A stretch of 64,000 bases of DNA from Desulfuromonadales bacterium. GTDB lineage: Bacteria > Desulfobacterota > Desulfuromonadia > Desulfuromonadales > BM103. Both the position numbers and the translations under genes were made by a program. Positions 1 to 64,000 of this stretch are shown piece by piece (position 1 is the first letter of the stretch; each line of letters opens with the position of its first letter). Below the pieces are notes generated by a model that was not told where the DNA came from, searched no databases, and worked only from the letters and a program-made list of their open reading frames with translations. Location of the stretch: NCBI GenBank assembly GCA_014860225.1, contig JACZKE010000022.1, positions 1 through 64,000 of the forward strand. Direction: 5' to 3'.

Positions 1-349
1 TGGCAGCATCAACTTCGCAGGGCAGGTCTACGGTACGCATGAACTTGCCATGGCCGCGCTCACGACGATGCCAGGTTCTCTGGTTGCCCGACTCGTCCTT
101 GCGTTCACCCGAGAGGGTTAGCACACCACGCATGACAGTCAAATCAAGGTCCTTGGCATCGACACCCGGTACAAGAACTTCCACATAAACACTGTCCTGA
201 TCCTGTGCAACATTGATTTGTGGAAACCGTTGCAGGCCGACACCGGGAAGGAATGAGGGCTCCAAAAAAGCTCCCACCCCGAATCCTTTGAAGGCACCGT
301 CGATTTCCCGACGTAAATTTTCCATTTCTCTCAAGATGTCCATTGCCAT
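1..349 (-). CDS. Hsp20/alpha-crystallin small heat-shock protein (5' part; gene runs off the window)
   Basis: The reverse strand reads MAMDILREMENLRREIDG from an ATG at 349, about 116 residues before the window edge. The alpha-crystallin domain starts near residue 45: alternating strands around QINVAQDQDSVYVEVLVPGV are followed by VMRGVLTLSGERK, typical of small heat-shock chaperones. These form oligomers that hold unfolding proteins in the cytoplasm without ATP. A strong ribosome site (AGGAGG, 7 nt before the ATG) fixes the start. The C-terminal extension with its I-x-I motif lies outside the window. A sigma70-like promoter about 200 bp upstream implies a long leader. Confidence 0.93.
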   Translation of the reverse strand, partial: MAMDILREMENLRREIDGAFKGFGVGAFLEPSFLPGVGLQRFPQINVAQDQDSVYVEVLVPGVDAKDLDLTVMRGVLTLSGERKDESGNQRTWHRRERGHGKFMRTVDLPCEVDAA

Positions 350-551
350 CGTGAAGTCCTCCTCTCTTTGCCGGGTTAGAGGCTGCAATTAACTTTTTCT
401 TATTTTCAGTCTATCAACATCCATGCCGTTATCAACCATGTGAAATAAACGCAAAAACGGAACCTTAAGAATTATCTGACGACCAGGATGAATGACTGCA
501 TTCTTGCAAAATGTAGCTTGCGACAATGCATGCAACACTCTTACGGCAGTA

Positions 552-580
552 AAAATAATTATCGGTTTTGTGGTTGTCAA
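552..580 (-). promoter_or_regulatory. sigma70-type promoter for the Hsp20 gene
   Basis: On the minus strand a perfect TTGACA (580-575) is followed after 17 bp by TATTTT (557-552). Transcription would begin near 545, giving a leader of about 195 nt before the Hsp20 start codon. The rest of the 350-721 gap holds no credible gene. No CIRCE-type inverted repeat was seen. Confidence 0.5.
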
Positions 581-650
581 GATCAGGAAAAGATTTTTTT
601 AGGGTCATGACTAGTTGAGAGGTACATCGGTACGCCATACTCGGTAGTGC

Positions 651-720
651 CCATTTGGAAACTCCAGATGGTACAAAAGCAGTTTTCATCCGGATACGGC
701 CCTTTTCAGTATGAAAACCG
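651..720. repeat. Two-hairpin palindromic element, copy A (3' of dCMP deaminase)
   Basis: Read on the minus strand, the element starts right after the dCMP deaminase stop codon. GTTTTCAT...ATGAAAAC forms hairpin 1; CCATCTGG-AGTTT-CCAAATGG forms hairpin 2 with two mismatches. It has the same layout as copy B at 1293-1360, with related hairpins at 8251-8275 and 22477-22530. Confidence 0.6.
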
Positions 721-721
721 A

Positions 722-1240
722 TTACAGGGGACCGACAGGAACATTACCGACAAGAAACTCCTTATCAAGAACCGCCTGCAGATAATTTTTCTGGTCAATG
801 AATTTTGTCACAACATTGCCTTCACCAAGGATAATCAGTGACTTTTCAAACCCCTTACCCCAGTTGCTGTCGGTAAGATCAGGTTCAAAGCAAACTATTT
901 TACTGATTCCTGACTGTACGATGGCTTTTGCGCATTCTATGCAGGGATACCAGGGAATATAGAGAGAGCAGTTTTTGGTTGAGACTCCCAGCAGCGCGGC
1001 ATTGTAGATGGCATTTCGTTCCGCATGAGAGACCCAGAGGTATTTCTCTCCCGTGGCTGCTTCGTGGCGCTCTTCAACGTCGTCATTAACCCCGCGAGGA
1101 ATACCATTATAACCCGTTGAGCGAATCTCGTTATCCGGCCCGACAATAACGGCACCAACCTTTCTTCCACGATCTTTGCTCCAGGTCGCAATAAATTGGG
1201 CAAGAGCCATCCAGCGGGTGTCCCAGTTTGAATTCGCCAT
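722..1240 (-). CDS. Deoxycytidylate (dCMP) deaminase, ComEB-like
   Basis: The 172-residue zinc deaminase converts dCMP to dUMP, feeding thymidylate synthesis. The zinc site is clear: HAERNAIYNAA (the His ligand and the Glu proton shuttle) and WYPCIECAKAI (the PCxxC pair). The start MANSNW is chosen because GAGGAGG lies 6 nt upstream; longer readings run back into a repeat element. It lies 117 bp downstream of the ribonucleotide reductase genes on the same strand, so all three can supply dNTPs together. dCMP-type rather than cytidine deaminase is inferred from overall similarity and context. Confidence 0.92.
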   Translation of the reverse strand: MANSNWDTRWMALAQFIATWSKDRGRKVGAVIVGPDNEIRSTGYNGIPRGVNDDVEERHEAATGEKYLWVSHAERNAIYNAALLGVSTKNCSLYIPWYPCIECAKAIVQSGISKIVCFEPDLTDSNWGKGFEKSLIILGEGNVVTKFIDQKNYLQAVLDKEFLVGNVPVGPL

Positions 1241-1292
1241 GGTTTCCTCCTCATTTTGTCGACAGTGCTTTCCTTCCAGCCAATGTTCGCAA

Positions 1293-1360
1293 GCCCCCAC
1301 TCTCCGGATGGCACAAGCATTGTTTCGATCCGGAAGTGGCTCTTTTCAGGACGAAAACTA
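1293..1360. repeat. Two-hairpin palindromic element, copy B (between nrdJ C-terminal gene and dCMP deaminase)
   Basis: On the minus strand the element begins at the stop codon of the upstream gene. It contains GTTTTCGTCC...CCGGATCGAAAC (hairpin 1), then CCATCCGGAGAGTGGGGG, a decayed version of hairpin 2. Order and spacing match copy A, so the two copies flank the dCMP deaminase gene in the same orientation. Confidence 0.6.
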
Positions 1361-2047
1361 ACCGCACTTGGAATCACCACAATTCAGACAGGTCAGGCAA
1401 CCATCCATAATAATGACAGCCTTGGTGTAACATTTGCTGCACAGCTTGCAGTCCGGAGGAAAATCGTCGACGGTTTCCTCGTGCTGCGGTTGGCCCGTTA
1501 GCGTGTCATATTCAGCCCGCTTGGCCTGCAGCATCTCCCTGTGGGCTTCGGGCATCCGCTCTTCCTTGAGCAGGCCGATCATCTTCATATGGCTCTCCAG
1601 GGCAAAGCCGATTTCTGCCACGATCGAGGGCATAAATCGCCCGCCCGGTTTGAAGTAGCCTCCCTGGGGATCAAAGACCGCCTTCATCTCTTCCACTAAA
1701 AAGGTAACGTCTCCACCCTTACGAAAGACTGCAGAGATGACCCGCGTCAGAGCCACCACCCACTGGAAATGGTCCATGTTTTTCGAGTTGATAAAGATCT
1801 CGAAGGGTTGGCGCACTTCATGTTCAGTACCATGATTCAGCACCATGTCGTTGATGGTGACATACAAGGCGTGCTGGCTCTGCGGCGTCTTGATTTTGTA
1901 GGTGGCGCCCACCAGCATCTCCGGGCGCTCAACCTTTTCATGCATACCCTGTCTCGGACTTGTTTCTTCCTGTGCGGCTTTCCTGCGCTGCTCTTCGAGG
2001 TTGACGACCTCGTAGGCAACGATCTTCTTGTCAATGATATTAGCCAT
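1358..2047 (-). CDS. TSCPD-domain protein, NrdJ C-terminal/redox subunit (NrdJb-like)
   Basis: This 229-residue protein matches the C-terminal section of long class II ribonucleotide reductases. Residues 40-140 form a TSCPD-type domain (GATYKIKTPQSQHALYVTIN, then PFEIFINSKN). The last 35 residues are Cys-rich (CKLCSKC, CLTCLNCGDSKC), as expected for the segment that re-reduces the active-site disulfide. It starts 15 bp after the stop of the large subunit, so the two are almost surely one operon. The enzyme is therefore split into two chains here. The exact redox role of each Cys pair is inferred. Confidence 0.85.
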   Translation of the reverse strand: MANIIDKKIVAYEVVNLEEQRRKAAQEETSPRQGMHEKVERPEMLVGATYKIKTPQSQHALYVTINDMVLNHGTEHEVRQPFEIFINSKNMDHFQWVVALTRVISAVFRKGGDVTFLVEEMKAVFDPQGGYFKPGGRFMPSIVAEIGFALESHMKMIGLLKEERMPEAHREMLQAKRAEYDTLTGQPQHEETVDDFPPDCKLCSKCYTKAVIIMDGCLTCLNCGDSKCG

Positions 2048-2062
2048 TTTTCTCGTTCCTCG

Positions 2063-4213
2063 TCACAGTTTGCCGTAATAGCCTTCTTTGAGGGCATCAT
2101 ACAGGTTGGCGGCAGAATGGGTTTCATTGTCGTATTCGATATCTTCGTTGCCCCGCACTTCGACCACCGTACCGTCGTCCAGAGTGAACCGGTAGATAGT
2201 TTCCGCCAGGTCCTTTTCCTGGACCAGTACCCCCTGAAAAGTCTCAGGGTTGTAACGGAAGGTCGTACAGCCTTTCAGCCCTTGCTCGTGTGCATACAGG
2301 TAGATGTCCTGGAAATCAGCGTAGGGGTAATCGCTGGGGACATTGGCGGTTTTAGAGATGGACGAGTCAATCCATTTCTGGGCCGCAGCCTGAATGTCGA
2401 CATGCTGCTTCGGAGTGATGTTCTCCGAAGTGATGAAGTTGTCGGGTAGACGTTCCTCAGGCTTATTACTACCCGGCATCGCCTGCGGATTGACCAGTTC
2501 GCGATAAGCCAACAGTTCATATGAGAAGACATCGATCTTCTCCTTGCTTTTCTTGCCGGGGCGGATCAGGTTGCGCGAATAGTGATGAGCGAAGCTCGGT
2601 TCAATGCCGTTGGAAGCATTATTGGCGATCGACAACGAGATGGTGCCGGTCGGCGCAATCGAGCTGTGGTGCGTGAATCGGGCACCGACTTCAGCTAGTT
2701 CAGCGACCAGCTGCGGGGCTTTCCTCGCCAATTGCTGCATGTAACGGCTGTAACGGGCATGCAGAATCCTGCCGGGGACGCGCTGCCCCACGCTGATGCC
2801 ATCGGCAGCCATTTCCGGCCGCTTGCGCAGCATCTCCGCGCTGACTTCGTAATCCTGGATGAGTGCCGGTGCCGGTCCTTTTTCTCGTGCCAGCTCCAGC
2901 GCCTGCTGCCAACCTGCCAGTGCCATTTGCAGGGTCACCTGCTCGGTGAAAGCTATAGCATCGGCGTCGCCGTATTTCATGCCGAGCAGGGTGATGGTCG
3001 AACCGAGACCCAGGTAGCCCATGCCATGGCGACGCTTGCCAAAGATTTCGTCACGCTGTTGCTGGAGCGGCAGGCCGTTGATCTCTACCACGTTGTCCAG
3101 CATGCGGGTGAAGACGGAGACAACCTCCTGGAAGTGATCCCAGTTGAAACGCGCATCGGCAGTGAAGGGCTGCTCGACAAAACGCGTCAGGTTGATCGAA
3201 CCGAGCAGGCAGGAGCCGTAGGGTGGTAAAGGCTGTTCGCCGCAGGGGTTGGTAGCCCGGATCTCTTCGCAGAACCAGTTATTGTTCATCTCATTGACCT
3301 TGTCGATCAGGATGAAACCGGGTTCGGCGAAATCGTAGGTGGAGGCCATGATCACGTTCCACAACTGCTTGGCACGGATGGTGCGGTAGACCTTGCAGGC
3401 CACCTCCCCGACACTGTTCTGCATGTAATCCTGTTTGACTGGCCAGTCTTTCCAGATGACCTGGGCAGGATCCTGCAGATCCAGTCCGTCACGCTCCAGC
3501 TCCTTGGCGGTCAGAGGGAAGCAGAGCGGCCACTCCGTATCCAGCTTGACCGCCTCGACGAATTCATCCGTGATCAGCAGCGACAGGTTGAACTGGCGCA
3601 AACGGGCGTTCTCGCGTTTGACTTTGATGAAATCAAGGACATCCGGATGCGAGATGTCGAAGGTTGCCATCTGGGCGCCGCGCCGACCACCGGCCGAAGC
3701 GACGGTACGGCACATACTGTCGTAGATATCCATGAACGACAGCGGCCCCGAGGTGTTGGCTCCGGCGCCGTTGACGAAAGCATTGCGCGGCCGCAGCGTT
3801 GAGAAATCGTAACCGATGCCGCAACCCGCCTTGAGAGTCAGGCCAGCTTCATGAACCTTGCCCAGGATGTCATCCATCGAATCCGCGATAGTCGCCGAGA
3901 CCGTGCAGTTTATGGTCGAGGTTGCCGGCTTGTGACCGAGCGCACCGGCGTTGGACGTGATGCGCCCGGCCGGGATAGCGCCATTTTCCAGCGCCCACAG
4001 AAATCGTTCGAACCAGTAATGTTGTTGCTTTTCGTCTTCTTCAACAGCTGAAAGCGCTCTGGCGACACGCTCGAAGGTTGCATGCAGATCGGCATCGATC
4101 GGTCTCCCCGTAGCATCCTTGAGCCGATACTTGCTGTCCCAGATATCCAGCGAGGCTTCCTGCCACGGGATTTCTGTCTGTTCATCGATTTTCTTGATTA
4201 CGTTTCCTGCCAT
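2063..4213 (-). CDS. nrdJ: Adenosylcobalamin-dependent (class II) ribonucleotide reductase, catalytic chain
   Basis: The 716-residue catalytic subunit reduces ribonucleotides to deoxyribonucleotides with a B12-derived thiyl radical, which needs no oxygen. Family marks include LKAGCGIGYDFSTLRPRNA, SGPLSFMDIYDSMCRTV, ATNPCGEQPLPPYGSC and APTGTISLSIANNASNG. It ends at the TFRYNPETFQGVLV region, with the Cys-rich C-terminus encoded separately just downstream. The start MAGNVIKK is chosen over an upstream Met because that extension (HLCPNRPDKAG) is not family-like and lies in leader sequence. A double NrdR box sits about 130 bp upstream. No cobalamin riboswitch was recognised in the leader. Confidence 0.95.
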   Translation of the reverse strand: MAGNVIKKIDEQTEIPWQEASLDIWDSKYRLKDATGRPIDADLHATFERVARALSAVEEDEKQQHYWFERFLWALENGAIPAGRITSNAGALGHKPATSTINCTVSATIADSMDDILGKVHEAGLTLKAGCGIGYDFSTLRPRNAFVNGAGANTSGPLSFMDIYDSMCRTVASAGGRRGAQMATFDISHPDVLDFIKVKRENARLRQFNLSLLITDEFVEAVKLDTEWPLCFPLTAKELERDGLDLQDPAQVIWKDWPVKQDYMQNSVGEVACKVYRTIRAKQLWNVIMASTYDFAEPGFILIDKVNEMNNNWFCEEIRATNPCGEQPLPPYGSCLLGSINLTRFVEQPFTADARFNWDHFQEVVSVFTRMLDNVVEINGLPLQQQRDEIFGKRRHGMGYLGLGSTITLLGMKYGDADAIAFTEQVTLQMALAGWQQALELAREKGPAPALIQDYEVSAEMLRKRPEMAADGISVGQRVPGRILHARYSRYMQQLARKAPQLVAELAEVGARFTHHSSIAPTGTISLSIANNASNGIEPSFAHHYSRNLIRPGKKSKEKIDVFSYELLAYRELVNPQAMPGSNKPEERLPDNFITSENITPKQHVDIQAAAQKWIDSSISKTANVPSDYPYADFQDIYLYAHEQGLKGCTTFRYNPETFQGVLVQEKDLAETIYRFTLDDGTVVEVRGNEDIEYDNETHSAANLYDALKEGYYGKL

Positions 4214-4339
4214 CGCTACCCTACCCCCTTTATCCGCTCCCGCCTTGTCCGGGCGGTTAGGACACAAATGCATGCAAGCATTAACCGGTTTTCGTCCGGA
4301 ATTTTCGGACTGACTCTGATGAACCCGCCTGCACAAAAA

Positions 4340-4386
4340 CCACTATATATTGTAGGAAGGAGATCATACGCCACCACATATCGATT
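4340..4386 (-). promoter_or_regulatory. Double NrdR box in the nrdJ promoter
   Basis: The site CCACTATATATTGTAG (4340-4355) closely fits the NrdR consensus acaCwAtATaTwGtgt. A weaker site, CCACCACATATCGATT (4371-4386), agrees at about 11 of 16 positions. The centres are 31 bp apart, the three-turn spacing typical of NrdR pairs. NrdR represses ribonucleotide reductase genes when dATP is high. The 4214-4626 gap otherwise holds only the divergent promoters. Confidence 0.65.
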
Positions 4387-4551
4387 TGTAAATCAGAAAT
4401 CATCCTCTACGCATTTCTTTTTGCTTTGTGCCTTTGCGTTAAGCTGATTTGTTTTGCAACCGCGGTCAGGGCCTCACTTAAGTAAAGCAAACGAGCAGAT
4501 AACTTCATTTTTTCGTGAGGATCATATATACTTGACTAGATTTATCATATT

Positions 4552-4565
4552 TTGACTCCGGTCAT
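4552..4565 (+). promoter_or_regulatory. CRP/FNR-family operator (TTGAC-N4-GTCAT) upstream of the 4627 operon
   Basis: TTGACTCCGGTCAT is a near-perfect dyad of the form bound by FNR, Dnr or HcpR-type regulators. It ends 62 bp before the first start codon, almost the same distance as the matching site at 5967-5980. The regulator is not in the window. Confidence 0.55.
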
Positions 4566-4626
4566 GTTTTCCTGACAATAAAAGACGTAAGCTCTGATCA
4601 ACAATCAAGGAAAGGAGCCAGACAAC

Positions 4627-4866
4627 ATGAATTTACCGCACGCAATAGGCGAGCAGGCCATCAATAAAGTTATCGAAGAGCATCCCGTCATCGGCGAGAT
4701 CCTGGAGAAATACGACATCGGTTGCGTTACTTGCGGTGTCGGCATCTGCCTGGTCAAGGACGTCGTCTCGATCCACGCTCTCGGTGATGAGATTGAAGCC
4801 CAGATTGAAAAAGAGATCACTGATTATCTGAACACACAAAACCTTACCGAAGGAGAAGCCGTATGA
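4627..4866 (+). CDS. Small ScdA-N/DUF1858-like protein
   Basis: This 79-residue acidic protein has the pattern of the short helical domain at the N-terminus of ScdA/RIC-type iron-sulfur repair proteins: INKVIEEHPVIGEILEKYDIGC, then CVTCGVGICLVKD. Three cysteines cluster at residues 36-45. It opens a three-gene operon (AAGGAAAGGAG ribosome site) ending in a hemerythrin, the combination that is often one protein in RIC/YtfE. This suggests a split cluster-repair or nitric-oxide-response system. Function is inferred from architecture. Confidence 0.7.
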   Translation: MNLPHAIGEQAINKVIEEHPVIGEILEKYDIGCVTCGVGICLVKDVVSIHALGDEIEAQIEKEITDYLNTQNLTEGEAV

Positions 4867-5321
4867 ATAAACTAGCTTGTGGCTGCCCCGGCGCCAACGT
4901 CCGCACCTTAGAGAAGAAGGATAGTGAAGAGACCACCTCAACTGAAAGCCGGCCCTCAGAACTGCGTCAGTGGCCTACTCAATTGCAGCTGGTGCCACCC
5001 ACGGCACCTTATCTGAAGAATGCGCATCTGCTCATAGCCGCCGACTGCGCACCTTTTGCCTATGCCGACTTTCATCGCGATTTTATCAAGGGACGCGTAC
5101 TGGTGAATGCCTGCCCGAAGCTCGACGATACCAGTTCCTACGTTGACAAGCTGGCCGCGATGATCAGTCAGAACGACATCCAGTCCGTCACCGTACCGAT
5201 CATGGAAGTGCCCTGCTGCCGTGGCCTGGCGATGATGGCTGAGCAAGCGGTGAAGCAATCGGGCAAGGATGTCCCGGTCGAGGTTGTCATCATAGGTGTC
5301 GACGGCGAAAGGAAAGGCTGA
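4863..5321 (+). CDS. Fe-S-protein-associated domain protein lacking the usual N-terminal ferredoxin
   Basis: The 152-residue product starts in a 4-base ATGA overlap with the previous gene. From CGCPGANVRTLEKK onward it resembles, from memory, the C-terminal two thirds of longer ferredoxin-fused proteins of Geobacter-like bacteria: PPTAPYLKNAHLLIAADC, FAYADFHRDF, ACPKLDD and EVPCCRGL. The two CxxCxxCxxxC ferredoxin motifs that normally precede this part are absent. The remaining cysteines could still bind a cluster. No enzymatic activity can be assigned. Its place between an ScdA-like protein and a hemerythrin points to redox or NO stress. Confidence 0.65.
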   Translation: MNKLACGCPGANVRTLEKKDSEETTSTESRPSELRQWPTQLQLVPPTAPYLKNAHLLIAADCAPFAYADFHRDFIKGRVLVNACPKLDDTSSYVDKLAAMISQNDIQSVTVPIMEVPCCRGLAMMAEQAVKQSGKDVPVEVVIIGVDGERKG

Positions 5322-5322
5322 A

Positions 5323-5874
5323 ATGAAGGCCAACATAACCCAGGTGATGGTTGACGAACACAGGCTGATCCTGCGTATGATTGCCCTGGTGGAACACAAC
5401 ACGGCCCTGCTCGAAGCAGGCAAGTTCCGCAACTGGCAGTTTTATCTCGACGCTGTGGATTTTATCCGTAACTACGCCGACCGCTTTCACCATGCCAAGG
5501 AAGAAGACGTGCTCTTCACCGAACTGGTCAAGAACGGCATGCCAGAAAAACAGTCGCCGATCGAAGCGATGCACATGGAACACGACCAGGGCCGCGCCCA
5601 CGTCCGGGCCATGGAGGAGGCCGCCCGGAAAGCCCTCGACGGCGAATCCGGACAGGCCGCCATCATTGCCGAACACGCCAATGGCTACGCAGCCTTGCTG
5701 CGCGGACACATTGAAAAGGAAAACGACATCCTCTACCCGCTTGCCGAGCGAATCCTGCCGGAGAATGTACGCAGCAACATGCTGGCAGCCTATGAAGCAG
5801 CCGGGACAAAGACTCCCGGACTCGAAGAGAAATATTTACAGATGGTCGAAGCATATGAGCAACAGGCGAGATAA
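5323..5874 (+). CDS. Hemerythrin domain protein
   Basis: This 183-residue four-helix protein has the di-iron ligand pattern: DEHRLIL (first His), FHHAKEEDVLF (HxxxE), MHMEHDQGRAH, then GYAALLRGHIEKENDILYP (HxxxxD). Hemerythrin-like proteins bind oxygen or nitric oxide, or sense oxidants, at a non-heme di-iron site in the cytoplasm. The start MKANITQV follows GAAAGGAAAGG by 6 nt and sits one base after the stop of the preceding gene. An intrinsic terminator ends the operon 30 bp downstream. Confidence 0.9.
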   Translation: MKANITQVMVDEHRLILRMIALVEHNTALLEAGKFRNWQFYLDAVDFIRNYADRFHHAKEEDVLFTELVKNGMPEKQSPIEAMHMEHDQGRAHVRAMEEAARKALDGESGQAAIIAEHANGYAALLRGHIEKENDILYPLAERILPENVRSNMLAAYEAAGTKTPGLEEKYLQMVEAYEQQAR

Positions 5875-5902
5875 CAGGCCATCGTCTACTTAAGCGTAAA
5901 GA

Positions 5903-5927
5903 GGACCCACAGACTGTGGGTTTTTTA
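5903..5927 (+). terminator. Intrinsic terminator after the hemerythrin operon
   Basis: ACCCAC-AGACT-GTGGGT followed by TTTTTT forms a compact hairpin with a U tract, 30 bp after the hemerythrin stop codon. Confidence 0.8.
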
Positions 5928-5966
5928 CGTTTTGAACTCTAAATCAGGTCCGAACTCAATCAAGAT

Positions 5967-6008
5967 TTGATCTGGGTCATATTATCGGTACCCGCTCCTG
6001 GCTATTAT
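5967..6008 (+). promoter_or_regulatory. CRP/FNR-family operator with a class II-type promoter for the 6041 gene
   Basis: TTGATCTGGGTCAT (5967-5980) has the same TTGAY-N4-GTCAW form as the sites at 4552 and 7585. TATTAT at 6003-6008 lies where a -10 box belongs if the dyad is centred at -41.5, the geometry of activator-dependent class II promoters. Confidence 0.55.
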
Positions 6009-6040
6009 CGCTACTCAACTCACAGTAAGGAGCGCAAATC

Positions 6041-6337
6041 ATGGGATGTTGTACAAATCACGGCGACAATGCAGGACGCAGTACAGGGCCCTTTGCCGAA
6101 GGCAGGGAACTCGTTGAATTTGTCTACCAGGCGCATGGTGGTGCGCTGCGCAACAAGCCGCTCCCCGGCGGCGGGCTGGTAACTGTCTGCCAGGGCTGCG
6201 GGACCGGTTTTAACTTGACCACTTTCGTCGGCAAGTGCCCTGCGTGCGGCGGTGTTCACGCCGTCTCTCCGCCGAGGAGTAACGATGCGGCCAACATTCA
6301 ATTTGCCGGCGCTGGCTACCAGCTTCCGGAAGCGTGA
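6041..6337 (+). CDS. Small zinc-ribbon-like protein of unknown function
   Basis: The 98-residue product has paired cysteines (CQGCGTGF at about 51-58 and CPACGG at about 67-72) that would form a rubredoxin-like or zinc-ribbon knuckle, plus MGCCTNHGDN at the N-terminus. TAAGGAG precedes the ATG. It is a single-gene unit with its own CRP/FNR-type operator, so it probably belongs to the same regulon as its neighbours. I cannot name a function. The 208 bp downstream (6338-6545) holds only weak inverted repeats (CTATTCACC...GGTGAATAG). Confidence 0.75.
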   Translation: MGCCTNHGDNAGRSTGPFAEGRELVEFVYQAHGGALRNKPLPGGGLVTVCQGCGTGFNLTTFVGKCPACGGVHAVSPPRSNDAANIQFAGAGYQLPEA

Positions 6338-6545
6338 CTTAGTGGCCTCGATATAGAGCTCCGGAAACTATTCACCGCAACAGAGAAACTATGAACTTAT
6401 GAATTCGTATCCTTCCTGGGAAAGACTTGGTGAATAGTGACTGTGTTACCTGAATCCGTGAGGAGTGAGGCGTAAGGGGTGAAGAGAGCCGTCACAACTA
6501 ACTGAAGTTCCATAAAAGATCCTCCTCACACCTCACCCTTCTAGC

Positions 6546-7547
6546 TCAATGCCCCAGACGCGAGGCCAGCAGTATCAGCTGGCGGTAATCGTCGTATGTT
6601 AAACTCGTATGCCAGTGACCGCCAAGCATACCGGACAGCACCCCGCCGGCAAAAAGCAGTATCACGATCCCTACAAATGCCACCCCCGGAACCGGCTGTT
6701 TCCAGAGGGTCATGGACAATGCACCCTTTTCCGGGCAACTGCTGACGCAGGTCAAACATCCACTGCATTCAGGAGAGTGTATGCGCTTCTTGTGCTGAAC
6801 ATCGATCTGCGCTGGACAAACACGGCTGCAAGCCCCGCAGTCGATACATTTATCCTGACGACGCGATATCTTCAATGGGCTGAGCATGCTGAGCAGGCCG
6901 AGCAGTGCGCCGTAGGGGCAGAGGTAGCGGCACCAGAAGTTTTTATAAATGACTGACAGCAATGACAATGCCGCGATAACCACCATGCTGATGATCGACA
7001 TCCGGGTAAAGAAGTGCAGCATCTTTACATCGGCAATCGCCCAGTAAGGTGTGGTCAGAAATTCTTTGAGTGCGGCAGCCGGCATGTTGATCAGGATCAG
7101 TTTGACGAAAAAAAACAGCAGCGCATACTTGATGAACTGCAGGAAAAGGTCGAGACCGCGCCAGATGCGGAAATTACGTCCAAGCAACTTACGACCCAGC
7201 TTCCAGGTCCCTTCTGACAAAGTGCCTACCGGACAGAGAAAAGAGCAGAAAGATTTCTTCGCCAGCAGCGCCATCACCAGGAAAGTGAGAAAGAGCACCA
7301 GAGCTGCCGGATGAACCGTGTCAAACTGCCCGGTCAGGACCCAGTTCTTGAGACTCACCAAAGAGCCGATCGGCAAGAAGCCCTCGACTCCAGGCGGCCG
7401 GGAGAAATACCCTGCCTGACTCGAGGTTTCAAAATGTCGCACGAACAGGCCGAACTGGATGCCGAGGAACAGGCACCAGCCAAAGAACAGCCACTGGACT
7501 GCCAGCCGCCAGTGGCTTGCTTTATGCCAATCAAAGATTGTCTTCAT
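6546..7547 (-). CDS. NapH/NosR-C-like membrane polyferredoxin
   Basis: The 333-residue protein has about five membrane segments. It carries the two cytoplasm-proximal Cys motifs of the NapH/NosR/RdxA group (FCSFLCPVG near residue 102 and WCRYLCPYG near 206), then two 4Fe-4S motifs, CIDCGACSRVCP (near 239) and CSGCLTCVSSCPEKG (near 263). Such proteins pass electrons between the quinone pool and periplasmic or cytoplasmic partners. It lies between a zinc-ribbon protein and a rubredoxin-membrane fusion, suggesting one electron-transfer route. No ribosome site is visible before the ATG, and the predicted transcription start is only a few bases upstream. Confidence 0.85.
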   Translation of the reverse strand: MKTIFDWHKASHWRLAVQWLFFGWCLFLGIQFGLFVRHFETSSQAGYFSRPPGVEGFLPIGSLVSLKNWVLTGQFDTVHPAALVLFLTFLVMALLAKKSFCSFLCPVGTLSEGTWKLGRKLLGRNFRIWRGLDLFLQFIKYALLFFFVKLILINMPAAALKEFLTTPYWAIADVKMLHFFTRMSIISMVVIAALSLLSVIYKNFWCRYLCPYGALLGLLSMLSPLKISRRQDKCIDCGACSRVCPAQIDVQHKKRIHSPECSGCLTCVSSCPEKGALSMTLWKQPVPGVAFVGIVILLFAGGVLSGMLGGHWHTSLTYDDYRQLILLASRLGH

Positions 7548-7584
7548 GGTTCGGCGAAGATACTCCGGATCAGAAATGCAGGAT

Positions 7585-7598
7585 TTGATTCAGGTCAA
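7585..7598 (-). promoter_or_regulatory. CRP/FNR-family operator upstream of the polyferredoxin gene
   Basis: TTGATTCAGGTCAA is the best of three similar dyads in 3 kb, with both half sites intact. On the minus strand a TATCTT at 7562-7557 is placed as a -10 box for a site centred at -41.5, giving a start of transcription near 7550. Confidence 0.6.
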
Positions 7599-7651
7599 AG
7601 AATGAGCAGGACAAGGAGCATCCTTTGTCGGGAGTCCATATTGCCCGCGAG

Positions 7652-8224
7652 CTATGTACGGCCCTGGCTATGCGTCAGATAGACCAGTTTGCTGCCATAA
7701 TGGCCGAGAAAAACCACACAGCCCAGCATCCCGCCGAGACAAAGCAGGTACAGCCAGTGCCGCCAGCCGCCGGCCGCCAACAACTCGGGTTGTCCATAAC
7801 GCAAGAGAACGGCAACCAGGCCGAGCAGCAAAAGGCACAGCGCCAGACCGATTTTCTTAAAGAAGATGCTGGCGCGTCGACCTTCAAAATGTTTCTGCCA
7901 GGCATAGATGCCGGAAGCCAGGGATACGGGTGCGACAGCAATAACCACCAGCAAAAGCCAGAAGACCGCAGTCTCCAGACCGCGATTGCCGGTGAAAAAG
8001 AACAGGAGCAGAAAAAGGGCGCTGGTCGGCATCAGTCCGCACGGGAAGTGTGCTACCACCGAGTGAAGGCGGAAATTAACCATCAGATCCTGGAGCAGAC
8101 CCACCTCTTCTGTTTCTTCCGGTACAAACTGCGAACGGTCGGCACCACAGACCGGGCAAACCTCTGGAGGTTCCTCTCCCTCGTGGATGTATCCGCAAAC
8201 TGTACATTTCCAGCGACGTGGCAT
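7652..8224 (-). CDS. Rubredoxin-like domain fused to a DUF2231-type membrane domain
   Basis: Residues 1-40 are a rubredoxin/rubrerythrin-type iron knuckle (WKCTVCGYIHEGEEPPEVCP, then CGADRSQF). The rest is a four-helix membrane domain with HSVVAHFPCGLMPTSALF, the pattern of DUF2231 proteins. AAGGAG lies 6 nt before the start. The fusion would put a one-iron redox centre on the membrane beside the polyferredoxin encoded next door. Electron transfer is inferred and the partner is unknown. Confidence 0.85.
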   Translation of the reverse strand: MPRRWKCTVCGYIHEGEEPPEVCPVCGADRSQFVPEETEEVGLLQDLMVNFRLHSVVAHFPCGLMPTSALFLLLFFFTGNRGLETAVFWLLLVVIAVAPVSLASGIYAWQKHFEGRRASIFFKKIGLALCLLLLGLVAVLLRYGQPELLAAGGWRHWLYLLCLGGMLGCVVFLGHYGSKLVYLTHSQGRT

Positions 8225-8250
8225 AGCAGCTCCTTATATCCCCTGATGAG

Positions 8251-8275
8251 TGTCCATCCGTGAAACTCCGGACGG
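8251..8275. repeat. Palindromic element, copy D (hairpin 2 only)
   Basis: On the minus strand CCGTCCGG-AGTTTCA-CGGATGGACAC closely matches the second hairpin of the element before leuC (22477-22530). It lies in the leader of the rubredoxin-like gene, about 30 bp before its start codon. Confidence 0.55.
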
Positions 8276-8586
8276 GCATGGCGCCAGCAAACATTATAAT
8301 TGATTTACAAATTCCAAAGTTAACACAAATTCACTTGGGCTTGAAGAAATATCATGTGTGTTAATGGAAATCAGAGCCCCTGTTTCTCCTGGCGTTTCGG
8401 GTGAGCGCGGCGAACAGTCGTTAATGTCATGAATAAATTTTCATATTGCTCCGCAGGTGTTGCCAAGGAAACGAAGGGTGGTAATCTTAAACGATGTGAC
8501 TCATCTTTTACGATTGATCACGCAGCACCCGCTATTCAGGCTTTTGATATCTACGCGTCACAGTATGACCCACAGTTGGAGCGTCT
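8276..8586. other. Intergenic region between divergent rubredoxin-like and sensor-kinase genes
   Basis: About 310 bp that should hold two divergent promoters. A 65-codon reading frame (8429-8626) overlaps the kinase start but has neither a ribosome site nor family-like sequence. I see no clear operator or structured RNA. Confidence 0.4.
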
Positions 8587-11127
8587 ATGGAGTTCCCAGA
8601 TCACCTCTCGCGTAAAGGAAGCGTAGCACTTTCGCGTGAAATCCTGCAGGGAGTCAACAGGATCTTCCAGGAAGCCCTGGTTTGCGATACTGAAGAGGAA
8701 TTGGGGAAACTCTGCTTGCAGGTTGCCGAAGATTTGACGCAAAGCCAGATCGGCTTCATCGGCCTCATCGACTCGCAAGGCGTGTTGTTTGATATTGCCG
8801 CGAGTGATTCCGACCATGATGCCTGCCGGATGGAGCAACGCTGCCTGCGGGACGGCCTGCCGATTCACGGCATCTACGGCAAGGTATTGCGCGAAGGCAA
8901 GGGATTCTTCACTAACAACCCGGCGACACACCCGGACAGCATCGGCCTGCCGCAAGGCCATCCTCGTCTTACGGCTTTTCTCGGCGTTCCCATGCTCTAC
9001 GAAGACAAAGTCATCGGTATGGTAGGCCTGGCAAACCGCCCCGGCGGTTACCGCAACAACCACCTGTTCACCCTTAATGTCCTGTCGGTCGCCATAGTAC
9101 AGGCGCTTAAGCACAAGCAGACCGAAGCGTCTCTCCGCGAAAGTGAAGAACAGTTCCGAGCGTTGTTCGAATCAACAAGCGTGGCAATGGCTATGGGTGA
9201 CCTGACAACAGGACGTCTACTGCGTCTGAATGATACTTACACGAACATGCTCGGCTATACTCTGGAGGACCTGGCCGACAAACAATTCCAGGAAATCACC
9301 CACCCGGAGGATCGTGTTGCGGACCGGGCAGGCTTTGACCGAATGCTACGCGGCGAGATTCCTTCCTACTCGATCGAAAAACGTCTTTTACATAAGGACG
9401 GCCATTCTATCTGGTGTCTTGTCACAGCAAATCTGGTACACGATGCCGCCGGTCAACCGCTCCGGTCAGTGGCGGTTATTCACGACATCTCGGGACGGAA
9501 GCGCATGGAGGAAGAACTCCGGGCCGCGCATCAGGCGCTTGAGCGTGAGCAAAAATTCCTCGAAGCAGTATTCGACGCCCTGCCGGTGGGGGTCTGCATC
9601 ACCGATGAGCAGGGGGGCATCATCCGGACCAATCATATGGATCAGGAAATGTTAGGAACGCGTCCCAACACCAGAGGGGTAGACGATTACCACGAGTACA
9701 AAGCCTGGTGGGTGGACACAGGCAAGAGAGTCCAGCCGGAAGAATGGGCCTCCGCCCAAGCTGTCCAGACCGGCAAAGCCATCTTCGGACAGCTTGTGGA
9801 AATTCAGTGCTTCGATGGCAAACGTCGGATTATCAACAACAGTGCCGCTCCGGTCATTGATGATCATGGCAAGGTTGTCGGGAGTGCGGTTACTATCCAG
9901 GACGTTACCACCCAATGGGAATACTCAAGGGAACTCAGGGAAGCCAAACAGGCTGCCGAGGAAGCCAGCCGCGCCAAGAGTGAATTCCTGGCCAATATGA
10001 GCCATGAGATTCGCACCCCGATGACAGTTATCATGGGTGCCATTGAACAGCTTCAGCATATCGACAGAAACCCAGGGCATCGGAATCTGCTTGAGCTTGC
10101 GGATCAGTCGTCCCAGCGCCTGTATAACCTGATCAACGAAATATTGGATTTTTCAAAGATCGAGGCTCGGCGGATGGATATTGATGAAGACTGGTTCAAC
10201 CTCCGCAGTTGCCTGCAGGAGAACATGGCGATGATGACCGCCAAGGCTATAAAGAAAGGCCTGCGTCTGGAGTTTGAGGTGTCTCCCGAAGTCCCGGAAA
10301 GTATTGTGGGTGACAAGTACCGGCTCGGACAGGTCTTGCTCAATCTGATCGGCAATGCCATCAAGTTCACTGACGAAGGCGAAGTGAAGGTGACTGTTCA
10401 CCGCCACGAAGACATCCTCAAATTCACCGTGAGCGATACCGGTGCCGGCATCCCCGCGGACAAGCTGGAGACAATATTCGAAACGTTCAGTCAGGTGGAC
10501 AGTTCATCAACCCGCAGACACGGTGGCACCGGCCTGGGGCTGGCCATTTCCAGGGGGCTGGTCAAGCTGCTGGGTGGCAGGATCAGCGTCCGCAGCCAGC
10601 TCGGCCAAGGGAGCGTTTTCACATTCACGCTCCCCATGAAAACCAAAGTCCCGGAGCCGAGCCTGTCGGAAACAGCCAGTAACTCGCTGATTACGGATGC
10701 ACCCGAAGCGCATATTCTACTGGTTGAGGACAACCCGATGGTTCGGGAAGTTGTCCTGATGACATTGTCCCAACGCCCCTGGCAGACAACGACCACGGCA
10801 AGCAGCCTGGATGCTGCCCAAAAATGGCAGTCCACAGATTTCGATGTCATCCTCATGGACCTGCAAATGGTGGATATGGACGCTCTTAAGGCGACCCGGG
10901 AAATTCGCAGGCTGGAGGCAGCCAAGGGGAAACGGGTCGGGATCATCGGCCTGACGACGCAAGCCGATCACACAGTCCGGGAGGAATGCATCGCAGCCGG
11001 AATGAACAAGGTGCTGGTCAAGCCTATCGAGGCGGCCGGCCTTTATACCGCGATTGAGCGTTGTCTGGCCGACTGTCGCCTCTCATGCCCATCAAGTACA
11101 GACTCGACCTGCACCTCGACTTACTGA
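8587..11127 (+). CDS. Hybrid sensor histidine kinase (GAF-PAS-PAS-HisKA-HATPase-REC)
   Basis: This 846-residue cytoplasmic kinase has no membrane segment. An N-terminal GAF domain (about 20-175) is followed by a PAS domain (about 190-305, ending HDISGRKRMEEEL) and a second PAS (about 320-445). The dimerisation/phosphoacceptor helix has NMSHEIRTPM with His473. The ATPase has NLIGNAIKFTDEG (N box), DTGAGIP (G1) and GGTGLGLAI (G2). A receiver domain (about 708-830) follows, with ILLVEDNP and acceptor Asp758 in VILMDLQM. GGAG precedes the start. No response regulator or output gene lies beside it, so its signal and target are unknown. Confidence 0.94.
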   Translation: MEFPDHLSRKGSVALSREILQGVNRIFQEALVCDTEEELGKLCLQVAEDLTQSQIGFIGLIDSQGVLFDIAASDSDHDACRMEQRCLRDGLPIHGIYGKVLREGKGFFTNNPATHPDSIGLPQGHPRLTAFLGVPMLYEDKVIGMVGLANRPGGYRNNHLFTLNVLSVAIVQALKHKQTEASLRESEEQFRALFESTSVAMAMGDLTTGRLLRLNDTYTNMLGYTLEDLADKQFQEITHPEDRVADRAGFDRMLRGEIPSYSIEKRLLHKDGHSIWCLVTANLVHDAAGQPLRSVAVIHDISGRKRMEEELRAAHQALEREQKFLEAVFDALPVGVCITDEQGGIIRTNHMDQEMLGTRPNTRGVDDYHEYKAWWVDTGKRVQPEEWASAQAVQTGKAIFGQLVEIQCFDGKRRIINNSAAPVIDDHGKVVGSAVTIQDVTTQWEYSRELREAKQAAEEASRAKSEFLANMSHEIRTPMTVIMGAIEQLQHIDRNPGHRNLLELADQSSQRLYNLINEILDFSKIEARRMDIDEDWFNLRSCLQENMAMMTAKAIKKGLRLEFEVSPEVPESIVGDKYRLGQVLLNLIGNAIKFTDEGEVKVTVHRHEDILKFTVSDTGAGIPADKLETIFETFSQVDSSSTRRHGGTGLGLAISRGLVKLLGGRISVRSQLGQGSVFTFTLPMKTKVPEPSLSETASNSLITDAPEAHILLVEDNPMVREVVLMTLSQRPWQTTTTASSLDAAQKWQSTDFDVILMDLQMVDMDALKATREIRRLEAAKGKRVGIIGLTTQADHTVREECIAAGMNKVLVKPIEAAGLYTAIERCLADCRLSCPSSTDSTCTSTY

Positions 11128-11246
11128 TCCGCCTTGGAATCTCAGAATCTCAAGGACATCCTATCAATTTATCTATTAAATCCAGGATCTCAACGTCCCC
11201 TATCCCTGGCACGACAAGTCATACAGCAGTGCCCGGCATTGCACAC

Positions 11247-11286
11247 AAAAAAGCGCGGGGCCAAGCTTTTGGGCCCGCGCTTTTTT
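11247..11286. terminator. Bidirectional intrinsic terminator
   Basis: AAAAAAGCGCGGGGCC, an 8-nt loop, then GGGCCCGCGCTTTTTT: a long GC stem flanked by A and T tracts. It serves the kinase gene on the plus strand and the convergent membrane-protein gene on the minus strand. Confidence 0.9.
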
Positions 11287-11307
11287 ATTAGGGTCGAGAA
11301 AGTCAAC

Positions 11308-12201
11308 TCACCTGGCCAACCGCTGCCGCCAGAAATGCTCCACTCGCTCCGCAGCACGCCCCCCGAGCAATCCTCGCAACAATCGCCACAATCCCCAGAG
11401 AAAGGCGAGCGGCAGCAGGATGGTGTCGAGTACGAATACCAGGATCAACTTCAACACATGCTCCACCAGGGCTGCCGCCCGCTGCTGCAACAGTTCCAGC
11501 CGGGGCCTGATTTCGAGATTCCGCCCCGATTCCTTCATGCGCTCCCAGAAACCCGGATCCGCCGCTGGCGGACTCAATTCGGCTCGTCCCGCATCCAACT
11601 CCGCCGCCCCGGTCTCGATGCCGGCCTTCGCCACCAGGTAATCCGGCTCCAGAAACAGCTGGTAGATCCCCTGGTTGGCCAGCGCAATCCCCGGCAACGC
11701 CAGCCGCAACAGCAGAGCCACCACTAGCAGCCGGCAACAGGCGCCGTACCAGATCGACCTGCGATCAGGTGGTCGCCACAGGGCCGTCAGCAAGGCTAAC
11801 AGGGCGAGGGAAAGCAGCAGTGCCACGCATAGCCAGGCACCGAAAGCGAGCAGGAACTTCTGCACCCCCAAGGCGGTGGCGCTGGCCAGCATGACCCATG
11901 AGAACTGCTCCACCAGGTCATTAACCGGGTCGAGCACCTGTCCCGGTGTGAGGGTGACACCAAGGCCGGCCGGTGCCAGTTGGACCTCCGTCCCCTGCGC
12001 CGCCGAGATGACAGCATTGAGTCCGCGGGCCAGGGCAAAGCTGGCCAGCGCCCGCTTCAGGCCGGCATCCACCACTGCCTCCGCCTGCCGGTCAAGGGCT
12101 GCAATCAGCGGCGGACGCAGAAGGCCCTGCTGCACCGGTGGCCAAAACAGAGCCGCCAGCAGTCCCAGCAACACCAGACTCAACAACAGCTTGCGTAGCA
12201 T
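11308..12201 (-). CDS. Membrane protein of unknown function
   Basis: The 297-residue protein starts MLRKLLLSLVLLGLLAALFW, a signal anchor. Strong hydrophobic segments follow near residues 112-140 (FLLAFGAWLCVALLLSLALL) and 150-172, and again near the C-terminus (LILVFVLDTILLPLAFLWGL). A polar region of about 85 residues lies between segments. GAAGGG lies 7 nt before the start. It is Leu/Ala/Arg-rich and GC-rich. I do not recognise a family. The nearest downstream feature is the shared terminator. Confidence 0.75.
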   Translation of the reverse strand: MLRKLLLSLVLLGLLAALFWPPVQQGLLRPPLIAALDRQAEAVVDAGLKRALASFALARGLNAVISAAQGTEVQLAPAGLGVTLTPGQVLDPVNDLVEQFSWVMLASATALGVQKFLLAFGAWLCVALLLSLALLALLTALWRPPDRRSIWYGACCRLLVVALLLRLALPGIALANQGIYQLFLEPDYLVAKAGIETGAAELDAGRAELSPPAADPGFWERMKESGRNLEIRPRLELLQQRAAALVEHVLKLILVFVLDTILLPLAFLWGLWRLLRGLLGGRAAERVEHFWRQRLAR

Positions 12202-12332
12202 GTTTTACCCTTCACCCATATGGCTTGCCACTACGGACAGGAAAGCTTGATCCCTTGTATCCTCTTGGCCAGCGGCTTTCACTCAAGCGGCTGCCAGAAA
12301 AGATGAACACGATTGTTCATCAGGACCAATGG

Positions 12333-12743
12333 TTACCTTTGAAACTCTTTTTCGAAACAGTTCAGCGCGGAGATATCCTTGACCCACGGGAGCATGCTTT
12401 CGCAATAAACATTGACCGCGGGCGTCGCAGCAGTCGGGTCATCCAGCGAGCCAAGCGTGACCATGCGATTGTTGGGGAATTTCTGGTGCACATTGAAGAG
12501 CGGTGTGCCGCATATCCGGCAAAAGTGCTTGGTGGCCTGTTCGCTAACCTGGTAGGCGGACAGGCTGCCCTCCCCCTGGTCGAACCGGAAACTTTCATCG
12601 CCGACGATAACCAGCGAGGTGAACGCTCCCCCCGTATTCTTTTTGCAGGTGTTGCAATGACAGTTTGCCGCGGCCTTGATGTGGCCAGTGATCGTATATT
12701 TGACTGCTTTGCAGAGACAGGAACCGGTTATGTTTGCTGGCAT
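12333..12743 (-). CDS. GFA/CENP-V-fold zinc protein
   Basis: The 136-residue product has the zinc-ligand pattern of the glutathione-dependent formaldehyde-activating (GFA) family: GSCLCKAVKY (CxC), then CHCNTCKK (CxCxxC), then FCRICGTPLF. Members are small cytoplasmic Zn proteins, and most lack a proven function; formaldehyde-glutathione activity is known only for Gfa itself. AAAGGAGT precedes the start. It is a stand-alone gene on the edge of an accessory stretch. Confidence 0.88.
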   Translation of the reverse strand: MPANITGSCLCKAVKYTITGHIKAAANCHCNTCKKNTGGAFTSLVIVGDESFRFDQGEGSLSAYQVSEQATKHFCRICGTPLFNVHQKFPNNRMVTLGSLDDPTAATPAVNVYCESMLPWVKDISALNCFEKEFQR

Positions 12744-12988
12744 AATCGCACTCCTTTCCTTTTCGTGGGGTCACAGATTGACAGAAACGTTGCAAAGGCG
12801 CCGTTGTCATGGATAATCCGGTTACGGTTGTTCCCCCCGCGCGGTGACATGTTAAATCACCCCCGGCACGGCATTCCTTGCTTGCCTCGGCATATCCCCC
12901 TCCTGCCTTCAATGTGCAACACATAAAAACAAATGGTAACAGTATGATATTATTCGATATTTTTTGGCCTGCCCCCATACACATAGGG

Positions 12989-13492
12989 CTAATATCGCGG
13001 AAGGGCGTCAATCGGCAGGGTCATTTCCACCTCACCATGCCGCCCCAGACAACTGCAGGTCCGTTCCCCAGAATCCCGTGGCGGCATACTGCTCGCCGCG
13101 TAGCCGCGATCACTGCAATATTCACTACAGAGCTGTCCATCGGACTTTGGTCCAAGATTGCCGATGCTCAACTGATGCAGCAGTACAATGACAATCGGCA
13201 GCAATGTTGCTCCCAACGATATCCAAAGGTGCCTGACATCAAACCCCGGCACAGCCTCCAGCTTCTTTCCGACGAGATAACCTGTCACCATGGCGCCGAT
13301 CCATAAGCTGGAGAATACGGCCAACATCAGGACAGGCATCACCTGCCCCGTCCATGCCGGCCATGTACTGTCGCCAAAGACGTATAGCCAAAGCGTCCCG
13401 AACGCAACAGCGAACACGGCCGAAGTGATCAACAGGGATACAAATAAGCCGGGAACCAGGAACAGCAGCGTGTAGATATAGCGCTTTCTCAT
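12989..13492 (-). CDS. Small membrane protein, possible gene-cassette cargo
   Basis: The 167-residue product has three or four hydrophobic segments (YTLLFLVPGLFVSLLITSAV, VMPVLMLAVFSSLWIGAMVT, LWISLGATLLPIVIVLLHQL) and a Cys-containing hydrophilic tail (CSEYCSDRGY, ERTCSCLG). I do not recognise a family. Its start lies about 20 bp after an attC-like site, where the reading frame of an integron cassette normally begins, and no clear ribosome site is visible. Function unknown. Confidence 0.65.
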   Translation of the reverse strand: MRKRYIYTLLFLVPGLFVSLLITSAVFAVAFGTLWLYVFGDSTWPAWTGQVMPVLMLAVFSSLWIGAMVTGYLVGKKLEAVPGFDVRHLWISLGATLLPIVIVLLHQLSIGNLGPKSDGQLCSEYCSDRGYAASSMPPRDSGERTCSCLGRHGEVEMTLPIDALPRY

Positions 13493-13508
13493 GCAACGAC
13501 TTCGCTAC

Positions 13509-13597
13509 CATTAATGTTCGTCATAACCGGCAGCCAAACGCGGAGCAACACAGGAGAGTAGCTTTTGGCTGTCCGCGTTCATGGCGTTGTTAACGCC
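13509..13597 (-). repeat. attC-like integron recombination site
   Basis: Read on the minus strand, the left end is TAACAACGCCATGAACGCGG, next to the stop codon of the upstream gene, like the TAACAA-N5-TNAA start of known attC sites. The right end is GGCTGCCGGTTATGACGAAC, then ATTAATGG. The arms TGAACGCGGACAGCCAAA and TTTGGCTGCCGGTTATGA pair with small bulges, as in attC hairpins. The core GTTRRRY is imperfect (ATTAATG), so recombination competence is uncertain. Confidence 0.5.
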
Positions 13598-13947
13598 TTT
13601 TTGATACTCTCGACCCATGCCAAATACTCCTTTTCCTCTTTATCATGGAGATTTTTGTACTTCTTTGGATCATTTTCCCTGAGTCTCCCTCGTTTAGACG
13701 AATGTGGATACTCAGCGGCACAAAGCAGGTCCCTATAATCGGTACACGCAAGCTCTATGAATGAATCAAATTTTTCGGGTTCCTGAGACGCTAAGTACAA
13801 GACTCCAAGCCTAACTCTGGGTTGCTCTCTATGGAATGACTCTTGCCCATACGCTTCGAGCTTGCTCTCCACTTCATTCCTTTGCGACGGTTCGGGATAC
13901 ATAGCCTTCAGCGCCTCCGGCAATAGTGCCACGTAGTCAATTTTCAT
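13579..13947 (-). CDS. Hypothetical protein between attC-like sites
   Basis: The soluble product of about 122 residues (MKIDYVALLPEALKAMYPEP...) is rich in Glu and Lys and not recognised. Met codons at 13962, 13953 and 13947 are all possible starts. I prefer 13947 because the first lies inside the right end of an attC-like site and the second only just beyond its core. The stop codon overlaps the left end of the next attC-like site (KKALTTP then TGA). This tight fit is typical of integron cassettes, which often lack their own promoter and ribosome site. Confidence 0.6.
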   Translation of the reverse strand: MKIDYVALLPEALKAMYPEPSQRNEVESKLEAYGQESFHREQPRVRLGVLYLASQEPEKFDSFIELACTDYRDLLCAAEYPHSSKRGRLRENDPKKYKNLHDKEEKEYLAWVESIKKALTTP

Positions 13948-13948
13948 T

Positions 13949-14008
13949 GGCATAACGTTCATGATAACCGGCGGCGACGCGAAGTTTTGACCACCACCGC
14001 AATTTAGA
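13949..14008 (-). repeat. Partial attC-like site (right end conserved)
   Basis: The minus strand reads GCCGCCGGTTATCATGAAC followed by GTTATGCC, matching the right end of the site at 13509-13597 (GCTGCCGGTTATGACGAAC). It carries a standard GTTRNGY-like core just before a start codon. The left half (GCGGTGGTGGTC) pairs poorly, so this copy looks decayed. Confidence 0.4.
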
Positions 14009-14078
14009 TTTTGATTTTCACTTTAGCACGGACGTATTTTCCGTCCTGTTGATTGTTCGATTGCCCCTTCGTAAAATG

Positions 14079-14519
14079 CTACGAACTGAGCATGCAGGGA
14101 CGGTCAGCTTCCTCGCTTTCGTAGTAACGAACTTCAACCACGTTTTTATCAGGGTCACGAAAATAGATAGACACACCTGAACCGTGAGCCCCCCAGCGTT
14201 TAGCAGGTCCTTCGTCAATTGAAATTCCGTTTTCTTTAAGTCTTTCCTGTAGCGATTCCCAATTTTTTTTACTTGTAGAAAAACAAAAGTGATTGAGGTT
14301 TGGGCGGCAAACATTTTCTGGATATGTCTTTTCCCAAAGCTTTTTAGGGAAGAGGTCAATGATGGTGTCTTTAGTTAAACGAACAGATGGGAAGGGCACT
14401 TGGTTATTTTTAAACTCCTCTATCCGTTCGCCATGTAAATCGAGAATTTCCGTATAGAAATGGAGTGAGCTATTAATGTCTACTGCGTTGATGACTATAT
14501 GATCCATTTTGAAATTCAT
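14079..14519 (-). CDS. VOC/glyoxalase-fold protein
   Basis: The 146-residue product has a single vicinal-oxygen-chelate unit: KMDHIVINAVDINSSLHFYT at the N-terminus, CRPNLNHFCFST mid-protein, and GSGVSIYFRDPDKNVVEVRY near the end (metal-ligand His and Glu positions typical of glyoxalase I, dioxygenase and resistance-protein relatives). GGAGAG lies 7 nt upstream of the start. The substrate cannot be told from sequence. It lies upstream of attC-like sites and in the same orientation as the putative cassettes. Such genes are common cassette cargo. Confidence 0.85.
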   Translation of the reverse strand: MNFKMDHIVINAVDINSSLHFYTEILDLHGERIEEFKNNQVPFPSVRLTKDTIIDLFPKKLWEKTYPENVCRPNLNHFCFSTSKKNWESLQERLKENGISIDEGPAKRWGAHGSGVSIYFRDPDKNVVEVRYYESEEADRPCMLSS

Positions 14520-15070
14520 GATCTACTCTCCGTATAGGTAGAAAATTCAACTCAACATTTCCCATTTAGTTTTTATTCTGCAATCTAACATTTAATTATA
14601 CCTGTTGAATTAGTGAATATCGTCACACAGGTAAAGGTTTATACTTGACAAATCAGGTCCCCTAACAATCAGCTTATTTTCTTTAAACAAACAAAACAAC
14701 CACATACAATATCAAGGTTAAGGCGCTCCCTGTCCGTCTGTGGTTTATATCTCTGTTATTACCTCCATGACCTGTTATCACTGACTGCCGATGACAAATA
14801 CAATTAATTCAGTATCGTATTTGATATTAATGCCTTAATGCAATGTTATTCATTAGATCAGATTGAAGGGGATCGTGCAGATACCACGTCTATTGGACGA
14901 GGTACGTCAGACGTGACGCGTCCGCCGCAACAGTTTTCGCACTGAAAACCTGACAGGGGAAACATCGCAATCTCCTGAAACCAATAAAAACCAGCCAATT
15001 TTGCACACTCCTACCTCCGCACATTCCCCCCAAGTCAATGCAACATGCCATCTTGACCTTATAGTCGACA
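14520..15070. other. 551-bp AT-rich intergenic region
   Basis: I found no gene or clear integron platform here. A small hairpin, GTTTTC-GCACT-GAAAAC (about 14932-14948), recalls the first hairpin of the two-hairpin repeat family but lacks its partner. The AT richness contrasts with the flanking genes and fits an acquired segment. Confidence 0.4.
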
Positions 15071-16051
15071 CTAGCAGTCGGGCGCCTTTTTGCCGGGTTG
15101 TGAAATTCTGGCAGGCATGAAATCAGCTTCCTTGTGGCTGTTTTTCAAGGTTTTTTCACCGTGGTACAGCACAGCCATAGCTGCAAGCAGCAATAGCGCG
15201 CCGATGAAACCTGCCGGAGCAAGGCGTTCATCAAAAATCAGCCACGCCAGGATCGTGGCTGTCAACGGTTCAAGCATGGTAAGGATCGATGCCGTTGATG
15301 CTCTGATACTGCGCATTCCCAGGAAGAACAGCAGGTAGGCTACGGCTGTCGGCAGCATGCCGACATAAAGAATCAAACCCCAGACCTGGTTTGTGTATGA
15401 CGCAGCAAAGATGTTCGTGGCCGCCAGGGGGAACAGGAAGATCGCTCCCGTTCCGAAGGAGATCATTGTCGAGTGAAGGGGGTGACAGGTGTTGGCTATG
15501 GCCCGTCCCATCAACGCGACAATCGCATATCCGGTCGCTGAGCCAAGGGCCAGGCCAACCCCGAGAATTGCATTGCCCTGCACGCTGGCGCTTGCAGGCA
15601 TGCCGACCAGCAGGGCCGTCCCAAGCAATGCCGCCACCAGCGCTATCACCGTGTAAACGGTCAATCTTTCTTTAAGGACAACTACCGACACCAGTGACAC
15701 CAGCACCGGCGCGGTGCAGAGCGTGACAAGGGTCGCGATGGCTACACCGACATGGCTGATCGCCGAGAAGTAAAATACCTGGTATAGCGCCAGCATGACT
15801 CCAATCAGGGCCATTTTCCAGTATTGGCGTGCGCTGACCTGGAATATTCCTCTGCCGACGACCTTCCAGCATAGAAAAGCGACCACCGGGAATGCAAAGG
15901 CCAGGCGGTAAAATCCGATGGCCACAGCGGTGAGGTCCGATTGCCGGTAGATGGCCTGGGTGGCGATGCCGACCGTTCCCCAGAGTATCGCTGACACGGA
16001 TACGAACAAAAGCCCTGGCCTGGGTGCAAGCAATCGAGGATTTGCGTTCAT
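15071..16051 (-). CDS. EamA/DMT-family transporter (10 TM)
   Basis: The 326-residue inner-membrane protein has ten hydrophobic segments in two EamA repeats. The first begins LLFVSVSAILWGTVGIATQA with the usual FYRLAFAFP; the second has GYAIVALMGRAI and ends SILTMLEPLTATILAWLIF. Drug/metabolite transporters of this type export amino acids or small metabolites. It lies downstream of ilvD on the same strand but 130 bp away, beyond a repeat, so amino-acid export is only a guess. AAAGAAGG precedes the ATG. Confidence 0.9.
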   Translation of the reverse strand: MNANPRLLAPRPGLLFVSVSAILWGTVGIATQAIYRQSDLTAVAIGFYRLAFAFPVVAFLCWKVVGRGIFQVSARQYWKMALIGVMLALYQVFYFSAISHVGVAIATLVTLCTAPVLVSLVSVVVLKERLTVYTVIALVAALLGTALLVGMPASASVQGNAILGVGLALGSATGYAIVALMGRAIANTCHPLHSTMISFGTGAIFLFPLAATNIFAASYTNQVWGLILYVGMLPTAVAYLLFFLGMRSIRASTASILTMLEPLTATILAWLIFDERLAPAGFIGALLLLAAMAVLYHGEKTLKNSHKEADFMPARISQPGKKAPDC

Positions 16052-16095
16052 GGAACCTTCTTTCCGGAAGGCAAAGTGGAGTGACTGCTCCTGCA

Positions 16096-16161
16096 GGAGT
16101 CTGTCTGACTATCCATGAGCTGGCTGCAAATTCGGCCCGTATAGTTCGACAGACTCTTAGC
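16096..16161. repeat. MITE-like inverted-repeat element, short copy
   Basis: AGTCTGTCTGACTATCCATG at one end and, inverted, AGTCTGTCGAACTATACGG at the other form a 66-bp hairpin. Both ends and the inner GGCTGCAAATTCGG match the 172-bp element at 24381-24552, so this looks like the same element with about 100 bp of its centre deleted. Confidence 0.6.
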
Positions 16162-16182
16162 CAGTAATTTTGATAGGGGTTT

Positions 16183-17886
16183 TCAACTGGTCACCGCCCC
16201 GCAGGATGCAGACGAAACCAGCCGGGCGTATTTTGCCAGAACGCCCCTGGCATAACGGACTTCCGGAGGGTGCCACTCTGCTAAGCGGCGTGCAATCGTC
16301 TCTGCATCAAGCTTCAGGTTCAATTCGCCGAGCTTCAGGTCTATCTCGATGACGTCACCCTCTTCAACGATAGCCAGCACGCCACCGGCCTGCGCTTCCG
16401 GTGCCACGTGACCGATCATAATACCGTGGGTGCCTCCGGAGAAGCGGCCATCGGTTACCAGGGCCACATCTTTACCCAATCCTGCGCCCATCAATGCCGC
16501 TGAGGGCGAAAGCATCTCGCGCATGCCGGGGCCGCCTTTTGGACCCTCATAGCGGATGACCAGCACATCACCAGCATAGATTTTTCCGGCCAGAATCGTT
16601 TCGAGGGCGTCTTCTTCCCGATCGAACACCCGGGCCGGGCCGGTAAAATGGCTCATCTCCTTGCCACTGAGCTTCAACACGCATCCCTCGGCGGCAAGAT
16701 TGCCGCGCAACACCCGGATATGCTGGTGAGCCGGGGCATAGGGTTGCTCCGGACTATAGAAAACATCCTGATTCTCTGGTCGTTGCGGAGCATCAGCCAG
16801 ATTTTCTGCCAGTGTTCTTCCGGTCACCGTCAGGCAATCACCATGAAGAAAGCCGGCATCCAACAGGGTTTTCATGACCATCGGCAAGCCGCCGATCGCA
16901 TGCAGATCGTTCATCAGGTAATCACCAAATGGCTTGAAGTTGCCCAGCAGCGGGACACGGGCAGTCACCTGTTCGATATCTGCAAGGGTCAATTCAACCT
17001 CGGCTTCGTGAGCCAGGGCCAGCAGATGCAGGACTGCATTGGTTGAGCCGCCCAACGCCCAGGCAACAGTCAGGGCATTTTCAAAGGCCTTGCGAGTCAT
17101 GATATCACGGGCCTTGAGGCCGGATTGAAGCAACGCCATAACAGCCCGGGCAGCACGCTTGCAATCCTCGCGCTTGTCTGCAGAGATTACGTTGCCCGCA
17201 TCGACGGCAAGATTGGACGCCGCACCGGGCAGGCTCATACCGAGAGCTTCAATAGCGGAAGCCATGGTGTTGGCGGTGTACATGCCGGCACAAGAGCCGG
17301 CCCCCGGGCAGGCGTGGCATTCGATCGCATGCAGTTCCTGCGCATCGATTTTGCCCGCACAATGAGCACCTATCGCTTCGAAGGCACTGACAATATTGAG
17401 GGCTTTGCCATGGTATTCGCCGGGCAGGATGCTGCCGCCATAGAGGGTCAGTCCGATCAGGTTGTTACGGGCAATCGGCATCAGGGCAGCGGGGATGGTC
17501 TTGTCGCAACCGGACAGGGTGATCACGGCATCGACCCGGTAGCCTTCAGTCATCAGCTCGATACTGTCGGCAATCACCTCGCGGCTGACCAGTGAATATT
17601 TCATCGCTTCAGTCCCCATGGAGATACCGTCCGAAACCACCGGGGTGCCAAACACGATTGCCTTGCCACCGGCGTCTTCAATGGCCTGCTGGACGATGTC
17701 GCCAAGAGCCCTGATATGGTCATTACACGGCGTGCCGTTAGTGTACGGCACGGCAAGAGCGATGATTGGCTTGTCGAAATCTTCATCGGTAAAGCGTACG
17801 GCACGCAGCATGGTGCGTGCGGCCGTGCGCTCAACCCATTTAGCCGAATTCTTGTGACCGGTAATTTCCTCGCTGCGACGCTTCAT
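16183..17886 (-). CDS. ilvD: Dihydroxy-acid dehydratase
   Basis: The enzyme of about 567 residues dehydrates 2,3-dihydroxy-isovalerate and -3-methylvalerate to the keto acids of valine and isoleucine. Cluster and signature motifs are visible: [29 protein letters not shown] and [11 protein letters not shown]. The ATG at 17886 with GAGGAAG upstream is preferred; a GTG four codons earlier overlaps the ilvN stop. It ends the ilvB-ilvN-ilvD operon. Confidence 0.97.
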
Positions 17887-17894
17887 CGTCTTCC

Positions 17895-18380
17895 TCACTT
17901 GTCCATGGCCGTGACGCCGGTGCGGGCGATCTCGATCAGATGTTCGGCGCCGAGGTCATCGAGGAAGCTGTCGAGCCGATCAGTCGGACCGGCGATCTGG
18001 ATGATGTGGATATCATGCGGCTTGCTGTCGAGAATTTCGATCTGATACTTTTTCTGCAGCTTCTCTAGCTTTTTGGTGTCCAGTTCGAATTTGACAATGG
18101 CGACCTCTCGCCAGTAGCTGCAGTCGCGATCGAGTTCCTTGGCACGAATGACTTCGGTAAATTTTTCCAGCTGTCTGATCACCTGGGTGACCTTGGCTTC
18201 GTCATCTTCACGCAGGGTAATCGTCATGCGGCTGACACCGGGTGGCTTGGCCTTGCAGACTGTCAGGGTATCGACGTTATACATCTTGCGACGAATCATC
18301 ATGGAAATCTTGTTAAGAGTCCCCGGTTTATTCTGCACGAAGGCCAGAATGGCCCGCCTTTTCATCTTTTTGACAGTCAT
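17895..18380 (-). CDS. ilvN: Acetolactate synthase, small regulatory subunit
   Basis: This 161-residue subunit confers valine feedback control on acetolactate synthase. The ACT domain begins [20 protein letters not shown] and continues to about residue 80 ([11 protein letters not shown]). The C-terminal domain runs through [12 protein letters not shown] and ends [14 protein letters not shown], as in IlvH/IlvN proteins. It lies 32 bp after ilvB and overlaps or abuts ilvD, supporting one transcript. Confidence 0.95.
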
Positions 18381-18412
18381 CTTGATTTTCCCGTAAGTAG
18401 TTGGTTATGTCT

Positions 18413-20143
18413 TCAGGCCTGCGGTCGCGACACGATCATGTCGCCGAAGCCTCCGCCGGCCGGGATCATCGGCAGGATGACCTCGCTCGGATCGCAGATG
18501 AATTCGAGTATGTAGGCGCCGTCATGGGCAATGGCTGTTCGTATCGCCGCATCGACCTGGTCGAGTTCCGCAACCTTCAGGTAGGGGATGCCGTAGGCCT
18601 GGGCGATCAACCCGTAATCCGGACTCTGCATCGGCGTGCCGGCATAACGGCCGTCGAAGAACAAGGTCTGCCACTGGCGCACCATACCCAGGTAACCATT
18701 GTTCAGAATCATGATCTTGACATCTGTCTTCTGCTCCATGATGGTGCCCAGCTCCTGAATGTTCATCTGGAAGCCACCGTCACCGCTGATCGACCAGACC
18801 CGCTCTTCGGGCCGGGCCAGCTTCGCTCCGATTGCCATCGGCAGGGAACACCCCATGGTTCCGGCCCCCCCGGAGGTGAACCAGCTGTTGTTGGTCTGGA
18901 AGTTATAATAACGAGCCGACATCATCTGGTGCTGACCAACATCGGGAACGACAATATCCTTGCCTTCGGTTATCTCTGACAAACGGTGAATGATCGTTTT
19001 CATCAAAAGCTTGCCAGCGATACCAACCCCGTCGGCAAGCTCGTCCGCGACCGAGGAAATCGTCACCTGGCGGTTCTCTTCAATTTCCTGCAACCAGCGC
19101 CGACGAGGCTTGGAATTCAATTCAGGATCGTTGAGCATGACATGCAGAGTCCGGGAGACATCGGCATTGATAGCAACGGTGGTCTTAACATTCTTGTCGA
19201 GTTCGGAGGGATCAATCTCCACGTGAATTACATCAGCGTCTTTGGCATATTCTTTCAGTTTACCGGTGACCCGGTCATCGAAGCGCATGCCGAAGCTGAT
19301 AATCAGGTCGGCATTCATCACGGCACGATTTGCCTCGACGGTACCGTGCATGCCCATCATGCCCAGACTCAGGGGATGGTCGACAGGCATGGCTGACAAG
19401 CCGTGCAGGGTGAAGGCCACCGGGATGTTGGTCTTTTCGGCGAACTCCTGCAACATCGCTCCGGCATTGCTCGAGATCACCCCGTGCCCGCAGAACAAGA
19501 CTGGTCTTTCACTGCGGTTGATCAGCTCAATCGCCTGGTGCAGGACATCCCTTTCCGGCGAGGGGTGGTAGTAAAACCCCGGCAATTTCGGACGGAACTT
19601 CTTGAGGTCAAAGTTGTAATTTTCCCTGGCCTGCTGCACCTGTACATCTTTGGGGATGTCGATCACCACCGGTCCGAAGCGCCCTGTTGTAGCCACGTAG
19701 AAGGCTTCGTGAATGGTTTTCTCGATTTCATCGGCGGAGAGTGGCATATAAGTCTGTTTGCAGATCGGCATCATGACACCGACCACGTCGCTCTCCTGGA
19801 AGGCGTCGGTCGCAATGACGCCCGTTGCCACCTGGCCGGTAATCGCAACAATCGGTACGGAGTCCATGTGCGCATCTGCGACACCGGTCACCAGGTTCAT
19901 CGCTCCCGGCCCTGAGGTCGCCATGCAGACCCCGATTTGTGGAGTTGCTGTCGAAAGTGAAGCGCGCGACATACCCTGAGCCATGAACGTCGCCCCCTGT
20001 TCATGACGCGGCATGACGAAAGTGAAGAGCTTTTGTTTTTCCATTTCATCAAACACCGGCATGATCGCGCCGCCGGTGTAGCCGAAAATGTATTTCACGC
20101 CTCTGGCATGAAGCGCTCTTAAAACCAGTTCTGTTCCTTGCAT
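18413..20143 (-). CDS. ilvB: Acetolactate synthase, large catalytic subunit
   Basis: The ThDP- and FAD-dependent enzyme of about 576 residues condenses pyruvate with pyruvate or 2-ketobutyrate. Motifs: GYTGGAIMPVFDEM with the catalytic Glu region RHEQGATFMAQG, TSGPGAMNLVTG, and the ThDP/Mg site SISGDGGFQMNIQELGT to NNGYLGMVRQWQ. The start MQGTELVLRAL is preferred because GAAGAGG precedes it; an extra 14-residue N-terminus is possible from 20185. It heads the ilvBND operon. No leader peptide or T-box was recognised in the 250 bp upstream. Confidence 0.96.
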   Translation of the reverse strand: MQGTELVLRALHARGVKYIFGYTGGAIMPVFDEMEKQKLFTFVMPRHEQGATFMAQGMSRASLSTATPQIGVCMATSGPGAMNLVTGVADAHMDSVPIVAITGQVATGVIATDAFQESDVVGVMMPICKQTYMPLSADEIEKTIHEAFYVATTGRFGPVVIDIPKDVQVQQARENYNFDLKKFRPKLPGFYYHPSPERDVLHQAIELINRSERPVLFCGHGVISSNAGAMLQEFAEKTNIPVAFTLHGLSAMPVDHPLSLGMMGMHGTVEANRAVMNADLIISFGMRFDDRVTGKLKEYAKDADVIHVEIDPSELDKNVKTTVAINADVSRTLHVMLNDPELNSKPRRRWLQEIEENRQVTISSVADELADGVGIAGKLLMKTIIHRLSEITEGKDIVVPDVGQHQMMSARYYNFQTNNSWFTSGGAGTMGCSLPMAIGAKLARPEERVWSISGDGGFQMNIQELGTIMEQKTDVKIMILNNGYLGMVRQWQTLFFDGRYAGTPMQSPDYGLIAQAYGIPYLKVAELDQVDAAIRTAIAHDGAYILEFICDPSEVILPMIPAGGGFGDMIVSRPQA

Positions 20144-20244
20144 ATCAACCTCTTCAGTCAATGTAATATTTGATGGCGTCGCCATCCCATGAGTATTTCG
20201 AGTGCATCATATTTAACGAGTCAAATAAAATCCGAACTAAAACG

Positions 20245-20360
20245 AAAGATCAAACAAAGACGCCAAGAAAAAAGGAAAGACGCGTAGCTTGCTGATTTTA
20301 TTAAAAAATGGTTGTCTTTCTTTACTCCTTGTTTTCCCCCTTTGCGCCTTTGCGTTGAAG
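20245..20360. repeat. Diverged inverted copies of the 'AACGCAAAGGCGCAAAG' repeat
   Basis: The ilvB-leuD gap contains CAAAGACGCCAAG on one side and CTTTGCGCCTTTGCGTTG on the other, in inverted arrangement. A further half copy, TGTGCCTTTGCGTTAAG, lies at 4428-4444. The element recurs in many Gram-negative genomes, from memory, and has no known function. Confidence 0.45.
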
Positions 20361-20395
20361 AAGTTATCGCCTTTGAATTCGATGCAGATTCTAAA

Positions 20396-21046
20396 TTAAC
20401 GCCTGCTTGATCCAAACAACCACGGTTCCTCAAGCTTGCGCCGTGCCTCGAAGGCCTTGATCTCGTCGACATGCTCCAGAGTCAGGCTGATGTCATCAAG
20501 GCCCTGTAGCAGACATTTTTTACTGAAAGCGTCGACGGCAAAGCGGAAGACTTCGCCGCCCGGCGTGGTCACCTGCTGTTTTTCAAGATCGACGTGCAAC
20601 CGGTAGCCGGGGGTCGCTGCAACCTCTGCAAACAATCTGGCGACATCTTCAGCCGGGAGCACGACCGGCAGGATGCCGTTCTTGAAACAATTATTGGCAA
20701 AGATATCGGCAAAGCTGGGCGCGATCACAACCCGAAAACCGAAGTCAAGCAATGCCCAGGGAGCATGTTCGCGTGAAGACCCGCAGCCGAAGTTTTCACG
20801 CGTCAGTAAGATTTGCGCGCCCTGATAGCGTGGCTGGTTCAGCACAAAAGCGGGGTTCAAGGGCCGCTTGCTGCAGTCCATACCGATCTCTCCATGGTCG
20901 AGGTAGCGCCACTCGTCAAACAGGTTCGGACCGAACCCGGTGCGTTTGATCGACTTGAGAAACTGCTTGGGGATAATGGCGTCGGTATCGATATTGGAGC
21001 GGTCCAGAGGCGCAACTAATCCGTTCAGTTTGCAAAATGCTTGCAT
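20396..21046 (-). CDS. leuD: 3-isopropylmalate dehydratase, small subunit
   Basis: The 216-residue swivel-domain subunit pairs with LeuC to isomerise isopropylmalate in leucine synthesis. Family marks: [30 protein letters not shown] and [15 protein letters not shown]. It starts 3 bp after leuC and must be co-translated with it. The length is that of the bacterial LeuD1 class. Confidence 0.96.
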
Positions 21047-21049
21047 AGG

Positions 21050-22459
21050 TCAAACCTCCAGAGTGCGAACATCAACGAAGTGTCCAACAATTGCGGCGGC
21101 GGCGGCCATGGCAGGACTGACCAGATGAGTACGCCCACCCTGCCCTTGCCTACCTTCAAAGTTGCGGTTTGAGGTCGAGGCGCAACGTTCCTGTGGTGAA
21201 AGACGGTCCTCATTCATGCCCAGGCACATGGAGCAACCGGGCTCCCGCCATTCGAATCCGGCCTGTTTGAAGACCTTGTCAAGACCCTCAGACTCTGCCT
21301 GTTGTTTAACCAGCCCTGAACCGGGGACAACCAGGGCCCGCTTAATATTGGCTGCCAGCTTATGGCCCTTGACGACCGCTGCCGCTGCACGCAGATCTTC
21401 AATGCGGGCATTCGTGCAGGAACCGATGAAAATCGTTTCGGGATAGATCTCCGTGATCGGCGTATTCGCGACGAGCCCCATATAAGTGAGTGCCGCCTGC
21501 ATTCCTTCACGTTTGACATGATCCGGTTCCATTGCAGGGTCCGGGACACAGCCATCGACGGCAACGACCATCTCTGGCGATGTCCCCCAGCTCACTTGGG
21601 GCCGAATTGAAGCAGCATCAAGATGCACAACCCGGTCATAATGAGCATCGGGGTCACTCTGTAGAGTCTGCCAGAAAGTTTTCGCCTTGTCCCAGAGGTC
21701 ACCGCGCGGCGCGTAGGGGCGACCTTTAACATAATCGATGGTCTTGGCGTCAACGGCGATCAGACCGGCACGTGCGCCAGCCTCGATCGACATGTTGCAA
21801 ACCGTCATGCGTCCTTCCACTGACAAGGTGCGAATCGCGTCGCCGCCATATTCGACAACGTAGCCGGTGCCACCGGCAGTACCGATCTTGCCGATAATGG
21901 CCAGCGTGATGTCCTTGGACGTAATACCATGGCCCACCTGGCCGTCCACGCTGACCAGCATGTTGCGGGCTTTCTTCTGGATAATGCACTGAGTGGCCAG
22001 GACATGTTCCACTTCGGAAGTGCCAATACCAAAAGCAAGGCAACCCAGGGCGCCATGGGTCGAGGTGTGAGAATCACCACAGACAATCGTCATGCCGGGG
22101 AGTGTCACCCCCTGCTCGGGACCAATGATATGCACTATTCCCTGACGGATATCATTCATGGCGAATTCGGTGATGCCGTAATCCGTGCAATTGGCATCCA
22201 GCGTTTCAACCTGGATGCGGGACAAAGGATCAGAGATTCCTTCTCTGCGGTCTGTCGTGGGAACGTTATGATCCGGCACGGCGATGTTGGCATCTGACCG
22301 CCAGAGTTGACGGCCGGCAAGGCGCAGGCCTTCAAAGGCCTGGGGCGAGGTCACTTCATGAACCAGATGCCGATCGATATAAAGCAGACAGGTGCCGTCG
22401 TCGTCACAGTGGACCACGTGGCGATCCCAGAGCTTGTCATACAGGGTTTTTGCACTCAT
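21050..22459 (-). CDS. leuC: 3-isopropylmalate dehydratase, large subunit
   Basis: This 469-residue aconitase-family subunit binds the 4Fe-4S cluster. Seen: [30 protein letters not shown] (first cluster Cys) and [19 protein letters not shown] (the other two). The start [12 protein letters not shown] follows AGGGAG by 7 nt; the upstream in-frame extension reads through a palindromic repeat and is not coding. Other leu genes are not in the window. Confidence 0.96.
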
Positions 22460-22476
22460 CAAATTCTCCCTAGCTT

Positions 22477-22530
22477 GTGTCCATCCGGAAACTCCGGATG
22501 GAACGACCGCAGTTTTCCCTTTGCGGACAC
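22477..22530. repeat. Palindromic element, copy C (leuC leader)
   Basis: CCATCCGG-AAACT-CCGGATGG is a perfect 8-bp-arm palindrome located 18 bp before the leuC ribosome site region. It is followed by GCAGTTTTCCCTTTGCGGACAC, related to hairpin 1 of copies A and B. In the leuC transcript it would fold next to the translation start. Confidence 0.65.
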
Positions 22531-22682
22531 GCATCCCGGTCATCAAGGTTGGCGTTTACTAAGCTGTTATTATGAACCATGCCCTTCCGATGTCAAACCG
22601 GAAGCTATAAATCACTTTATTTATTACCTTTTTACCACAAAAAAACAATACCAGAGCAGATATCTACAGGACCATTCCTGAC

Positions 22683-22709
22683 AAAAAAAGGCCTCACAGT
22701 GGAGACCCT
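22683..22709 (-). terminator. Intrinsic terminator of the rhodanese gene
   Basis: On the minus strand GGTCTC-N6-GAGGCC (one G-U pair) is followed by TTTTTTT. It lies 33 bp beyond the distal UAA stop of the rhodanese gene, which supports the reading through the in-frame UGA. Confidence 0.65.
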
Positions 22710-22742
22710 ATTTTGTTCATTGCGTGATCAATAACACGTAGG

Positions 22743-23147
22743 TTATTTCGGCTCTAAGGGATAACCCTTGCTTTCCCATTCGTGCCAACCGCCCTTGAGA
22801 GCATAGACCCTGGAGTATCCCATTTTCATCATTGTCAGCGCCACACTGGCACTGGTCGCTTCGTTCACTCAGGTGCAATAAAGAACGATGACCTTATTTT
22901 TGGGATAATTACCGGCCCACTGATTGACAGCCCCGGGGTTGACACGTTCAGAGCCGACAATCTGCTTGTCTGACTGGTCCGAGTCCTGCCGAACATCAAT
23001 GATCACCAGGTCGGGTTCACCGAGACGTGATTTAAGCTCATCGGCAGACATCCGCGGGACTTCGGCTGCGCTCGCGGCAAAACTCATGGCGCATAGAAGC
23101 GCTGCAAATATAAAAAAAACACGGTAAACGAGGCTACTATTGCGCAT
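22743..23147 (-). CDS. Periplasmic rhodanese, probable selenoprotein (in-frame UGA at residue 93)
   Basis: Reading through the TGA at 22871-22869 gives a complete 134-residue rhodanese: signal peptide 1-29 (ending AASAA), then VIIDVRQDSDQSDKQIVGS, KVIVLYCT, Sec93, VNEATSASVALTMMKMGYSR and GGWHEWESKGYP. Cys relatives read YC-x-C-P-N-E-A-T-S-A, so the UGA replaces exactly the second Cys of the loop, giving C-x-U. A SECIS-like hairpin follows 14 nt later. AGGAG lies 8 nt before the ATG at 23147. The stretch after the UGA is fully family-like and ends at its own terminator. A recent nonsense mutation is the main alternative. The likely role is periplasmic sulfur or selenium transfer or thiol redox. 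Confidence 0.75.
22836..22854 (-). promoter_or_regulatory. Bacterial SECIS-like hairpin after the UGA codon
   Basis: In the mRNA, CAGUGCC-AGUGU-GGCGCUG forms a 7-bp stem (one G-U pair) with a 5-nt loop containing GU. The stem starts 14 nt and the loop 21 nt after the UGA, within the spacing usual for SelB-bound elements. Confidence 0.6.
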
Positions 23148-23505
23148 TGTCATAGCTCCTTTCGTAAATTGTAATTCACTTACATGAAACATTAACAGAC
23201 TTCGACGATTCATGACAAGTTCCGTCTTATTTTTTTCGAAGCTATAACCCGTAAAAAGGCCGTGCTTGCCGCTAAGCCACGAAGGGATCAAGAAGTTCGC
23301 TTTATTGAGTAATAGTCATCTGAGCCTACGCTCTGAACGGTCAAGTTGTCTTTATTTCATGGCAAGGCAGTTTGCATGAGCAGCCACCGGATACCGTTCC
23401 TCCTCAACAGAGTCTCCGGTTAATGCTGATCCTGTGGTTGACAATTATGCCGACAGGGTGTACCTCCAACCTTTACCTTTTGTCGACCGCAACAAGGAGT
23501 CTTAT
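23148..23505. other. 358-bp divergent intergenic region
   Basis: It lies between the rhodanese (minus) and YitT-family (plus) genes and should contain both promoters. A fragment reading GCTAAGCCACGAAG (about 23271-23284) resembles another common dispersed-repeat half. No gene was supported. Confidence 0.35.
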
Positions 23506-24369
23506 ATGTCGAATCCAGATCGCAAATTCGTCTACTCAGTACCGTGGAACTGCTTTCTGATTCTGGTTGGCACCTTTATCCAGGCAATCGGTTTCAAAGC
23601 CCTCGGCGAGCCACAGGGGTTTATCCCCGGCGGACTGTTTGGCGTCGCCACCCTGATCCAATACATGACCGGAGCTCTGAACACAGGTATTTTTTACCTG
23701 CTGCTCAACATCCCCATGTTCATCCTCGGCTATATCTATGTCACCAAACGCTTTCTCGCCTACAGCACTGTCGCCATGGTCTCGCTGTCACTGTTTTTTA
23801 TGCTGATTGACTTCAGGATCAGTTTTGAAAACCAACTGTATGCGGCCGTAACCTTCGGTGCGTTTATCGGTGCCGGAGCCGGGATCGTCCTGCGTTCCCT
23901 GGGCTCGAACGGTGGTCTGGATGTTGCCGCTGTCATTCTGAACCAGAAATTCAACCTCGGCTACGGCAAGTTCTTTTTCGGTTTCAACTGTCTGATTTAC
24001 AGCTTCAGTTTCATGAACTTTGACAATGATCTGGTTGTCGCATCGATGATTTCTGTGCTGGTGACATCGTTCACAGTTGATTACTGCCTGTCGCTCTTCA
24101 ATCAACGTAAGTTGGCGCTGATCATCTCGGAGAAGCCCGACGAGATTGCCGACGAGGTTATGAGTGCCCTGAAAATAGGAGCCACCCTTCTGCCAGGAAT
24201 CGGTGCATACAAGCGTAAAAGCAAAACTGTCTTGATGGTGGTCATCAACAACATCCTGCTCAAACGACTGGAAGAGATCGTTTTCACCAATGATCCGCAT
24301 TCACTCTTTATTGTCGACAACACTTTCACTGTGCTAGGCTCTACCTTCTCCAAGCGCAAAATATATTGA
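23506..24369 (+). CDS. YitT-family membrane protein (DUF161 + DUF2179)
   Basis: The 287-residue protein has six hydrophobic segments in its first 195 residues (NCFLILVGTFIQAIGFKAL, FIPGGLFGVATLIQYMTG, GAFIGAGAGIVLRSLGSNGG). A C-terminal ferredoxin-like DUF2179 domain follows, with LALIISEKPDEIADEV and GATLLPGIGAYKRKSKTVL. The start MSNPDRK has AAGGAGT 7 nt upstream. YitT proteins are widespread and their transport function is unproven. Confidence 0.9.
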   Translation: MSNPDRKFVYSVPWNCFLILVGTFIQAIGFKALGEPQGFIPGGLFGVATLIQYMTGALNTGIFYLLLNIPMFILGYIYVTKRFLAYSTVAMVSLSLFFMLIDFRISFENQLYAAVTFGAFIGAGAGIVLRSLGSNGGLDVAAVILNQKFNLGYGKFFFGFNCLIYSFSFMNFDNDLVVASMISVLVTSFTVDYCLSLFNQRKLALIISEKPDEIADEVMSALKIGATLLPGIGAYKRKSKTVLMVVINNILLKRLEEIVFTNDPHSLFIVDNTFTVLGSTFSKRKIY

Positions 24370-24380
24370 TGATGGCGAAT

Positions 24381-24552
24381 CTAGAAGGCTGTTGGACTAT
24401 CCATGAACCGGCTGAAAATTCGGCTGTTAGGCCCATATCTTAGCTCTTTTTTGCTCTATAGCTACGGCTATAGACCTGCAAACGAGCTAAAATCTGATCT
24501 CAAACATCCAAATTTTCGCTTCGGTCCGTATAGTCCGAGAGACTCCTAGCAG
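24381..24552. repeat. MITE-like inverted-repeat element, long copy
   Basis: The 172-bp segment begins CTAGAAGGCTGTTGGACTAT; read inverted, the other end is CTAGGAGTCTCTCGGACTAT. Inside are nested pairs TTAGCTC...GAGCTAA and a perfect CTATAG-CTACGG-CTATAG-like hairpin. The ends match the 66-bp element at 16096-16161. There is no coding capacity, which suggests a non-autonomous mobile element or a structured intergenic repeat. Confidence 0.65.
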
Positions 24553-24589
24553 TCGCTGCGGATTAATCTCTCCGACAAGGGAATGCCCA

Positions 24590-25492
24590 TTGACGAATTT
24601 TATCCTTATCGGCATTTTTGTATTACTGGGCATCCTGTTCAGACGCCTCAAGGCTTTCCCGGATCAGACAGCGCATGTGCTCAACATGTTTGCACTCTAC
24701 GTGTCCCTGCCGGCGGTCATTCTGCTCAAAGTCCCGGAACTCTCCTTCTCCAAAGAATCCGCCGTAGCCGCCATCGTTCCATGGTGCATGCTGTTGCTTT
24801 CGGCACTCCTGGTCCTGATTTTGGCGAGAAGTATGCGTTGGTCGCGCGCAACCACCGGAGTACTGCTGCTGGTGGTGCCGATCGGCAATACTTCATTCAT
24901 GGGCGTGCCGATGGTGAACGCTTTTTTCGGCGAGGCGGGAATCCCGTATTTGATCCTGTACGACCAGCTTGGCACCATGCTGATTTTCGCAACTTACGGT
25001 GCAGTCATCCTGTCGCTATACAGTGGTGAACGCAGCAACATCCCGACCATTATCAAACGCGCGCTGCTCTTTCCACCGACGACAGCCCTGCTGATCGGTC
25101 TTGCCTTGCGCAATTGGACCTATCCTCAGGTTGTCGTCAATACTCTTCAAGATTTGGGTGGGATTTTGACTGCTCTGGTGATGACAGCTATCGGCTTCCA
25201 GATGAAACTGCGCCTGCAACGGACCACTCTGAAGCCTCTCGGTGCCGGCCTCGCCATCAAGTTGATCATTGCCCCCCTGATCGCCTTGGTTGGCTGCCGC
25301 CTCTTCGGCCTTGACAGCCTTGCCGCCGATATCTCCATCTTCGAGGCGGGAATGCCGCCGATGGTGACAGCATGTGCTCTGGCCGCTGCGGCCGGCATGG
25401 GCGTGGAACTGGCCATCGCCATGGCCGGGTTTGGTCTTGTGCTTGCCTTTGCCAGCCTGCCCCTTCTGTATGTTCTGATTCAGTATCTTTAA
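24590..25492 (+). CDS. AEC-family transporter (auxin efflux carrier/malate permease type)
   Basis: The 300-residue inner-membrane protein has ten hydrophobic segments: FILIGIFVLLGILFRRLKAF first, then GVLLLVVPIGNTSFMGVPMV with the Asn typical of the family, and EAGMPPMVTACALAAAAGM near the end. It begins with TTG at 24590 behind AAGGGA; the ATG at 24583 is out of frame. Substrates of such carriers are mostly carboxylates or amino acids; none can be assigned. Confidence 0.88.
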   Translation: MTNFILIGIFVLLGILFRRLKAFPDQTAHVLNMFALYVSLPAVILLKVPELSFSKESAVAAIVPWCMLLLSALLVLILARSMRWSRATTGVLLLVVPIGNTSFMGVPMVNAFFGEAGIPYLILYDQLGTMLIFATYGAVILSLYSGERSNIPTIIKRALLFPPTTALLIGLALRNWTYPQVVVNTLQDLGGILTALVMTAIGFQMKLRLQRTTLKPLGAGLAIKLIIAPLIALVGCRLFGLDSLAADISIFEAGMPPMVTACALAAAAGMGVELAIAMAGFGLVLAFASLPLLYVLIQYL

Positions 25493-25535
25493 AGTTTATC
25501 AAACTGTTCGGTAACTATTCAGCACATAAGCGAGT

Positions 25536-25612
25536 GCATGTGGACTGCAGCTGTTGCTTGCGGGAAGTTAAGTGACAACGTTGGACGCAGGCAATGGCTG
25601 CAGACCACATGC
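25536..25612. repeat. 77-bp long imperfect hairpin between convergent genes
   Basis: GCATGTGGACTGCAGC on the left and, inverted, GCATGTGGTCTGCAGC on the right continue inward as TTGCTTGCGG against TTGCCTGCGT. Together they pair over arms of about 35 nt. There is no T tract, so it is not a normal intrinsic terminator. It lies between the ends of the AEC and dehydrogenase genes. Confidence 0.6.
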
Positions 25613-25678
25613 CATGCCGTTGCGTTAGGGATCTGAATATTTACAGTGTTCGATCCGTTTACTCGCGGCATGTCTATG

Positions 25679-26845
25679 TCATGCGCCCGAATAACTGATG
25701 CGGTAAATCATGCCGGCTTTGTCGTCGCTGACATACAAGGCACCGTCCGGACCGACCGCCAGCCCCACCGGCCTCCCGCTCGCTTGCCCGGTCGTTTTAT
25801 CCAGCCAACCTGTAGCAAAATCCTGCAGCTCCCCGCGCGGTTCACTGCCATCCAGGGGCAATCGCACCACCTTGTAACCGGTTGGTACGCTACGGTTCCA
25901 CGAGCCGTGGTAGGCAATGAACAAGTCGCCGTGATACTCGGCGGGAAAGCTTTTGCCGGTATAGAAGACCAGACCAAGCGGCGCTGAATGAGCCTGAATA
26001 CTGACGACGGGCTTGACGATGCCGCGGCAGGCTCCGGGTCCACCGAAATCCGGGTCCTCGATGGTGCCGCTATGGCAACGTGGCCAGCCATAATCCAACC
26101 CGTCGCGGACGACATAGAGGTCATCCGGTGGCTGGTCGTCACCGAGCATGTCCCGGCCATTGTTGGTGGCCCAAAGTTCACCGGTGTCAGGATGGACAGC
26201 CAGACCGACTGCGTTGCGCAAGCCACGGGCGAAAACCCTCTCGCCCGTGGCTTGAGGGCCGTCATAAATCATCACGGCAGCGCGGCGTGGATCACTCTCA
26301 TCGCAGACGTTACAACTCGAACCGATCGAAACCACCATACGCCCGTCCGGCAGGAATGCCACAGTGCGCGTGTTGTGGCCGCCTGTGGGATAATCGTCGA
26401 TCAACACCTGGCGCTCTTCAGCCAACCCATCGCCATCCCTGTCTCTGAGGCGAACGATCCCGCTGGGAACGCCGACAAACCAGGCGTTCTGGTAAAAGGC
26501 CAGACTGTGCGGACGCTGCAAGTTCTCGGCAAAGGTCGTCTGCTGATCGACGCTGCCGTCTCGATTGCGGTCAACCAGGGCCACGATGCGATTGGCGCCG
26601 CGTTCGGCAACGTAAAGGGCGCCGTCCGGGCCGAAAGAAATAAAGCGCGGATCTTGCAGACCGCTTGCAAATAACTCGATACGAAAACCTGGAGGTACCT
26701 TGACTGTGCTGATCCCGGCCGTGCTGGTGAGTGTCTTAAGATTGGTTTGTCCCAGGTAAGGGCGCACCAGTAACCAACCGAACAACGCGGAAAGCGCAAG
26801 GAACGCCATAATGACATAGCGAGTCCGACGGCTATTTTTAATCAT
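25679..26845 (-). CDS. PQQ-type sugar/sorbosone dehydrogenase-like beta-propeller, membrane-anchored
   Basis: The 388-residue protein has an N-terminal signal anchor (YVIMAFLALSALFGWLLV). A six-bladed glucose/sorbosone dehydrogenase propeller follows, with repeats such as DPRFISFGPDGALYVAERG, RTVAFLPDGRMVVSIGSSCN, ARGLRNAVGLAVHPDTGELW and RPVGLAVGPDGALYVSDD. Calcium-site-like DRDGDG is present. These enzymes oxidise aldoses in the periplasm with PQQ, but many relatives have no known substrate and no PQQ genes are nearby. AGGAGT precedes the start. Confidence 0.88.
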   Translation of the reverse strand: MIKNSRRTRYVIMAFLALSALFGWLLVRPYLGQTNLKTLTSTAGISTVKVPPGFRIELFASGLQDPRFISFGPDGALYVAERGANRIVALVDRNRDGSVDQQTTFAENLQRPHSLAFYQNAWFVGVPSGIVRLRDRDGDGLAEERQVLIDDYPTGGHNTRTVAFLPDGRMVVSIGSSCNVCDESDPRRAAVMIYDGPQATGERVFARGLRNAVGLAVHPDTGELWATNNGRDMLGDDQPPDDLYVVRDGLDYGWPRCHSGTIEDPDFGGPGACRGIVKPVVSIQAHSAPLGLVFYTGKSFPAEYHGDLFIAYHGSWNRSVPTGYKVVRLPLDGSEPRGELQDFATGWLDKTTGQASGRPVGLAVGPDGALYVSDDKAGMIYRISYSGA

Positions 26846-27056
26846 GATCTACTCCTGGAAGCTCTCAGAACTTACAGTTATTGTACCAACTTTTAGTCAT
26901 GTTGCCTCGCGGATCGCCTGAGTTCAACGCAGCGCTTTTATCAGGATGATGACTTGCAAAACTGGCAGGCCTGATAGACTTGCGTTGTGATGCGGCACAA
27001 CCGGCACAAATCAGCAGGATCACAGCAAGACTTTATCGTGACAAAGGAGTGAGATT

Positions 27057-27674
27057 ATGACAACCAGGATTCATGTGATTTTTTACAGTATGTACGGACA
27101 TGTCTACAAAATGGCCGAAGCGGTGGCAGAGGGGGCGCGTCAGGTTTCCGGAGCTGAAGTGAAACTCCTGCAGGTCCCGGAACTGGTTCCTGAAGAGGTC
27201 CTGGAGAAAAGCGGCGCCAAAGCTGCAAGAGCAGAATTCGCAGAAATTCCCTTTGCCGTAGTCGACGATCTTGCTGCAGCCGATGCTGTCATATTCGGCA
27301 CCCCCACCCGTTTCGGCAACATGTGTGCACAGATGCGCAACTTTCTCGATCAGACCGGCGGCCTCTGGATGTCGGGGGCACTGGTCGGCAAGGTCGGCAG
27401 CGTCTTCACCTCAACGGCCACCCAGCATGGTGGCCAGGAGACAACCATTACCAGTTTTCACACCACCTTGCTGCACCAGGGGATGGTTATTGTCGGGGTT
27501 CCCTACTCCGAGGCGCGCCTGATGAAGATGGATGAGATCAGTGGTGGGACACCTTACGGTGCATCAACTCTGGCCGGTAGCGATGGTTCGCGCCAACCCA
27601 GTGAGAATGAACTGGCGATTGCCCGCTTCCAGGGACAGCATGTGGCCGAGATCGCCCGTAAGCTCAATCGGTAA
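27057..27674 (+). CDS. wrbA: NAD(P)H:quinone oxidoreductase, WrbA type
   Basis: The 205-residue flavodoxin-fold enzyme makes two-electron reductions of quinones and so avoids semiquinones. The FMN loop is near the N-terminus ([19 protein letters not shown]). Family marks follow: [34 protein letters not shown] and [20 protein letters not shown]. Length and order are standard for WrbA. AAAGGAGTG lies upstream. It stands alone, convergent with the next gene. Confidence 0.95.
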
Positions 27675-27777
27675 TAAATGAAGCCTCAGCAGGCAGAATT
27701 GCATTGAAATTTAGGGCACTCAAACCCGTTCATTGCCAGCCAGCCCGCTTGGTCTGAAACAGTTTACTGCTGCGACC

Positions 27778-28380
27778 TCAACGCTGGATGGTTTTCAATC
27801 GTTTGGAAATCGCTTTGGCCAGGGCGGCGTACCCTTCGGCATTGGGATAAATGCTTTCGCTCCTCGTCTCATTGCTGGAAAGGATGTTGCTCAGGGTGTT
27901 TACCTCGATGGAAACCTTCATATCGCGGGCAATCTGGTTATAAAAAGAGGCCGGCTGGAAGTAAGGTGCCGGTGGGGGAACGGCGATCAGAAAGACCTCG
28001 GCATCGGCTTCCCCGATGAGCTGGATCATTGTTTTGAAGTTGGCGACGAGCTCTCCTGCATCAAGTCCCTGGATCATGTCTTCGCCACCGTGGCAAAGGA
28101 TCACCAAATGGGGTTGTACCTCGGCCAGCACTCGGGGCAGCCGTGCGAGTCCTTCTGCAGTGGTCTCTCCGGATACCCCGGCGTTGACCACCTTGCGCCC
28201 GACAAGGCGCTCTAGCACAGCAGGGTACGCTTCGCTTTCACTGGCACCGGTGCCGGCTGTAATGCTGTCGCCGAAGGCAAGGATGACCGCTCCTTCGGGC
28301 AGAGCTCCCGGAGAACGTTCGCAAGCGGCGAAGAGGGGGAAAAGCAAAAGCAGGAGCAGCAAGGGGGAAATTCGGTTCAT
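27778..28380 (-). CDS. SGNH/GDSL-fold lipoprotein with altered catalytic residues
   Basis: The 200-residue product begins MNRISP with a lipoprotein signal (LLLFPLFAAC, Cys20). Block I is intact (LAFGDSITAGTG, Ser39), as is the Gly block (VVNAGVSGETTAEG). Block III reads LCHGGEDM where TesA-type esterases have GGND, and block V reads SIYPNAEGY where they have DGIHPN, so the oxyanion Asn and the Asp/His pair are replaced. The fold is clear; esterase activity is doubtful. An upstream Met at 28425 is possible but would precede the signal peptide. Confidence 0.8.
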   Translation of the reverse strand: MNRISPLLLLLLLFPLFAACERSPGALPEGAVILAFGDSITAGTGASESEAYPAVLERLVGRKVVNAGVSGETTAEGLARLPRVLAEVQPHLVILCHGGEDMIQGLDAGELVANFKTMIQLIGEADAEVFLIAVPPPAPYFQPASFYNQIARDMKVSIEVNTLSNILSSNETRSESIYPNAEGYAALAKAISKRLKTIQR

Positions 28381-28486
28381 CGGCAGTGTCCTTAGGAAAA
28401 GGTTGGTAATGCGTGGTGACTTCAATAGCCGGTTCTGGTTTTAAAAGCTATCACTTTCTCAGATCGCAGCAGACTGGCTCAGGACA

Positions 28487-29557
28487 CTATAGCGCATTCT
28501 CCGCCGCTTGCGGTAGTGGTTCTGGCCCAGGATCGATTCCAATGTCATCGCTTACGGTGAAACGGGTCAAGCCGATGAGCTGCCCGGAATCGGTGACCAC
28601 GCGCACTTGCCAACGGCCGACCGAGTCATTCGGAAAGTTGAGCTTGTGGGTCCAGGCGCGGTAACCCTCGTCGCGCCCGCCGCGAATGTCGAGGGTGATG
28701 CGATCCACCTCGACGCCATTGTGCAGCCAGACGTGATGGATCTGTTCACGCAATCCACGAGGTGCGCGTACAGCGGTCCAGGCATACAGCCCTTCCTGTT
28801 TTAGGGCCGCTGCATAAATTTGTCTAAGGCTGGCACCTGGAGTACGCTGCTCATGATCGATCTGTTGTGACAAAGTAATCCCGATGAGCCGCAGATTGGC
28901 CGGAGGGACCCAGCTGCGAACCTGCCAGAGGCCCATCGCAATTATTATCAGCATCAGGACCAGCAATGGCAGCCGCCACCAGCGTCCGTTCGGCAACAAC
29001 TGGCCCAGGCTGGGCAAGCTGAACAGCAGCGCCATCACTAACGCAAGCGCCAGGCTTTCGCCGGTAGTGAGATGCAGTATCAGTGGCAATACCACCAGCA
29101 TGACCGCAAACAGCGACAGCGCATGGAAGACGATAAATAGTGAGCGACGTGGAGCGAGTTGCTTGTAGTAGATGGGGTCGATCACGGATATCAGCGCGCA
29201 CAGCAGCAATAAGCTGGTGAATATCGCCTGGCCCTGGCCCCAGTTGGTTGCGACAAGAAAAAACGGCAGGGCGAAAAACAGACTTTCCTGCTGCACCATC
29301 TGGGTGGCGAAACGCATCATGGCCGGAGGCATATCAAAGCCGAAGCGCCGCAGGAGTCCGGCACGCAACCAGTTCTCCAGCACCAGCCAGACCCAGCTCA
29401 CCAGCATCAGCATCGCAAACAGCTGAGCGTAAGTTTCACGCCCCTCGACCAGCAGAAAGCTGGCGACACCGGAGGCAAACCCGATCACCGCCATCAGGCC
29501 TGAATAACGCTTGAAGATCTCAATCAGTTGCTGTAACAGGGATTTAATAAACGCCAT
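28487..29557 (-). CDS. Multi-spanning membrane protein with C-terminal DUF2914-like domain
   Basis: The protein of about 356 residues has six or seven membrane segments over residues 15-220 (LMAVIGFASGVASFLLVEG, FAMLMLVSWVWLVLENWLRA, WRLPLLVLMLIIIAMGLWQV). A periplasmic beta domain follows: LYAWTAVRAPRGLREQIHHVW, HNGVEVDRITLDIRGG, RAWTHKLNF, GRWQVRVVTDSGQLIGL. The tail resembles DUF2914; the membrane part resembles DUF5924-type proteins. Function unknown. The start is uncertain: a GTG lies four codons upstream of the ATG used, and neither has a good ribosome site. Confidence 0.8.
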   Translation of the reverse strand: MAFIKSLLQQLIEIFKRYSGLMAVIGFASGVASFLLVEGRETYAQLFAMLMLVSWVWLVLENWLRAGLLRRFGFDMPPAMMRFATQMVQQESLFFALPFFLVATNWGQGQAIFTSLLLLCALISVIDPIYYKQLAPRRSLFIVFHALSLFAVMLVVLPLILHLTTGESLALALVMALLFSLPSLGQLLPNGRWWRLPLLVLMLIIIAMGLWQVRSWVPPANLRLIGITLSQQIDHEQRTPGASLRQIYAAALKQEGLYAWTAVRAPRGLREQIHHVWLHNGVEVDRITLDIRGGRDEGYRAWTHKLNFPNDSVGRWQVRVVTDSGQLIGLTRFTVSDDIGIDPGPEPLPQAAENAL

Positions 29558-29825
29558 AAGGAGAAACACTCTGGATTATTCACAGGAGAATCGTGAGCAG
29601 TGCCCGACGGGCAACATGCTCATTTGCAACGCTTTAACCGTCCGGGACGTCTCCGAGGGTAAGGGAACTTGTCTACAGCAAAAGAAGATCAACCGGAAAC
29701 CAAGGTTTGCTAACGTGGAGACACCCGGGCACAGATACAGTGCTTGGGGGAAGGACACCTTTGAGCAGTTTTCATCACACTTTTACGTCTCTGCGTTAAC
29801 ATTTTTTTGGCTGCTGCTCCGAGCG

Positions 29826-30830
29826 TTAAAGACGAAACGACAGGCTGATCGAACCGAACTCGGTAGGGGATTTCTGCTCTGCAAATTCGTCGCTGCGAAA
29901 AATATTGGTAAAACTCAGACGAACACCCCCCCAGGTCAAGACCAGGCCGGTCTGGATATCACCGACCCAGGGTTCACGATCAACACTATGGCTGCTTTTA
30001 AAGGTATTGCCATCGAGAAAGATACTGTGCAGGACATAACGTCCCCCTACCCCGGCAAACAGATACCAGCCAAAGTCACGGGTCGGATTGTAAAACCCCG
30101 AACCGGGCAGGCTCGGACGGATTGAAGGCGGACCGTAATCGCTCGGCAGATCGCGACCGACGCGCAGGGTGATGCCACCGGAGATGCTGGTCATAACATT
30201 GCCGAGAGTGCCGCCGACATTAGGCGTCAGATCAACCCCCATTCCATAGACTTCGGAGACGTATTGAGCCTGCCACTGGCGGTCGTAAACCAGCATGATA
30301 CCAAATTCGTCGTGCAGTTGATGACTCCAACCGTTCGGCTCTGGGGCACCGACGATTTTGTGGACAATCGACTGTGTGTCTTCTGCTAAAGATGACGGGC
30401 CAACGACACCAAGGTTCAGCTCGAGGGAATCAAGTCGCCCTGAACGCAGACTGCCGTCGCGCACGCGATGATCGGAAATCAAGCCGATTGCACCATAAAG
30501 CCATCCTGCATAAGGACGATCATCCACGATAAGGTCCTTGCGAGTGATGTCTTCAGGAGTAAATATGCTCTGTCCGACGGCGTAGCTGGTGCGCAGATGT
30601 CCCTGCCGACTGAATACCGGCACCATGCCTGCTGCCCGCACCAGCCAGGCCGGGGATTCTTCGCTGGACAGATATGAGATACGGGTTCCGTGGGTATAAT
30701 GTTGGTCATTGCCGCTTCCCCACATATCGTTCTCGACCTGCACACTGAGAATCCCGAACTGATCGGGGAGACCTGGGTCCTGTTGCGCCAGCACACTGCC
30801 TGGAAGGGCAAAAAGCAGAACCAGAAGCAT
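29826..30830 (-). CDS. LpxR-family outer-membrane lipid A deacylase-like protein
   Basis: The protein of about 334 residues has a signal peptide (MLLVLLFALPGSVLA) and a beta-barrel with the LpxR/DUF2219 signature ENDMWGSGNDQHYTHGTR. Later barrel strands include DDRPYAGWLYGAIGL and SLELNLGVVGPSS, and it ends in FRL. LpxR removes 3'-acyloxyacyl chains from lipid A in a Ca-dependent way; activity here is inferred. The ATG at 30830 is preferred; a TTG just after the upstream crotonase stop would lengthen the N-terminus. It lies about 40 bp after that gene, so the two may be co-transcribed. Confidence 0.88.
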   Translation of the reverse strand: MLLVLLFALPGSVLAQQDPGLPDQFGILSVQVENDMWGSGNDQHYTHGTRISYLSSEESPAWLVRAAGMVPVFSRQGHLRTSYAVGQSIFTPEDITRKDLIVDDRPYAGWLYGAIGLISDHRVRDGSLRSGRLDSLELNLGVVGPSSLAEDTQSIVHKIVGAPEPNGWSHQLHDEFGIMLVYDRQWQAQYVSEVYGMGVDLTPNVGGTLGNVMTSISGGITLRVGRDLPSDYGPPSIRPSLPGSGFYNPTRDFGWYLFAGVGGRYVLHSIFLDGNTFKSSHSVDREPWVGDIQTGLVLTWGGVRLSFTNIFRSDEFAEQKSPTEFGSISLSFRL

Positions 30831-30870
30831 GCCCCGCAGCAACCGGAGGCTGGAATTCTTACGTTGCAAC

Positions 30871-31644
30871 TCAGAACCTGGCAAGACGCTTCTCCAGGAA
30901 GGCACTGATCCCCTCCTTACAGTCTGCCGTCGTGAAGCAAAGTGCAAAAAGATCTGCCTCGTAACGTGCCCCGCGCGCAAAGTCCATTTCCAGGCCGTTA
31001 TCAATCGCATCCTTGGCAAACCTGATTGCCGAAGCGCTTTTGTCACACATCTTCAACGCCAGGGCGCGTGCTTCTTCCATCAAGCGGTCCCCGGTCACGA
31101 CGCGGTTAACCAGGCCGATGCGGCAAGCTTCCTCGGCGTCAATCATTTCACCGGTAAAGACCAGTTCCTTGGCCCGCCCTTTGCCGACCAAGCGCGCCAG
31201 GCGCTGGGTCCCGGCAAAGCCGGGTATAATGCCGAGCTTTACTTCAGGTTGTCCGAACCTCGCTGAATCTGAGGCGATGCGTATATCACATCCCATAGCC
31301 AGCTCGCAGCCGCCACCGAGCGCGTAGCCGTTGATGGCCGCAATGACCGGCTTGGGAAATGCTTCTATACGATCAATCACACGCTGTGCCAGCAGGGCGA
31401 ACTCACGAGCGCCATCAGCGTCAAGGGTGCCGAGATGACTGATATCACCGCCGGCGATAAAAGCCTTTTCACCGGCACCGGTGAGTATCACCACGCGGAT
31501 ATCCGTATCCTGCTCCAGTTGATCGAGCAGTTCTTCCAAGCGGCAGAAGGTGGCCACCGTCAGGGCATTGAGTGCTTTGGGATTATTAAAAGTAATGATT
31601 GCCAGAGCGCCATCTTTTTCAAGAAGCAGGCTTGCTTCAGTCAT
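30871..31644 (-). CDS. Enoyl-CoA hydratase/isomerase (crotonase family)
   Basis: The 257-residue protein has the oxyanion-hole motifs GEKAFIAGGDISHLG and NGYALGGGCELAMGCDIRIA. Catalytic-type residues follow in GQPEVKLGIIPGFAGTQRLARLVG (the Glu of PEVKLG and the Gly-rich turn), making it a likely true hydratase that acts on short-chain enoyl-CoA. The start MTEASLLL follows AAAGGAG. No other beta-oxidation genes adjoin it, so the pathway (butanoyl-CoA or aromatic degradation) is open. Confidence 0.92.
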   Translation of the reverse strand: MTEASLLLEKDGALAIITFNNPKALNALTVATFCRLEELLDQLEQDTDIRVVILTGAGEKAFIAGGDISHLGTLDADGAREFALLAQRVIDRIEAFPKPVIAAINGYALGGGCELAMGCDIRIASDSARFGQPEVKLGIIPGFAGTQRLARLVGKGRAKELVFTGEMIDAEEACRIGLVNRVVTGDRLMEEARALALKMCDKSASAIRFAKDAIDNGLEMDFARGARYEADLFALCFTTADCKEGISAFLEKRLARF

Positions 31645-31803
31645 CCTGGTTCTCCTTTGCAACGATTTGTTATCAGGCTCTTGTCTCCAGTGAGTATTAC
31701 TGTCCGGAAGATGTCGTCAGTATAACCGAGGAACAATCGGTGTGTCATCCTGGATGTTTCTTAATCCCTTTCAGGCTTTCTGAATCAACCGATCCAGAGA
31801 GTA

Positions 31804-31924
31804 ATAAAAAATGCCCCGGTTCCTGGAGGGGAAGGCCGGGGCTAAAGCTCTGTGGCCCAAAGGGCGCAACAGAGTGTCATACTTTTTGTGAGGCCAAGCT
31901 ACTACAGGAGCACGGTTAAGTCAA
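31804..31924 (-). ncRNA. Candidate small RNA with its own promoter and terminator
   Basis: On the minus strand TTGACT (31924-31919), 17 bp, then TAGCTT (31901-31896) form a promoter. The predicted RNA starts near 31889. It contains a hairpin with outer stem CTCTGT...ACAGAG and inner stem GCCC-AAA-GGGC (mismatches between). It ends with GCCCCGG-N16-CCGGGGC and ATTTTTTATT, an intrinsic terminator. It is about 86 nt long, has no reading frame, and lies in the 397-bp gap between the radical SAM and crotonase genes. I do not recognise an RNA family; a crotonase leader/attenuator is an alternative. Confidence 0.5.
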
Positions 31925-32041
31925 GCCAATATATAGCCAGGATAAACCGTTAACATATAAACAGGAGAGTAGCCGTTTGCGGCAGTTCACAGGGTTTCTT
32001 GTTTGCCGGCTTAAAGAAAAGTTGTGATGATGACGGTAAGG

Positions 32042-33769
32042 TCAACAGACCAGTCCACAACGTCGACAGCCCGGGTGACAGACATGCCCCGGTCTGGCCG
32101 CTAGTGCCTCCTCATATTCCTTACGCAGGTGTCCCCGTTGGACACCCTGTTCGATGATATCCCAGGGAAAGAGTTCGTCCATTCCCCGTTCTCGATGAAG
32201 ATAGAAAGCTGGATCGAGGCCGACTTGGCGACAAGCCGCCTTCAGACTTGAGCCCCCGGCAAGCAACGGCAAGAGCCTGCCTACGCGACGATCACCGCGC
32301 GCGAGCAGACCCTGGATTTCGGCCTGGCGCAATGACTCAAAATTCAGATCGACATTAGGTAATGGCCGCAGCCGCTTCTGCAAGAGTCGATATTTCTTTT
32401 CAAGCTGTCCGCGCTGCTCCATGGGCGCCCACTGCAGCGGCGTCCAGGGCTTGGGCACAAAAGGGTTCACAGAAAGATGCAGACGACCGAGCCGGCCGCG
32501 CTGCTTGCCGATCGCCTCCCAGATTTGACGTATTTTCACCGTCAGGTCTGCAATCGCGATAATGTCAGCCTCTGATTCTGTCGGTAACCCGATCATGAAA
32601 TAAAGCTTGAGGTTCGGGATGCCGCCCTCCGCCAGCAGCTTGACGGCCGCCAGAATCTGCGTTTCATCAATCCCCTTGTTAATCACATCGCGCATCTTCT
32701 GGCTACCGGCCTCCGGGGCCAGGGCCAGGGTCTTGTGCCCCGCATCGGCGAGCACGCGTACCTGATCGATCGTGATTGCATCAATGCGAACACTTGAGAC
32801 CGACACCTCGCCACCATGATCGAGAATTGCACGGCCGATTTCAGCCAGTTCGCTATAATCCGAGACAGCAGCCGCCACCAGGCCGACCCTGCCGACCTCA
32901 TGCTGTTCCTCGAGAATCTCGTGTCGCAGATGGCCAAGTGAATGCTCGCGAAACGGCCGATAGATAAACCCGGCTGCACAAAAACGACAGGCCCGTGGAC
33001 AACCACGGGAAACCTCGACCAGGTGCATGCTGCCGAATTCCGTATCCGGCGTCGCCACGCAGGTACGGCTCTGACTGTCATCGAGATGACTCTGCCACTG
33101 GCGCTTGACGTGCTCAGGCAGATTCTCTGCCGGCATCATGGCCTGCAACTCGCCGGTCTCCCCGTAACTGATGGTATAGCCGCCCGGCTGGTAGACTCCC
33201 GGCAATTGCGAAAGATGGCTCAAAAGTTGTTTACGGTCACCCGCATCCCGGGCCAGCAAGCTTTCCAACAGTGGCGGCAGGATAACTTCGGCTTCACCAA
33301 CCGCAAACAGATCCATGATGTCAGCCAGCGGTTCAGGATTGAGGAAGGCACAGACGCCGCCACAGAGCACAAGTGGTTGGTGCTCACCGCGTTCCACACG
33401 CCAGAGCGGCAGACGACCGAGTTCAAAAAGAATCGGCAGATTCAGGTAGTCATTTTCAAAGGAGATGGAGAAAGCAATCAGGTCAAAATCGCCAAGCGGG
33501 CGCTGTGATTCGACAGAAACCAATGGAAAACCGGTACGGCGATGTTCGTCGAGGTCCTCGGGATCGGGGAGAAAGAAACGTTCGCAGAGGGTCTCATCAC
33601 GGGTGTTGAGCATTTGATAGACGGTCTGCAGGCCGAGGTTGCTCATTCCCTGATGGTAGGTGTTCGGATACACCAGGGCAACACTCAGACGTCCCCCCCA
33701 GGGGTTGGCAGTCAAGCCTGTTTCCAGCTCGAAACGTTGACGATATTTTTCGATCAGGTGACGTGACAT
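32042..33769 (-). CDS. B12-binding-domain radical SAM protein (TIGR03960-like)
   Basis: This 575-residue protein has an N-terminal B12-binding-like domain (VALVYPNTYHQGMSNLGLQTVYQML). A radical SAM core follows, with the cluster motif RGCPRACRFCAAGFIYRPFR near residue 235, then VSSVRIDAI and LALAPEAGSQKMRDVINKG. The C-terminus is Cys-rich (HVCHPGCRRCGLVC). It matches the TIGR03960 family, usually next to or fused with a DUF2344 protein, which is absent here. The reaction is unknown. No good ribosome site precedes the ATG. Confidence 0.88.
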   Translation of the reverse strand: MSRHLIEKYRQRFELETGLTANPWGGRLSVALVYPNTYHQGMSNLGLQTVYQMLNTRDETLCERFFLPDPEDLDEHRRTGFPLVSVESQRPLGDFDLIAFSISFENDYLNLPILFELGRLPLWRVERGEHQPLVLCGGVCAFLNPEPLADIMDLFAVGEAEVILPPLLESLLARDAGDRKQLLSHLSQLPGVYQPGGYTISYGETGELQAMMPAENLPEHVKRQWQSHLDDSQSRTCVATPDTEFGSMHLVEVSRGCPRACRFCAAGFIYRPFREHSLGHLRHEILEEQHEVGRVGLVAAAVSDYSELAEIGRAILDHGGEVSVSSVRIDAITIDQVRVLADAGHKTLALAPEAGSQKMRDVINKGIDETQILAAVKLLAEGGIPNLKLYFMIGLPTESEADIIAIADLTVKIRQIWEAIGKQRGRLGRLHLSVNPFVPKPWTPLQWAPMEQRGQLEKKYRLLQKRLRPLPNVDLNFESLRQAEIQGLLARGDRRVGRLLPLLAGGSSLKAACRQVGLDPAFYLHRERGMDELFPWDIIEQGVQRGHLRKEYEEALAARPGHVCHPGCRRCGLVC

Positions 33770-33921
33770 CGGCCGCAGTTTACGGTGAAGAGATGCGAGA
33801 TTTCAATCCATCTCTGCAAACCGTCGCAACAATTCGACAAGACTGGATCAGGTTAAATGAATTCTTCAAAAAGTTGAGCTTCGGCCACAGGTATGCAACG
33901 TTTTCAGGATGTCGACACAGT

Positions 33922-34131
33922 TCAACGGGTTGCTCTATCTGCCGCAGTTTGCGCAGGAGTTCTGGAGAATGGCAGGGCTTCATCAACCAGCATAACGGGA
34001 ATCCCGTCACGCACCGGGTAAGCCAATTTGCAGGCGTGGCAGAGCAGCTTATCATGATTGTCATCAGGGACAATTTCACCCTTGCATTGTGGACAGACCA
34101 GAATTTCAAGAAGATCTTTAGACAGGACCAT
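33922..34131 (-). CDS. Trm112-family small zinc protein
   Basis: The 69-residue protein has the YcaR/Trm112 pattern: LLEILVCPQCKGEIV, then LLCHACKLAYPVRDGIPVMLVDEA, with two CxxC zinc pairs. Bacterial members are thought to assist methyltransferases or lipid A enzymes. CTGGAG lies 7 nt before the start. It stands alone, between the radical SAM gene and the terminator of the dcw cluster. Confidence 0.9.
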   Translation of the reverse strand: MVLSKDLLEILVCPQCKGEIVPDDNHDKLLCHACKLAYPVRDGIPVMLVDEALPFSRTPAQTAADRATR

Positions 34132-34535
34132 TTGTTTTCTCCAGGTTCGCCAGTTTACACTTTTGTACTTTAATGTTCACATCTTCTACAATAGGCCTCA
34201 GGTCAAGTCAAATGCAAATCCTGGTGCATTTACAGTTCATATTCGTTAATGGTCGGGTCCTCTGAGAGATCGGATACAATGTTTTCAGGTTGCGCATACC
34301 CATCTGGGCAACGCTTCTATCCCGGGGCTTTCGGACAAACAAAAAAAAGGACCGCGCAAGGCGGTCCAAGGGAGTTGAGGGAGTCACATCACAGGCAAGC
34401 GCAGAGCTCTAGAGCAAACCGTAGACGCCGGGCGGAGAACCGGCACGGTTGGCCACTCTTTGACAAGCATAGAATTGAATTCCAGCATTTGGCTGACGGG
34501 ACCCTGATGATTGCACCGTCAGCAATTGGTTTTTT
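34132..34535. other. 404-bp intergenic region after ftsZ
   Basis: The region downstream of the dcw cluster contains the ftsZ terminator (34339-34367) and presumably the promoter for the Trm112 gene. No further gene or repeat was supported. Confidence 0.4.
34339..34367 (-). terminator. Intrinsic terminator of the dcw cluster
   Basis: On the minus strand GGACCGCC-TTGC-GCGGTCC is followed by TTTTTTTTG. It lies about 170 bp past the ftsZ stop codon. Confidence 0.85.
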
Positions 34536-35687
34536 TCAATCGACGCGTTTACGCAAAAACGTCGGGATATCATATTCTTCATCTTCATTGTAGGCGCCAA
34601 TACGCAAGCCGGCGCGGGGTTTGCCCTGATTCTGATTGCGAATGAAAGCCGGAATATCACGATCAATTTTGTTAGGATTCGGTATGTTCGGTCGACCCAA
34701 TGCCGCGCCAGGCCGCTGGCCGGTTTCGAAGCTGCAGCCGAAACCCGTGGCAATCGCCGTCACCTGGATTTTTTCGCCCATCTCTTCGTTGATAACCAAA
34801 CCGATGAAGATATTGGCGTCTTCGTGGACTTTATCGTGAATAATGTTGGCCACAGCCTGATAATCGTCCATGGTCATACTTGAGGACCCGGTCACGTTGA
34901 CCAGCACACCCTTGGCACCGGAGATATCGATATCTTCCAGCAGCGGGCTGCTGATTGCTTGTTGAGCGGCAGCCACGGCCCGGTTTTCACCTTCACTGAT
35001 ACCGATACCCATCATGGCCATACCGCGTTCGCTCATCGCCGCCTTGACGTCGGCGAAGTCGACATTGATCATACCGTGGGTGGTGATCAGGTCCGAGATC
35101 CCCTGTATAGCATGACGCAAGACATCGTCTGCCGGTTTAAAGGCGTCGAGGATGCCCATCTTCTTGTCGGCAAGCCCTGTGAGACGATCATTAGGAATCA
35201 GAATCAGTGAATCAACCACCTGTTTCAGCTCTTCAACGCCCTGCATTGCTTTGGCCATGCGCTGTTTACCTTCGAAAGCGAACGGCTTGGTGACGACTGC
35301 GATGGTCAGTGCACCAACCTCTCTGGCAACTTCGGCAATGATTGGAGCAGCACCGGTGCCGGTACCACCGCCGAGACCAGCGGCAATGAAGACCATATCC
35401 GCGCCCTGCAGCAGATCCTTAAGTCGAGATCGATCCTCTTCAGCCGCTTCGCGTCCGACTTCGGGGTTGGCTCCGGCGCCGAGGCCCTTGGTCAACTTGG
35501 GGCCAAGCTGAATGCGCAGCGCCGCCTGGTTAGCCCGTAGCGCCTGAGCATCGGTATTGGCCACCATGAACTCCACGCCATCAATGCGGGCGACAATCAT
35601 CGTATTAACGGCATTACTACCGCCACCACCAACACCAATGACCTTGATTTTTGCTACCTGATCAACGTTCTCGTCAAATTCAAACAT
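34536..35687 (-). CDS. ftsZ: Cell-division GTPase FtsZ
   Basis: The 383-residue tubulin homologue forms the division ring on the inner face of the membrane. Seen: GVGGGGSNAVNTM, the tubulin signature GLGGGTGTGAAP, PFAFEGKQRM, and the T7-loop region NVDFADVKAAM. A short linker leads to the conserved tail peptide DIPTFLRKRVD, which binds FtsA and other partners. It is the last gene of the dcw cluster, 87 bp after ftsA, followed by a strong terminator. Confidence 0.98.
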   Translation of the reverse strand: MFEFDENVDQVAKIKVIGVGGGGSNAVNTMIVARIDGVEFMVANTDAQALRANQAALRIQLGPKLTKGLGAGANPEVGREAAEEDRSRLKDLLQGADMVFIAAGLGGGTGTGAAPIIAEVAREVGALTIAVVTKPFAFEGKQRMAKAMQGVEELKQVVDSLILIPNDRLTGLADKKMGILDAFKPADDVLRHAIQGISDLITTHGMINVDFADVKAAMSERGMAMMGIGISEGENRAVAAAQQAISSPLLEDIDISGAKGVLVNVTGSSSMTMDDYQAVANIIHDKVHEDANIFIGLVINEEMGEKIQVTAIATGFGCSFETGQRPGAALGRPNIPNPNKIDRDIPAFIRNQNQGKPRAGLRIGAYNEDEEYDIPTFLRKRVD

Positions 35688-35774
35688 AAGACTCCCTCCA
35701 CCATTGTTGTGACCATTGCTTCTCCGTTGCGCCGGTCGGTTTAAATTACAGACCTTGTGCCTTACTTCAGCTTT

Positions 35775-37004
35775 TTAGAAAAATTCTCCGAACCATTCTT
35801 TCATGCGTCGCGCCACACGATCGAACAGATTTTCCTGGCCGATCACAAAATTGCGGGTCTGCATGTTGCGGCTGCCATATTTCACCAGACCCACACCGGT
35901 CGCATAAACAGGTGAATTAACAACATCGGTCAGACCGCCGATATCGATGGGTTTGCCACGCCGCACCGGCAGATCGAAAATCTGTTCAGCCAATTCCGGC
36001 ATCCCTGGCAGAATCGCCGAACCGCCGGTAATAACCACTCCGGATGCGATCAGGTCCTCATAACCACTCTTGACAATTTCCCGATTAACCAGGGTGAAAA
36101 TTTCCTCGACCCGTGGTTCGAGGATCTCGGCCAGCAACTGACGCGACAGGATGCGCGGTTCACGGCCACCGACAGAGGGGACTTCAATCGTTTCGTCTTT
36201 ACCGACCATCGAGGAGAGGCAGCACCCTGAGGCCTGCTTGATCTTCTCGGCCTCTGCCGTCGGTGTCCGCAAACCGACAGCAATGTCGTTGGTCAGATGG
36301 TTGCCGCCAAGCGACAGAACCGAAGTGTGTTTGATCGCCCCATCGACAAAGATGGCAATATCCGTCGTACCGCCGCCAATATCAATCAGGGCAACGCCGA
36401 GGTCTTTTTCATCGGAGGTCAGCACGGCTTCCGCCGAGGCCAATTGCTCAAGGACAATATCTCCTACATCCACACCGGCCTTGTTGCAACTTTTAATGAT
36501 GTTCTGTGCACTGGCTACTGCGCCGGTGACGATATGCACCCGGGCTTCCAGGCGGACGCCACTCATTCCCAGCGGTTCCTTTATGCCATCCTGGTCATCA
36601 ATGATGAATTCCTGGGGCAGGATGTGTATCACTTCCCGGTCCATCGGAATCGCCAGGGCCTTGGCGGCGTCAATCACGCGACGCACATCTTCGTTGGTAA
36701 CTTCACGATTCTTGATGGCTATCACACCCTGGGAATTGATCCCCTTGATATGCCCTCCGGCAATTCCGGCAAAGACCGACTTGATTTCACAACCAGCCAT
36801 CAACTCAGCTTCCTGGAGTGCCTTGCGAATCGCATTGACAGTGCTCTCGATGTTGATGACCACTCCCTTGCGCAGGCCGCGCGAGGCACTCGTACCGATG
36901 CCCACGATATCGAGGCCCTCATCGGTTATCGCCCCGACAATCGCACAGATCTTGGTTGTGCCGATGTCGAGTCCGACCACCAGATTTTCCCGTTTATTGC
37001 TCAT
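35775..37004 (-). CDS. ftsA: Cell-division protein FtsA
   Basis: The 409-residue actin-like ATPase tethers FtsZ to the membrane. Motifs: VVGLDIGTTKICAIVGAI (phosphate 1), LGVALIDIGGGTTDIAIF (phosphate 2) and GVVITGGSAILPGMPEL (adenosine). It ends in an amphipathic helix (VARRMKEWFGEFF) for membrane binding. The start MSNKREN follows AGGGGAGAG; an upstream Met at 37028 overlaps ftsQ and is unlikely. Confidence 0.97.
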   Translation of the reverse strand: MSNKRENLVVGLDIGTTKICAIVGAITDEGLDIVGIGTSASRGLRKGVVINIESTVNAIRKALQEAELMAGCEIKSVFAGIAGGHIKGINSQGVIAIKNREVTNEDVRRVIDAAKALAIPMDREVIHILPQEFIIDDQDGIKEPLGMSGVRLEARVHIVTGAVASAQNIIKSCNKAGVDVGDIVLEQLASAEAVLTSDEKDLGVALIDIGGGTTDIAIFVDGAIKHTSVLSLGGNHLTNDIAVGLRTPTAEAEKIKQASGCCLSSMVGKDETIEVPSVGGREPRILSRQLLAEILEPRVEEIFTLVNREIVKSGYEDLIASGVVITGGSAILPGMPELAEQIFDLPVRRGKPIDIGGLTDVVNSPVYATGVGLVKYGSRNMQTRNFVIGQENLFDRVARRMKEWFGEFF

Positions 37005-37030
37005 GTCTCTCCCCTTCCCCTTCTTCAAAG

Positions 37031-37873
37031 CTAACCTCTGCCAACCGTACGTTTCGCATCCACCATCACGATAACGCGATCGGTCACGTTTAAGTCAATA
37101 TACCTGAGCGCCATTAAGCGCGGTTCCAGATCAATGTAAATCTTCTCCAGGCGGTCGAGCTTGGCATCAAAATCCAGCTTGCCCATATGTACGGGGACTC
37201 CGCCAATGCGGGTATGCAGAATCAGCCCCTCCTGCTGGTCGTAATGGATTTCTGAAATGTCATCAAGGTTAAAGAGCGTTCGGTTGCTCAGCTCATCCAT
37301 AAGCAGCAGAGCCAGGTTCAAGCAACCCTGGGTCTGGGCCGGGTTATCGAGTAAATACTGACGATCAATTCCGGTAATCACCGGATAATCGAGCTGGTCG
37401 CCCGCGTCAAGCATCTTGAAAACCTCTCCTGCTTTATCAACATAATAGAGAAAACCCAGATCAATGATGGCCCTGGCCTCCCGTTCCACAACCCGTATCA
37501 CCACCTGATTCGGGAAGGATCGTTCCACATCAGCTCTGGCAATCCATGGATGCTCTTCAATTTTACGACCGATCATATACAGTTCGAGATCAAACAGGCT
37601 GTCACCTGTCCTGATATCTGAAGCATCGAGGATGTCGCCTTCACTGACTCTCACCTGATTTTCCACGCGGATCTGCTGCACTCCAAAATAACCTGATTCG
37701 AGCAGCATCTGGGCTGTCAACAGAGCACCACTGACAAGCAGAAAACCACTGCCGGACGCAATGCTGATGCGCAGCACACGATTGAAGAGCTTTTTCCAAT
37801 CGTACGGCTGCTTTTTCTGCTTACGCCGATTGGTCTTAATCTTCTTCTGATTATTGGACTTCAGGTCATGCAT
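37031..37873 (-). CDS. ftsQ: Cell-division protein FtsQ/DivIB
   Basis: The 280-residue bitopic protein has a basic cytoplasmic N-terminus (KTNRRKQKKQPYDWKKL) and one membrane segment (SIASGSGFLLVSGALLTAQM). A POTRA domain follows (GVQQIRVENQVRVSEGDILD) with the beta domain LFDLELYMIGRKIEEHPWIA. It scaffolds FtsL/FtsB in the divisome. It lies 20 bp after ddl and 26 bp before ftsA. Confidence 0.93.
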   Translation of the reverse strand: MHDLKSNNQKKIKTNRRKQKKQPYDWKKLFNRVLRISIASGSGFLLVSGALLTAQMLLESGYFGVQQIRVENQVRVSEGDILDASDIRTGDSLFDLELYMIGRKIEEHPWIARADVERSFPNQVVIRVVEREARAIIDLGFLYYVDKAGEVFKMLDAGDQLDYPVITGIDRQYLLDNPAQTQGCLNLALLLMDELSNRTLFNLDDISEIHYDQQEGLILHTRIGGVPVHMGKLDFDAKLDRLEKIYIDLEPRLMALRYIDLNVTDRVIVMVDAKRTVGRG

Positions 37874-37893
37874 CGTTTCATCCGCTTGCTTGA

Positions 37894-38823
37894 CTATTTG
37901 TTCAATCCCGCATCTTCAAGGATTTGCATCACCAGCTCGTTAAAGGGAATACCAGCCTCAGCAGCAGCCTTGGGCAGCAGGCTGGTTTCTGTCATGCCCG
38001 GAATGGTGTTGATTTCAAGGCAGAAGAACTCTCGTTCCCTCACCATAAAGTCGACCCTGGCAGCTCCCCGGCAGGAGAGCGCCCGGCAGGCGGCCACGGA
38101 GACTTCCTGCAGACGGTTGTAAAGAACCAGTTCTAAAGGTGCCGGCAGCAAATATTCGGTTTGTCCCGGCGTGTATTTTGATGCGTAATCGTAAAAACCA
38201 CTTTTCGGTACAATCTTTATAATGGGCAATGGCTCACCATTCAGGACACTGACAGTCACTTCGTCGCCTTGAATAAAATCTTCGATCAGGATCAGGTCAT
38301 CGTGCTTCATCGCATCGGTAAGGCCAGCTTCGAGCTGAGACCTGTCATGCACTATACTGATGCCAATCGTTGAACCTTCACGAGCCGGCTTGACGACCAG
38401 AGGAAAATGCCTGCAGCGTTTCAACAATGCGGACAGGTCATCCCCGACACGGTAGGCCATGAATCCGGGAGTTGATATTTCGTGATAGAGCAGGATCTGC
38501 TTGGTAACCACCTTGTCCATGGCCACACTGGATGACATCACACCACTGCCGGTATAAGGGATTTGCATCATTTCAAGCAGCCCCTGGACCGTGCCGTCTT
38601 CACCGTAGCGGCCATGCAGGCAGATAAAGGCCAGATCGGCTTCAGCTGTTCGCAATTGCTCCGGCAGATCACGACCGACATCTATCGGAATCGCGTTGCA
38701 GCCATTTTCAAGCAATGCGCTCAAAACAGCCCGGCCGGTTTTCAGAGAAATCTCCCGTTCGGCAGAGAGGCCTCCCATCAGTACGGCAATCCTGTTGTTT
38801 TTCAGTTCATTACGATTCGCCAT
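37894..38823 (-). CDS. ddl: D-alanine--D-alanine ligase
   Basis: The 309-residue ATP-grasp enzyme makes the D-Ala-D-Ala end of the peptidoglycan precursor. Visible: IAVLMGGLSAEREISLKTGR, LHGRYGEDGTVQGLLEMMQI, VVKPAREGSTIGISIV and CLEINTIPGMTETSLLPKAA. The start MANRNELK follows a weak GAGAG; three more Met/TTG starts lie within 30 bp. It follows murC directly, where most relatives carry murB between them. Confidence 0.96.
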   Translation of the reverse strand: MANRNELKNNRIAVLMGGLSAEREISLKTGRAVLSALLENGCNAIPIDVGRDLPEQLRTAEADLAFICLHGRYGEDGTVQGLLEMMQIPYTGSGVMSSSVAMDKVVTKQILLYHEISTPGFMAYRVGDDLSALLKRCRHFPLVVKPAREGSTIGISIVHDRSQLEAGLTDAMKHDDLILIEDFIQGDEVTVSVLNGEPLPIIKIVPKSGFYDYASKYTPGQTEYLLPAPLELVLYNRLQEVSVAACRALSCRGAARVDFMVREREFFCLEINTIPGMTETSLLPKAAAEAGIPFNELVMQILEDAGLNK

Positions 38824-38853
38824 AGCTCTCATCTCAAGCTTGTAATCTTTCAA

Positions 38854-40230
38854 TCAAGCCTTATCTCTCAGGAGTTGCAACAGTTCCTGGCCTACCTGCC
38901 AGACATTTCCGGCGCCGAGCGTGATGACAATATCACCCGCCTGCAATATGGCCAGCAGATGCTCTACCGTCGCTTCGGCATCACCGGTGTAGCAACATGA
39001 TTTGTGGCCATGACCGCTGAGGCCATCTGCAAGCTTTTCCGCTGAGACTTCAGGCCTCGGCTCTTCGCCAGCGGCGTACACATCCATCATGGCAACATGG
39101 TCGGCCTGGTAAAAAGCTTTGGTAAAATCATCAAAGAGAGCCTCGGTCCGACTGTACCTGTGAGGCTGAAAAACCGCAATCACCCTTCGGTTCCAACCAG
39201 AACGGGCCGCAGCCAGAGTCGCCTTGATTTCAACCGGATGATGGCCGTAATCATCGACCACCATGATCCCCTGAGCTTCACCTCTGATCTGAAAACGCCG
39301 CTGCACGCCTCCGAAATCCTGAAAGCCCTCTGCAATCGAGGCAAACGGCATATCAAGCTCCATGCCGACAGCAACAGCAGCCAATGCGTTCAGGACATTG
39401 TGTCGCCCCGGCATTTGGATATTCAGCCGACCGAGGGCTTCGCCGCGAAAATGCACAAGAAAATTGGTGCGATCGGCATCATGCTGGATGTCAGAAGCCT
39501 GGAAGTCGGCCTGACTGGTCAGACCATAGGTGATCAGGCGCTTCTTGACTTCGGGAATCATCCCCTGCAGGTTCTCATCATCCAGGCAGAGGACAACCAG
39601 CCCGTAGAAAGGAACCTTGTTAATGAAGTCGACAAAGGTCGATCGGATTTCATCCAGTCCGCTATAGTAATCGAGGTGGTCCTCATCTACGTTGGTCACC
39701 ACAGCAATGGTCGGCGACAGCTTAAGGAACGACCCATCGGATTCATCGGCTTCGGCTACCAGGAATTTACCCTGTCCCAATTTGGCGTTGGAACCGATCG
39801 AGTCAAGCCGGCCGCCAATGACGACTGTCGGATCAATGCCACCATGGGAAAGCACGGTCGCCACCATGCTGGTGGTGGTGGTCTTGCCGTGGGTTCCGGC
39901 AATGGCGATGCCATGCTTCATACGCATCAATTCGGCCAGCATCTCAGCGCGGGGGATGACCGGGATCTTGCGTCGATGGGCTTCCAGGACTTCAGGATTA
40001 TTCTGATTGACTGCCGTAGAAGTCACGACGACATCCACTTCAGCAAGATTCTCGGTTCGATGACCATAAGCAATCGTGCCGCCCAGACTAACCAGCCTCC
40101 GGGTGATATCACTCTCCTTGAGGTCCGACCCGGACACCTGGTAGCCAAGGTTAATAAGCACTTCAGCAATCCCGCTCATGCCGATGCCGCCGATGCCGAC
40201 GAAATGTATTTTTTGAATCTTGCCGTACAT
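38854..40230 (-). CDS. murC: UDP-N-acetylmuramate--L-alanine ligase
   Basis: The 458-residue ligase adds the first amino acid to UDP-MurNAc in the cytoplasm. Seen: [17 protein letters not shown] (nucleotide-sugar site), [17 protein letters not shown] (P loop), [23 protein letters not shown] and [33 protein letters not shown] lies upstream. It lies 9 bp after murG. The long antisense frame over it is a shadow. Confidence 0.97.
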
Positions 40231-40239
40231 AATTTCTCT

Positions 40240-41319
40240 TTACCTCACTTCCAGAAGTACGGTTCGGCATTCCTGCAGCAACCGTGCAGCAGATCCGCGG
40301 CGCGCTAATCTTTTTGCCGCAGCAGATATCGACAGGAGACTGGTTCGATCATGGAGCAAACCGTTGAGCAGCTTGCCCAGTCGCTCTGGTGTCAGGTCGG
40401 CCTCCTCCATCATCAGGGCGGCTCCCTTGGCAGCCATGGCCTGGGCATTAATTGACTGATGTCCGGCAGCTGCGTATTTATATGGCACAAGAACAGCCGG
40501 ACGGCCACAGGCAGTCAACTCGGCAAGGGTCGTTGCCCCGGCTCGGCACAAGACCAGGGTCGCCTTTGCATAGGCCTGCGCCATATCTTTAATGAATGGC
40601 TGAACGTCAACATTCGGCCAACCATTTTCCTGGTAAGCACGCACGATTTCCTCATAATCCGATTGCCCCGACTGGTGGACGATTTCCAGTTTCTCTCGCC
40701 AATCATCCAGATACGGCAAGGCAGCGACCACCGCGCGGTTTATTGCCCGCGCTCCCTGACTGCCGCCGAACACCAGCAGGCAGACTTTGTCTTCGGGAAG
40801 ATTCGGGCAATTTTCCATTGCCGCACGGACCGGATTGCCGGTCAATATTGTGGCGCTTTGATAAAAAGCCCGGTCAGCCTCACCAAAGGACAGGCAGACT
40901 CTTTTTGCCCAACGACCGAGCAGACGGTTGGCAAGACCCGGCCAGGCATTCTGCTCATGGATCAGGTACGGAATGCCCAATGTTTTAGCTGCCAACAGAA
41001 CGGGAACCGATGCATAACCACCGACGCCAACCACAACATCCGGGTCAAATTTCCGCAGGATCGCTCTGGACTGTCCAAATCCCCTTATCAGTTTACCGAG
41101 AACTTTAAGGCGGGCAAAGACACCAAGTCCGGCCCAACCGCTCATTTCGATCGTCTTTAAAGACCAGCCGAGCTCCGGCAACATTCGGGCTTCCAGCCCC
41201 CTTTCGGTGCCCACAAAGAGAATTTCACTCTGAGGATCCTCATGTTTGAGTTGTTCAGCCAGCGCAATTGCCGGGAAAAGATGTCCGCCGGTTCCACCAC
41301 CGGCCAGCAGCAACCTCAT
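40240..41319 (-). CDS. murG: Lipid II synthase MurG
   Basis: The 359-residue peripheral-membrane glycosyltransferase adds GlcNAc to lipid I. Marks: LLAGGGTGGHLFPAIALAEQ, GVGGYASVPVLLAAKTLGIP, HEQNAWPGLANRLL, LVFGGSQGARAINRAV and CRAGATTLAELTACGRPAVL. It starts in an ATGA overlap with ftsW, so translation is coupled. Confidence 0.97.
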   Translation of the reverse strand: MRLLLAGGGTGGHLFPAIALAEQLKHEDPQSEILFVGTERGLEARMLPELGWSLKTIEMSGWAGLGVFARLKVLGKLIRGFGQSRAILRKFDPDVVVGVGGYASVPVLLAAKTLGIPYLIHEQNAWPGLANRLLGRWAKRVCLSFGEADRAFYQSATILTGNPVRAAMENCPNLPEDKVCLLVFGGSQGARAINRAVVAALPYLDDWREKLEIVHQSGQSDYEEIVRAYQENGWPNVDVQPFIKDMAQAYAKATLVLCRAGATTLAELTACGRPAVLVPYKYAAAGHQSINAQAMAAKGAALMMEEADLTPERLGKLLNGLLHDRTSLLSISAAAKRLARRGSAARLLQECRTVLLEVR

Positions 41320-42422
41320 CGCAACTCTCCCGGTAGTTGACGTGATACGTTCAAAAGAATGCCGACAGCTGCCAGGGTTGTCACCAGGCTCGTCCCCCCG
41401 TAGGAAATTAACGGCAACGCCATCCCTTTGGTGGGAACCATCCCCATGACCACAGCCATATTGACAAAGGCCTCCATACCTACCAGCAGGGTAATACCGA
41501 AAGCCAGGAAGCAGGCGAATTCGTTCGGTGCGTTGAGCGCCGTGCGGAAACCGCGCAGTACCAGCAGCATGAACATCGCGGCGATGACGATCACGCCGAT
41601 GAAACCGAGTTCTTCACCGATCACGGAAAAGATAAAATCAGTGTGCGCCTCGGGCAAGAAGAAGAGTTTCTGTTTGCTCTCACCAAGACCTTGGCCAAAC
41701 GCACCGCCCGAGCCGAAGGCAATCCAGCTCTGAATAATCTGGAAACCAGTGTTACTCGGGTCTTCCCATGGGTTAAGAAACGCCAGAATTCGCCGGCGGC
41801 GGTAATCGACATTCATGACCATGAAGTAAAGAAATGGCAGGGCGACTAAACCGATACTGGCCAGGTAGCTCAAACGGGTTCCTGCAACCAGCAGCATGGC
41901 AATCGTCACGACGCCGAGAGTCAGGGCACTGCCAAGATCCGGCTGTGCCAGCAACAGCACGAGCAGCACAGTAAGGATCAGCATGTATGGCAGAAAACCG
42001 AGACGGAAGCTCTTCACTTTCTCCTGTTTACGGGCCAGAGAATGTGCCAGGAAGAGCACCAGGCCGATTTTAACAAATTCCGCCGGCTGGAATGTAATCC
42101 CGGCAATTTTGATCCAGCGGGCTGCGCCGCCAACCTTTTTACCGATGCCGGGGATCAGAACCGCTATCAACAGCAGGGCACACACTGCCAATATCGGCCA
42201 TGCTGCCTTGCGCAGGATTTCAAGATTAACCCGCATCAACAGCGCCATGACACCGAAGCCAAGCAGGGCATATACGCCCTGACGCTTGAGAAAATACAGG
42301 CTGTCGCCGTAATCCCGCACCGCCATGATCGATGACGATGAAAAAACCATAACCACACCGAGACAGGTCAAGCAGACCGTCAGAAGCAGCATGGAACGAT
42401 CAGTCCCTTGTCTAACTTCCAT
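41316..42422 (-). CDS. ftsW: SEDS-family glycosyltransferase FtsW
   Basis: The 368-residue protein has about ten membrane segments and polymerises lipid II with FtsI at the septum. Family marks: VFSSSSIMAVRDYGDSLYFLKRQ at the first segment, ITFQPAEFVKIGLVLFLAHS, LLLAQPDLGSALTLGVV (catalytic Asp region) and KGMALPLISYGGTSLVTTLA near the C-terminus. Its start overlaps the end of murD by 11 bp. Confidence 0.95.
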   Translation of the reverse strand: MEVRQGTDRSMLLLTVCLTCLGVVMVFSSSSIMAVRDYGDSLYFLKRQGVYALLGFGVMALLMRVNLEILRKAAWPILAVCALLLIAVLIPGIGKKVGGAARWIKIAGITFQPAEFVKIGLVLFLAHSLARKQEKVKSFRLGFLPYMLILTVLLVLLLAQPDLGSALTLGVVTIAMLLVAGTRLSYLASIGLVALPFLYFMVMNVDYRRRRILAFLNPWEDPSNTGFQIIQSWIAFGSGGAFGQGLGESKQKLFFLPEAHTDFIFSVIGEELGFIGVIVIAAMFMLLVLRGFRTALNAPNEFACFLAFGITLLVGMEAFVNMAVVMGMVPTKGMALPLISYGGTSLVTTLAAVGILLNVSRQLPGELR

Positions 42423-43782
42423 TTCGGCACCCCCGATGCGGACTCAGCGCGCGAAACTCTTTAGCAAAATCCTGCCCGCGCTCTTCGAAGTTCTTGTACA
42501 TATCGTAGCTGGAACACCCTGGTGAAAGCAGCACCGTCCCCCCGGGACTGCTCAAGCGGGCAGCAAGTTTGACGGCTTCTTGCATATCAGCAGCCCTGTA
42601 GATTTCAGTAAGGCCTTTAAAGACATTCTCCATGCGCCCTGCTGCGGCACCGATCAGTATCAGACTGGCAACCTTGGCGCGAATTGGCTCAATTAGAGCC
42701 GAGAGATCACCCTGCTTATCCTTGCCACCGGCAATCAGGATCACCGGCTTTGCCAACCCATCCAGGCTTTTCACCACGCTGCCGATATTGGTGCCTTTGG
42801 AATCGTTGTACCAGCAGGAACCATGCAGCTCGCCGAGGAACTCCATTCGGTGCGGCAGACCGGCAAAACTTTTGGCAGCCATCCAGGCAACCTCGGCAGG
42901 GCACCCTTCCAACAGCAGTGGAATCATGGCAGCCATAACATTTTCCTGGTTATGCCGACCTCGGAGCTGAAGTTCATCAACCGGAAAGAGAATTTCTTGC
43001 CCCTGCCAACGCCAGATGATCTTGCCATCGATCAGGCTCATGCCGTTTTCCAGTAAGGACTGGCCACTGAAACAGATCCTGCTTGCCCGGGTTGCCCCTG
43101 CCGCCTGCATGGCCAGCGCATCATCATGGTTCAGAATCGCCACGTCGCCGTCTTGCAGGTTCTCGAAAATGCGCGCTTTGGCTGCAATGTAGCTGGCCAT
43201 ATCCGGATACCGATCGAGGTGATCTTCAGATATATTGAGCAACATGGCATAGCGAGGCCGAAAAGCTTCTATCGTTTCCAGCTGGAACGACGATAATTCG
43301 ACAACCTGCCAGCTATAATCATTGTCAACGGCGTCAATCAGCGGTGTGCCGAGATTACCACCGACGAAAACCTTCTTTCCCCAGCCTTTCAGCATCTCGC
43401 CGACCAGGGTAGTTACCGTTGATTTGCCATTGGTTCCCGTAATGGCAATCATGGTTCCGTCCAACTCACGCCAGGCGACCTCGACTTCACCGAGCACCGG
43501 AACTCCGTGCTCGCGACAGGCATGCAATACCGGGATATCAAGTGGCACCCCGGGGCTGACCACAATCAGGTCCGCCGCTGTAAAGAGTGCCGGCGTGTGG
43601 CCGCCGATATCCAACTCAACGCCAGTTTTTTTCAATTCATCGAGATTAGCGAGAAGAGCCGCGGAACGATGGTCGGACAAGATGACCCGTGCATCCCTGG
43701 ATTTAAAAAAGCGCGCCAGGCTGCAACCGGTAGAACCGGCGCCCATAACAACGATCTTCTTGTCTCGATAATTTTGTTTCAT
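42412..43782 (-). CDS. murD: UDP-N-acetylmuramoyl-alanine--D-glutamate ligase
   Basis: The 456-residue ligase adds D-Glu. Seen: VVMGAGSTGCSLARFFKSRD, ITGTNGKSTVTTLVGEML (P loop), LLNISEDHLDRYPDM, GLPHRMEFLGELHGSCWYND, and SKGTNIGSVVKSL. It starts one base after the mraY stop codon and overlaps ftsW at its end. Confidence 0.97.
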   Translation of the reverse strand: MKQNYRDKKIVVMGAGSTGCSLARFFKSRDARVILSDHRSAALLANLDELKKTGVELDIGGHTPALFTAADLIVVSPGVPLDIPVLHACREHGVPVLGEVEVAWRELDGTMIAITGTNGKSTVTTLVGEMLKGWGKKVFVGGNLGTPLIDAVDNDYSWQVVELSSFQLETIEAFRPRYAMLLNISEDHLDRYPDMASYIAAKARIFENLQDGDVAILNHDDALAMQAAGATRASRICFSGQSLLENGMSLIDGKIIWRWQGQEILFPVDELQLRGRHNQENVMAAMIPLLLEGCPAEVAWMAAKSFAGLPHRMEFLGELHGSCWYNDSKGTNIGSVVKSLDGLAKPVILIAGGKDKQGDLSALIEPIRAKVASLILIGAAAGRMENVFKGLTEIYRAADMQEAVKLAARLSSPGGTVLLSPGCSSYDMYKNFEERGQDFAKEFRALSPHRGCRNGS

Positions 43783-44859
43783 TTATCGCAGCTTCAAGGT
43801 TGAGAGGCCGATCAGGGCCAGAATAATGCTGATAATCCAGAACCGCACAATTATTTTCGGTTCCGCCCAGCCTTTCAATTCAAAATGATGATGGATTGGA
43901 GCCATGCGGAAGATCCGTTTACCGTAGAGGCGGAATGAGGTTACCTGTACGATCACTGAAAGTGCTTCCATAACGAAAATTCCACCGACGATCACCAGTA
44001 CGATCTCCTGCTTGGTAATCACGGCGATCGTGCCGATAGCCCCACCGAGTGACAGGCTGCCGACATCACCCATAAAAACCTGGGCCGGATAAGTATTAAA
44101 CCAGAGGAAACCGAGCCCGGCGCCGATCATGGAACCGCACAGGATTGAAAGCTCGCCCGCCCCTTTCACATTATTTATCTGCAGATAGCTCGACAGCGTT
44201 GCATGTCCGGCCACGTATGCGAAAATCAGGTAAGCGCCAGCTGCAATGATCACCGGACCAATCGCCAGACCATCAAGACCGTCAGTAAGATTAACAGCAT
44301 TACTCGCACCGATAATCACCAGCATTGCGAATGGCACATAGAACCAGCCAAGATCCGGATTAGCACCTTTTAAAAAAGGGAATGCCAGGGTTGACTGGAA
44401 TCCAGGATAAACCATAAGTATCATGCCGACACCGAACGCAATCAGCATCTGCCAGAACATTTTTTTGCGCGGCGACAGGCCATCGCTGTTCTTCTTGCGA
44501 ATTTTCAGCAGGTCATCGACAAAGCCAATGACACCGTAACCGACGGTGACCAAAAGGACCAACCAGACGTACATATTGGTCAGATCGGCCCAGAGCAGTG
44601 TCGGCAGCACGATGGCAAGAAGAATCAGGGCACCCCCCATGGTCGGTGTACCCTCCTTCTTGAAATGTGACTCAGGCCCCAACCGCCTGATAGTTTGCCC
44701 CAGCTGCAGCGCAGAAAGCTTTTCGATCAGCCACGGCCCCAATAGAAAGCTGATAACAAGAGCGGTAATTGCCGCATAAATCGTCCGGAACGTAATAAAC
44801 CGGAAGACATAAAAGATCGTGAACTCCGTATGAAGCGGATAGAGCAGGTGATAAAGCAC
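43783..44859 (-). CDS. mraY: Phospho-MurNAc-pentapeptide transferase MraY
   Basis: The 358-residue, ten-segment membrane enzyme forms lipid I on undecaprenyl phosphate. Motifs: [38 protein letters not shown] (Asp pair), [32 protein letters not shown] and [13 protein letters not shown]. It lies between murF and murD with 12-bp and 0-bp gaps. Confidence 0.97.
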
Positions 44860-44871
44860 GTTTAATCCCCG

Positions 44872-46269
44872 TCAGTCGCCGTTTACGGCGATCTTCTGCC
44901 TTGAAACACGCAAAGCGGCAGTCACTTTTTCCATGCGCATGCCTCGCGACCCTTTGATCAGAACCCGATCACCGGCCTGGAGTACTTGAAGAAGTCGCGC
45001 AGCCAATTCATCATGACTATTAGCAACAAAAACTTTGTCATCGGGCAATCCTGCATCTCTGGCCCCGCGGGCAATTTCCCCGGCCAGGGTACCGTAAGTA
45101 AAGAGCCAATCAGCTCGTTGTGCGGCTATGGTGCCAATCTGGTAATGCAATTCCGGAGCGGAGGCACCCAACTCGAGCATATCCCCCAATACCGCAAGTC
45201 GCCTGCCCGGTGAGCCGAGATCGTGGAGAGCATCGAGTGCGGCATGCACCGACAAGGGGTTAGCGTTGTAGCTGTCCTCAAGCACAACGATGTCTTCCGG
45301 AAGTTCCAGAAGCTCCATACGTCCCGGGCAGGGTTTAAACGCTTCAAGACCGGCTGTGATTTCCTTCAGCCCGACACCGAGAACCGTAGCAGCGGCCGCA
45401 GCTCCGAGAGCGTTGGCAACATTGTGACGACCCGGTAAGGGCAGCATGACCCGCTGGACGGCACCATCTATTGCCAGATCAAAGCTGACTGATCCGTTTT
45501 GTGCGGTAATTCTGTCCGCCCGGATGGCAGCCTCAGCATTGAGGCCGAAGAGGACTTTGCGGACTCCATTGGCCACCGGCAACCTGCAGACTTCCGGGTC
45601 GTCGGCATTGATCAGAGCGACACCATCAGCAGGTAAGCTGATAAAGAGTTCCCCTTTAGCCCTGGCCACTCCGGAGATTCCTTCGAAATTTTCCAGATGA
45701 CCGGCTCCGATATTCGTAATCAGGCCGATATTCGGCGCGGCGATTTCAGCCAGCCTGGCAATTTCGCCGCGGGCACTCATCCCCATCTCGACAACCGCCC
45801 AACGATGCTCAGGCCGCAAGCCGAAAAGGGTCAACGGCACTCCAATCAGGTTATTGAAGTTTCCGGCAGACTTCAACCCAGGCCCAAGATGGTCAAGTAT
45901 GGCTGCCAGCATTTCCTTGCAGGTAGTCTTTCCCGAAGTGCCGGTTATGCCGATGACCGGACTGGCGAACTGGCGCCGCACGGCTGCGGCAAGATCGCCC
46001 AGCGCCTTGAGTGTGTCGTTCACTTTAACAACCGGTACCAGTAGCCCGCCGATCATTTCTTCACTGAGACAGGCTGCAGCGCCACGTTGTATTGCCTGTG
46101 TCAGATAATCATGACCATCGAAATTGTCACCCCGCAGCGGGATAAACAGATCTCCCGGCTGCACGGTGCGACTGTCCGTGGAAATGCCATAAAATTCAAC
46201 AGACGCGCCGTTCTGCATCAGGTGCCCGCCAGTGATTTCTGCAACTGCGCGCATATCCATGCGTATCAT
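44872..46269 (-). CDS. murF: UDP-MurNAc-tripeptide--D-Ala-D-Ala ligase
   Basis: The 465-residue ligase adds the D-Ala-D-Ala made by Ddl. Seen: YGISTDSRTVQPGDLFIPLR (N-terminal domain), VIGITGTSGKTTCKEMLAAI (P loop), VEMGMSARGEIARLAEIAAP and LEDSYNANPLSVHAALDAL. It starts in an ATGA overlap with murE. Confidence 0.97.
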   Translation of the reverse strand: MIRMDMRAVAEITGGHLMQNGASVEFYGISTDSRTVQPGDLFIPLRGDNFDGHDYLTQAIQRGAAACLSEEMIGGLLVPVVKVNDTLKALGDLAAAVRRQFASPVIGITGTSGKTTCKEMLAAILDHLGPGLKSAGNFNNLIGVPLTLFGLRPEHRWAVVEMGMSARGEIARLAEIAAPNIGLITNIGAGHLENFEGISGVARAKGELFISLPADGVALINADDPEVCRLPVANGVRKVLFGLNAEAAIRADRITAQNGSVSFDLAIDGAVQRVMLPLPGRHNVANALGAAAAATVLGVGLKEITAGLEAFKPCPGRMELLELPEDIVVLEDSYNANPLSVHAALDALHDLGSPGRRLAVLGDMLELGASAPELHYQIGTIAAQRADWLFTYGTLAGEIARGARDAGLPDDKVFVANSHDELAARLLQVLQAGDRVLIKGSRGMRMEKVTAALRVSRQKIAVNGD

Positions 46270-47774
46270 AGTCGACCTCCCGCCTGTAGAGCCGAACGCA
46301 CCTCTTCACGATCATCAAAGTGGATTCGTTTGGTGCCGAGAATCTGGTAGTCCTCGTGCCCTTTGCCGGCAATCAGCAAGAGGTCGCCAGGTCGCAGGAT
46401 GTTGACCGCGAACTGAATCGCTTCCCGGCGATCCTGGATGACGACGTAGCCTGTGCCTTTGCCAATGGCCGCTTCAGATTTGCTCCATTCATGCGCGTGG
46501 ACCTTGATCAGACCGCAGCGAATATCGTTGAGAATCTGCTCAGGGTCTTCTGTGCGCGGGTTATCAGATGTTGCAATTGCGATATCGGATCCACGGGCGG
46601 CGACTTCAGCCATGACCGGGCGTTTGTGGCGATCACGATCGCCGCCGCAACCGAAAATGGTCAGAATACGTTGAGGAGCCAGTTGCTTCATCGCTTCGAT
46701 AACCCGACGCAAGGCATCGCCCGTATGCGCATAGTCGACCAGGATGACCGCGTCACGATCATTTTCTATCAGTTCTAGGCGACCCGGAACACCGGTTGCG
46801 TCTGCCAGGCCTGCGACGATCGTCTGCAGCGGCAAGTCAAGGGCAACAGCTGCACCGATAGCACAAAGCAGGTTTTCAACATTGTAATCACCGAGTAGCG
46901 GACTGGCGATTTCGACTGCTCCGAGCGGCGTTACCACCCGGCCACGAATGCCCTTCAACGAGACATCGAGATTCTCTGGATGGACGGCTGCATCCTGATC
47001 ACGTCCACAGGTCAGGGCATCAGGCAACATTGCCGCCAGGCGCTGGCCGTAAGCATCATCAATATTGATCACTGCGCGACCATTGTCGCGGGGCAGCAGC
47101 TCTTTGAACAAATGGTATTTGCTCGCAAAGTACTGCTCCATATCATGGTGATAATCAAGATGTTCAGGGGTCAGGTTAGTAAAAACACCGACATGGAAAT
47201 GCACGCCATCAACACGACACTGGTGCAGAGCATGCGAGGAAACTTCCATCACCAGTGAACGCGCTCCGTTATGTCGAAAATCGCTAATCTGTTTCATCAG
47301 GTCATGAGATTCCGGAGTGGTGTGCGGCGCCTGACGCAGGTCGGTGCCATAACGGTAATTGATCGTACCGACCACAGCAGGGGCCAGATCAGCCCGGTTC
47401 AAAATCGCTTCCAGCAGATAAGTGATAGTCGTCTTGCCGTTGGTGCCGGTCACGCCGACGACCTTCATATCTTTTGTCGGGTTCCCATAAAATTCAGCCG
47501 CTGCCATGGCCATTGCCTGTCGTGTATTTTCGACCAGAACCGTGGTCACATGCTCCAGGCCCTCCAGAATTTCTTCAGTAAATACGACCTTGGCACCGTT
47601 TGCAATCGCACTGGAGATGAAATTATGGCCATCGCTGACAACCCCGCGCAGAGCAAAGAAAGCATCGCCTTTGCTGATCTGACGGGAATCATAATGCAGA
47701 CCAGTCACGTCAAGGTCCATGTTTCCATGCACCTGTTGCACCGGGCAGCTTTTCAGGAGTTGCGATAGTTTCAT
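46266..47774 (-). CDS. murE: UDP-MurNAc-L-Ala-D-Glu--diaminopimelate ligase
   Basis: The ligase of about 502 residues adds the third stem amino acid. Seen: GLHYDSRQISKGDAFFALRG, GVTGTNGKTTITYLLEAIL (P loop), THTTPESHD-like substrate loop (APHTTPESHDLMKQ) and EVSSHALHQCRVDGVHF. The substrate loop reads SDNPRTEDPEQIL, the DNPR motif that marks meso-diaminopimelate specificity, as expected for a Gram-negative cell. Starts at 47780 (ATG) or 47792 (TTG) are also possible. Confidence 0.96.
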   Translation of the reverse strand: MKLSQLLKSCPVQQVHGNMDLDVTGLHYDSRQISKGDAFFALRGVVSDGHNFISSAIANGAKVVFTEEILEGLEHVTTVLVENTRQAMAMAAAEFYGNPTKDMKVVGVTGTNGKTTITYLLEAILNRADLAPAVVGTINYRYGTDLRQAPHTTPESHDLMKQISDFRHNGARSLVMEVSSHALHQCRVDGVHFHVGVFTNLTPEHLDYHHDMEQYFASKYHLFKELLPRDNGRAVINIDDAYGQRLAAMLPDALTCGRDQDAAVHPENLDVSLKGIRGRVVTPLGAVEIASPLLGDYNVENLLCAIGAAVALDLPLQTIVAGLADATGVPGRLELIENDRDAVILVDYAHTGDALRRVIEAMKQLAPQRILTIFGCGGDRDRHKRPVMAEVAARGSDIAIATSDNPRTEDPEQILNDIRCGLIKVHAHEWSKSEAAIGKGTGYVVIQDRREAIQFAVNILRPGDLLLIAGKGHEDYQILGTKRIHFDDREEVRSALQAGGRL

Positions 47775-47799
47775 AATCATCCGTAAGGACAAAGCCTTA

Positions 47800-49779
47800 T
47801 CAGGAGGGTGGCATCATGCGTACCCATACCGGCGCACCATAGGGAATCGCCATACCGGGAACCGGTGACTGCTCAACAACCCGGCCACGCCCCCGGAAAC
47901 TGACATTCAATTGCTCTTCTTCCATAAGCTCAAGGACCTGACGATAGCTCAGGCCAACAAAATCAGGCATCATTGGGCCACCGGAGTTTTCGGATGTCGC
48001 CAGTTCCTGAATTCTGAATTGTTTTGGTGACTCTGTCTCGACAATAATCTGCTCCAGCGACGGCAACGTCTCACCGGTCGGAATCTTTTCATTCGGAGCC
48101 ACCTTAAGAGACTGCATCGCTTGAGCAGCAATCCTTGAGAACACCGGGGCGGCCGTCAGGCCACCATAGTGACCTACCTTCGGCTCGTCGATGACAACCA
48201 GCATAACCAGCCGTGGATCTTCAACAGGGAGAAAGCCGACAAAGGAGGCGACCCACTTATCTTGCGAGTATCCACCCGTCACCGCGTCCACCTTCTGTGC
48301 CGTTCCGGTCTTACCCGCAACCCTGAAGCCCGGCACCCTGGCATTGGTCGCCGTGCCACCTTCTTCCGTAGTCATTTCCATCATCCGGGTGACGGTCTGT
48401 GCTACATCCTGGGCAATCACCTTGCGAACCACGCGCGGCTGATTCTGATGAGTCACTTGCCCCTGGCTGTCAACAACCCGATCAACAACGTATGGCTCCA
48501 TCAGATAGCCGCCGTTGGCGAGTGACGCTACAGCAGCGGCCAACTGTATCGGCGTGACGCTGATACCCTGGCCGAAAGAGATTGCCGCCAAGTCGACCTC
48601 GAACCACTTATCCGGTGGGCGCAGCAGGCCAACGACCTCTCCTGGCAGGTCTATACCGGTCTGCTGTCCGAAACCAAAATCCGTGATATAGCTATGAAAG
48701 GTTTCCCGTTCCAGCATTTTGCCAATTTTTGCCGAGCCGATATTTGAACTGTACTTGATAATCTCGGCCGGAGTCAGTAGCTGGTAGCCTTTATGATCGT
48801 GAATATACCTGCCACCGACCCGGAATTTACCGTTTTCACAATCGATTTTCTGCGTAGTGGTAATGGCCGCTTCATTAAGAGCCGCTGCCATAACAAAGAT
48901 CTTGAAGGTTGATCCAGGCTCATAGCTGTCGCATACGGCGCGATTCCGCCATTGGGAAGGCTTGTAGCGGGTATAGGCGTTCGGGTTATATTCCGGATAA
49001 CTGGCCATGGCCAGGACCTTGCCGGTTGAAGGTTCCAGCATGACGACCGTGCCGGCCTTGGCTTCTGTCCTGCGCAGACCGTCAGCCAATTCCCGTTCGG
49101 CAATATATTGCAGGTTCTTATCAATGGTCAGATAGAGGTCATGACCATGAGTCGCACCCTGGACCTGCGGTGTTCCCGTTCCGATACCGCGACCAAGAGC
49201 ATCACGCTCCATAACCAGATAACCACCGCGGCCCAGAATCGTTTTGTCGTACTTGAGCTCCAGCCCCTCCAGACCTTTGGGATCAAGACCGGTGAAACCG
49301 AGCAGATGACCGGCGATATTGGCATTGGGATAAAATCGGCGCGGTTCCTTGATCATCCCGACGCCGTTGAGCGCCAGCACTTTGACCGACGCGCTCTGAC
49401 TGGGAGTGACTTGACGCTTCAACCAGACGAAGTTGCTGTTGCTCTTCAGCTTGGCGCTGACTTCCTGGGTGGACAGATCAAGGGCTTTGGCCAGCCTTTT
49501 AACGGCCGTCGCACGATCTTCCAGTTTACGGGGTTCAACATAAATTGAATCGACATCGACGCTCACGGCAAGCTCTTCGCCATTACTGTCGAAGATCGTT
49601 CCGCGCTGAGGCGTTAAAGGAATAATTTTCTGATGCTGTCGCTCGGCACGCTCGCCCCACTGTTGTTCCTGCAGGACCTGGAGATCAAAGGCGCGCATCC
49701 CAACCAGCGCAAAACCGAGGATAAACACGGCCCCGATCAGGCGGATGCGAAGACGGACACCTTTCTCCAGTTCTTTCAT
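47800..49779 (-). CDS. ftsI: Septal peptidoglycan transpeptidase FtsI with a PASTA domain
   Basis: This 659-residue class B penicillin-binding protein has one N-terminal membrane segment (LIGAVFILGFALVGMRAFDL) and a dimerisation domain. The transpeptidase domain carries YEPGSTFKIFV (catalytic Ser), KYSSNIGSAKIG (SxN) and GFRVAGKTGTAQKV (KTG). The last 60 residues (MPDFVGLSYRQVLELMEE...) are a single PASTA domain, more usual in SpoVD or PBP2x but known in this lineage. The ATG shares one base with the ftsL stop (TGATG). Confidence 0.95.
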   Translation of the reverse strand: MKELEKGVRLRIRLIGAVFILGFALVGMRAFDLQVLQEQQWGERAERQHQKIIPLTPQRGTIFDSNGEELAVSVDVDSIYVEPRKLEDRATAVKRLAKALDLSTQEVSAKLKSNSNFVWLKRQVTPSQSASVKVLALNGVGMIKEPRRFYPNANIAGHLLGFTGLDPKGLEGLELKYDKTILGRGGYLVMERDALGRGIGTGTPQVQGATHGHDLYLTIDKNLQYIAERELADGLRRTEAKAGTVVMLEPSTGKVLAMASYPEYNPNAYTRYKPSQWRNRAVCDSYEPGSTFKIFVMAAALNEAAITTTQKIDCENGKFRVGGRYIHDHKGYQLLTPAEIIKYSSNIGSAKIGKMLERETFHSYITDFGFGQQTGIDLPGEVVGLLRPPDKWFEVDLAAISFGQGISVTPIQLAAAVASLANGGYLMEPYVVDRVVDSQGQVTHQNQPRVVRKVIAQDVAQTVTRMMEMTTEEGGTATNARVPGFRVAGKTGTAQKVDAVTGGYSQDKWVASFVGFLPVEDPRLVMLVVIDEPKVGHYGGLTAAPVFSRIAAQAMQSLKVAPNEKIPTGETLPSLEQIIVETESPKQFRIQELATSENSGGPMMPDFVGLSYRQVLELMEEEQLNVSFRGRGRVVEQSPVPGMAIPYGAPVWVRMMPPS

Positions 49780-50096
49780 CAATTCACCGTTATCACCTGT
49801 TCGGCAGAAGGCAGATGCAGGTTCAGCTCTTTTTGTGCCACCCGTTCGATTCGTTCCGGATTCCTGAGGCTAGCGGCCTCAAGACGTAGATTCGACGTTT
49901 CCTGCTGCACGCCGCGCAAGCGACTTTCCAATTGAGAGATCTCGTACTCAAGGCCGGTCGCTTGAACACGTGACCAGACAAAGAAGAGTGAAACCGCCAA
50001 CAGCAGGGCAATAAACCCGAGCACCGGCAAAAGATTCGGACGGTGCAGGGAAAAACCATTAATTTTCGGCAATGCTCTGATAGTTGCGTCAGACAT
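49779..50096 (-). CDS. ftsL: Cell-division protein FtsL
   Basis: The 105-residue bitopic protein has one membrane segment ([20 protein letters not shown]). A periplasmic coiled coil follows ([29 protein letters not shown]), then the short [18 protein letters not shown] motif common to FtsL/DivIC. It overlaps rsmH by 8 bp and ftsI by one base. Assignment rests on topology and position. Confidence 0.9.
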
Positions 50097-51057
50097 CCTG
50101 ATTATCCTCTTCCGGAAGTTTTTCTATGGCCCGCAGTACAGCGCTTCGGGATCGTGGGTTGATCTTTATTTCGTCTTCTGTGGCACGCACAGCTTTACGG
50201 GTCAGTATGCGAACCTTCGGCTGGTGTCCACAAGCACAGACAGCAAGACGAGGGGGACAGTTACAGCCGGCCGCCAGAGCTCGAAAAGTTTGCTTGACAA
50301 TCCGGTCTTCGAGGGAATGAAAACTGATCACCACCAGACGGCCACCAACCTTCAATCTCTGCCATGCGACATCCAACCCGCTACGCAGGCTTTCAAGCTC
50401 ACCATTGACATAAATACGCAAGGCCTGAAAGATTCGGGTTGCCGGATGGATGCGCTGCGGCACCCTTCCGCCGGGCACAACCCGGCAGACCAGTTCGGCC
50501 AGCTGTAACGTGGTCACAAAAGGGGTCTGGTCTCTGTCCGCTACGATCGCCCGGGCGATCTTGCCCGCCCAGCGCTCCTCACCATAATCACGGAAAATTC
50601 GCCGCAGCTCATCGGCTTCGGCTTCTGCAACCACTGTCGCGGCGGAAACGCCTGCTGCCGGATTCATGCGCATATCCAGCGGACCGTCCTCACGAAACGA
50701 AAAACCGCGCTCCGGGCTGTCGAGTTGATGGGAGGAAACACCCAGATCCAACAGGATTCCGTCGAGCTGATCAATTTCAAGAAGGTCGAGATGAGTATTC
50801 ATTTCGGAGAAGTTGCCTTGTCTCAAAATCGCCCTGTCACCAAAAGCAGCCAAATTGTTTTTTGCCGCAGCAAGGGCCTCAGCGTCACGATCCATACCTA
50901 CCAAAACACCATCGGGAGACGTCGCTTCAAGAATCAAACGGGCATGACCGGCGCCACCCAGAGTTCCATCCAGGTATGTGCCGCCGCGATGTGGATCGAG
51001 AAACCGCAAAACCTCATCCGCCATCACCGACACATGTCTGAACTCATTCGAAGCCAA
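50089..51057 (-). CDS. rsmH: 16S rRNA (cytosine-1402 N4)-methyltransferase RsmH (MraW)
   Basis: The 322-residue SAM enzyme methylates C1402 of 16S rRNA. Marks: [31 protein letters not shown] (SAM site), [37 protein letters not shown] and [16 protein letters not shown]. The start is a TTG at 51057, because the conserved FRHVSVM segment precedes the first in-frame ATG. It begins 2 bp after mraZ. RsmI, the partner that modifies the same nucleotide, ends the window at 64 kb. Confidence 0.96.
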
Positions 51058-51059
51058 AA

Positions 51060-51515
51060 CTAAAGTCCCAGATCGAAACGCTTCTGCCGATCCTCAGCCT
51101 GACGCTGCTCTGCTTCGGCGAGCATTTCGAGATATCGTGTTTTGTTAAAAATCTGGATTTTCTTGGCGCCGCCAACGACAACAACGTCGCGCACACCGTC
51201 CGTATCGAGCTGGCAATATTCGCGTAAGGATTGTGGCAACTGAATCCTGCCCTGCTTATCGAAGGTACAGTGTGTTGCCGGGGTGACCGTTGTGAAGTAG
51301 AGGTCTTCGCGAAACTGACCGTTCGGAAGTTGTTCGAATTTTTTGAGGAAGTTATCCCATTCGGAGACAGGATAAGCGACGACCCCGCAGCGATCTTGAG
51401 TAACGACCAGGACATCGGCCTCGAAGAGCTCTTTCAGCTGCTCCCGGAACCTGGCTGGAATGCTTGCCCGCCCCTTTGCATCGATTGAATTGTAATAAAC
51501 GCCCTGAAATCCCAT
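51060..51515 (-). CDS. mraZ: Transcriptional regulator MraZ
   Basis: The 151-residue protein has two SpoVT/AbrB-like domains. The first is [24 protein letters not shown]; the second starts [21 protein letters not shown]. MraZ binds upstream of its own operon and represses dcw genes. It is the first gene of the cluster, behind a sigma70-like promoter. No confident TGGGN repeat array was identified. Confidence 0.95.
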
Positions 51516-51563
51516 TTGGCCCTCTTTGGCCTAAATTTACACAATTCACCACATCTTGGGCAA

Positions 51564-51592
51564 ATATTAGTAGGAGATAGGGGCAGTGTCAA
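51564..51592 (-). promoter_or_regulatory. Promoter of the dcw cluster
   Basis: On the minus strand TTGACA (51592-51587), 17 bp, then TAATAT (51569-51564). It lies about 50 bp before the mraZ start codon. The remaining 51593-51811 holds no gene; an inverted TTGTCCG...CGGACAA lies near 51770, just past the end of the CorC-like gene. Confidence 0.65.
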
Positions 51593-51811
51593 GAAATAAT
51601 TCAATTTTTTAAGGGGTTAGGTCGTTTTATGAAGGGTAAAATCGGTTTTAGATAAAGCCGTTTGGAGTCCTTTCATGGAATCCGATGGCAGTCGAACAAA
51701 GACAATGTTTTGTATTTCGAGAAGATAGAAAAGAAAGCTAAGAAATCGCCTTAACCATAACGGTTCTTCTTTGTCCGTCCGGGGTTTGCGGACAAGACTC
51801 ATACCTGTACA

Positions 51812-53065
51812 TCAGCCCGGAGAACTCGGGATTTGCATTTCGATCTTCTCAATACGCCGACCTGCGACAAGACGCACCGTAAAACGGACGTCTTCTGCCT
51901 CACAGACATCACCGATTTCAGGGATACTCCCCAGTGAGTGAAGCAAAAAGCCGGCCAGAGTATTGGCGTGTTCCTCGGAGAGTCTCAGGTTAAAGCGACG
52001 GTTGATATAACGAAGCGTAGTACTGCCATCAATCAGGTAGCTATCAGGGCTCAGGGGCGTGACGAGAATTTCGTCCTCATCGAACTCGTCCTGAATCTCA
52101 CCGACGATCTCTTCAACAATATCCTCCAGGGTGCAGATCCCCTCTACTCCACCGTATTCATCAACAACAACGGCAAGATGCAGGTGCTTGCGGCGAAAGG
52201 CCTGCAACAAGGCCTCGATCGGCTTGGCCTCCGGCACAAAATATGGTGGATGAGCCAGCCTGGCCAGGGAGAAGTCTTCAGGGCGATCGAGATAATTCAG
52301 CATTTCTTTGGAATGAATAATGCCGACCACACGATCCAGATCGCCGTCGTAGACCGGAAAGCGCGAGTGACGAGATTGAGCAGCCATTTTAACAACATCA
52401 GCAAAACCTGCACCGACCTCAATACCGACCACCTCAGTGCGCGGGACCATCACATCACGCACCCGTATCTCGGAGAGATCGAATACGCTGTGCAGCATAC
52501 GCCTCTGTTCCTTGGCAACGACGCCGGCGTTCTCGCCCAGCATGATGATGGAACGAATCTCATCCTCAGAGATCAGTGGCCTCTGCGCTTCGGCACTCAA
52601 CAAACGGTTTAACAGGCTGGAGACACCACTGACCAGCCAGGTCACAGGCTGCAGCACCCACATGACAAAGCGGATCGGGTGCAGGATCAGGAAGGAAAGC
52701 TTCTCCGGAGAATTGGCAGCATAGGTTTTCGGGCAGACTTCAGCAAAGATCAACAGGATGGGCGTCAGAATCAGGATTGTCATCAACTCGCCGCGCTCGC
52801 CGAAAAATCCGATAAAGAGCGTCGTGGCAAAGACTGAGACCATAATATTCACCACGTTGTTGCCGACAAGAATGGCGCTCAGAAGACTTTCGGGGCGCTC
52901 CAGTAGTTCAGCCAACTTGCGTGCACCGGGGCGGTCTTTCTCGGCGAGGTACTTGACCCGGAGCCGATCCATCGACATCAGTGCTGTTTCCGAACCGGAG
53001 AAAAAGGCTGACAGCACAAAGAGTACCAGCAGCCCAAAAAGATGTAACCATTGGTCATCGGTCAT
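51812..53065 (-). CDS. CNNM/CorC-like (hemolysin-family) membrane protein with CBS pair
   Basis: The 417-residue protein has four hydrophobic segments in a CNNM domain (LFGLLVLFVLSAFFSGSETALMS; ILVGNNVVNIMVSVFATTLF; LIFAEVCPKTYA). A CBS pair follows (about 205-330: VMVPRTEVVGIE and DEYGGVEGICTLEDIVEEI) and a C-terminal CorC_HlyC domain (SYLIDGSTTLRYINRRFN). Relatives take part in Mg or Co efflux and resistance; hemolysis is a historical name. It is divergent from ligA. Confidence 0.92.
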   Translation of the reverse strand: MTDDQWLHLFGLLVLFVLSAFFSGSETALMSMDRLRVKYLAEKDRPGARKLAELLERPESLLSAILVGNNVVNIMVSVFATTLFIGFFGERGELMTILILTPILLIFAEVCPKTYAANSPEKLSFLILHPIRFVMWVLQPVTWLVSGVSSLLNRLLSAEAQRPLISEDEIRSIIMLGENAGVVAKEQRRMLHSVFDLSEIRVRDVMVPRTEVVGIEVGAGFADVVKMAAQSRHSRFPVYDGDLDRVVGIIHSKEMLNYLDRPEDFSLARLAHPPYFVPEAKPIEALLQAFRRKHLHLAVVVDEYGGVEGICTLEDIVEEIVGEIQDEFDEDEILVTPLSPDSYLIDGSTTLRYINRRFNLRLSEEHANTLAGFLLHSLGSIPEIGDVCEAEDVRFTVRLVAGRRIEKIEMQIPSSPG

Positions 53066-53330
53066 TGGAGCAAAACACCTGTCGTTTCCTGAAGATTCAT
53101 AATGTCATGGATATTAACTGACCATAACAAGAAACACAATCAGCTAGGCGATTAAAACGTCTGTAGAATCCACACAACAAGACAGTATCTCGCGTTTCAA
53201 ATGTGCTCTCAAAGTTTAACTTGATGTTTTTAACTAAAAAAATAATTTTGCTTTCGGGAATACATGGCACCAGATAATCTCAAAATCATTCACACGCAAC
53301 GGCGGCAGTGCTATATTGTGCCAACACTGA

Positions 53331-55642
<2,312 letters not shown>

Positions 55643-55838
55643 CATTTTTAATGCGCTTCAGGACAGACAATGGACCGCAAATCATTGGCATGAGGTACTT
55701 CGACTTAGAGTTTCCCCCTTCATCAACAATTCAGTACCGTGAAAATCTCACTGCCTGCTTGTGAACAGTCAAAGTTTGTTTAACATTGTTGTGCGTGCAA
55801 TCTGCACAATCACAATACCCTTCCAGGAGAATTCAATC

Positions 55839-57038
55839 ATGGCAAAACCGAAAAAGACCATTGGCATCCTGACCGGCGGTGGAGACGTCCCCGGGCTCAA
55901 TCCTGCCATCCGCGCAGTAACCGTGCGGGCTTTGCGGGAAGGTTACCGGGTGCTGGGTATCCGGCGCGGCTGGGCCGGGTTGGTCGAATTGATCCCCGAT
56001 GAGCATGCGGACAACAGTAACTGCATTCAGGAACTGACAGTAGAGGTTGTTAATCGGGCCGGCCGCACCGGCGGCACCTTCCTGCACACCTCGCGGACCC
56101 GACCGAGCCACCTGCCGGACACCAACGTCCCGCCGCACCTGCTCGAACGCTACAGCGACCGGATCAACGACGTTACCCCAGAAGTTCTGAAAAACATCGA
56201 CTTTCTCGGCCTCGACTTTCTCATCCCGATCGGCGGAGACGACACCCTCAGCTACGGCCAGCGGCTGCATGAAGAAGGGGTTAAGGTGGTGGCCATCCCC
56301 AAAACCATGGACAACGACGTTCCCGGAACCGACTACTGCATCGGCTTTTCCACCTGCGTCACCAGGACCATTGAACTGACCCACCGCCTGCGCACCTGTG
56401 CCGGTTCCCATGAACGCTTCCTGGTCCTCGAGGTCTTCGGCCGTTACGCCGGCTTCTCGGCCATCCTGCCGGCCATGGCCGGGGCCGCCGACCGGTGCGT
56501 CATTCCGGAGCATCCCTTCGAGATGGAGCACCTCTGCGATCTGCTCAGCCACGACCGACGCAAACACCCGAGCAACTACTCGGTCGTGCTGATCTCCGAG
56601 GGTGCGACCATGACCCATCACAACAATATGCTCTTTGAGAACGAAGAGGCTGATCAGTACGGCCACAGGAAACTCGGCGGCATCGGAGACCAGGTGGCTA
56701 CACAGTTGAAAGACCTGTCACCGAAATTTAACGGCGGCCGACGGGTCAACGCTCTCAGCCAGCGTCTTGGCTATCTGGTCCGCTGCGGCGATCCCGACGC
56801 GATGGACTCAATCGTGCCGATGGCCTTTGGCAACCTGGCGTTCGACCTGGTGCTTTCCAACACCTCGGGACGCCTGGTCAGCCTGCACAACGGCTGCTAC
56901 GATACGGTGCCGATCGATGTGGTCACCGGCCACAAGAAGGTCGTCGATGTCGACAAGTACTACAATACCCAGCGACTGCGCCCCAAGTACGAGTCATTCC
57001 ATCGTCAGCCGACCTTCATTATGACCAGCGACCTTTAA
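55839..57038 (+). CDS. 6-phosphofructokinase of PPi-dependent sequence type
   Basis: The 399-residue glycolytic enzyme has GILTGGGDVPGLNPAIRA at the N-terminus. At the positions that set the phosphoryl donor it has GGDDTLS (Asp rather than Gly after GGD) and PKTMDNDVPGTD (Lys before TMDND), both typical of pyrophosphate-dependent enzymes. The start MAKPKK follows AGGAG by 9 nt, and the upstream extension is not family-like. Donor use is inferred from the two residues; no measurement is available. It is a single-gene unit. Confidence 0.9.
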   Translation: MAKPKKTIGILTGGGDVPGLNPAIRAVTVRALREGYRVLGIRRGWAGLVELIPDEHADNSNCIQELTVEVVNRAGRTGGTFLHTSRTRPSHLPDTNVPPHLLERYSDRINDVTPEVLKNIDFLGLDFLIPIGGDDTLSYGQRLHEEGVKVVAIPKTMDNDVPGTDYCIGFSTCVTRTIELTHRLRTCAGSHERFLVLEVFGRYAGFSAILPAMAGAADRCVIPEHPFEMEHLCDLLSHDRRKHPSNYSVVLISEGATMTHHNNMLFENEEADQYGHRKLGGIGDQVATQLKDLSPKFNGGRRVNALSQRLGYLVRCGDPDAMDSIVPMAFGNLAFDLVLSNTSGRLVSLHNGCYDTVPIDVVTGHKKVVDVDKYYNTQRLRPKYESFHRQPTFIMTSDL

Positions 57039-57080
57039 AAACCACAGCATTGACAAACGGCCAGATCAGTAAAGCGCAAC

Positions 57081-57110
57081 GGAAAGGGCAGCCACATGGC
57101 TGCCCTTTCC
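57081..57110. terminator. Bidirectional terminator between pfk and the outer-membrane protein gene
   Basis: GGAAAGGGCAGCC-ACAT-GGCTGCCCTTTCC is a perfect 13-bp stem with a 4-nt loop, 43 bp after pfk. It has short T runs within the stem end only, so strength is uncertain. Confidence 0.65.
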
Positions 57111-57138
57111 TGGATTCGGGTCTGAAGGAGGCAAACGA

Positions 57139-57924
57139 TCAGAAGCGAATCAGCGCACCGGCGTAGGGGCCGGCAAAGGAGGTGTCGATGAAAACATCAT
57201 TATCATCAACTTCGATATCCAGGTATCGATAACCGGCAAAGAGACCAACTAAGGGAAGGGGAGAACACTCAATCTGGGCATCAACGTCCATAAAACTGTT
57301 GCCATCATATTTCAGATAGCCGACACGTCCAACCACGCTCAGATAATCAGCAACGGAAACCCGCACACGTGCCCCAAGGGTCGGGACCGGCACACCAACA
57401 CTCTCCGATTCGTTCAAACCAAAGCTGTTGTCCTGCAGCTCGACACTTGCATCAACGTACTTTACGGCCATTTCCGGACCAAATTGAATCCGCACCGGCA
57501 TATCGTCAATATTGACCAGGAACCACGCCAAGCCGGCTTCGTAGATGTCAACATTCACATCGCTCTCAACACGGCTGCCAAGGACAAAGGTTTCACCGTT
57601 AAAGCTGACATCACTGGTCAAAACGCTGGTGCCTGAGAAACTGAGCGGCAGGTAGGCGGCGAAAAGACGAAAAGCACCTAATTGCAAGGCAGCTTCAACG
57701 AAGTAATCTTCACTGTCATCCATTCCCAGGTCGCCTTCTACATCGAGAAGGGTACCGGTGAGTCCGTCAACTGAGACGGCAACATCACCGGACGGATTCA
57801 AGGCGAGATAACCTGGCTTGAACGAGAAGAGTTCATCCGCAAATGCAGGGGAGGCAAGAAAGCTGATAAGGGCGATCTGGGCGACGAAGTTAACAGGGCT
57901 CAACAGTCGTTTAATGGAAAACAT
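57139..57924 (-). CDS. Outer-membrane beta-barrel protein, function unknown
   Basis: The 261-residue product has a signal peptide (ending ALISFLASPAFA). It then alternates short amphipathic strands (YFVEAALQLGAFRLFAAYLPL, VDIYEAGLAWFLVNIDDMPV, LVGLFAGYRYLDIEVDDNDV) and ends PYAGALIRF with the C-terminal Phe required for barrel insertion. It is acidic, with many Asp in the loops. No named family was recognised. GGAGTCTCC lies 5 nt upstream of the start. Confidence 0.8.
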   Translation of the reverse strand: MFSIKRLLSPVNFVAQIALISFLASPAFADELFSFKPGYLALNPSGDVAVSVDGLTGTLLDVEGDLGMDDSEDYFVEAALQLGAFRLFAAYLPLSFSGTSVLTSDVSFNGETFVLGSRVESDVNVDIYEAGLAWFLVNIDDMPVRIQFGPEMAVKYVDASVELQDNSFGLNESESVGVPVPTLGARVRVSVADYLSVVGRVGYLKYDGNSFMDVDAQIECSPLPLVGLFAGYRYLDIEVDDNDVFIDTSFAGPYAGALIRF

Positions 57925-58250
57925 AGGGAGACTCCGGTTCACAGCGTCAGGTCAGATCAGCAGGTTGCTTGTTCTGTAGTCAATGACATTAGCAAGGTGC
58001 GTTCCATTTCAGGCAGATTTTTTGAGATCAACTCAATCAATCAATAATTTCAGATATTTATACGCAAACATATTTTTATAATGAACTCAAAACGGTCTGG
58101 ACATGACTACTGTCACTGACAATATCGGGCAGGGGTTGATGTGATATGACGTCCAGTACCTCCAGCATCTCCTGTGCAAGAGTAATTTTATGTTACTTTG
58201 CTATAATGATTCTTGAATTCAAGGGACCAACAAAATAGAAGGGGCATAAC
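57925..58250. other. 326-bp divergent intergenic region before ovoA
   Basis: AT-rich promoter region for the outer-membrane protein (minus) and ovoA (plus). Apart from the extended -10 at 58199 I see no repeat, gene or structured RNA. Confidence 0.4.
58199..58207 (+). promoter_or_regulatory. Extended -10 promoter for ovoA
   Basis: TGCTATAAT is a perfect extended -10 element with no good -35 at 17 bp. Transcription would start near 58214, about 37 bp before the ovoA ATG, which has AGAAGGGG upstream. Confidence 0.5.
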
Positions 58251-60359
58251 ATGGAACTCCGCAGCACCCGCACCATTGTCCTCAACAGCGGATCATCGGA
58301 AGAGAAGCGCTCTGAAATACGTGATTATTTTCACCAATCCTACAAACTCGACGAGCAGCTCTACGAAACGCTGGCCAGTGACGGCGCTTTCTACCTGCGC
58401 GCCGAGCCGCTGCGCCATCCGCCGATCTTTTACCTGGGGCACACCGCAGTTTTTTACATCAACAAACTGATCGTCGCCAGAATCATCGAGGAACGAATCA
58501 ATCCACACTTCGAGTCGATGTTTGCCATCGGCGTTGACGAGATGTCATGGGACGACCTTAACGATGAAAATTATCACTGGCCGACGGTCGCCGAGGTCAA
58601 GAGCTACCGTGACGAGGTGCGCGCATTGGTTGATAAAGTGATCGAAACCTTGCCGCTGACGATGCCTGTCGACTGGGACAACCCCTTCTGGGCAATCATG
58701 ATGGGGATCGAGCACTCGCGCATCCACCTGGAGACGTCATCTGTTATTATCCGCCGCATGCCGCTCGATCAGGTGCGCCAGCTGCCACTCTGGGAGATCT
58801 GCACTGAATCCGGTGAGGCACCGCAGAACGACTTGCTGCCGGTTGCCGGTGGCAAGGTGACTCTCGGCAAAGCAAAGGATCACCCGCTTTACGGTTGGGA
58901 CAATGAGTTTGGCCGGCATCACTTCAACGTAGAAGATTTCCAGGCCAGCAGGTACCTGGTGTCGAATCAGGAGTACCTGGGATTCGTCGCGGCCGACGGT
59001 TACCGGCAGGAAAAATACTGGACTGAGGAGGGCTGGCGCTGGGTCAACTTCAGCAAAGCCGGGCAGCCGTTGTTCTGGATCAAAGACGGCGCCGAATACC
59101 GCCTCCGCACCATGGCCCAAGAGATCGCCATGCCCTGGGATTGGCCGGTAGAGGTCAACTACCTCGAAGCCAAGGCGTTTTGTAACTGGAAGGCGAAAGA
59201 GACCGGTCTGCCGATCCGCCTGCCGACCGAGGATGAATGGTATCGTCTGCACGACCTGCACGAGATTCCCGACCAGCCCTACTGGAAAAAAGCCCCGGGG
59301 AACATCAATCTGGAGCATTGGGCGTCATCCTGCCCGGTGACCCGCTTTGCCTTTGGCGAGTTCTACGACCTTATCGGCAACGTCTGGCAGTGGACCGAAA
59401 CACCGATAACCGGCTTCACCGGCTTCGAGGTCCATCCTTATTACGACGACTTCTCCACCCCGACCTTCGACACCCAGCACAATCTGATCAAGGGCGGCTC
59501 GTGGATTTCCACCGGCAACGAAGCGACCCGAGATGCGCGTTATGCCTTTCGCCGTCACTTCTTCCAGCACGCAGGTTTTCGCTACGTTGCCGCCGAGCAG
59601 GAACTCGAAGAATCGGAAGCGATGTACGAGACGGACGACGCCGTCTCCCAGTACTGCGACGCACATTTCGGTCCGGAAAAATTCGGCGTGAAAAATTTTT
59701 CAGTTCAGCTGGTGATAATCTGCATGGAAGCCATGAGCAATCGGCCGAAGTATCGCGCCCTCGACCTCGGCTGCGCTGTCGGCCGCGCCAGCTTCGAACT
59801 GGCAAAACATTTTGAGGTTGTTACGGCAATCGACTTTTCCGCCCGCTTCATCCGCATCGCTTACCAGCTGCAGGAGAAGGGCGTGATTCATTACCAGCTT
59901 CCGGAAGAGGGGGAGATTGTCTCGTTCCATGAAAAACGTCTGAGCGACTTCGCTTTGAGCGAAACAAGCGCGAAGGTCGAGTTCTTCCAGGGAGATGCAC
60001 ACAACCTCAAGCCGCAGTTTACAGGTTACGACCTGGTGCTGGCTGCCAACCTGCTGGACCGGCTCTACGATCCGGTGCGTTTCCTTTCAACGATTCACCA
60101 GAGGATCAACCATGGCGGACTGTTGGTGATCGCCTCCCCCTACACCTGGCTTGAGGAGTTTACCAAAAGAGAGAACTGGATCGGAGGCATTCGCCGCTCT
60201 GGTGAGCCCTTCACCACCCTGGAGGGGCTGCAGGAACAGCTCGCCCCTCACTTCAGCATGCTCGGCGCGCCACGTGATATCGAGTTTGTAATCCGCGAGA
60301 CCGCCCGCAAGTACCAGCACACGATCTCGCAGTTGACGATCTGGGAGAGAACCAGATGA
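58251..60359 (+). CDS. ovoA: 5-histidylcysteine sulfoxide synthase / methyltransferase OvoA
   Basis: The 702-residue enzyme makes the first and last steps of ovothiol synthesis: oxidative coupling of His and Cys at a non-heme iron, then N-methylation of 4-mercaptohistidine. The N-terminal DinB-like region has the iron site HxxxHxE (MGIEHSRIHLETSSV). The FGE-sulfatase-like domain has GRHHFNVEDFQASRYLVSNQ and GNVWQWTETPITGF to GGSWISTGNEATRDARYAFR. The C-terminal third is a SAM methyltransferase (ALDLGCAVGRASFELAK). EgtB lacks that third domain, which favours OvoA. It overlaps ovoB by 4 bp. Confidence 0.92.
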   Translation: MELRSTRTIVLNSGSSEEKRSEIRDYFHQSYKLDEQLYETLASDGAFYLRAEPLRHPPIFYLGHTAVFYINKLIVARIIEERINPHFESMFAIGVDEMSWDDLNDENYHWPTVAEVKSYRDEVRALVDKVIETLPLTMPVDWDNPFWAIMMGIEHSRIHLETSSVIIRRMPLDQVRQLPLWEICTESGEAPQNDLLPVAGGKVTLGKAKDHPLYGWDNEFGRHHFNVEDFQASRYLVSNQEYLGFVAADGYRQEKYWTEEGWRWVNFSKAGQPLFWIKDGAEYRLRTMAQEIAMPWDWPVEVNYLEAKAFCNWKAKETGLPIRLPTEDEWYRLHDLHEIPDQPYWKKAPGNINLEHWASSCPVTRFAFGEFYDLIGNVWQWTETPITGFTGFEVHPYYDDFSTPTFDTQHNLIKGGSWISTGNEATRDARYAFRRHFFQHAGFRYVAAEQELEESEAMYETDDAVSQYCDAHFGPEKFGVKNFSVQLVIICMEAMSNRPKYRALDLGCAVGRASFELAKHFEVVTAIDFSARFIRIAYQLQEKGVIHYQLPEEGEIVSFHEKRLSDFALSETSAKVEFFQGDAHNLKPQFTGYDLVLAANLLDRLYDPVRFLSTIHQRINHGGLLVIASPYTWLEEFTKRENWIGGIRRSGEPFTTLEGLQEQLAPHFSMLGAPRDIEFVIRETARKYQHTISQLTIWERTR

Positions 60360-61537
60360 TGCCTGCCTTCGACGTAACGCGAGCCCGCCGCGAGACCCGC
60401 GGCTGCGAGCAGCTGATCCATTTCAATAACGCCGGTGCCTCTCTGCCGCCGATTCCGGTCGCCGACGCTCTCTACGGATATCTGCACGAGGAAGAAATGT
60501 ATGGGGGCTATGAAGTCATGGCTCGTCGCACCGTCGATCTTGATAACTTCTACACTGCCGCCGCGAGGCTGCTGAACTGCTCTCCGGAAGAAATCGCCTT
60601 CTCCGACAGCGCCACCCGGGCCTGGAATACCGCTTTCTACGCCTTCGATTTCCAGCCCGGCGACCGAATTCTCGCCGGCAGTGCCGAGTACGGCAGCAAC
60701 CTGGTTGCCCTGCTGCACCAGGTAAAGCGTCAAGGAGTCGAAGTCATCTGGGTGGCGGACGAAGCATCGGGACAGATTGACATCAAAGCTCTGGAAAATC
60801 TGATCGACGACCGGGTCAAATTGATCTGCCTGACCCAGGTTCCTTCAGGAGACGGCATGATCAATCCGGCTGCGTTGGTCGGCAAAGTGGCAAAATCCGC
60901 CGGCATCCCCTACCTGCTGGATGCCTGCCAGGCGCTGGGTCAGCTGCCGGTCGATGTCGACCAGACAGGATGTGATCTGCTTTGCGGCACCGGCCGCAAG
61001 TTTCTGCGCGGACCGCGCGGCACAGGCCTACTCTACGTGCGAAAAGCTCTGATAGAGCAACTCGAACCGAACCAGCTCAACCACCACGCCGCTGAGTTGA
61101 TCTCTACTGACCATTACCAGCTACGGATGGACGCAAAGCGTTTTGAGAGTTGGGAACGCAGCTGTGCCGGCCAACTCGCCCTCGGTGTTGCCATCGATTA
61201 TGCATTGGACTGGGGACTCGCAGCCATCAGCGAACGGATCATGCGGCTCAGCGGCATCCTGCGTCAAAAGCTGGCCAACATCGACGGAGTCACTACGGCC
61301 GACCAGGGGGTCGAGCAATGCGGCATTGTCACTTTTTTTGCAGAGCAACTTCCTGCCGAGCAACTGCAACAACAGCTAGCACTCCGGCACATCAACACCT
61401 CAACCGTCCCCTTCTCTGCTAACCCGATCAGCTCGGCAAGGCGCCGACACCCGCCGCTACTTCGCGCCTCGCTGCATTACTACAACACCACCCAGGAAAT
61501 TGAGCGTTTCGTCACTGAGCTGAAGCAACTGCTGTGA
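60356..61537 (+). CDS. ovoB: PLP-dependent sulfoxide lyase, OvoB-like (class V aminotransferase fold)
   Basis: The 393-residue fold-type I PLP enzyme has FNNAGASLPPIPVADAL at the N-terminus, PYLLDACQALGQLPVDV (Asp that contacts the pyridine N) and the Schiff-base Lys near 215 in CGTGRKFLRGPRGTGLLYV. By homology and by its ATGA overlap with ovoA it should cleave 5-histidylcysteine sulfoxide to the mercaptohistidine. EgtE, the ergothioneine lyase, is the nearest alternative. Confidence 0.85.
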   Translation: MMPAFDVTRARRETRGCEQLIHFNNAGASLPPIPVADALYGYLHEEEMYGGYEVMARRTVDLDNFYTAAARLLNCSPEEIAFSDSATRAWNTAFYAFDFQPGDRILAGSAEYGSNLVALLHQVKRQGVEVIWVADEASGQIDIKALENLIDDRVKLICLTQVPSGDGMINPAALVGKVAKSAGIPYLLDACQALGQLPVDVDQTGCDLLCGTGRKFLRGPRGTGLLYVRKALIEQLEPNQLNHHAAELISTDHYQLRMDAKRFESWERSCAGQLALGVAIDYALDWGLAAISERIMRLSGILRQKLANIDGVTTADQGVEQCGIVTFFAEQLPAEQLQQQLALRHINTSTVPFSANPISSARRRHPPLLRASLHYYNTTQEIERFVTELKQLL

Positions 61538-61654
61538 TGGAACTCAGTAAGCAAGTTGACACGATCCGAATAGATCTTGCATTGCACTGGTCACAGAGAA
61601 AGTTTAAAAAACCTGCTTTCCGCCGTGTCCGGTGATTCAGGCTCTTGATTGCGT

Positions 61655-62605
61655 TTAAAGTTCTTTCGCAAGCTGTGCGGCCAAAGACCGGATATGCCGG
61701 TTGTCGGTCCCACAGCAGCCGCCAAGAATCTTCAGGCCCAGCTCCCGGTGCAGCCCGGCGACTGCCTGGCCGAAGGTCTCCGGGTTTTCTTCCACCAGGC
61801 TGTCGCTGGCGTCAAGATCTTCGGGACTTAATGCCGCAGTATTGGCCAGTAACCCGATGACCCGCTGGCGAACCAGAGATGAAGAATTGGTTACGTGCGT
61901 CAGCGCTGCCCTTGCAAAAGAGGCATGGGTACAATTAATCAGATAGGCCAAAGGCCTCGGTGTCACGGTAGCATCGATGGCAACGATCACATCTTTCAGT
62001 GGCGTGCCATCCAGCAATGTCCCTCCAGGGCGGACAACAAAGCTCAGGAGATACGGCTTACCGGTGGCGGCAAGAGCCAAAGCAAGGCCGTTTGCCTCGC
62101 TGAAGGCGGGAAGAGTGGCGGCGAGGAGAAAATCGGTCTCTGCGCCAGCCAACTTCTCAGCCTGCCAGATGTGGAATTTCTGTGCTTCGTCAACAGACAG
62201 CGCGTCGGCTGGACTATAGGCCTCGCCGCGGCAACTCAACAAACCACAGATGACAATTTTCTCTGCATAGTCTGCGTAACTCTTCCGCAGTGCATCAAGA
62301 AATCTGACGTTATCGCCGTTCACATCGACACCGGCATAACCGGCCGCATCAATCCGCTCCCGGCTCGCCCGCCAGGTCGGGGTTGACATGAGGAGCGGCA
62401 AATCGAACGCGCGGCCTATGTCCATGTACTGTCGACAGATGGTCTCCAGTGCCGCGCGTTTTGCATCTTCATAGATGAAGGCTGAATTAACCAGGTAAGG
62501 GTCGAGCTCCAGATCGCTGTTGCGTCGAAGTCGCTCGATGACTGCTCCCTCGCCGAGGATACAGGGAGAGTTCTCGAGAAATGCCGCAAAAGGGAGAGGA
62601 ATCAT
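61655..62605 (-). CDS. Homocysteine S-methyltransferase-family protein
   Basis: The 316-residue barrel protein has the three zinc cysteines of the family in YLINCTHASFARAAL and LKILGGCCGTDNRHIRSLA. The N-terminus (ILGEGAVIERLRRNSDLELD, where the usual form is DGAMGTEL) is divergent, so the substrate may not be homocysteine. AAGGCAGG lies upstream of MIPLPF. It converges on ovoB and runs 55 bp behind the dihydroorotate-dehydrogenase-like gene on the same strand. Confidence 0.82.
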   Translation of the reverse strand: MIPLPFAAFLENSPCILGEGAVIERLRRNSDLELDPYLVNSAFIYEDAKRAALETICRQYMDIGRAFDLPLLMSTPTWRASRERIDAAGYAGVDVNGDNVRFLDALRKSYADYAEKIVICGLLSCRGEAYSPADALSVDEAQKFHIWQAEKLAGAETDFLLAATLPAFSEANGLALALAATGKPYLLSFVVRPGGTLLDGTPLKDVIVAIDATVTPRPLAYLINCTHASFARAALTHVTNSSSLVRQRVIGLLANTAALSPEDLDASDSLVEENPETFGQAVAGLHRELGLKILGGCCGTDNRHIRSLAAQLAKEL

Positions 62606-62660
62606 AGATTGCCTGCCTTGCTCACCGACCATTAGTCAACGGCTGCAATGTGCAGCCTGA

Positions 62661-63716
62661 TCATTCGACCCCGACCAGGGCTTTGATGTACTGTAGTCTC
62701 TCATAGTCTTTCGGGTGGTCACTGTGGGCCTGGCTCAGGATGCCGCGGAAATCCTCAAGGCCTGCAAAACCATGAGCCTGCATCCACTCCTCAAGCTGAT
62801 CAAGGATCAGGCCAATCTGGCCGAGACCGTTGCGATACAGGGTGGAACAGACCTGCACCACTGTTGCACCTGCCAGCAGTTGCTTGACCACATCCCGGCC
62901 GTCATGAACACCGGTGGTAGCGGCCAGGTCACACTTCAGCCGACCTGCCAGCAGCGAAATCCAACGTAACGGCAGATGGAGCTCGGCCGCCGTACTGTAG
63001 GGATTGCCACCAGCCAATTGCAGCGTATCCACATCAATATCAAAATGGTAAAATCGATTGAAGAGCACCAGAGCGTCGGCACCCTGCCAGGTCGTGTGCT
63101 TTTCGCTCTCTCCCGGGCCGCACCAGCCCACTGTGAACGGCGGCCCCTCCATCCGGTCATTGCCGAGTCGGTCAGCCAGGTGCGCGAAGGATGAGATGTA
63201 AGGCCCGATCTTCAGGGCCACAGGCAATTCGACCCTGGTCCTCACCGCAGAAAGGATGCGTTCATAGCGTTCTTCAACGTCCAGGCTGGTCAAGTCTGCG
63301 GTATTCGGCAGAAAACCGATATTGATCTCCAGGCCATCAGCGCCGGCTTGAGCCAGCTGAACGGCAAATTCGCCCCAGCGCTCGTCTGTAACACAGTTGA
63401 TACTGGCAATGACAGGCACATCGACAGCCTGCTTGGCATCACGCAGCAACTGGAGGTAATCGCGAGTGCCGAGTGCCCGTCCATAACCCTGGAGGTATTC
63501 GAAAGCCTCGGTATGGCCTGCTATGCCAGCCTGCTGAGTCAATTTACCCACCTCAGCCATGATCTCTTCTTCATACAAGGATTTCAGCACGATCGCGCCG
63601 GCTCCTGCCTCGGCACATTTTTTTACCCCTTGCAAGGTTTTGGTCAATCCGCTGCTCGAAACGATAAGCGGGTTCTTTAGTTGCAGACCCATGTAGCTGG
63701 TCGTGAGATCAATCAT
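62661..63716 (-). CDS. Dihydroorotate dehydrogenase-like flavoprotein
   Basis: The 351-residue TIM-barrel protein begins MIDLTTSYMGLQLKNPLIVSSS, as in DHODH-like proteins. It has PVIASINCVTDERWGEFAVQ, GADGLEINIGFLPN and PVALKIGPYISSFAHLADRL for FMN binding, and TTGVHDGRDVVKQLLAGAT near the end. The family is distinct from PyrD and is often found in anaerobes beside 2-oxoacid:ferredoxin oxidoreductase genes; the substrate is unproven. AAAGGAG precedes the ATG. Confidence 0.85.
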   Translation of the reverse strand: MIDLTTSYMGLQLKNPLIVSSSGLTKTLQGVKKCAEAGAGAIVLKSLYEEEIMAEVGKLTQQAGIAGHTEAFEYLQGYGRALGTRDYLQLLRDAKQAVDVPVIASINCVTDERWGEFAVQLAQAGADGLEINIGFLPNTADLTSLDVEERYERILSAVRTRVELPVALKIGPYISSFAHLADRLGNDRMEGPPFTVGWCGPGESEKHTTWQGADALVLFNRFYHFDIDVDTLQLAGGNPYSTAAELHLPLRWISLLAGRLKCDLAATTGVHDGRDVVKQLLAGATVVQVCSTLYRNGLGQIGLILDQLEEWMQAHGFAGLEDFRGILSQAHSDHPKDYERLQYIKALVGVE

Positions 63717-63833
63717 CGCTTACTCCTTTAAAGAGAGGTAAAAAATTCCGCCGGGTTTTCTACAACTCCCATGACCCGATATGTCGGGGCTCGACATCGG
63801 TCACACGACTTCCTTCAGTAAATTCTGGTCTTT

Positions 63834-64000
63834 TCATTCATCAAGACCTTGTTCACCAGTCAGGCTGAGACTCTCGCGATACACATCACTGCTGGGCAAC
63901 CCATATTCCCTGGCAATCAACTTGACGGCTTCGCGACGCGACAAGTCGCTTTCGTTCAGCAGTTTCCTTAAGGCATCGCGCACATTCATCTGCGGGCCTT
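63834..64000 (-). CDS. rsmI: 16S rRNA 2'-O-ribose C1402 methyltransferase RsmI (3' end)
   Basis: Only the last 55 or so residues are in the window: NVRDALRKLLNESDLSRREA, then VKLIAREYGLPSSDVYRESL and LSLTGEQGLDE before TGA. This is the small C-terminal helical domain of RsmI; the catalytic domain lies outside. The 117 bp to the next gene hold no clear terminator. Confidence 0.8.
   Translation of the reverse strand, partial: GPQMNVRDALRKLLNESDLSRREAVKLIAREYGLPSSDVYRESLSLTGEQGLDE

Follow-up and report, generated by a model that had tools for sequence, protein, structure and literature searches.

A conserved in-frame UGA and a downstream hairpin point to a selenocysteine-containing rhodanese-like protein in a Desulfuromonadales bacterium

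Does the in-frame TGA in a rhodanese-like gene from a Desulfuromonadales bacterium end the protein, or does it encode selenocysteine (Sec)? The gene lies on the minus strand of the stretch of DNA that we analyzed (64,000 nucleotides, hereafter the window), which comes from a genome of 3.94 Mb in 68 contigs. Read directly, it opens with ATG at 23147, has TGA as codon 93 and 41 sense codons after it, and closes with TAA (22745-22743), so that 23147 to 22743 encodes MRNSS...VIVLYCT-TGA-VNEATSASVALTMMKMGYSRVYALKGGWHEWESKGYPLEPK and then TAA. With the standard code, translation from this ATG gives only 92 residues, which is what we would see if the UGA were a true stop and the gene made a truncated protein, the remainder being untranslated or a decaying pseudogene. 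(In a mechanical list of open reading frames, this frame begins farther upstream, at a TTG, and has 140 residues.) The initial annotation had proposed that 41 more codons of rhodanese follow the TGA, then UAA and a terminator. The TGA, the 41 codons, the UAA, and a stem with a T-run beyond it were all found by direct reading of the minus strand (Table 1), and the Pfam Rhodanese match (55.2 bits, residues 34-126) spans the TGA. Terminator-like sites number three on both strands together, versus a mean of 0.9 in shuffles. That no further stop occurs within the remaining 41 codons argues against a true stop. By length alone, the window contains 166 read-through frames. Of the nine rhodanese matches in the genome, this gene is the only one with a stop codon inside it. 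Judging from its N-terminal sequence, the product is probably exported.

Table 1. Positions of the gene, its local signals, and its 3' neighbor in the window
Feature	Position	Strand	Basis
Predicted selenoprotein gene, 134 residues, Sec as codon 93; rhodanese-like, NF041203	22743..23147	-	Translation with TGA=U; profile scores
In-frame UGA, predicted to be read as selenocysteine; residue 93, motif LYCTU	22869..22871	-	Column common to 36/36 family rows
Putative SECIS hairpin, 7 bp, loop AGUGU (22847-22843)	22836..22854	-	Pairing in 36 rows; loop GU; bSECIS model fit
Probable N-terminal signal sequence, about residues 1-28, AxA-type end	23064..23147	-	By eye; low-confidence helix 4-24 in model
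AGGAG, ribosome-binding-like, 8 nt upstream of ATG 23147	23156..23160	-	Direct reading
Intrinsic-terminator-like hairpin and T-run, 3' of UAA	22688..22709	-	8 pairs
3' neighbor, presumably leuC; TTG start assigned mechanically	21050..22546	-	ORF list

The read-through protein scores 155.4 bits against the NF041203 profile (cut-off 115, E = 5.1e-46, positions 3-126 of 126), and the LYC-x-U signature in the family's name is present as LYCTU at residues 89-93. When we searched 277 genomes of the class with this profile, 31 genomes had a match over the cut-off, for a total of 34 such matches, and 33 of these 34 contain exactly one TGA. We added three rows from named public contigs (L057-L059, which were not scored against the cut-off) to these 33. 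In all 36 of the resulting family rows, the TGA is in the same column, at residue 93, and all 36 have CxU. Exactly 41 codons follow the TGA in 29 of the 34 rows that were measured, and 42-57 codons follow it in the remaining five. If the UGA were a true stop, we would not expect the identical TGA in 36 of 36 rows. An alignment of homologues had been suggested as a check, and it shows TGA at the same codon rather than nonsense codons scattered along the gene. The 34th match over the cut-off, L062 (G149:C290:8224-8571), is the sole one in the class with TGC in place of the TGA. It has also lost the hairpin that is described below, and its genome nonetheless has a piece of a SelB-like protein at a contig end.

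We sorted 71 rows by what they have at residue 93. From the matches listed in the class search we took its 30 loci, plus 40 stretches hand-picked near the top of the list, of which three were over the cut-off and the others below; six further matches were inspected only. We left out L005 and L056, which are duplicates of L048 and L046, and also L082, L085, L086, and L093, in which residue 93 is neither Sec nor Cys. Because of the sorting, it is true by construction that the 71 rows have Sec or Cys there; of 42 aligned stretches, residue 93 is Sec or Cys in 37 and something else in five. It had been claimed that the TGA sits where relatives have the second Cys of a YC-x-C catalytic loop. The claim about the column holds in part: 10 rows do have Cys (TGC or TGT) there, but the relatives mostly have TGA. 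The motif fares less well, as the Cys rows mostly lack YC-x-C: the one that is over the cut-off has FC-x-C and the nine more distant ones have S-x-C.

The codons after the TGA are under purifying selection. For ten relatives, hand-picked from the 35 other family rows, dN after the TGA was 0.09-0.30 and dS was 0.66-1.57 (ratios of 0.09-0.46), and dN was below dS in 10 of 10 comparisons. With the hairpin codons removed, dN was still far below dS in eight pairs, and dS was saturated in two. Such values would be unexpected downstream of a real stop or in a pseudogene. The refuting tests named in the initial annotation came out, as far as they were run, in favor of its reading, and the downstream stretch is selected as protein. 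Also, in a structural model (see below), the 92-residue form would be missing helix 97-108 and everything after it. We therefore consider a true stop to be very improbable, and as far as the sequence can tell us, recoding rather than truncation is by far the likeliest reading.

The genome has the machinery that recoding would need: selA, selB, selC, and selD, for which a search had been advised, are all present. SelA (617.7 bits), SelB (394.4 bits), and SelD (362.4 bits) are adjacent on contig C41, and tRNA-Sec (selC, anticodon TCA) is on contig C56. Full-length conservation alone is silent on which residue is inserted, and a UGA might be read through without SelB and Sec, for instance by a near-cognate tRNA or a suppressor. 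We think this is very unlikely too, given the dedicated Sec machinery, the Cys at this position in the aligned rows that count as non-TGA relatives, and a hairpin that is tied to the TGA and is absent from the Cys rows. The co-occurrence of SelB with the gene adds little: at an E of 1e-80 or below, 27 of the 30 genomes that carry the TGA form have SelB, but so do 235 of the 277 genomes of the class, and this test is therefore weak and does not discriminate. In the other three carriers (G010, G014, and G132, which are 59%, 99%, and 87% complete), SelB over the cut-off was not found, even in a laxer search; contig ends may have interrupted the gene there.

As a side observation, selA, selB, and selD lie side by side at G000:C41:5788-10103 (L025, L009, and L100), and selD has one in-frame TGA, which makes it a second TGA-containing gene in the genome. 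We also considered formate dehydrogenase (TIGR01553) as a second selenoprotein and rejected it: the genome has seven matches, all of them below the cut-off and none with an internal stop.

A hairpin of 7 bp (+18 to +24 with +30 to +36) starts 14 nt past the UGA and has the loop AGUGU at +25 to +29, just as had been claimed for a stem with a GU-containing loop. The bSECIS model, as printed in the portion of PMC13188914 available to us, calls for a loop of 3-9 nt, an upper stem of 4-16 bp, a G among the first two loop nucleotides, a UGA-to-loop distance of 16-37 nt, and a minimum free energy at or below -7.5 kcal/mol. The window's hairpin has a loop of 5 nt, a stem of 7 bp, a G in second place, a distance of 21 nt, and an energy of -12.5 kcal/mol, and so it agrees with this printed model on every count.

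Because the region is coding, our null for pairing came from 500 rounds of synonymous codon resampling. It should be kept in mind that the window's own sequence was used to define the pairs and that the rows are not independent, being relatives (35 of the 36 family rows are distinct). In the 36 family rows, 222 of 252 cells are paired (88.1%), versus 57.1% ± 2.7 when resampled (highest 65.5%). The mean hairpin energy in these rows is -11.2, versus -5.9 when resampled. The 25 sister TGA rows give nearly the same picture (153 of 175 cells paired, or 87.4%, versus 57.9% ± 3.2, highest 71.4%). In contrast, the 10 Cys rows have no excess of pairing (27 of 70 cells, or 38.6%, versus 41.9% ± 4.1 in their own null). 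The loop has GU at its second and third places in 36 of 36 family rows, in 24 of 25 sister TGA rows, and in none of the 10 Cys rows. Even for the window gene alone, the energy of -12.5 compares with -5.7 ± 2.6 in the resampled sequences, and it was reached by 3 of 500. So the hairpin is conserved beyond codon choice.

The evidence from covariation is mixed. For the 35 distinct rows of alignment A1, covariation scored higher than in any of the 500 column shuffles, and the number of pairs with two-sided changes was not exceptional, being reached by 139 of 500 column shuffles. Most of the covariation is carried by the pair +21/+33 (CG in 17 rows, UA in 13, and UG in 5), both of which are third codon positions; of the two outermost pairs, +18/+36 fails to form in 12 of the 35 rows and +19/+35 in 16. 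Nor would the energy alone have flagged this gene. The window has 33 TGAs in an open context with a hairpin of -9 kcal/mol or lower at the same place, and the window gene ranks 9th of these, so energy by itself is unspecific. Rfam reported no SECIS family around the gene. The single Rfam match near the gene, to a snoRNA at a lax threshold, we took to be chance.

The proposal of a selenocysteine-containing rhodanese is supported by the Sec machinery, the shared TGA column, the selection downstream, and the conserved hairpin. We put the probability that the gene makes a full-length, Sec-inserted, probably exported single rhodanese domain at roughly 0.93; that it makes a full-length selenoprotein, whatever its other properties, seems a little more secure still. 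SelB, bound to the hairpin, would serve the ribosome at UGA 93 with Sec-tRNA (anticodon UCA); Sec would be inserted, and 41 further residues would finish the rhodanese fold. The 134-residue reading would then correct the end that the standard code gives after 92 residues.

The window gene is a further member of an already listed, predicted selenoprotein family, and the subfamily itself is not new. The part of PMC13188914 that we could consult lists "Rhodanese-like domain-containing protein form 3" (NF041203, CxU, one Sec) and credits the CxU form to Zhang and Gladyshev 2005. Under the same accession, TKB26178.1, the available part of PMC9312934 has COG0607 form 2, with CxU, among predicted families whose functions are not clear; given the same representative accession and the same motif, we take this to be an earlier name of the form 3 subfamily. 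A COG2897 rhodanese selenoprotein is listed in PMC1088965, again in the part available to us. The window gene is like the NF041203 proteins in being over the cut-off and in having LYC-x-U, one Sec, the rhodanese fold, and a hairpin just after the codon, and we saw no feature that separates it from them; at Val94, Pro is the residue in many aligned relatives. Form 1 (UxxS), forms 2 and 4 (UxxG), and TsoB (UxxxxU), as they appear in the accessible part of PMC13188914, also combine a rhodanese domain with a Sec that lies within the active-site loop or close to it, but forms 1, 2, and 4 have it elsewhere in the loop, and TsoB has two Sec. In the portion of the literature that we searched, we saw no experimental work on the NF041203/CxU family. 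What our analysis adds is evidence of conservation for a subfamily that the reviews, in the parts available to us, list as predicted.

What might the protein do? An AlphaFold model (from five sequences) has a mean pLDDT of 84, with averages of 82-97 for the ten-residue blocks across residues 31-130 and low values for the first 30 residues. Fifty matching solved structures were listed, most of them rhodanese domains, with Z of 13.4-16.9 among the matches listed; GlpE (1gmx) aligns over 103 residues with Z = 14.5 and an rmsd of 2.3. The rhodanese domains of GlpE, persulfide dioxygenase (5ve3), and persulfide reductase (3nta) thus share the fold of the window protein, and a shared fold does not by itself show a function. 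These domains, like classical single-domain rhodaneses generally, have one catalytic Cys and are not known to contain Sec. In the model, the active-site loop, C91-T-U93-V-N-E-A-T, follows strand 86-90, with C91 directly after the strand. Sulfane-sulfur or related chalcogen chemistry is, in our view, the most likely function.

It is about an even bet that C91 and U93 work as a pair, in either a transferase or a reductase. The two residues of this predicted single rhodanese domain would together take sulfane sulfur or another oxidized chalcogen substrate, and resolution would be via a Cys91-Sec93 selenenylsulfide, which a periplasmic thiol carrier would re-reduce. Residue 91 is Cys in 60 of the 61 rows with Sec at 93 and is Sec in the other one, and it is Sec in three more relatives with UxU (see below), which favors the idea of a pair. 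On the other hand, residue 91 is Ser in 9 of the 10 rows with Cys at 93, and these nine S-x-C rows do without Cys91, which weakens it. Furthermore, they form one clade in a tree of the 71 rows, so the correlation between residues 91 and 93 rests on few events and is suggestive only. Resolution in this tree is poor: it splits up the 36 family rows (3 changes), and it does not show whether the C-x-C row L062 had a Sec ancestor. The S-x-C rows are joined with the UxU row L078 with support of 98/98.

A somewhat less probable reading is that of an ordinary sulfurtransferase for thiosulfate or persulfide: Sec would simply stand in for the catalytic Cys, residue 93 would carry the sulfur, and Cys91 would be unimportant. 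The ungapped phmmer alignment sets residue 93 on the Cys of 6mxv, and (by eye) the 17 residues from residue 93 to Gly110 are the same spacing as for the catalytic-type Cys of L002, a rhodanese from the same genome. The presence of Sec or Cys at 93 in most aligned stretches, and the retention of residue 93 alone in the S-x-C clade, also fit with this reading. Yet MAFFT pairs the Cys of L002 with Cys91, by opening a two-residue gap; Cys91 comes immediately after the strand in the model; and in four relatives Sec occupies position 91. Classical rhodaneses of the GlpE/PspE type have a six-residue active-site loop that starts at the catalytic Cys. For the window protein, whose loop length we compared only with rhodaneses of its own genome, counting from Cys91 gives a loop with two residues more than that of L002 and the same length as that of L001, and counting from Sec93 gives the length of L002; the MAFFT and phmmer registers disagree.

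More speculatively, and with rather less than even odds, residues 91 and 93 might be a redox pair (Cys-Sec or Sec-Sec), and the protein might work in the periplasm as a selenenylsulfide/diselenide oxidoreductase with a rhodanese scaffold, not as a sulfurtransferase, perhaps acting on polysulfide or selenium oxyanions. The UxU proteins would then be a double-Sec subfamily in which one hairpin serves two UGAs that are six bases apart.

Four rhodanese relatives (L078, L114, L122, and L123) have two in-frame TGAs that are two codons apart, for UxU. In L078 (G189:C24, about 102101-102457, minus strand), both residue 91 and residue 93 are TGA. With L078 as the query, 49 of 395 genomes of the phylum had a match, and three more two-TGA rows were listed; these have TGAs at the same two positions as L078, with a hairpin-like stretch behind them (by eye). 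The four genomes (G189, G392, G355, and G505) belong to four genera and three families. This sequence comparison suggests that Sec can also occur at residue 91. G100 and G260, which were also listed with two TGAs, have only one in the aligned domain, and we do not count them as UxU. UxU is absent from the rhodanese selenoprotein forms in the portion of PMC13188914 that was available, and a text search of the literature on selenoproteins and rhodaneses did not find a UxU rhodanese among the matches listed. With CxU, UxU, SxC, and CxC forms collected, a series is at hand for experiments on the contribution of Sec in the rhodanese fold.

The genomic context gives no hint of a pathway. The 3' neighbor, which from its sequence we take to be leuC, lies within 0.6 kb in 11 of the 12 family f1 carriers (all but G014), and leuC is near the gene in none of the 21 loci outside f1, within the stretches examined; we see no functional reason for the adjacency. 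The 5' neighbor, presumably a YitT-like gene, is found only at the window's own locus among the stretches examined.

Two other observations concern relatives of the gene. L047 (G132:C13:3472-4265) consists of two tandem, adjoining copies of the TGA gene. And L082, L085, and L086 are a related group with Cys at 91 and a TGA three codons past residue 93 (YCSG-x-T-U-RGS); judging from this motif, they are perhaps the UxxS proteins printed as form 1.
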